From IMG/VR virus record IMGVR_UViG_3300027704_000180, positions 1 through 22,459 of that record: a stretch of 22,459 nt of DNA; one strand, 5' to 3'. The position numbers and the translations under genes are program-made. Shown piece by piece: positions 1 through 22,459 of the stretch. Numbering within the stretch: position 1 is the stretch's first letter; each line of letters opens with the position of its first letter. Below the pieces are notes generated by a model. It saw nothing but the letters and a program-made list of their open reading frames with translations, searched no databases and was not told the DNA's origin. The stretch comes from a virus.

Positions 1-259
1 AGATAATATTGAAACTACATTTAGTACTGATATATACTTAGATACTATGCTGGTAATAGAAGATGGTATTGAACCTTTATTTGATGAGAATCAAGAAAGA
101 CTATTAACAGAAGCAGAAGATAGATCAGATGCTAGTGCAAACTCATCATTAGATTATGATACAGTAACTAATGCTGACAATATACAAATTGAAACAGATG
201 CGGATGCAATCATAGACTTTAGTGATGTAGATCCATTTAGTGAGGGCGGGAGCTTCTAA
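1..259 (+). CDS. 14: Neck protein gp14-like, C-terminal end (5' truncated)
   Basis: The reading frame is open from base 2, so the gene starts outside the window and only about 85 C-terminal residues are visible. This end is very acidic (many Asp and Glu) and finishes with IDFSDVDPFSEGGSF. The assignment rests mainly on position: in T4-like phages gp14, which joins the head to the tail, directly precedes gp15, and gp15 is clear here. The last base of the stop codon is the A of the gp15 ATG (TAATG), so the two are probably translationally coupled. An internal ATG at 47 is a less likely start because the frame continues upstream without a stop. No catalytic motif is expected. An unrelated acidic protein cannot be ruled out from this fragment alone. 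Confidence 0.6.
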   Translation, partial: DNIETTFSTDIYLDTMLVIEDGIEPLFDENQERLLTEAEDRSDASANSSLDYDTVTNADNIQIETDADAIIDFSDVDPFSEGGSF

Positions 260-1152
260 TGTTAGGACATACCTATTATCATCAACACTTACGTAAGTAT
301 GTAATTGTGTTTGGAACATTGTTTAATGATCTTATTATTCAAAGAAAAGATGCTGCCAACAATGTAGTACAAGATATAAAAGCACCGTTAGCTTATGGTC
401 CAAGAGAAAAAGCATTAGCTAGATTAGAACAAGATCCAAATCTAAACAGAAAGACTGCTATATCATTACCACGTTTAACATTTGAAATGCAATCTTTCTC
501 ATATGCTCCTGAAAGAAAACTAAACAAAATTCATAGAAATGTTTCAGCACTTACAGATGATAAGAAAAAAATGTATGCAGCTTATACTCCTGTACCATAT
601 GATATAGGTTTTGAGTTAAACATTATGACAAAGTATGCTGAAGATGCCACACAATTACTAGAACAGATACTACCATTCTTTACACCAGAGTGGTCTATAA
701 CTATGAATCTAATTCCAGAGATGAATTGGAAACAAGACATACCGGTAGTACTTAATAGTGTAAGTACATCAGATACATACGAAGCAGATTTTGAAACAAG
801 AAGAGCTTTAATACATACATTAAATTTTACAATGAAAGGTTACTTCTGGGGACCACTTAGGAAAACTGGAATTATTAAAACCACTAATGTTATGACTCAC
901 GTAGATACGTCCAAGGTATATGCAAATGCACATCCAGCTAATACGGTATTTGCAAATGTAAACGTAACAGACTCTTCTCAACCAGGGTACTATATACATA
1001 GTAGAACAACAACTACGCCAGGTTTATTGGCAAATGGAAGTCCAACATCTAATGCATCAGCTACTGTTAGTATAGACAACATAGATGAAGATGATGATTA
1101 TGGATACATACAAAATTTTGAGGAATGGTTCAGTGCAAACACATCAGCCTAA
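259..1152 (+). CDS. 15: Tail sheath stabilizer / tail completion protein gp15
   Basis: 297 residues, slightly longer than T4 gp15 (about 270). In T4, gp15 forms the hexameric terminator at the head-proximal end of the tail and joins the finished tail to the neck. Recognisable similarity to T4 gp15 runs along its length: the N-terminus MLGHTYYHQHLRKYV (T4: a Tyr/Phe-rich start then RRYA), the central YTPVPYDIGFELNIMTKY (T4: YNPSPIKMIYELSIFTRY), and LLEQILPFFTPEWSITMN (T4: IVEQILPYFQPHFNTTM). The C-terminal 80 residues are rich in Thr, Ser and Asn and less conserved. It sits between the gp14-like end and gp16, the standard T4 order. The start overlaps the previous stop by one base. Confidence 0.93.
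   Translation: MLGHTYYHQHLRKYVIVFGTLFNDLIIQRKDAANNVVQDIKAPLAYGPREKALARLEQDPNLNRKTAISLPRLTFEMQSFSYAPERKLNKIHRNVSALTDDKKKMYAAYTPVPYDIGFELNIMTKYAEDATQLLEQILPFFTPEWSITMNLIPEMNWKQDIPVVLNSVSTSDTYEADFETRRALIHTLNFTMKGYFWGPLRKTGIIKTTNVMTHVDTSKVYANAHPANTVFANVNVTDSSQPGYYIHSRTTTTPGLLANGSPTSNASATVSIDNIDEDDDYGYIQNFEEWFSANTSA
1120..1124 (+). promoter_or_regulatory. Ribosome binding site selecting the GTG start of gp16
   Basis: GAGGA lies 8 bases before GTG at 1133, inside the end of gp15. The in-frame ATGs upstream (1085, 1091, 1094, 1100) have no purine-rich site at a useful distance and would give a much longer overlap with gp15. This favours the GTG start. Confidence 0.5.
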
Positions 1153-1567
1153 GGAAGATAAAATAGCAGACTCTTTAGATTTAACTCCAATTGTAAATGA
1201 AAAGAAAGAGGTTACAGTTGTGGAGCCTCCTAAAGAAGATCAAACACAAAGAGATTTAGATTACTCCAGAGAAAATTTATACCACTTAGTTGAAAGAGGT
1301 AGAGATGCTTTAGAAGGTATATTAGATTTAGCACAACAAAGTCAATCACCTAGAGCATATGAAGTAGCTGGCCAGTTAATTAAAACAGTAACAGATACTA
1401 ACAGAGATTTAATTGATCTACAAAAGAAAGCAAAAGATTTATTTAGAGATGACAATGTAGATCCTAAAACAATTAACAATAATTTATTTGTAGGTAACAC
1501 ATCTGAGCTAACAAAATTATTAGGAGGTACAGCAAGAGATGTACCGTCAGGGAAAAGTAAGTTATGA
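1133..1567 (+). CDS. 16: Terminase small subunit gp16
   Basis: Predicted regulator of DNA packaging that recognises concatemeric DNA and stimulates gp17. With the GTG start at 1133 it has 144 residues, against 164 in T4. The visible pattern is typical of marine T4-like gp16: an N-terminal KIADSLDLTPI, an acidic linker, then a long helical pair built around YSRENLYHLVERGRDALEGI and a second helix from RAYEVAGQLIKTVTDTNRDL to KKAKDL. In T4 gp16 the central coiled coil forms the oligomeric ring. The C-terminus carries NNNLFVGNTSELTKLL. It overlaps gp15 by 20 bases and ends at an ATGA overlap with the next gene. An ATG at 1085 is possible but gives a 68-base overlap and no binding site. Confidence 0.85.
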   Translation: MQTHQPKEDKIADSLDLTPIVNEKKEVTVVEPPKEDQTQRDLDYSRENLYHLVERGRDALEGILDLAQQSQSPRAYEVAGQLIKTVTDTNRDLIDLQKKAKDLFRDDNVDPKTINNNLFVGNTSELTKLLGGTARDVPSGKSKL

Positions 1568-1986
1568 TAGATGAAGCATCAATGGACTTTACGCTATTCT
1601 TAGTACCGTGGATAGCTTTACTAATATCACTTATAGCTACACTGTGGTTAAAAGAATGGGTGACATCTTTAGTTAAAGGTATGAAGTTTAGAATGAACAA
1701 AGCATTCAATGAAAGTGACCATGTAATATTAGATGGTAAGCCTGCTGTTATAGTTAAAGTAGGAATAACAGAAACAGTCTTTGGTGTATACTCAGATGCT
1801 GGGTACACATGGAGATATGTTCCTAATACTAAAATAGAAAATTTAAAATTAGAAAAGATAATTAATAGAGAACTACATCTTGATTCACCTCAAGAAAAAG
1901 CTCGCAAGTTACAGGACCTAATAGACGTAGGTCAGAATGATAAAATAAATGAGAATGCCAAAGCCATAGAAAGGTTGAACAAATAA
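1564..1986 (+). CDS. Small membrane protein with an MscS-like beta domain
   Basis: 140 residues. Residues about 8-29 form one strongly hydrophobic helix (LFLVPWIALLISLIATLWL), followed by an amphipathic stretch WVTSLVKGMKFRMNKAF. Residues about 48-100 read like the beta domain that follows the pore helix in MscS mechanosensitive channels: a basic stretch ending in F, then a xxHVILDGKPAVIVKVG segment, then T, and a closing VPNTKIENL that matches the MscS (I/V)PN-x-(K/R) signature. A short charged helical tail follows. The other MscS transmembrane helices are absent, so this is a minimal version. It lies between the two terminase genes, with ATGA overlap at its start and TAATG at its end. Membrane location is inferred. 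Channel activity is not shown by the sequence; it could modify a host channel or have a structural role. Confidence 0.6.
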   Translation: MIDEASMDFTLFLVPWIALLISLIATLWLKEWVTSLVKGMKFRMNKAFNESDHVILDGKPAVIVKVGITETVFGVYSDAGYTWRYVPNTKIENLKLEKIINRELHLDSPQEKARKLQDLIDVGQNDKINENAKAIERLNK

Positions 1987-2450
1987 TGTATGAGTATAAA
2001 GTAGAAGTAATAAAAGTAGTGGATGGTGACACCGTTGATGTTGACATAGATCTAGGGTTTGGTGTATGGTTAAAAAATGAAAGAGTAAGACTACATGGTA
2101 TTGATACTCCAGAAAGTCGTACTAGAGATTTAGTAGAAAAGAAATTTGGCTTAGCTGCTAAAGCAAGATTAAAAGAATTATTAAAACATGATGTATATCT
2201 TCGTACCATGGTTGGTAGAGGTGGAGAAGATATGAAAGGAAAGTTTGGTAGAATCTTAGGTGACTTTGTAGCACAGTATGAAACTAAAGAAGATGAACAC
2301 AATTGGCACCCTATGCCAGAAAGAACTGCTTGTGAAATATTAATGTTAGAAGGACACGCTGTAGCATATCATGGTCAAAGTAAAGAAGATATCCAGGTAG
2401 AGCATATGAAAAATAGAACTAAATTATTGGAAGCAGGTATTGTTACGTAA
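1986..2450 (+). CDS. Staphylococcal-nuclease-like (SNase / thermonuclease) protein
   Basis: 154 residues with the full SNase active-site pattern. VVDGDTVDVD contains D15, matching the calcium ligand Asp21 of staphylococcal nuclease. RVRLHGIDTPES supplies R35, D40 and E43, which coincide in number with the catalytic Arg35, Asp40 and Glu43. GKFGR supplies R89, matching Arg87. All key residues are present, so an active calcium-dependent DNA/RNA endonuclease is expected. There is no signal peptide, so it acts in the cytoplasm. It lies between gp16 and gp17 and overlaps both neighbours, so it is probably expressed with the packaging genes. A role in host DNA breakdown or in processing packaged DNA is inference. 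Family assignment is secure; biological role is open. Confidence 0.9.
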   Translation: MYEYKVEVIKVVDGDTVDVDIDLGFGVWLKNERVRLHGIDTPESRTRDLVEKKFGLAAKARLKELLKHDVYLRTMVGRGGEDMKGKFGRILGDFVAQYETKEDEHNWHPMPERTACEILMLEGHAVAYHGQSKEDIQVEHMKNRTKLLEAGIVT

Positions 2451-4098
2451 AGATCAAATATATCTTGGTAATCCTAGACTAAAAAAAGCTAATGTAAAAA
2501 TTGAATACACAAAAGAGCAGATTAAAGAACTAGCAAGATGCTCAAAAGATATTTTATATTTTTGTAATAAGTATATGAAGATTGTAAATGTGGATGAAGG
2601 TTTAATTAACTTTAATACATTTGATTTCCAAGACAGAATAATAAAAAGTGTACAAGGTAATCGTTTTACTATATGTAAGATGCCTAGACAGTCTGGTAAG
2701 ACTACTGTTATGACTGCTCTTATATTACATTTTGCTTTATTCAATGAATCATTTAATGTAGCTGTGCTAGCTAATAAGGCTGCAACTGCTAGAGAGATCT
2801 TACATAGAATACAATTAGGTTTTGAATACTTACCACATTGGATGCAACAAGGTATAGTAGAGTGGAACAAAGGTAATGTAGAGCTAGAGAATGGTTCTAA
2901 GATATTAGCTGGTGCAACATCATCAGGTTCTGTTCGTGGTGGTTCTTTTAACTTAATATACTTAGATGAGTTTGCATTTGTACCACCGCATCAGCAAGAA
3001 GAATTTTTTGCATCAACTTATCCTACAATTTCTTCTGGTAATACAACAAGAGTTATGATAACGTCTACTCCTAGAGGTATGAATCTTTTCTATAAAATAT
3101 GGACAGATGCTGTTGAACAAAGAAGTGAGTATGAAGCTATCGAAGTTCATTGGTCTGATGTACCAGGTAGAGATGAGGCTTGGAAAAAACAAACCATACA
3201 AAATACAAGTGAAGAACAATTCAGAGTAGAGTTTGAATGTGAGTTCTTAGGTTCATCTAATACACTTATACATCCTACTAAGTTAGGAGAGTTAGTCTTT
3301 CATGAGCCATTATCTAAATCAGAGAATATGAAAGTATTTAAAGAACCTCAACCCAATCATGTATATACTATATGTGTTGATACATCAAGAGGTGTTGGTA
3401 ATGATTATTCCGCTTTCATTGTTATTGATTGTAGTGTGCTTCCTTATGAGGTAGTAGCTACATTCAGAAGTAATATTATAGCACCTATGATATATCCTAA
3501 TGTAATATATGCAGCTGGTAAAAAATATAATAATGCATACTGTCTTGTAGAAATAAATGACATAGGACAGCAAGTAGCAGACATACTACATCATGATCTT
3601 GAGTATGAATTTATAATGACAGCACAATGGAGAGGCAGAGCAGGACAAATAGTTAATGCTGGCTTTGGTGGTGGATCCCAACAGATGGGTGTAAGAACTA
3701 CCAAACAATTAAAAAGAGTAGGTTGTTCTACATTAAAAACTATCATAGAGAACGATAAGTTAATAATTAATGACTTTGATATACTGCAAGAGCTTACAGC
3801 TTTCTCTGTAAAAGGTACTAGCTTTGAAGCAGAAGAAGGTTATAATGATGATTTAGTAATGTGTTTAGTATTGTTTGCTTGGTTATCTAATCAAGAATAC
3901 TTTAAAGAACTAACAGATATTGATATAAGAAAGAATTTATTTAGTAAAAATGAACAAGCAATTGAGGATGATGTATTACCATTTGGATTTATTAATGATG
4001 GTACAGGTGGTAGTGTAGCAGAGAATGATGAGTTTGGTGCAGACACATTACTAACACATGCGGAGTGGGACATAGATGATACACAAGGAATATTCTAA
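2440..4098 (+). CDS. 17: Terminase large subunit gp17 (packaging ATPase and nuclease)
   Basis: Motor that pumps DNA into the prohead and cuts the concatemer. 552 residues against 610 in T4; the difference is a shorter N-terminus. ATPase domain: Walker A MPRQSGKT at 81-88 and Walker B LIYLDEF with D176 and E177. Nuclease domain (RNase H fold): D314 in ICVDTSRG, E371 in LVEIND and D471 in GYNDDLVMCLV, matching T4 D401, E458 and D542. The start is TTG at 2440: LRKDQIYLGNPRLKKANVK aligns with T4 YMGLPNLKRANIK, and the first in-frame ATG lies too far downstream (residue 46, shortly before the conserved region). It overlaps the SNase gene by 11 bases. No intein or intron-like interruption is seen. 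Confidence 0.96.
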   Translation: MLRKDQIYLGNPRLKKANVKIEYTKEQIKELARCSKDILYFCNKYMKIVNVDEGLINFNTFDFQDRIIKSVQGNRFTICKMPRQSGKTTVMTALILHFALFNESFNVAVLANKAATAREILHRIQLGFEYLPHWMQQGIVEWNKGNVELENGSKILAGATSSGSVRGGSFNLIYLDEFAFVPPHQQEEFFASTYPTISSGNTTRVMITSTPRGMNLFYKIWTDAVEQRSEYEAIEVHWSDVPGRDEAWKKQTIQNTSEEQFRVEFECEFLGSSNTLIHPTKLGELVFHEPLSKSENMKVFKEPQPNHVYTICVDTSRGVGNDYSAFIVIDCSVLPYEVVATFRSNIIAPMIYPNVIYAAGKKYNNAYCLVEINDIGQQVADILHHDLEYEFIMTAQWRGRAGQIVNAGFGGGSQQMGVRTTKQLKRVGCSTLKTIIENDKLIINDFDILQELTAFSVKGTSFEAEEGYNDDLVMCLVLFAWLSNQEYFKELTDIDIRKNLFSKNEQAIEDDVLPFGFINDGTGGSVAENDEFGADTLLTHAEWDIDDTQGIF

Positions 4099-4723
4099 AC
4101 CATATAAATTAAAACTACCAACACCATCAAAAGAACTTCAAACATTAGTAAAATTGTTTTCTAATAGTTGGGGATATGGGCAAAGACAAACGCAGCAAAG
4201 GAAATACTTAAACAATTTAACTAACAGTAATAGTGCTGCACATGACTTTGTACCGTATACTGTTGGACCAGAAGCAGAACAAATGAATCCATATATGAAA
4301 GAATATGAAGAGATATTTGGTGAAAGTATAGTTCCAATCCTAGGTATTATGAGAAATGTTACAACTAAACCAGCTTGCATCCCACCACATTTAGATAAGG
4401 TTAAAGGAGCTAGTGTTAATTTTGTTATAGAATCTGGTGGAGACAATTGTACAACAGTACTATATGATAAGGCTAGAACAAAAAATACTGAAGATGTTTT
4501 ATTTATTGATAGAGATAAAGTTAATAGTATTGGTGAATATGATCTTAATAGTGGATGGTATGTGTTTGATACACAACGAGTTCACTCTGTAGAAAACATA
4601 ATAAGTAGGAGAGTAGTACTAACTCTTATGCCAGTATCGGAAATTAGTATGGAAAAATTTATTTTATCATATGATCATTTAATTTGCGAGCCTGCAGTTT
4701 TTATAAATAAATACAAGCCCTAA
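4076..4723 (+). CDS. 2OG-Fe(II) oxygenase-like protein
   Basis: 215 residues. The C-terminal half carries the signature of the double-stranded beta-helix fold: PPHLDK gives H105 and D107, FDTQRVHSVEN gives the distal H170, and SRRVVLTLMP gives R178 or R179 in the position that binds 2-oxoglutarate. This HxD...H...R pattern predicts a non-haem iron oxygenase that hydroxylates a protein, nucleic acid or small molecule; the substrate cannot be told. The N-terminal half (residues 1-90) is not recognised. The ATG overlaps the end of gp17 by 23 bases. A late-promoter-like box lies inside its last 25 bases and would serve gp18. In T4 gp18 follows gp17 directly, so this gene is an insertion relative to the T4 core. 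Confidence 0.7.
   Translation: MIHKEYSKPYKLKLPTPSKELQTLVKLFSNSWGYGQRQTQQRKYLNNLTNSNSAAHDFVPYTVGPEAEQMNPYMKEYEEIFGESIVPILGIMRNVTTKPACIPPHLDKVKGASVNFVIESGGDNCTTVLYDKARTKNTEDVLFIDRDKVNSIGEYDLNSGWYVFDTQRVHSVENIISRRVVLTLMPVSEISMEKFILSYDHLICEPAVFINKYKP
4702..4709 (+). promoter_or_regulatory. T4-type late promoter box upstream of gp18
   Basis: A perfect TATAAATA, the -10 element recognised by gp55-type late sigma factors, lies inside the last codons of the oxygenase-like gene. T4 spacing predicts transcription from about 4715, leaving a 50-base leader before gp18. Confidence 0.7.
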
Positions 4724-4764
4724 ATTACAAGCACCACTAAAGGTCATATAAGGAGAAACAAGAT

Positions 4765-6963
4765 ATGGGATTTCAAGTTAGTCCAGGCGTAAACGTCTCC
4801 GAGATAGATCTGACAGGCATTATACCTGCAGTTTCTACCACAGAAGGCGCCCTAGCTGGTTGGTTTAGATGGGGAGCTGCTGAAGAACGCAACCTAATAT
4901 CTTCTGAAGAAGAGTTAGTTAGTGCCTTTGGTGAGCCAGATTCAACCAACTTTAATACATTTTTCACTGCTGCAAACTTTTTATCTTATGGTAATAAGTT
5001 ATTTGTAGCAAGAGCAATACCAGATGATGCAATTAATTCAACTGTATTGCAAAACCAATCAACAGTTGCAAACAATCAAGTAGCAGCTCAAACAGATTTA
5101 ATTAAAAACTCAGAACACCACGATGGTCTAACATTATCATCTACTGCAGCACTGTCATCTTTCATAGCAAAGTATCCAGGTGCATTAGGTAATAGTTTAA
5201 AAGTCAGTGTATGTGATAGTGCACTAGCATTTGAAAGTACATTTAATGGTGTAACAAACAGTTCAATGAATGTTAATGCATCCAATACTGGTTTTGTAGC
5301 ATCTATTGCTGTAGGTAGTACAACATTACTATTCAGTCAATCAGGTGTTGAAGAAGACACTAATAGTACTAGTCAAGCAACTCATGTTATTAGAGTTGGT
5401 GCTAACCTATCTATGACTACTGCACAAACAGTATTCTCAGTTGGTGACTCAGTACGTTTAGGTAACTCATCTATTGGTTATCAAACAGTTAAGATTACAG
5501 CAAAGAGTGCTGTACAATCCGGAGCAGCATTTGCTGATTCAGATACAACATTTACTGCTAATGTATCATTTACTGTAGAGCCTAAGTTCAGACTATCAAC
5601 TAACTTTAGTTGTAACAACAGTGTTGGCGATAGTATTAACTCAGGAGGCGTTACACGTTTCTGGGAAAATAGAGACAACGTTGATAAAGCACCAGGTCAA
5701 ACTGAATGGTCAAACAACGTAGCTAATAATACAGCCAATGATGAATTACATATAGTTGTATCAGATGAAGACGGATTAATCACAGGTGTTAAAGATAACA
5801 TCTTAGAAGTATGGGAAGGTCTATCAAGAGCTACTGATGCTAAGAACGAAAGTGGTGAGTCAATATTCTGGAAAGATGTTATCGATAATCAATCTAATTG
5901 GTTGTGGGTAGGTGGAGCAGAACTTAGAGCAACATCTAATGTTAATACTGCTGCACAAACATATTCCAATACTGGTGCATTATTAAACAATCATGTTAAT
6001 GCTGTAATACCATTTACATCATCTTTCCAAGTAGGTTCAGATGGATCTAATCCAAATGAAACTTCAATTGCTATAGGACAATTAGCTAAAGCTGTTGACC
6101 TATTCAAGAATCCAGCGGATGTTGATGTATCATTAATACTAACTGGCTTGTCCAGAGGTGGTACTAATGGAGAGCAATGGCCAAATTATCTTATAGATAA
6201 TATTAGTGACGCAAGAAAAGACTGCGTAGTTTTCTTATCACCTGAAAAGGCTGATGTAGTAAACAATCAAGGTGGTGAATCAAATGATGTTAAAACATTT
6301 GCAGATTCAGTATCACCAAGTTCATATGCGGTTATGGATAGTGGATGGAAATATCAATACGATAAGTATAATGATGTTTACAGATACATTCCATTGAATG
6401 GTGACATAGCTGGCCTTTGTGTTAGAACAGATGATACAAGAGACCCATGGTTCAGTCCTGCAGGATATAATAGAGGTGTAATTAAAAATGTAATTAAACT
6501 TCCATACAATCCAGATAAAGCAGACAGAGATATACTTTATAAAAATAAAGTTAATCCTGTAATAACTCAACCAGGTCAAGGAACATTACTGTTTGGAGAC
6601 AAGACTTTATTAGCTAAACCAAGTGCATTTGATAGAATCAACGTAAGAAGATTATTCATTGTTCTTGAAAAGGCAATAGCAACTGCAGCTAAGTACACTC
6701 TATTTGAATTCAATGATGAATTTACTAGAGCACAGTTCCGTAATATGGTAGAACCATTCCTACGAGATGTACAAGGCAGAAGAGGTATATTTGACTTTAG
6801 AGTTGTATGTGACGAGACAAACAATACTGGAGAAGTAATTGATGGCAATAGGTTTGTAGGAGACATCTACATTAAGCCTGCTAGATCAATTAATTTCATT
6901 CAGTTGAACTTTGTAGCGGTTCGTACAGGGGTTGAATTCTCTGAGGTCGTTGGTTCATTCTAA
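4765..6963 (+). CDS. 18: Tail sheath protein gp18
   Basis: Contractile sheath subunit that polymerises around the tail tube and shortens on infection. 732 residues against 659 in T4; the extra length appears to be in the variable, surface-exposed middle (roughly residues 100-300, rich in Ser, Thr and Asn). The conserved ends are clear: an N-terminal VSPGVNVSEIDLTGIIPAVS, and a C-terminal region with RRLFIVLEKAIATAAKYTLF, FNDEFTR, then VGDIYIKPARSINFI near the end. The C-terminal region carries the strand-exchange core that links neighbouring subunits in contractile systems. A good ribosome binding site, AAGGAG at 4750-4755, lies 9 bases before the ATG. It is followed by gp19 in the standard order. 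Confidence 0.96.
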   Translation: MGFQVSPGVNVSEIDLTGIIPAVSTTEGALAGWFRWGAAEERNLISSEEELVSAFGEPDSTNFNTFFTAANFLSYGNKLFVARAIPDDAINSTVLQNQSTVANNQVAAQTDLIKNSEHHDGLTLSSTAALSSFIAKYPGALGNSLKVSVCDSALAFESTFNGVTNSSMNVNASNTGFVASIAVGSTTLLFSQSGVEEDTNSTSQATHVIRVGANLSMTTAQTVFSVGDSVRLGNSSIGYQTVKITAKSAVQSGAAFADSDTTFTANVSFTVEPKFRLSTNFSCNNSVGDSINSGGVTRFWENRDNVDKAPGQTEWSNNVANNTANDELHIVVSDEDGLITGVKDNILEVWEGLSRATDAKNESGESIFWKDVIDNQSNWLWVGGAELRATSNVNTAAQTYSNTGALLNNHVNAVIPFTSSFQVGSDGSNPNETSIAIGQLAKAVDLFKNPADVDVSLILTGLSRGGTNGEQWPNYLIDNISDARKDCVVFLSPEKADVVNNQGGESNDVKTFADSVSPSSYAVMDSGWKYQYDKYNDVYRYIPLNGDIAGLCVRTDDTRDPWFSPAGYNRGVIKNVIKLPYNPDKADRDILYKNKVNPVITQPGQGTLLFGDKTLLAKPSAFDRINVRRLFIVLEKAIATAAKYTLFEFNDEFTRAQFRNMVEPFLRDVQGRRGIFDFRVVCDETNNTGEVIDGNRFVGDIYIKPARSINFIQLNFVAVRTGVEFSEVVGSF

Positions 6964-6971
6964 GATAAATA
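6964..6971 (+). promoter_or_regulatory. T4-type late promoter box upstream of gp19
   Basis: GATAAATA, one change from TATAAATA, starts just after the gp18 stop codon. The predicted transcription start is about 6977, giving a leader of about 19 bases that contains AAGGAG at 6982-6987 before the gp19 ATG. Confidence 0.65.
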
Positions 6972-6995
6972 GTTAGGTAAGAAGGAGAAAGCATA

Positions 6996-7544
6996 ATGGC
7001 TTTTAACATTAACGAGATCAAATCCCAGCTAGCTCTTGGAGGCGCACGTCCGTCACTCTTTCAAGTGACATTGACTAACCCTGTAAACGCAGCTGCTGAT
7101 TTAAAATTTCCATTTATGTGTAGGGCTGCGCAAATGCCAGCCTCTACGCTAGGAACAATTGAGGTACCATACTTCGGTCGTAAAGTAAAAATTGCTGGAG
7201 ACAGAACTTTTGCTGAGTGGACTGTTACTTTAATACAAGATGAGGATATGATTATTAGAAACTCTATGGAAGAGTGGTCTAATAGTATTAATTCACATCT
7301 AGGTAACTTACGTTCATTTGCTACAGCAAGTCCTACTCTCTACAAAGCAAACGCATCAGTGACCCATTTTGGGAAGACTGGTCTTCCATTGAGAACATAT
7401 ACATTTAATGGTTTATTTCCAACGGAAGTAAGTCCTATTGATTTAGACTGGAATACAACAGATACTTTAGAAGAGTTTACTGTTACATTCCAATATGATT
7501 ACTGGGAGGTGGCTGGCATTACAGGTAATGCTGGTGGTACATAA
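6996..7544 (+). CDS. 19: Tail tube protein gp19
   Basis: Subunit of the inner tail tube through which DNA passes. 182 residues against 163 in T4. Clear similarity to T4 gp19: RPSLFQVTL near the N-terminus, FMCRAAQMPASTLGTIEVP, the signature VKIAGDRTFAEWTVT (T4: INVAGDRTFDDWTVT), and a C-terminal SPIDLDWNTTDTLEEFTVTF followed by YDYWE (T4: LQLDWDSNNEIQTFEVTLALDYWE). It is soluble, with no membrane segment, and adopts a beta-barrel fold in known relatives. It lies 32 bases after gp18 with its own late-promoter-like box and a strong ribosome binding site, as expected for a protein needed in high copy. Confidence 0.96.
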   Translation: MAFNINEIKSQLALGGARPSLFQVTLTNPVNAAADLKFPFMCRAAQMPASTLGTIEVPYFGRKVKIAGDRTFAEWTVTLIQDEDMIIRNSMEEWSNSINSHLGNLRSFATASPTLYKANASVTHFGKTGLPLRTYTFNGLFPTEVSPIDLDWNTTDTLEEFTVTFQYDYWEVAGITGNAGGT

Positions 7545-7575
7545 TATATTATTAACAATATAAGGTGAAATTGAT

Positions 7576-9177
7576 ATGGCGGAATTATTTGGGTTTGAGT
7601 TTAAAAGAAAAGGTGTAAGTCAGGAACAGGACATTGGTTCCTTTGCACCAAAGATAGATGACGAAGGTGCTATAACAGTCGCAGAAGGTGGCGCTTATGG
7701 TACCTACGTTGATCTTGAAGGCTCAACCAGAACCGAATCAGAACTCATTACAAGATACAGACGTATGGCTTTACAGCCAGAGTGTGAGCTTGCTGTAGAT
7801 GACATAGTTAATGAAACTATTGTCTATGGAGAAGAGCATAAGATTTGTGAATTGAATTTGGATAGTTTAGAAGCTAGTCCAAAACTTAAACAACTTATAC
7901 GTGAAGAATTTGATAACACATTAAGACTATTAGACTTTAATAGTAAGGGTTATGAAATCTTTAGACATTGGTACATTGATGGTAGACTATATTATCATGT
8001 AGTAATAGATCCTAAAGATCCAGAATCAGGTGTTAGAGAACTACGTTACATTGATCCAAGAAAAATTAAAAAGATCAGAACAGTAAACAAGCAAAGAGTT
8101 GGGAACCAGATAGCTGGACCTGGCGCTGTTACTATTACAAAAACAAAAGAAGAATACTTTATCTATAATGAAAAGGGCTTTACAGGATATCCTGGTGGCT
8201 CTCCAACTGCAGCTTCTGGTGAGCAAGGTGTTAAGATTGCCAGAGACTCTATCATTAATTGTACATCTGGTATGATGTCAGAAGATAATAGAATAGTATT
8301 ATCACATTTACATAAAGCTATTAAACCATTAAACCAATTACGTATTTTAGAAGATGCAACTGTTATCTATAGGATATCAAGAGCACCTGAAAGAAGAGTG
8401 TTCTATATTGATGTGGGTAATCTACCTAAGTTAAAAGCAGAACAGTATTTAAGAGACATGATGGTTAAGCATAAAAATAGATTAGTATATGATGCTGGTA
8501 CTGGAGAAGTAAGAGACGATCGTAAATTTATGACTATGTTAGAAGACTATTGGTTACCTAGAAGAGAAGGTGGCAGAGGTACTGAGATAACAACATTAGG
8601 TGCTGGTCAAAACTTAGGCGAATTAGATGACGTACTATACTTCCAAAAGAAATTATACAGATCATTAAATGTTCCTGTATCAAGATTAGAATCAGAGACT
8701 GGTTTCCAACTAGGTAGAAGTACAGAGATAAGTAGAGATGAATTAAAGTTCCAAAAGTTTATTGGTAGAACTCGTAATAGATTCTCAATATTATTTGATA
8801 AAGTTTTAGAGAAACAAATAGTACTTAAAGGTATTATGACTTTAGATGAATACAATGAAGCTAAAGAAAGTATCAGATATGACTTTATGGAAGACAATCA
8901 TTTCTCAGAACTTAAAGAGATGGAGATTCAAACAGAAAGAGTTAACGCCCTAAATAATATCGATCCATTTATTGGTAGATACTTCTCACAGAGATGGGCT
9001 AAGAAGAATATATTAAGAATGACAGATGAGCAAATGGAACAAATGGATGCTGAAATAGCACAGGAACAAGAAGATGGAACTATTCATCAAGACCTTGAAC
9101 CTGCTGGTAAAGAAGAGATGCCAGATGAACCAATAGACGGTGGTCCTCCAGAAGGTGAAGAACCGCCTGCTGAATAA
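7576..9177 (+). CDS. 20: Portal vertex protein gp20
   Basis: Dodecameric portal at the unique head vertex; it starts prohead assembly and is the channel for gp17-driven packaging. 533 residues, close to T4 (524). Recognisable segments: LITRYRRMALQPECELAVDDIVNE near the N-terminus, RHWYIDGRLYYHVVID, LRYIDPRKIKKIR, YRISRAPERRVFYIDVGNLP, the ...TMLEDYWLPRREGGRGTEI region, LDDVLYFQKKLYRSLNVP and ...FGRTRNRFS-like clip/stem residues around IGRTRNRFSILF. The C-terminus is a long acidic, Pro- and Gly-rich tail. It follows gp19 by 31 bases and begins after AAGGTGA at 7562-7568. No late-promoter box lies directly ahead, so it probably reads through from the gp19 promoter. Confidence 0.96.
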   Translation: MAELFGFEFKRKGVSQEQDIGSFAPKIDDEGAITVAEGGAYGTYVDLEGSTRTESELITRYRRMALQPECELAVDDIVNETIVYGEEHKICELNLDSLEASPKLKQLIREEFDNTLRLLDFNSKGYEIFRHWYIDGRLYYHVVIDPKDPESGVRELRYIDPRKIKKIRTVNKQRVGNQIAGPGAVTITKTKEEYFIYNEKGFTGYPGGSPTAASGEQGVKIARDSIINCTSGMMSEDNRIVLSHLHKAIKPLNQLRILEDATVIYRISRAPERRVFYIDVGNLPKLKAEQYLRDMMVKHKNRLVYDAGTGEVRDDRKFMTMLEDYWLPRREGGRGTEITTLGAGQNLGELDDVLYFQKKLYRSLNVPVSRLESETGFQLGRSTEISRDELKFQKFIGRTRNRFSILFDKVLEKQIVLKGIMTLDEYNEAKESIRYDFMEDNHFSELKEMEIQTERVNALNNIDPFIGRYFSQRWAKKNILRMTDEQMEQMDAEIAQEQEDGTIHQDLEPAGKEEMPDEPIDGGPPEGEEPPAE

Positions 9178-9178
9178 T

Positions 9179-9186
9179 TATAAATA
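9179..9186 (+). promoter_or_regulatory. T4-type late promoter box upstream of the gp67-like gene
   Basis: A perfect TATAAATA directly after the gp20 stop codon, followed by a second AAATA. Transcription would start near 9192, leaving about 16 bases of leader with AAGGA at 9196-9200. T4 also has a late promoter ahead of its head-core genes. Confidence 0.72.
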
Positions 9187-9207
9187 AATATACGTAAGGA
9201 TATTATT

Positions 9208-9486
9208 ATGCCAGAGAACAATAGTGACCAAATGATTAAATTTGCAGCACAAGGCAAGCCAGCAAAATTCGGTGACCAGTTTGGTGACCTAATGAAAGAT
9301 AAAGTTAATGCTGGTGTTGAAGCTATAAGAGCAAAAGTCGCAGCCAAGTTAGCAGGCCTTGACCCAACAGGAGATGTTGGTGATGGTGCTGAAGAAGGTG
9401 GTAATAACACTAGCACACAAGATGATGCTGAGATGGAATTAACACCTGAAGAAGAAAAAGAGCTTGATGCAGAAGAAGCAACATAA
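9208..9486 (+). CDS. 67: Prohead core protein, gp67-like
   Basis: 92 residues, close to T4 gp67 (80). gp67 is an internal scaffold component of the prohead that gp21 cleaves during maturation. The match is in design rather than in long sequence identity: an N-terminal helix (FGDLMKDKVNAGVEAIRAKV) followed by a highly acidic low-complexity tail of Asp, Glu, Gly and Asn. T4 gp67 has the same helix-then-acid-tail layout and the same position between gp20 and gp21. A late-promoter box and a ribosome binding site precede it. Because acidic tails evolve fast, the assignment is by synteny and composition and is only moderately sure. Confidence 0.6.
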   Translation: MPENNSDQMIKFAAQGKPAKFGDQFGDLMKDKVNAGVEAIRAKVAAKLAGLDPTGDVGDGAEEGGNNTSTQDDAEMELTPEEEKELDAEEAT

Positions 9487-9505
9487 GCCACAGGAGAAAT
9501 AACAG

Positions 9506-10072
9506 ATGAAGACTCTGACAACAATACTTGATGAGAATAGAAATCATGATTACGGAAATCCTAAGTCACCTGGTGACAAGGCTTTTGTAGATAAGCATGT
9601 AATTCAAAAAACAGACTACCCTCATAAACCTAAAAATGGTTCTAATGATGATATCTTTAGTGGTAAAAAGCAAAAGAAGAAAAAGAAAATAGCTGATCAA
9701 CCAGATGAACAAGCTGTATACGAAATGTCTGATGCACAGTCTAAGAAGAAAGAAGACATTGTTAAAGGTATGAAAAAAAATACTCATGACTTTATTAAAC
9801 GATATGGTAAAGATGCAGAGTCAGTTATGCATGCTACTGCTAATAAAATGGCAAACGAAAATTCCGTTTTAGAAAGTGTTATAAATGCTACAGAAGATAA
9901 AATTATAACTGTAGAGAATAAAGAATTTAAACTTACATTAGTTGATGCAAATGCATTAAAAAAAATCTACGAAGATTTGAATGATGTAAACAAAAAAGAA
10001 TTTGAATCAAAATTACAAACTAAAATTGGTACGCAACAATTAATTAGCTTTGCGTCTCAGTGGGGAGAATAA
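9506..10072 (+). CDS. Head-region protein with KGMKKN...KRYG motif (gp68 position)
   Basis: 188 residues, not firmly recognised. The N-terminal third is polar and Lys-rich (KKQKKKKK at about 54-61). The middle has a motif of the form KKKEDIVKGMKKNTHDF followed by KRYGKDAESVMHATANKMA. Similar stretches (KxKIVxGMKKN...F...YG..A..VMYATATKMA) recur, from memory, in structural-region proteins of marine T4-like phages. The C-terminal domain (about 125-188) is a compact charged region ending in SFASQWGE. It lies where T4 has gp68, another prohead core protein. A role as a core or internal head protein is inferred from position only. It starts 19 bases after the gp67-like gene and shares its likely transcript. 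Confidence 0.5.
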   Translation: MKTLTTILDENRNHDYGNPKSPGDKAFVDKHVIQKTDYPHKPKNGSNDDIFSGKKQKKKKKIADQPDEQAVYEMSDAQSKKKEDIVKGMKKNTHDFIKRYGKDAESVMHATANKMANENSVLESVINATEDKIITVENKEFKLTLVDANALKKIYEDLNDVNKKEFESKLQTKIGTQQLISFASQWGE

Positions 10073-10076
10073 GTAA

Positions 10077-10445
10077 ATGGCTGCTGTAGAATTATCAAAT
10101 CATTTAGCACCAGGTGGTGGTAAAATAGTACTGCTTTATAAGTCGGGTGGAACTGCTGCTGTAAACAAAACTTTAGCTAACTTAGCTACAGGTGGAGAAA
10201 CAGTTACTGCTGCAGACATCACACGTATATATTATACAGGTGCTGGTACATTAACTATAAAACGTAATACAACTCCTGTGTTCATTAGTGATGTTCATAC
10301 ATCTTTTGATTGGGATCTAAAAGAAGCTGGCATTTCACTTAGTGCAAATAATGATCAAGCAATTAATGTAGTTTTTTCAGATGCAAACAGCACAGCAATA
10401 ATAGAATTACAAAAAACTTCTAACCATAGTTCAACACAATACTAG
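10077..10445 (+). CDS. Hypothetical beta-rich protein in the head gene cluster
   Basis: 122 residues, not recognised. Composition and pattern suggest a small all-beta domain: short alternating hydrophobic stretches (GKIVLLYKSGG, ITRIYYTGAGTLTIKR, INVVFSDANSTAIIEL) separated by Gly, Asn and Thr turns. There is no Cys, no signal peptide and no membrane segment. It starts 4 bases after the preceding stop, with GGGGAG at the end of the previous gene as ribosome binding site, and lies 9 bases before gp21. Its position among prohead genes and its beta-sandwich look make a minor virion or decoration protein plausible. That is inference; T4 has no obvious counterpart here. Confidence 0.55.
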   Translation: MAAVELSNHLAPGGGKIVLLYKSGGTAAVNKTLANLATGGETVTAADITRIYYTGAGTLTIKRNTTPVFISDVHTSFDWDLKEAGISLSANNDQAINVVFSDANSTAIIELQKTSNHSSTQY

Positions 10446-10454
10446 GATAAACAG

Positions 10455-11111
10455 ATGAAACTTATTACAGAACTAAACGAAGAAGTAAAATATGTTGTTG
10501 AAGAAGTAGAAGGCAAAAAGAAAAATTACTTCATAGAAGGTGTCTTCATGCAAGGAGATATCAAGAATCGTAATGGTAGAATGTATCCTAAAGAGGTGCT
10601 TGCAAAAGAAGCAGCTCGTTATAATAAAGAATATATACAAAAGAATAAAGCGTATGGGGAGCTAGGTCATCCACAAGGACCTACAATTAACCTTGAACGT
10701 GTATCACATATGATAAAAAGTCTAACACCTGATGGATCAAACTTCATTGGTAAAGCTAAAATATTAGATACACCATACGGAAATATAGTAAAGAGTTTAA
10801 TTGACGAGGGAGCTCAGCTTGGAGTTAGTTCCAGAGGTATGGGAACACTAAAAGAAAAGCAAGGTGGCGCTCAAGAAGTACAGTCAGATTTTATGTTATC
10901 AACAGCAGCTGATATAGTTGCTGACCCTTCCGCACCAGAAGCATTTGTTAATGGTGTCATGGAAGGAGTTGAGTGGGTTTATAATGCAGCTTCATCTTCA
11001 TACAGTGCTATGCAGGTTGTAGATGAAATTAAGAAAGTGGGAATAAAAGATGCGAAAAAACTTGAAGAACACAAGATTGCTTTGTTCAATAAGTTTATGC
11101 GTAACTTATAA
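10455..11111 (+). CDS. 21: Prohead protease gp21
   Basis: Serine protease of the herpesvirus-assemblin-like type that cleaves scaffold, core and capsid proteins during head maturation. 218 residues, similar to T4 gp21 (212). Visible motifs: YFIEGVFMQGDIKNRNGRMY at 25-44, AYGELGHPQGPTI with the catalytic His72, and LGVSSRGMGTL with the catalytic serine at 125 or 126. The later AADIVADPSAPEAFVNG is typical of phage proheads proteases of this family. It precedes its substrates gp22 and gp23, the usual order. It starts 9 bases after the previous gene with a weak AGGA binding site and probably depends on the promoter at 9179. Confidence 0.95.
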   Translation: MKLITELNEEVKYVVEEVEGKKKNYFIEGVFMQGDIKNRNGRMYPKEVLAKEAARYNKEYIQKNKAYGELGHPQGPTINLERVSHMIKSLTPDGSNFIGKAKILDTPYGNIVKSLIDEGAQLGVSSRGMGTLKEKQGGAQEVQSDFMLSTAADIVADPSAPEAFVNGVMEGVEWVYNAASSSYSAMQVVDEIKKVGIKDAKKLEEHKIALFNKFMRNL

Positions 11112-11122
11112 TAATTAAATTT

Positions 11123-11130
11123 TATAAATA
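11123..11130 (+). promoter_or_regulatory. T4-type late promoter box upstream of gp22
   Basis: A perfect TATAAATA in the 49-base gap between gp21 and gp22. The predicted transcription start is about 11136, giving a 25-base leader with AAGGAG at 11148-11153. It would drive gp22 and gp23, the most abundant head proteins. Confidence 0.75.
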
Positions 11131-11160
11131 ATAGAATAAACAATAAGAAGGAGTCCAAAG

Positions 11161-12318
11161 ATGGCCAATAAAAAAATCGAACAGGTAGTCGAAGATGACG
11201 ATCTGCTAGAGGCCAGCAAGGAAACTGACGACCAACAACTCGACGAGTTTAAAGCTGACGCTACTGGTGGAGAAGGTGCTTTATCATCTGTGATTAAAGA
11301 TGCAGAAGTTCCGGAACCCCATAGCACAGGCTCAGCAGCTCGAGGTGCTGACAAGAATGCTGGAGAGTCTATGAATTCTCCCGTTGCAGCAACTAAAGCG
11401 TCAGTATCTAAAGCTAGCATAATCTCACAAGTCATGGGTAAGATGAATGGAATGAGCAAAGACTCATTACAGAAACTTGCAGGAGAAGTAGACACGTATG
11501 GTAAAAACAAATTACCAGCATCTAAATCTCAATCACATGGTAAAGACGCAATGCCTAAATTGGCAGCTGGTAAAGTGACACAACAGGAAGCTATAGATGC
11601 TACTGCTGAGATCTTTGCTGGAGAAGAGCTATCGGAAGAAATGACTTCTAAAGCTCAAACAATTTTTGAAGCAACAGTAAATGCTAAGATGATTGAACTT
11701 GCTAACCATATGCATGAAGAGTATAACACTAAACTTGATGAAAGCAAAGAAGTCTTTCAAAAAGATTTAACAGACAGAGTAGATGAGTATCTTGATTACG
11801 TCACAGAAGAGTGGATGAAAGAGAACGAAGTTGCAATAGAGAATGCACTTAAAGTCGAAGTGGCTGAAAGATTTATGACAAGTATCAAAGATCTGTTTAC
11901 AGAAAATTATATTTCTGTACCAGAAGATAAAGTTGATCTTGTTGCTGAACTTGAGCTACAAAAAGAAGAACTTGAAGGAAAGTTAGAAGAGCAAGTCCAA
12001 GCTGCTATTAATACTAGAAAAGAAACTGATAACTTAGTTGCTTTTAAAGTGTTTTCAGAAGCATGTGATGGTTTAACACTAACACAAAAAGACAAGCTAA
12101 CAAAACTTTCAGAAAGTATAGAATATGCTGATCCATCTGATTACGCTAATAAGATTGATCAATTGAAAGAACACTACTTCACAAATAAGAAAGCCATTAC
12201 TGAAGCAGAAGATCTTAATAGTGACCCTGTAGATGTAGATGCAGAGGCGCCAGCCAATAAACAGACTGGTCCAATGAGTGTATATTCACAGGCAATCTCA
12301 AGAAGTATTCGAAAATAA
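11161..12318 (+). CDS. 22: Prohead scaffolding protein gp22
   Basis: Main internal scaffold of the prohead, destroyed by gp21 before packaging. 385 residues, longer than T4 gp22 (269). It is highly charged and Glu-rich, with predicted long helices and coiled coil from about 165 to 345 (for example VDLVAELELQKEELEGKLEEQ). The N-terminal 140 residues are low-complexity and probably disordered. The late part ending in GPMSVYSQAISRSIRK is the usual gp22 C-terminus in marine T4-like phages. Several sites fit the T4 gp21 rule (Leu/Ile-x-Glu before Ala/Gly/Ser): LLE/A after residue 17, IFE/A after 170, LDE/S after 194, LSE/S after 318 and ITE/A after 348. It is preceded by a late promoter box and AAGGAG, and followed by gp23. 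Confidence 0.93.
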   Translation: MANKKIEQVVEDDDLLEASKETDDQQLDEFKADATGGEGALSSVIKDAEVPEPHSTGSAARGADKNAGESMNSPVAATKASVSKASIISQVMGKMNGMSKDSLQKLAGEVDTYGKNKLPASKSQSHGKDAMPKLAAGKVTQQEAIDATAEIFAGEELSEEMTSKAQTIFEATVNAKMIELANHMHEEYNTKLDESKEVFQKDLTDRVDEYLDYVTEEWMKENEVAIENALKVEVAERFMTSIKDLFTENYISVPEDKVDLVAELELQKEELEGKLEEQVQAAINTRKETDNLVAFKVFSEACDGLTLTQKDKLTKLSESIEYADPSDYANKIDQLKEHYFTNKKAITEAEDLNSDPVDVDAEAPANKQTGPMSVYSQAISRSIRK

Positions 12319-12334
12319 TTAATCTAAAAGACCC

Positions 12335-12342
12335 AAGGAGGG
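12335..12342 (+). promoter_or_regulatory. Very strong ribosome binding site of gp23
   Basis: AAGGAGGG is a near-complete complement of the 16S rRNA tail and lies 9 bases before the gp23 ATG. It is the strongest such site in the window, in keeping with the most abundant virion protein. Confidence 0.75.
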
Positions 12343-12351
12343 AATCCAACA

Positions 12352-13719
12352 ATGCAATTAACTGAAGAGCTACAAAATAAGTGGCAGCCCATACTTGAGC
12401 ATTCAGATCTTCCAGAAATTAAAGATCCTCACAAACGCCAAGTAACAGCAGCCTTATTAGAAAATACTGAAATCGCTTTAAAAGAGCAAGCTCAGTTCGC
12501 GCCTCAGAGCTTATTAGAAACATCACCTACAAATGCAATGGGTGCATCATCTAGTACAGCTGGTGACGGTGCAGTCGATATATACGATCCGGTTTTAATA
12601 TCTCTTGTTAGAAGAGCTATGCCTAACCTAGTCGCATATGATATTATGGGTGTACAACCAATGACAGGTCCTACAGGACTTATCTTTGCTATGCGCTCAC
12701 GCTACACAAGCCAAACAGGAACTGAAGCATTCTACGACGAAGCAAATACAGCTCACTCTGTATCTGCTGTTGTGTCTGAAGCTGCATCTACTGTAGGTAA
12801 ATCTGACGGTAACCTAGGTGATTCACCTGCAGATGGTTATTTGAATAGTACAGTTTCAAATGTGGAACTATACAATTTCATGTCAGGTATGACAACAGCT
12901 CAATCTGAAGCAGCTGAAGCTCAAACTACTAATACAATTCCAGAGATGGCATTTAGTATTGAGAAGATTGCTGTAACAGCATTATCACGTGCTCTAAAAG
13001 CTGAGTACACAATGGAATTAGCACAAGACTTAAAAGCTATCCATGGATTAGATGCTGAAACAGAACTAGCTAACATCCTTTCAACTGAAATATTAGCAGA
13101 GATCAACAGAGAATTAGTAAGAACTGTTGGTGTTATAGCTAAAGTTGGAGCACAAGAAGGAACAACTACTGTTGGTAAATTTGATCTAGACACCGACTCA
13201 AATGGTCGTTGGATGGTTGAAAAGTTCAAAGGCTTAATGTTTGCAATCGAAAGAGAAGCTAACGCTATAGCAAAAGGAACAAGACGTGGTAAAGGTAACA
13301 TAGTCATATGTAGATCTGATGTTGCATCAGCATTACAAATGGCAGGTGTTCTTGACTACACACCAGCACTTAACTCAAACAATCTAAATGTAGATGACAC
13401 AGGATCAACCTTCGCAGGTGTTCTTAATGGTCGTATCAAAGTATATGTAGATCCATATGCTGGTGATAACTATATGACAGTTGGTTACAAAGGCTCTAGT
13501 GCTTTTGATGCTGGACTGTTCTATTGTCCATATGTGCCATTACAGATGGTAAGAGCAGTTGGAGAAGATTCTTTCCAACCAAAAATTGGATTTAAGACAC
13601 GTTATGGTGTTGTAGAAAATCCATTTGCAAGAGGAACTGCTGCAATCGCTGCTGCAGGTACTATTGTACAGTCTCAAAATGAGTACTACAGAAAAGTTGT
13701 TGTTAACAATCTTATGTAA
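12352..13719 (+). CDS. 23: Major capsid protein gp23
   Basis: HK97-fold protein that forms the head lattice. 455 residues before processing; T4 gp23 has 521 and marine relatives are typically shorter. Conserved segments: TNAMGASSSTAGDGAVDIYD, PVLISLVRRAMPNLVAYDI, GVQPMTGPTGLIFAMRSRY, EMAFSIEKIAVTALSRALKA, AEYTMELAQDLKAIHGLDAE and the C-terminal FKTRYGVVENPF. A likely gp21 cleavage lies after E56 in SLLETSPTN (Leu-x-Glu rule, although Thr follows instead of Ala/Gly/Ser), which would leave a mature protein of about 399 residues. It follows gp22 by 33 bases with a very strong ribosome binding site and is followed by a transcription terminator. Confidence 0.97.
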   Translation: MQLTEELQNKWQPILEHSDLPEIKDPHKRQVTAALLENTEIALKEQAQFAPQSLLETSPTNAMGASSSTAGDGAVDIYDPVLISLVRRAMPNLVAYDIMGVQPMTGPTGLIFAMRSRYTSQTGTEAFYDEANTAHSVSAVVSEAASTVGKSDGNLGDSPADGYLNSTVSNVELYNFMSGMTTAQSEAAEAQTTNTIPEMAFSIEKIAVTALSRALKAEYTMELAQDLKAIHGLDAETELANILSTEILAEINRELVRTVGVIAKVGAQEGTTTVGKFDLDTDSNGRWMVEKFKGLMFAIEREANAIAKGTRRGKGNIVICRSDVASALQMAGVLDYTPALNSNNLNVDDTGSTFAGVLNGRIKVYVDPYAGDNYMTVGYKGSSAFDAGLFYCPYVPLQMVRAVGEDSFQPKIGFKTRYGVVENPFARGTAAIAAAGTIVQSQNEYYRKVVVNNLM

Positions 13720-13743
13720 GAGGATTTAACATTAACAAATTAG

Positions 13744-13774
13744 AAAGAGGGTTCTTCGGAGCCCTCTTTTTTTT
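13744..13774 (+). terminator. Intrinsic terminator after gp23
   Basis: An 11-bp stem (AAAGAGGGTTC at 13744-13754 with GAGCCCTCTTT at 13759-13769, one G-U pair) closes a UUCG tetraloop at 13755-13758. A run of eight T at 13767-13774 follows. This is a textbook rho-independent terminator and would end the late structural transcript after gp23. Confidence 0.95.
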
Positions 13775-13776
13775 GG

Positions 13777-13784
13777 CATAAATA
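13777..13784 (+). promoter_or_regulatory. T4-type late promoter box immediately before the gp3-like gene
   Basis: CATAAATA, one change from TATAAATA, begins 3 bases after the terminator T-run. With T4 spacing (box at -13 to -6) the transcription start would be 13790, the A of the ATG itself, so the transcript would have no leader. Confidence 0.55.
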
Positions 13785-13789
13785 GTATC

Positions 13790-14398
13790 ATGGCAATATT
13801 AGATACCCAACCAACGAACCCTCAGTTCTTATCACCTCTAGGATTTAACTTTCAAATAAGAAAGCTACCTAATGTGAACTACTTTGCACAGTCAGTTAAC
13901 CTACCAAGTGTAACTGTTGGTAATGCAGAATTGCCAACACCATTTAAAAGAGTACCTATACCAGGTGATGAAATGACCTTGGGAGATTTGTCTGTTTCAT
14001 TTAAAGTAGATGAAGATATGAAAAATTATATTGAAATATATAATTGGATGCAGTACATATCCTTCCCTGAAAGTTTTACACAAAGTAAAGAAGTATATAA
14101 TAAAGATGGTTTGGGAGGACTTACTGGTTTAAAAAATGTACAAAGAACAGGACGTTCATTAGGTGAAGGATCAATGAGTGATGCTACACTAACTGTATTA
14201 AGTAGTGCATCTAAACCTAATCTATCTATAACATATCAAGATTGTTTTCCAACATCTTTATCCGATCTAGTATTTGATACCAGACAATCAGATGTAGATT
14301 ATATAGAAGCCTCAGTTACATTTAGATTTAAATTTTTTAATATAGATAAAATAAGCTCCTCAGGAAATAGTAACACTGCAGTACGAATAAACGGTTGA
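13790..14398 (+). CDS. 3: Tail completion / tube terminator protein, gp3-like
   Basis: 202 residues. The N-terminal pattern FNFQIRKLPNVNYFAQSVNLP, then LPTPFKRVPIPGDEMTLGDLSVSFKVDEDMKNY, resembles the tail-tube fold shared by gp19 and the tube terminator gp3. Marine T4-like phages commonly carry gp3 directly after gp23, which supports the name; T4 gp3 has 176 residues and the direct similarity is weak by eye. It would cap the tail tube and help lock the sheath. No purine-rich ribosome binding site precedes the ATG, and a late-promoter box ends 5 bases before it, so a leaderless mRNA is possible. The terminator upstream isolates it from gp23. It could alternatively be an extra tail-tube-like protein. 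Confidence 0.6.
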   Translation: MAILDTQPTNPQFLSPLGFNFQIRKLPNVNYFAQSVNLPSVTVGNAELPTPFKRVPIPGDEMTLGDLSVSFKVDEDMKNYIEIYNWMQYISFPESFTQSKEVYNKDGLGGLTGLKNVQRTGRSLGEGSMSDATLTVLSSASKPNLSITYQDCFPTSLSDLVFDTRQSDVDYIEASVTFRFKFFNIDKISSSGNSNTAVRING

Positions 14399-14423
14399 CC
14401 TAGACTACACAATCTAGTATATT
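14395..14423 (+). promoter_or_regulatory. Sigma70-type promoter for the recombination block
   Basis: TTGACC (14395-14400, 5 of 6 to consensus) is separated by exactly 17 bases from TATATT (14418-14423, 5 of 6). Transcription would start near 14430, ahead of the ribosome binding site at 14431. The -35 overlaps the stop codon of the gp3-like gene. The host RNA polymerase would use it early in infection for the recombination and regulatory genes. Confidence 0.7.
14400..14417. repeat. Inverted repeat inside the promoter spacer
   Basis: CTAGA (14400-14404) and TCTAG (14413-14417) form a perfect 5-bp inverted repeat with an 8-base centre. It spans the last base of the -35 and the whole spacer, up to the -10. 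It could be an operator for a repressor or activator, but 5-bp arms in AT-rich DNA can occur by chance. Confidence 0.35.
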
Positions 14424-14430
14424 AAATTGT

Positions 14431-14435
14431 GGAGG
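14431..14435 (+). promoter_or_regulatory. Ribosome binding site selecting the ATG at 14442
   Basis: GGAGG lies 6 bases before ATG at 14442. It shows that the in-frame TTG at 14427, which precedes this site, is not the start. Confidence 0.8.
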
Positions 14436-14441
14436 TTTGTT

Positions 14442-14972
14442 ATGAACATATTTGTATTAGATAGAGATCCTAAGATCGCAGCATATCAGATGTGCGATAA
14501 GCATGTAGTTAAAATGATACTAGAATCAGCTCAAATGTTATCAGCTGTACTAGATTGTCAGTATAAGAATAAACATAGAAGCAAAGATAATGAACCTGTG
14601 ATAGAACGATTTGGCCTACCAGGCTATCCTAAAGCTCATGCAAAACATCCTTGTACCTTATGGGTTAGAGCATCAAAACAAAATGCTATGTGGTTAGTAA
14701 AACATATGAGAGCCTTATGTTTTGAATACTTTAAACGATACAATAAGTTTCATAAGTATGACGCATACCCTTTATTGTATGAGGCACAATTAAAGTATTG
14801 TGAATTTGAACAACCATGTGCAACAGAATTTGTACAAGCAATAACAAATAAAGAATTACATAGAGATGATCCAGTAGAAGGATACAGAGAGTATTATAGA
14901 AAAGAGAAAGCTCATTTCTGTACTTGGAAGCATGGTGACATACCAGAATGGTTTAGCAATGACATTAGATGA
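14442..14972 (+). CDS. Conserved phage protein with CDKHVVKM motif, function unknown
   Basis: 176 residues from the ATG that follows GGAGG. The N-terminus MNIFVLDRDPKIAAYQMCDKHVVKMILES is a pattern I recognise from a widespread family of phage hypothetical proteins. Other likely conserved spots are HPCTLWVRASKQNAMWL (a His-Pro-Cys and Trp-rich segment), the YPLLYEAQLKYCEFE region and YREYYRKEKAHFCTWKHGDIPEW. The repeated Cys, His, Asp and Trp residues suggest an enzyme or metal-binding protein, but no catalytic scheme can be named from sequence. There is no signal peptide or membrane segment. It is the first gene after the sigma70-type promoter, so it is probably made early, and it heads a run of DNA recombination genes. 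A link with DNA metabolism is inferred from context. Confidence 0.75.
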   Translation: MNIFVLDRDPKIAAYQMCDKHVVKMILESAQMLSAVLDCQYKNKHRSKDNEPVIERFGLPGYPKAHAKHPCTLWVRASKQNAMWLVKHMRALCFEYFKRYNKFHKYDAYPLLYEAQLKYCEFEQPCATEFVQAITNKELHRDDPVEGYREYYRKEKAHFCTWKHGDIPEWFSNDIR

Positions 14973-15393
14973 ATTATTTGATTTATGGAAAGAAGATAGT
15001 AAGATAGATAGAACAGAGCTTGGTGAAGCATCTGCTATACAACCACAACTTCATCATAAGTATTATAAACTATTTGCACAAGAGAGATTAATACTGAGAA
15101 AATTTGAAGCAGACCATAAGACATTGTATAAAGATAAGTGGGATTACTTTCAAGGTACAATGATACAGAGTGACTTAGAAGAGAGAGGATGGATTCCTAA
15201 TCCATTGAAAATATTAAAGAGTGATCTAGCTTTATATATTGATAGCGACAAAGATGTAATCCATCATAATTTAAAAGTAGCATATCAAAAAGAGAAGATA
15301 GATTTTTTAGAGAGTGTAATAAGAACAATTAACAATAGAGGGTTTCAGATAAAAAATGCAATCGATTGGGAAAAGTTTAAAGTCGGGATATAA
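14959..15393 (+). CDS. uvsY: Recombination mediator UvsY
   Basis: 144 residues against 137 in T4. UvsY loads the UvsX recombinase onto gp32-covered single-stranded DNA. Matches to T4 UvsY by layout: an N-terminal LDELFDLWKEDSKID (T4: LEDLQEELKKDVFID), a central LKSDLALYIDSDKDVIHHNL (T4: MKTVLSADKDVLKVDTSL), and a C-terminal VIRTINNRGFQIKNAIDWEKF (T4: ALDAIKSRGFAIKHIQDMRAF). The start at 14959 matches the T4 N-terminus and overlaps the previous gene by 14 bases; an ATG at 14932 would add nine residues with no support. UvsX is not in this window. UvsW further along acts in the same pathway. Confidence 0.88.
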   Translation: MTLDELFDLWKEDSKIDRTELGEASAIQPQLHHKYYKLFAQERLILRKFEADHKTLYKDKWDYFQGTMIQSDLEERGWIPNPLKILKSDLALYIDSDKDVIHHNLKVAYQKEKIDFLESVIRTINNRGFQIKNAIDWEKFKVGI

Positions 15394-16063
15394 AATTTGT
15401 GAGCCAGACTTTTATGAAAATAATACAAGAGAACTAGATAAGCTAATGCTGCAAGTAAACTTTGGGAGACCAGAGAAAGCAGATCGAGGTTCATTTTTAC
15501 ACAATTATCATAGACCATATAGTAAAATGTTTCATGCAGATATGAGATACAAAGTGGAAAATGTATTAGAGATAGGTGTATGGGTAGGGTTAGGTTTACT
15601 TACTTGGGCACATTGGTTTCCTAATGCTATCATAGAAGGTGTGGATTGGAAGTTTCAATACCAACATAAGATAAAAAGACTATATGATTTAAAAGAACAA
15701 GCTAGTAATGTAGAAAGAATATTACTAAATTGGGTAGATACTAGTGAGAGAGAAATGGTATTAAAACATTTCAATCCTGTTAAGTATAATGATTACTTTG
15801 ATATAATTATTGATGACGGTAATCATTTTTCAAGTTGTCAGAAAGCTACGTTAATTAATACCTGGCAATATTTAAAACCTGGAGGTTGGTATTGTATTGA
15901 AGATATAACTGATCATTACGAACAGCCAGTTAAGTTAATAGAATATTTAAACGAGTTATCAGATGAAGGTCATAGTGTGGGATGGTTTGAAAATCCTGAG
16001 AGCATTAGATTAGATTCAAGAATGGTAGCTATAAAAAAGAAAGGCGATATAGCAAATGTTTAA
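15356..16063 (+). CDS. Class I SAM-dependent methyltransferase
   Basis: 235 residues with a Rossmann-type methyltransferase core: motif I VLEIGVWVGLG at 70-80 (SAM-binding loop), an acidic residue at the end of strand 2 in IIEGVDW (D97), YFDIIIDDGNHFSS at 147-160, and LKPGGWYCIEDI at 173-184. The DDGNH stretch followed by PGG and IED resembles metal-dependent sugar O-methyltransferases of the MycE/TylF type, where the Asp residues and His bind the metal and act in catalysis. The substrate is unknown; a sugar, nucleotide or cell-envelope component are candidates. The N-terminal 60 residues are not recognised. It overlaps UvsY by 38 bases and the next gene by 8, so it belongs to the same transcript. 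It is an accessory gene relative to the T4 core. Confidence 0.8.
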   Translation: MQSIGKSLKSGYKICEPDFYENNTRELDKLMLQVNFGRPEKADRGSFLHNYHRPYSKMFHADMRYKVENVLEIGVWVGLGLLTWAHWFPNAIIEGVDWKFQYQHKIKRLYDLKEQASNVERILLNWVDTSEREMVLKHFNPVKYNDYFDIIIDDGNHFSSCQKATLINTWQYLKPGGWYCIEDITDHYEQPVKLIEYLNELSDEGHSVGWFENPESIRLDSRMVAIKKKGDIANV

Positions 16064-16274
16064 GAAAAGTTTTTTTGGATGGTTGTTTGCTAAACCAGAT
16101 TCATTTACTTCAACAACTGTAGTTAAAGTTATGACTAAGATTCAAATGAAAAAGTTATCTAAGTTACAATTAGAAACTATGGGTAGAGAGAACGGTATTG
16201 AGTTGGATAGAAGAAAAACCAAAGACAAATTAATAATAGAATTACATAAGAAACTAACAAAGAAGGTAAAGTAA
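16056..16274 (+). CDS. Small basic protein with helix-extended-loop-helix (SAP/Rho_N-like) pattern
   Basis: 72 residues, very Lys-rich. Residues about 33-67 read KLSKLQLETMGRENGIELD, then RRKTKDKLIIELHKKL. The spacing (Lys-x-x-Leu, Gly-Ile-x-Leu, then basic residues and a Leu-Ile-x-x-Leu helix) resembles SAP, HeH or Rho N-terminal helical modules, which bind nucleic acid. The N-terminus has a short hydrophobic FFGWLFAKP stretch too short to span a membrane. It overlaps the methyltransferase end by 8 bases and lies just upstream of UvsW, so a nucleic-acid-linked role is plausible. The fold is inferred by pattern only. An alternative in-frame ATG at 16131 would start right before the module. 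Confidence 0.6.
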   Translation: MFKKSFFGWLFAKPDSFTSTTVVKVMTKIQMKKLSKLQLETMGRENGIELDRRKTKDKLIIELHKKLTKKVK

Positions 16275-16275
16275 A

Positions 16276-16548
16276 ATGGCATCAATAAAAGAACATTTAT
16301 ATCATGCATTAGAAATAAAATTTGAAGCAGCTAAAGCTCATGCTACTGCTCAGCTTGTTTTATCATTTGAAAATCCAGTAGCTCTTGGAGAGCATCCACA
16401 ACTGATAGATGATATGGCTAAGTTAATCTCAGATGTAGCTGCAGCAGAAGAAAACTTAGCTGCGCTTAGAGATAACTTTGGTGCTAAAGCAGTATCAGAT
16501 TCTATGGCTCCACCAGCTGAGAACCCGGACGCTAGTCATATAAAATAA
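16276..16548 (+). CDS. Small helical protein, function unknown
   Basis: 90 residues, almost certainly all-helical: Ala-, Leu- and Glu-rich stretches at about 3-30 (IKEHLYHALEIKFEAAKAHA) and 42-68 (QLIDDMAKLISDVAAAEENL), joined by a loop ENPVALGEHP. The C-terminus is Pro-rich and disordered. Similar small helical proteins with an N-P-V-G-x-G/E-H loop occur near uvsW in marine T4-like phages, from memory. There is no catalytic motif and no membrane segment. It starts 1 base after the previous stop and ends directly against the UvsW ATG (TAAATG), so it is co-translated with UvsW. No function can be assigned. Confidence 0.65.
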   Translation: MASIKEHLYHALEIKFEAAKAHATAQLVLSFENPVALGEHPQLIDDMAKLISDVAAAEENLAALRDNFGAKAVSDSMAPPAENPDASHIK

Positions 16549-17988
16549 ATGATAAAAGTTTCTAAGTTTGATGATGTATACTTAACGGTAGATACAGATC
16601 CTAGCATTAGTCAAGAGCTAAGTGACTATCTTACCTTTACAGTACCAGGCGCTCAATTTATGCCTCAAGTAAGGAATAGATTTTGGGATGGTAAGATACG
16701 TCTATACAATCAAATGAAGAAGCAATTATATTTTGGTCTTGGTCCAAAGATAGAAGATTTTTGTAGAAGTAGAAACTATGAATTAATAGTTAAAGATGAC
16801 CCTGCTTTTTTTCAGCAAGAGTTTTCTTTAAACGAAGTTGATGATCTTGCAAAGAACATTGGACTTAGTCTTGAACCAAGAGACTATCAGAAGAGAGCTA
16901 TCTCACATGCAATAAGAAACAAAAGATGTATGTTGCTATCACCTACTGCATCTGGTAAGTCATTAATCATTTATATGTTAAGTAGGTACTACCCAGAAAG
17001 AAAACTTATAATAGTACCAACAACAGCATTAGTACATCAAATGTCATCAGACTTTAAAGAGTATGGTTACCAAGATGAATGTCATAAAATTACAGCTGGT
17101 GCTGATAAAGATACTGATGCAGAGATAACTGTTACTACATGGCAATCAATATACAAGATGCCAAAGTCATGGTTTAATCAATACAATGTTGTTATAGGAG
17201 ATGAGGCTCATCTATTTAAATCTAAATCATTAGAAAGTATAATGAAGAAGTTAACAGTCTGTCCTTATAGATTTGGATTCACTGGTACGTTAGATGGTAC
17301 ATTAACACATAGGTTAGTATTAGAAGGATTGTTTGGTCCTGTTGAAAAGGTAACTACTACATCAGAGCTGATAGAAAGCAATCACCTAGCTAAGTTTAAG
17401 ATAAATATAATTACATTAAAGTACTCAGACCAAACATGTAATTTATTAAGACGTGCAAAGTATCAAGACGAGATAGATTTCCTAGTAAGAAATGAAGCAC
17501 GTAATAGATTCATTCGTAACTTATGTATAAGCCTTGAAGGTAATACATTAGTATTATTTAATTTTGTTGACAAGCATGGAAAAGTGTTGTACAATATGAT
17601 TAATGATGAGAACACCAAGACTGCATTTTATGTTCACGGAGGAGTTGATGGAGAAGAAAGAGACCGTATTAGATCAATTGTTGAAGAGTCTCAGAACGCT
17701 GTTATTGTGGCATCCTACGGAACTTTTAGTACTGGTGTTAATATTCGTAATCTACATAATATAATATTTGCTAGCCCAAGTAAGTCTAGGGTAAGAAATT
17801 TACAATCTATAGGTAGAGGACTTAGAACTGCTGAAGGTAAAACTGAAGCTAGACTATTTGATATAGTAGATGATCTAAGACATAAGCAATGGAAAAATTA
17901 TGCTCTGGAACATTTTACTGAGAGACTTAAAATTTATAATGAAGAGAAATTTCCATACAAAATGTACTCGGTACGTTTAAAGGAGTAG
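16549..17988 (+). CDS. uvsW: DNA/RNA helicase UvsW
   Basis: Superfamily 2 helicase of 479 residues, close to T4 UvsW (about 500). It unwinds branched recombination intermediates and R-loops and helps switch T4 from origin- to recombination-dependent replication. Visible motifs: an N-terminal domain ending in LEPRDYQKRAI (Q-motif-like, Arg111-Asp-Tyr-Gln), Walker A SPTASGKS at 131-138, motif Ia IIVPTTALVHQM, motif II DEAH at 218-221, motif III GFTGTLDG, and in the second RecA domain VASYGTFSTGVNIRNL and motif VI QSIGRGLRT. All helicase motifs are intact. The ATG directly follows the previous stop. The next gene starts 2 bases after its end, with AAAGGAG inside its last codons. Confidence 0.96.
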   Translation: MIKVSKFDDVYLTVDTDPSISQELSDYLTFTVPGAQFMPQVRNRFWDGKIRLYNQMKKQLYFGLGPKIEDFCRSRNYELIVKDDPAFFQQEFSLNEVDDLAKNIGLSLEPRDYQKRAISHAIRNKRCMLLSPTASGKSLIIYMLSRYYPERKLIIVPTTALVHQMSSDFKEYGYQDECHKITAGADKDTDAEITVTTWQSIYKMPKSWFNQYNVVIGDEAHLFKSKSLESIMKKLTVCPYRFGFTGTLDGTLTHRLVLEGLFGPVEKVTTTSELIESNHLAKFKINIITLKYSDQTCNLLRRAKYQDEIDFLVRNEARNRFIRNLCISLEGNTLVLFNFVDKHGKVLYNMINDENTKTAFYVHGGVDGEERDRIRSIVEESQNAVIVASYGTFSTGVNIRNLHNIIFASPSKSRVRNLQSIGRGLRTAEGKTEARLFDIVDDLRHKQWKNYALEHFTERLKIYNEEKFPYKMYSVRLKE

Positions 17989-17990
17989 AC

Positions 17991-18434
17991 ATGGAACACA
18001 CAGTAATCAAATTAATGAACGGTGAAGAGATAGTAGCTCAAGTTCTTATTGAAGATAATGATACTATTAAGTTAAGTGAACCAGTACAAATACATAGAAT
18101 AATTTCACCAAGTGGATACGAAGTAATTAAATGCTCCCATTGGTTATTGTTTAATAAAAATCCTGAGATATCTTTAGAGAAGAAACATATCTTACTAAGA
18201 GTTAATGACATAAATGAAAACGTAATAACACATTATGATTATTTTATAAAACATTCTAAGAATAAAGAACTAGAACATATTAATGCAGGAGATACTGTAT
18301 TAGCTAGAGCAGAACAAATTTATAAACAACAACAATTAGAACGACAAGAAATGGCTGAGGATGAAGATATGGAACAAGCAGATTTAAATTTGGAAGAGTA
18401 TATGCGTAACGCATCTAATACTACAATACATTAA
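17991..18434 (+). CDS. Sm-like (LSm/Hfq-type) domain protein, conserved beside gp55
   Basis: 147 residues. The N-terminal 60 residues follow the Sm1 pattern: TVIKLMNGEEIVAQVLIEDN, then TIKLSEPVQI, as in small beta-barrel RNA-binding proteins where strand 1-2 reads hydrophobic, NG, (E)xIxAxV and then IxL. The middle is less clear (WLLFNKNPEISL, HILLRVNDINENVITHYDYF). The last 45 residues are Gln-, Glu- and Asp-rich, likely helical or disordered. No catalytic motif is seen. Its neighbours are UvsW upstream and gp55 one base downstream, so it may be co-regulated with late transcription. RNA binding is inferred from the fold pattern and untested. It could simply be a beta-barrel with another role. 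Confidence 0.6.
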   Translation: MEHTVIKLMNGEEIVAQVLIEDNDTIKLSEPVQIHRIISPSGYEVIKCSHWLLFNKNPEISLEKKHILLRVNDINENVITHYDYFIKHSKNKELEHINAGDTVLARAEQIYKQQQLERQEMAEDEDMEQADLNLEEYMRNASNTTIH

Positions 18435-18435
18435 G

Positions 18436-18981
18436 ATGGCACATTATGTAGATAATAAAATTCTTTATGCTACTATGATTGAGTATAAAGATAAAGTTAA
18501 TGAAGCTGAGGCTGTAGATGATCCTAAGCCACCTATACCAGATATTGTAGGAAGCGCATTACTTAAAATAGCAAATAGGTTATCAACTAAACCTAATTTT
18601 ATAAACTATACATTTAGAGAAGAGATGGTTAGTGATGGGATAGAGAACTGTATTAATTATATTGATAACTTTGATCCAAAAAAGTCTAAGAATCCTTTTG
18701 CATACTTTACTCAAATAATATACTATGCCTTCCTAAGAAGAATACAAAAAGAAAAGAAACAATTATATATTAAACATAAAGCAATACAAAACTTTCAAAT
18801 ATTTGATGGATGGATGGATCCTGCTGATGGTCAAATGATATCCACACAGCAAGGTTTACCAGAGACTACAGACTATATGAGTGACTTTGTAAAGAATTAT
18901 GAACAAAAAGAAAAAGAGAAAAAACAGCAGAGGCCTGCAACACCGCCTAGAGGGGTTGAACAATTTTATAAAGAGAAGTGA
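18436..18981 (+). CDS. 55: Late transcription sigma factor gp55
   Basis: 181 residues, close to T4 gp55 (185). It is the divergent sigma factor that directs host RNA polymerase to TATAAATA late promoters, coupled to the gp45 clamp. The sigma region 2-like core is clear: FREEMVSDGIENCINYIDNF (T4: [20 protein letters not shown]), PKKSKNPFAYFTQIIYYAFL and RRIQKEKKQLYIKHK (T4: RIKKERKEVAKKYSYF). The last residues, GVEQFYKEK, match the position of the T4 clamp-binding tail (SLDFLYE) with a hydrophobic Phe-Tyr pair. It starts 1 base after the Sm-like gene with no clear ribosome binding site, so coupling is likely. Five boxes that it could recognise lie in this window. Confidence 0.92.
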   Translation: MAHYVDNKILYATMIEYKDKVNEAEAVDDPKPPIPDIVGSALLKIANRLSTKPNFINYTFREEMVSDGIENCINYIDNFDPKKSKNPFAYFTQIIYYAFLRRIQKEKKQLYIKHKAIQNFQIFDGWMDPADGQMISTQQGLPETTDYMSDFVKNYEQKEKEKKQQRPATPPRGVEQFYKEK

Positions 18982-18984
18982 TTT

Positions 18985-20046
18985 ATGAAAATAGCATTAG
19001 TGACTGATTTGCATTTTGGTGCTCGTAACGATAACATTAAAGTAGCAGCTAACCAAAAGAGATTTTATGATGAAGTATTCTTTCCTTACTTAAAAGAACA
19101 TAACATCAATACTGTAATAGATTTGGGCGATACCTTTGATCGTAGAAAGTATATTTCTTTCACATCTTTAAAGGCAGCTAAGGCTATGTTCTTTGAACCC
19201 TTAAAAGAAAACAATATAACCACACATATGTTAGTAGGTAATCATGACGCTGTGTATAGAAACACTAATGAATTAAACTCAGTGTATCTGTTAACTCAAG
19301 AGTATCCTAATATTATAGAGTATCATCAACCGTCAGAAATAAACATAGGTGGATGCGATCTACTTATGCTGCCGTGGATATGTAAAGACAATGAGAAGCA
19401 ATCGTATCAAATGATAAAAGATACAACAGCTCAAATAGTTATGGGTCACCTAGAGTTAAAAGGTTTCCAGATGAATAAAGGATATGTAATACAAGAAGGT
19501 GCAGACCATACAATATATGATAAGTTTGATATGGTATGTACTGGACACTATCATCATAAGTCTACAGAGAAGAATATTAACTATCTTGGTTGTCCATATG
19601 AAATGACATGGATGGACTATGAGGATCCTAAAGGCTTTCATATATTTGATACTGAAACAAGAGTGTTGACTAGAGTCGTAAACCCTAATAGAATGTTTTA
19701 TAAGTTATGGTACAATGATACTAACTTAACATTTGAAGATGTAATGGCTATGGACTTTACACCTTACCAGAATGCTTATGTTAAAATTATAGTATCTAAT
19801 AAAACTAATCCATACTTATTTGATACGTATGTAGATAAGGTAGAGAAAGCAGATACTATTAATCTACAAGTAGTTGAAGATCATTTACATTTAGATATAG
19901 ATGATGATGCAGATATAATTAATGAAGCAGAAGATACACCTACTATATTAGAGTCGTATGTAGAGGCTTTAGATATTAAAACTGATAAAGAAAAAGTAAA
20001 AAACTTATTAAGAAATTTATATGATAGGGCATTGAGTATAACATGA
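18985..20046 (+). CDS. 47: Recombination endonuclease subunit gp47 (Mre11-like)
   Basis: 353 residues against 339 in T4. Calcineurin-like metallophosphoesterase that with gp46 resects double-strand ends for recombination-dependent replication and degrades host DNA. Phosphoesterase motifs are in order: VTDLHFG with D8 and H10, DLGDTFDRRKY with D49, GNHDAV with N86, H87, D88, then MGHLELKG and TGHYHHKS, giving the full two-metal site. The C-terminal half is the capping and gp46-binding region. The start has AGAGAAG shortly upstream and lies 3 bases after gp55. Its stop overlaps the gp46 start in ATGA, as expected for two subunits of one complex made in step. Confidence 0.95.
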   Translation: MKIALVTDLHFGARNDNIKVAANQKRFYDEVFFPYLKEHNINTVIDLGDTFDRRKYISFTSLKAAKAMFFEPLKENNITTHMLVGNHDAVYRNTNELNSVYLLTQEYPNIIEYHQPSEINIGGCDLLMLPWICKDNEKQSYQMIKDTTAQIVMGHLELKGFQMNKGYVIQEGADHTIYDKFDMVCTGHYHHKSTEKNINYLGCPYEMTWMDYEDPKGFHIFDTETRVLTRVVNPNRMFYKLWYNDTNLTFEDVMAMDFTPYQNAYVKIIVSNKTNPYLFDTYVDKVEKADTINLQVVEDHLHLDIDDDADIINEAEDTPTILESYVEALDIKTDKEKVKNLLRNLYDRALSIT

Positions 20047-21752
20047 TAGTATTTAAAAATATTAAATGGAAGAACTTTATATCTTATGGTAACCATTGGA
20101 CAGAAGTAGATCTAAATCAAACAAAGTCTTCTTTAATTATAGGAGAGAATGGTTCTGGTAAGTCTACTATATTAGATGCACTAACATTTGGTCTGTATAA
20201 TAAACCATTTAGAAAAGTAACTGTACAACAATTAGTTAATACTATCAACAATAAAGACATGGTTGTAGAAGTAGAATTTGGTATTGGTTCTCATGAGTAT
20301 AAAATTGTTAGAGGACAGAGGCCAAGAAAGTTTGAAGTGTATCAAGATGGTAAACTATTAAACCAAGAAGCCCATGCAAAAGATTATCAAGAGACCCTTG
20401 AAAAACAAATACTAAAGCTCAACCATAAGAGCTTTTGTCAAGTGGTTGTGTTAGGTAGCTCCAGCTTTATTCCTTTCATGCAGCTACCAACCAACCATAG
20501 GAAAGAAGTTATAGAAGACTTACTAGACATAGGTATCTTTTCTATTATGGCAACACTATTAAAAACTGATGTTGCAGATAATAAAGAACGTGCACAAGAA
20601 CTATCTAGTGAACTCAATACTATAGAAGAGAAGATAAGAATTCAACAACACTTTGTAGATAAAATATCACAGCAACAAGATGAAGCTATAGCAGATAAGA
20701 AAGAACAAATAATAAAACTTGAGAATGAAAATAGTATTAGTGAAGTTAATCTAAAAGATCAAGAGACTGATCTATCTAAGTTAAGAAAAGAGGTAGCAGA
20801 AGAAGAGAAGATTCGTTCAAAGTTAAATCAACTTAGTAACCTAGAAGATAAAATAAAAGATAAAGTTAAAACTCTCAGAAAAGATATACAGTTCTTTGAT
20901 ACTCATGATGATTGTCCTACGTGTAACCAATCTATAGATGAAGACTTTAAAGCTAAAGTAATAGATGAGAAAGAAGATAAAGTAGAAGAGTGTGAAGCAG
21001 GTTTTGAACCATTAGAAAAAGAACTGGAGTCTACACAAGGAGAGATCAATCATATAGTAGAGGTGTACCAAAAGATGGATGGTATGAATGTACAAATTAA
21101 TTCTTTGAACTCTCAGATGAATGGTAACAGACAATTGATATCATCTCTACAGACAGATATAGACAATACATCTAAGCAAGATATTACAGAAGAGAAAAAT
21201 AAAATTAAAGACTTTACTATAGAGTTAGATAGTAAAAGAAAAGATGTAGAAGAGTTTACTGATGTGAGAGAAATATATGATGTAGCTACTAAGTTGTTAA
21301 GAGACACAGGAATAAAATCTAGAATAGTTAAACAATATATTCCTGTAATGAACAAACTTATTAATAAGTACTTAGCAGCTATGGATTTCTTTGTACAGTT
21401 TGAATTAGATGAAAACTTTAATGAGAATATTAAGTCTAGGTTTAGAGATGAGTTTACATATGCATCTTTTAGTGAAGGTGAAAAGATGAGAATAGATTTA
21501 TCATTATTGTTTACTTGGAGAGCAATTGCTAAGTTAAAAAATAGTGCTAGTACAAATTTATTAATACTAGATGAGATATTTGATAGTAGCTTAGACGCAC
21601 AGGGTACGGATGAGTTCTTAAAAATAATAAATGACTTGACTTTAGATACAAATGTGTTTATAATAAGTCATAAGACAGATCAGTTGATAGACAAATTTTC
21701 TAACGTAGTTAGATTTGAGAAGCATCAAAACTTTAGTAGGATGGTAGCATGA
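20043..21752 (+). CDS. 46: Recombination endonuclease subunit gp46 (Rad50-like ATPase)
   Basis: 569 residues against 560 in T4. SMC-type ATPase partner of gp47. Walker A GENGSGKS at 34-41 in the N-terminal lobe. A coiled-coil arm runs from about 180 to 400, with a zinc-hook CPTC at 291-294 at its apex, which allows two molecules to join. The C-terminal lobe carries the ABC signature SEGEK starting at 477 and Walker B LLILDE with D510 and E511. The H-loop is ISHK near the end. All essential parts are present. It overlaps gp47 and the following deformylase-like gene by 4 bases each (ATGA), making one translationally coupled run. Confidence 0.96.
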   Translation: MIVFKNIKWKNFISYGNHWTEVDLNQTKSSLIIGENGSGKSTILDALTFGLYNKPFRKVTVQQLVNTINNKDMVVEVEFGIGSHEYKIVRGQRPRKFEVYQDGKLLNQEAHAKDYQETLEKQILKLNHKSFCQVVVLGSSSFIPFMQLPTNHRKEVIEDLLDIGIFSIMATLLKTDVADNKERAQELSSELNTIEEKIRIQQHFVDKISQQQDEAIADKKEQIIKLENENSISEVNLKDQETDLSKLRKEVAEEEKIRSKLNQLSNLEDKIKDKVKTLRKDIQFFDTHDDCPTCNQSIDEDFKAKVIDEKEDKVEECEAGFEPLEKELESTQGEINHIVEVYQKMDGMNVQINSLNSQMNGNRQLISSLQTDIDNTSKQDITEEKNKIKDFTIELDSKRKDVEEFTDVREIYDVATKLLRDTGIKSRIVKQYIPVMNKLINKYLAAMDFFVQFELDENFNENIKSRFRDEFTYASFSEGEKMRIDLSLLFTWRAIAKLKNSASTNLLILDEIFDSSLDAQGTDEFLKIINDLTLDTNVFIISHKTDQLIDKFSNVVRFEKHQNFSRMVA

Positions 21753-22327
21753 AAATAAAGAATTTAGAAAAGATACAGAAACAATTATCTACTGTTATGG
21801 ATAACTCCAAAGGTCTTAAACCAAGTGGTTTTGAAATAGAAGATACAGATTTAAAACTAAGTATGAAAGACGATTACTTATGGGATGAATTACCTACTTT
21901 TAATTTTGAGGACCCTCCTGTAGATCCAGTTAAGTTTTCTATGGCTATGGTAACACTGATGAGAGAAAAAGGTGGTATGGCATTAGCTGCTAACCAAGTA
22001 GGACATAACTTTGCAATGTTTGTTACAGAAGGTGAGCCAGCCTTTGCAATATTTAATCCTACAATAACATTTAGAAGTCCTAATGAAGTACTAATGGATG
22101 AAGCATGCTTATCCTTTCCTGGTCTTAACTTAAAAATAAAACGTCCAGCATCTATTCGTATAAGATTTCAAGAGCCATATGGTAATTGGATAACAAAACA
22201 GTTTGCAGGAATGAGTGCAAGAGTATTTTTACAAATGGCTGATCATTTAATAGGTGTTGACTTCACTGACAAAGTAAGTAAACTAAAATTAGATATGGCA
22301 AAAAAGAAAGTGAAAAGTAATGGGTAG
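21749..22327 (+). CDS. Peptide-deformylase-like protein with altered active site
   Basis: 192 residues. Peptide deformylases remove the formyl group from new N-termini using Cys and two His (of HExxH) as metal ligands and the Glu as catalyst. Motif 1 here is GMALAANQ at 76-83 (usual GxGLAAxQ, Gln kept). Motif 2 is EACLS with C120 kept (usual EGCLS). Motif 3 reads QMADH at 162-166 within ARVFLQMADHLIGVDFTDKV, which aligns without gap to the usual ARxxQHExDHLxGxLFxDR. Thus the first His is Gln and the catalytic Glu is Met, while H166 is kept. Canonical catalysis is unlikely. It may bind formyl-Met ends without cutting, or have a new activity. The frame is intact and shares 4 bases with gp46 and 8 with an ACP gene. 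Confidence 0.85.
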   Translation: MKIKNLEKIQKQLSTVMDNSKGLKPSGFEIEDTDLKLSMKDDYLWDELPTFNFEDPPVDPVKFSMAMVTLMREKGGMALAANQVGHNFAMFVTEGEPAFAIFNPTITFRSPNEVLMDEACLSFPGLNLKIKRPASIRIRFQEPYGNWITKQFAGMSARVFLQMADHLIGVDFTDKVSKLKLDMAKKKVKSNG

Positions 22328-22459
22328 AGATGTATCAATACCTAATATCTATGACTCTATAGTTAAGATATTAGCTGGGGAATTAGAAATAGATGAGTCA
22401 AGAATACAACATAAGAGTCATATACTAAATGATCTTGGTGGTGATAGTTTACAAATTGT
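22320..22459 (+). CDS. Acyl carrier protein-like gene (3' truncated by the window)
   Basis: The ATG at 22320 overlaps the end of the deformylase-like gene by 8 bases and the frame stays open to the window edge (46 complete codons). The visible part reads like the first half of an acyl carrier protein: helix 1 IYDSIVKILAGELEIDESRI, then the loop and NDLGGDSLQI. The D-S-L triad puts the phosphopantetheine attachment at Ser43 (codon 22446-22448), close to Ser36 of E. coli ACP allowing for the longer N-terminus. ACPs carry acyl groups in fatty-acid, lipid or peptide-type synthesis. Modification would require a phosphopantetheinyl transferase, host or phage. What is joined to it lies outside the window, so a free ACP and a carrier domain of a larger protein cannot be told apart. 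Confidence 0.8.
   Translation, partial: MGRDVSIPNIYDSIVKILAGELEIDESRIQHKSHILNDLGGDSLQI

Follow-up and report, generated by a model that had tools for sequence, protein, structure and literature searches.

The analysed stretch of 22,459 nucleotides (IMG/VR virus record IMGVR_UViG_3300027704_000180), hereafter called the window, is by its sequence a fragment of a T4-like phage, and its major capsid protein shares 67.5% identity with that of Stenotrophomonas phage DLP_6 and 62-63% with those of the phages Melnitz and Mosig. The last complete gene of the window encodes a relative of peptide deformylase (PDF), the enzyme trimming new bacterial proteins, and is flanked by genes predicted to encode a gp46-like SbcC subunit and an acyl carrier protein (ACP; Table 1). 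The ACP gene is complete in the locus L001 (PF00550, E 1.9e-12 for the L001 copy), where a 2OG-Fe(II) oxygenase gene and a QueD/PTPS gene lie beyond it (3572-5791 for the whole stretch from the ACP gene).

Table 1. Coordinates of the genes and motifs around the putative pseudo-deformylase gene of the window.
Feature	Position	Strand	Basis
gp55-like late sigma factor	18436..18981	+	PHROG 234, E 1.8e-61
gp47-like SbcD subunit	18985..20046	+	PHROG 100, E 3.5e-107
gp46-like SbcC subunit, directly upstream of the PDF gene with a 4-base overlap	20043..21752	+	PHROG 77, E 2.5e-170
Putative pseudo-deformylase gene, predicted PDF fold, 192 aa, intact, last complete gene of the window	21749..22327	+	PF01327, PHROG 2890, AlphaFold2 model
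Motif I, GMALAANQ against canonical GphiGphiAAxQ; Ala replaces the second Gly, Gln83 retained	21974..21997	+	alignment
Motif II, EACLS (canonical EGCxS; Gly to Ala, Cys120 kept)	22100..22114	+	alignment
Motif III, QMADH against canonical HExDH; Gln replaces the first His and Met the catalytic Glu, last His retained	22232..22246	+	alignment
Basic C-terminal tail, VDFTDKVSKLKLDMAKKKVKSNG, net charge +4, located where E. coli PDF has its ribosome-docking helix	22256..22324	+	
ACP gene, downstream; start overlaps the PDF stop, truncated by the window end	22320..22459	+	

Judging from its profile matches the encoded protein is a member of the PDF family by descent. It matches PF01327 (Pep_deformylase) with an E value of 5.6e-27 and 94.7 bits against a cut-off of 22.8, residues 62-180 aligning with profile positions 29-154, and PHROG 2890 (peptide deformylase) with an E value of 9.7e-32. 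Structure modelling, which had been proposed in the first-pass annotation of this DNA, yielded a predicted PDF fold (AlphaFold2, mean pLDDT 85, core above 90) whose top matches in the PDB are PDFs, for example 1lme_B with a TM score of 0.90 and 3uwa from phage S-SSM7 with 0.84 by target length.

The gap-free alignment agrees with what the first-pass annotation had read from the letters: a deformylase-like protein with QMADH in place of HExxH, in which Gln162 and Met163 occupy the sites of the first metal-binding His and the catalytic Glu while Gln83, Cys120 and His166 are kept. The frame is intact and the codons are CAA ATG GCT GAT CAT (Q162 M163 A164 D165 H166), which face HEYDH in the closest relatives. 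Two further motif changes, G78A and G119A, were absent from the earlier list. G78A (GIGL to GMAL) falls on a column at which the 140 other aligned phage PDFs carry Gly without exception, and motif I of the window fails both the canonical GphiGphiAAxQ and the updated phiGphiAAxQ (PMC12690207). G119A may be tolerated, given that EACLS also occurs in the HE-bearing relative L002. QMADH fails the HExxH motif required of an active PDF. Since the first metal-binding His and the catalytic Glu are gone, no deformylation is expected according to established PDF chemistry, and the protein has very probably lost this chemistry.

Beyond motif III the model contains a helix at residues 178-191, and the tail of the window protein equals that of L002 up to residue 189. 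At the DNA level both are identical over 59 bases just past QMADH (22253-22311), compared with a gene-wide synonymous divergence of about 0.33, as if this stretch had been recently shared or were constrained.

A second contig, IMGVR_UViG_3300030105_000748, shows no difference from the window over 3711 overlapping bases. The closest relative, L002 (84% identical to the window), carries GIGLAANQ and HEYDH, as do L003 and L004 (about 72% identical). In motif III the window differs from L002 by five substitutions in nine bases which keep the frame, and a read error is therefore unlikely. Compensating frameshifts were considered by eye on the window/L002 alignment and were rejected as no more parsimonious than five substitutions. 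As its closest relative has intact motifs, the loss in the window must have happened recently and in place. The window pairs with the HE-bearing L002 at a support of 96 in a tree of 116 phage PDFs and of 97 in a tree with the isolates and L233 (see below) added, and its end branch of 0.14 compares with a median of 0.155 for live PDFs. Because the loss is recent, a retained function cannot be told from a recent loss in the window itself.

QMADH is unique among the phage PDFs surveyed. A search of the viral_contigs set with the pattern FLQMADHL returned the identical second contig as the sole PDF match, the hits in six other contigs being to short frames unrelated to PDF, and no donor of the QMADH patch was found for the window or L012 at up to 3 mismatches. 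In L006-L011 the stretch FLQMADHF occurs in a short frame within DNA close to TTTCTCCAAATGGCTGACCATTTCC that recurs across several virus contigs; it is probably part of another conserved gene on the other strand. The idea of a QMADH clade with conserved neighbours of its own thus did not hold, since among the sequences searched the variant was limited to the window virus, represented by two contigs identical in their overlap, and lies among the same neighbours as live PDFs. The genes for gp47, gp46 and ACP also surround PDF in the HE-bearing L002, L003 and L004, in the same order as in the window save for a short extra ORF before PDF in L003. The PDF-ACP neighbourhood is common to all four.

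The survey for further broken phage PDFs was based on patterns needing F-x4-D-H. In scans unselective at the Glu codon, HE was present in 145 of the 147 distinct PDFs among the matches listed, the exceptions being the window and L160, so that the earlier statement of a nearly invariant HExxH is sustained for phage PDFs. The targeted scans selected for a first base other than G in the Glu codon or for a purine as third base of the His codon, so that in metagenomes they covered replacements of Glu by residues other than Ala, Asp, Gly and Val in sequences that retain the last His. These Glu-excluding scans revealed six more broken phage PDF types. Given as motif II/motif III with the residues at the Cys, His, Glu and His sites, they are L160 (identical to L191 and L192; ETSFS/HQMDH, S H Q H), L185 (identical to L187; ETSLT/QQVDH, S Q Q H), L184 (ESCLT/NQFDH, C N Q H), L189 (DMDIS/QNLDH, D Q N H), L194 (EGCLT/HKLDH, C H K H) and L233 (identical to L234; ETCHS/HHVDH, where Cys and both His are kept and His replaces Glu). 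Among the aligned phage PDFs 135 of 141 carry Cys/His/Glu/His, as against Cys/Gln/Met/His in the window. L194, with its one changed residue (Glu to Lys), could represent a single error or a recent change. Eight loci flagged as devoid of motif I proved on reading to be full-length frames with a variant motif I. When the non-Glu pattern was applied to 84,980 bacterial genomes, 38 contigs matched and none was a PDF; since the HE version recovered PDFs in just 3 of 436 genomes sampled, this comparison of bacteria with phages is rough.

L233 belongs to a 156-kb virus record in which no second PDF was found, and it had no DNA match among named phages. At about 8400-9300 it encodes a PDF relative of 253 residues with MVALSANQ and a long acidic C-terminal extension; the second Gly of its motif I is changed to Ala, as in the window.

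Two cultured isolates with broken PDFs were found among the named phages whose PDF genes were read. The protein of Rhizobium phage RHph_I1_18 (QIG70619.1) has EISPS and QLIEI as motifs II and III, and that of Ochrobactrum phage vB_OspM_OC (QIG65681.1) has DVCPL and RAIEA as well as Met for the Gln of motif I; both carry the annotation peptide deformylase. In the broken PDFs other than that of the window, the number of lost residues among Cys, His, Glu and His ranges from one to four. The complete genomes of the isolates (171 and 228 kb) contain a single PF01327 match each, in line with one PF01327 gene per record throughout. In public records the motif-less proteins of MN988519.1 (37077-37658) and MT028491.1 (14307-14801) are labelled 'peptide deformylase', the former also with GO terms for iron binding and deformylase activity.

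In the tree of 116 phage PDFs the first six broken types (window, L160, L184, L185, L189 and L194), whose best relatives all have Cys/His/Glu/His, correspond to six losses, at least five of them forced, and to six also when the motif columns are removed. With L233 and both isolates added, the nine broken types correspond to eight losses, at least five being forced by well-supported branches. RHph_I1_18 and vB_OspM_OC group together (support 77) beside the HE-bearing Caulobacter phage Cr30 (90) and may share one loss, although both sit on long branches and their grouping is uncertain. The best reading is that the conversion of PDF to a pseudoenzyme in place is recurrent in T4-like phages.

In all eight broken types with flanks read (window, L160, L184, L185, L189, L194, RHph_I1_18 and vB_OspM_OC) gp46 immediately precedes PDF or is found near it, and in both isolates the PDF gene comes after that of endonuclease subunit 2 (gp46). 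Live phage PDFs have the same placement after gp46. In several phages among L160, L185, L194 and L119 a common pair of proteins is encoded after PDF, be it live or dead, the former starting with MNIFY and the latter with a stretch resembling VxxFHxxFGQR; an MNIFV homologue of the former is encoded at 14427-14972 of the window.

Taken together, we propose as the best explanation a catalytic loss in place combined with a kept non-catalytic role, most likely at the ribosome, to which we assign a probability of roughly one half. The starting point is the ordinary PDF of the phage in its ordinary place after gp46. Its catalytic centre has recently been lost, the first metal-binding His changing to Gln, the catalytic Glu to Met and the Gly of the substrate strand to Ala, while the predicted fold, the frame and the basic C-terminal tail have been preserved. 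Hypothetically, the pseudo-PDF might then dock by its tail near the ribosomal tunnel exit and compete there with the host PDF and methionine aminopeptidase; alternatively, it might hold formyl-Met N-termini unprocessed. In E. coli, PDF binds the ribosome via its C-terminal helix, with an affinity of about 2 uM, and is a competitor of MAP (PMC8712518). What the analysis shows are the altered residues, the recurrence of such losses, the common gene position, uninterrupted frames and the predicted fold, whereas the loss of activity is a strong inference from established PDF chemistry and ribosome docking with competition is hypothetical. The suggestion in the first-pass annotation that the fold is repurposed to bind formyl-Met peptides or ribosomes is likewise possible, and the predicted fold, the frames and the basic tail fit it. 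The evidence from the tail is weak: eight of the nine broken types have a basic one after motif III but L233 an acidic one, and the charge does not differ in live PDFs with tails (median +6). A wider version is rather doubtful; under it, T4-like phages would repeatedly make of PDF a ribosome-associated protein without enzymatic function, by which host N-terminal processing is blocked or delayed in the course of infection.

The main rival of a retained role is the decay of a dispensable enzyme: the host PDF suffices, the catalytic residues have drifted away and the gene is leaving without any remaining function. The end branches are longer in broken than in live types (Mann-Whitney P 0.008), which fits relaxed constraint as well as a new function, and the lost residues differ by lineage, as if any inactivating change will do. 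Furthermore, dN/dS between the window and L002 is higher for PDF (0.27) than for gp47 (0.07) and gp46 (0.09). This value is not diagnostic, since pairs of HE-bearing PDFs range from 0.07 to 0.40, and dN/dS was dropped as a proof of selection because live pairs vary as widely. Against decay, all 172 PDF loci surveyed are free of stops and frameshifts, and even the long-branched broken types (L184, L189, L233 and both isolates) have full-length frames. The protein is identical in L160, L191 and L192, which come from three samples and differ by 0.2-1.4% in the surrounding DNA. Moreover, 6 of the 21 changes private to the window fall in the 21 motif residues (P 0.015 against an even spread, post hoc), a concentration that pure relaxation does not predict. 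We prefer a retained role and regard decay as possible though less likely.

A kept non-catalytic role away from the ribosome, such as assisting or regulating the gp46/gp47 recombination complex, would be in keeping with the placement behind gp46 that live and broken types have in common. However, phage gene order often reflects just expression timing, and other genes intervene between gp46 and PDF in L194, L132 and Mosig, so that such a role seems improbable.

It is very unlikely that the window protein retains enzymatic activity, with the metal bound by Gln162, Cys120 and His166 and with another general base. Three potential ligands are left and the pocket fold is predicted at high confidence, but the catalytic Glu is Met, and parallel types lose Cys or, as in the two isolates, the whole HExxH site, which argues against a common replacement chemistry and against the different metal chemistry considered in the first-pass annotation. 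A sequencing or assembly artefact is least credible of all: QMADH was found in one virus population only and both contigs possibly derive from related libraries, yet these agree over their whole overlap, the five in-frame substitutions are accompanied by a separate change in motif I, and equivalent losses occur in other samples and in two isolate genomes.

With regard to known systems, the active phage PDFs (S-SSM7, 3uwa; Vp16, 5mtc; PHROG 2890) share a homologous core and the same predicted fold with the window protein; they keep all three motifs, whereas the window protein has neither the first His nor the catalytic Glu. When marine phage PDFs were first aligned, their catalytic motifs proved perfectly conserved (as cited in PMC5591237). 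Most viral PDFs have shortened C-termini (PMC5591237), in contrast to the basic tail found here. Type 3 and inactive accessory PDFs of S. aureus, S. pneumoniae, trypanosomes and Archaea are altered in conserved motifs and show little activity or none (PMC5591237; PMC12690207), and in this respect resemble the window protein as PDF homologues. The substitutions of type 3 PDFs, however, sit in motifs I and II (PMC12690207), while the window protein is broken in motif III (HExxH). In addition, bacteria with type 3 or accessory PDFs also hold an active PDF, whereas the broken copy is the only PDF of the phage where the whole genome was checked, and the loss in the window appears in place on a tree made up of phage PDFs. 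According to PMC7029224, all pelagimyophages have PDF in their core genome inside a DNA metabolism operon, a placement resembling the gene position in the window phage.

Phage PDFs are generally taken as active enzymes, and annotation assigns them this activity. No report of deformylase pseudoenzymes in phages was found in the literature searched, and recurrent PDF loss in phages appears to be new within what could be searched. A match to PF01327 or PHROG 2890 alone is thus an unsafe basis for deformylase activity. Several broken lineages, including cultured phages whose sole PDF is apparently dead, point to a gene kept without its chemistry, and the live and dead versions of one gene at one genomic position offer a handle on what phages use PDF for. 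If the wider version considered above is true, a class of phage pseudoenzymes would be hidden under the annotation 'peptide deformylase'.
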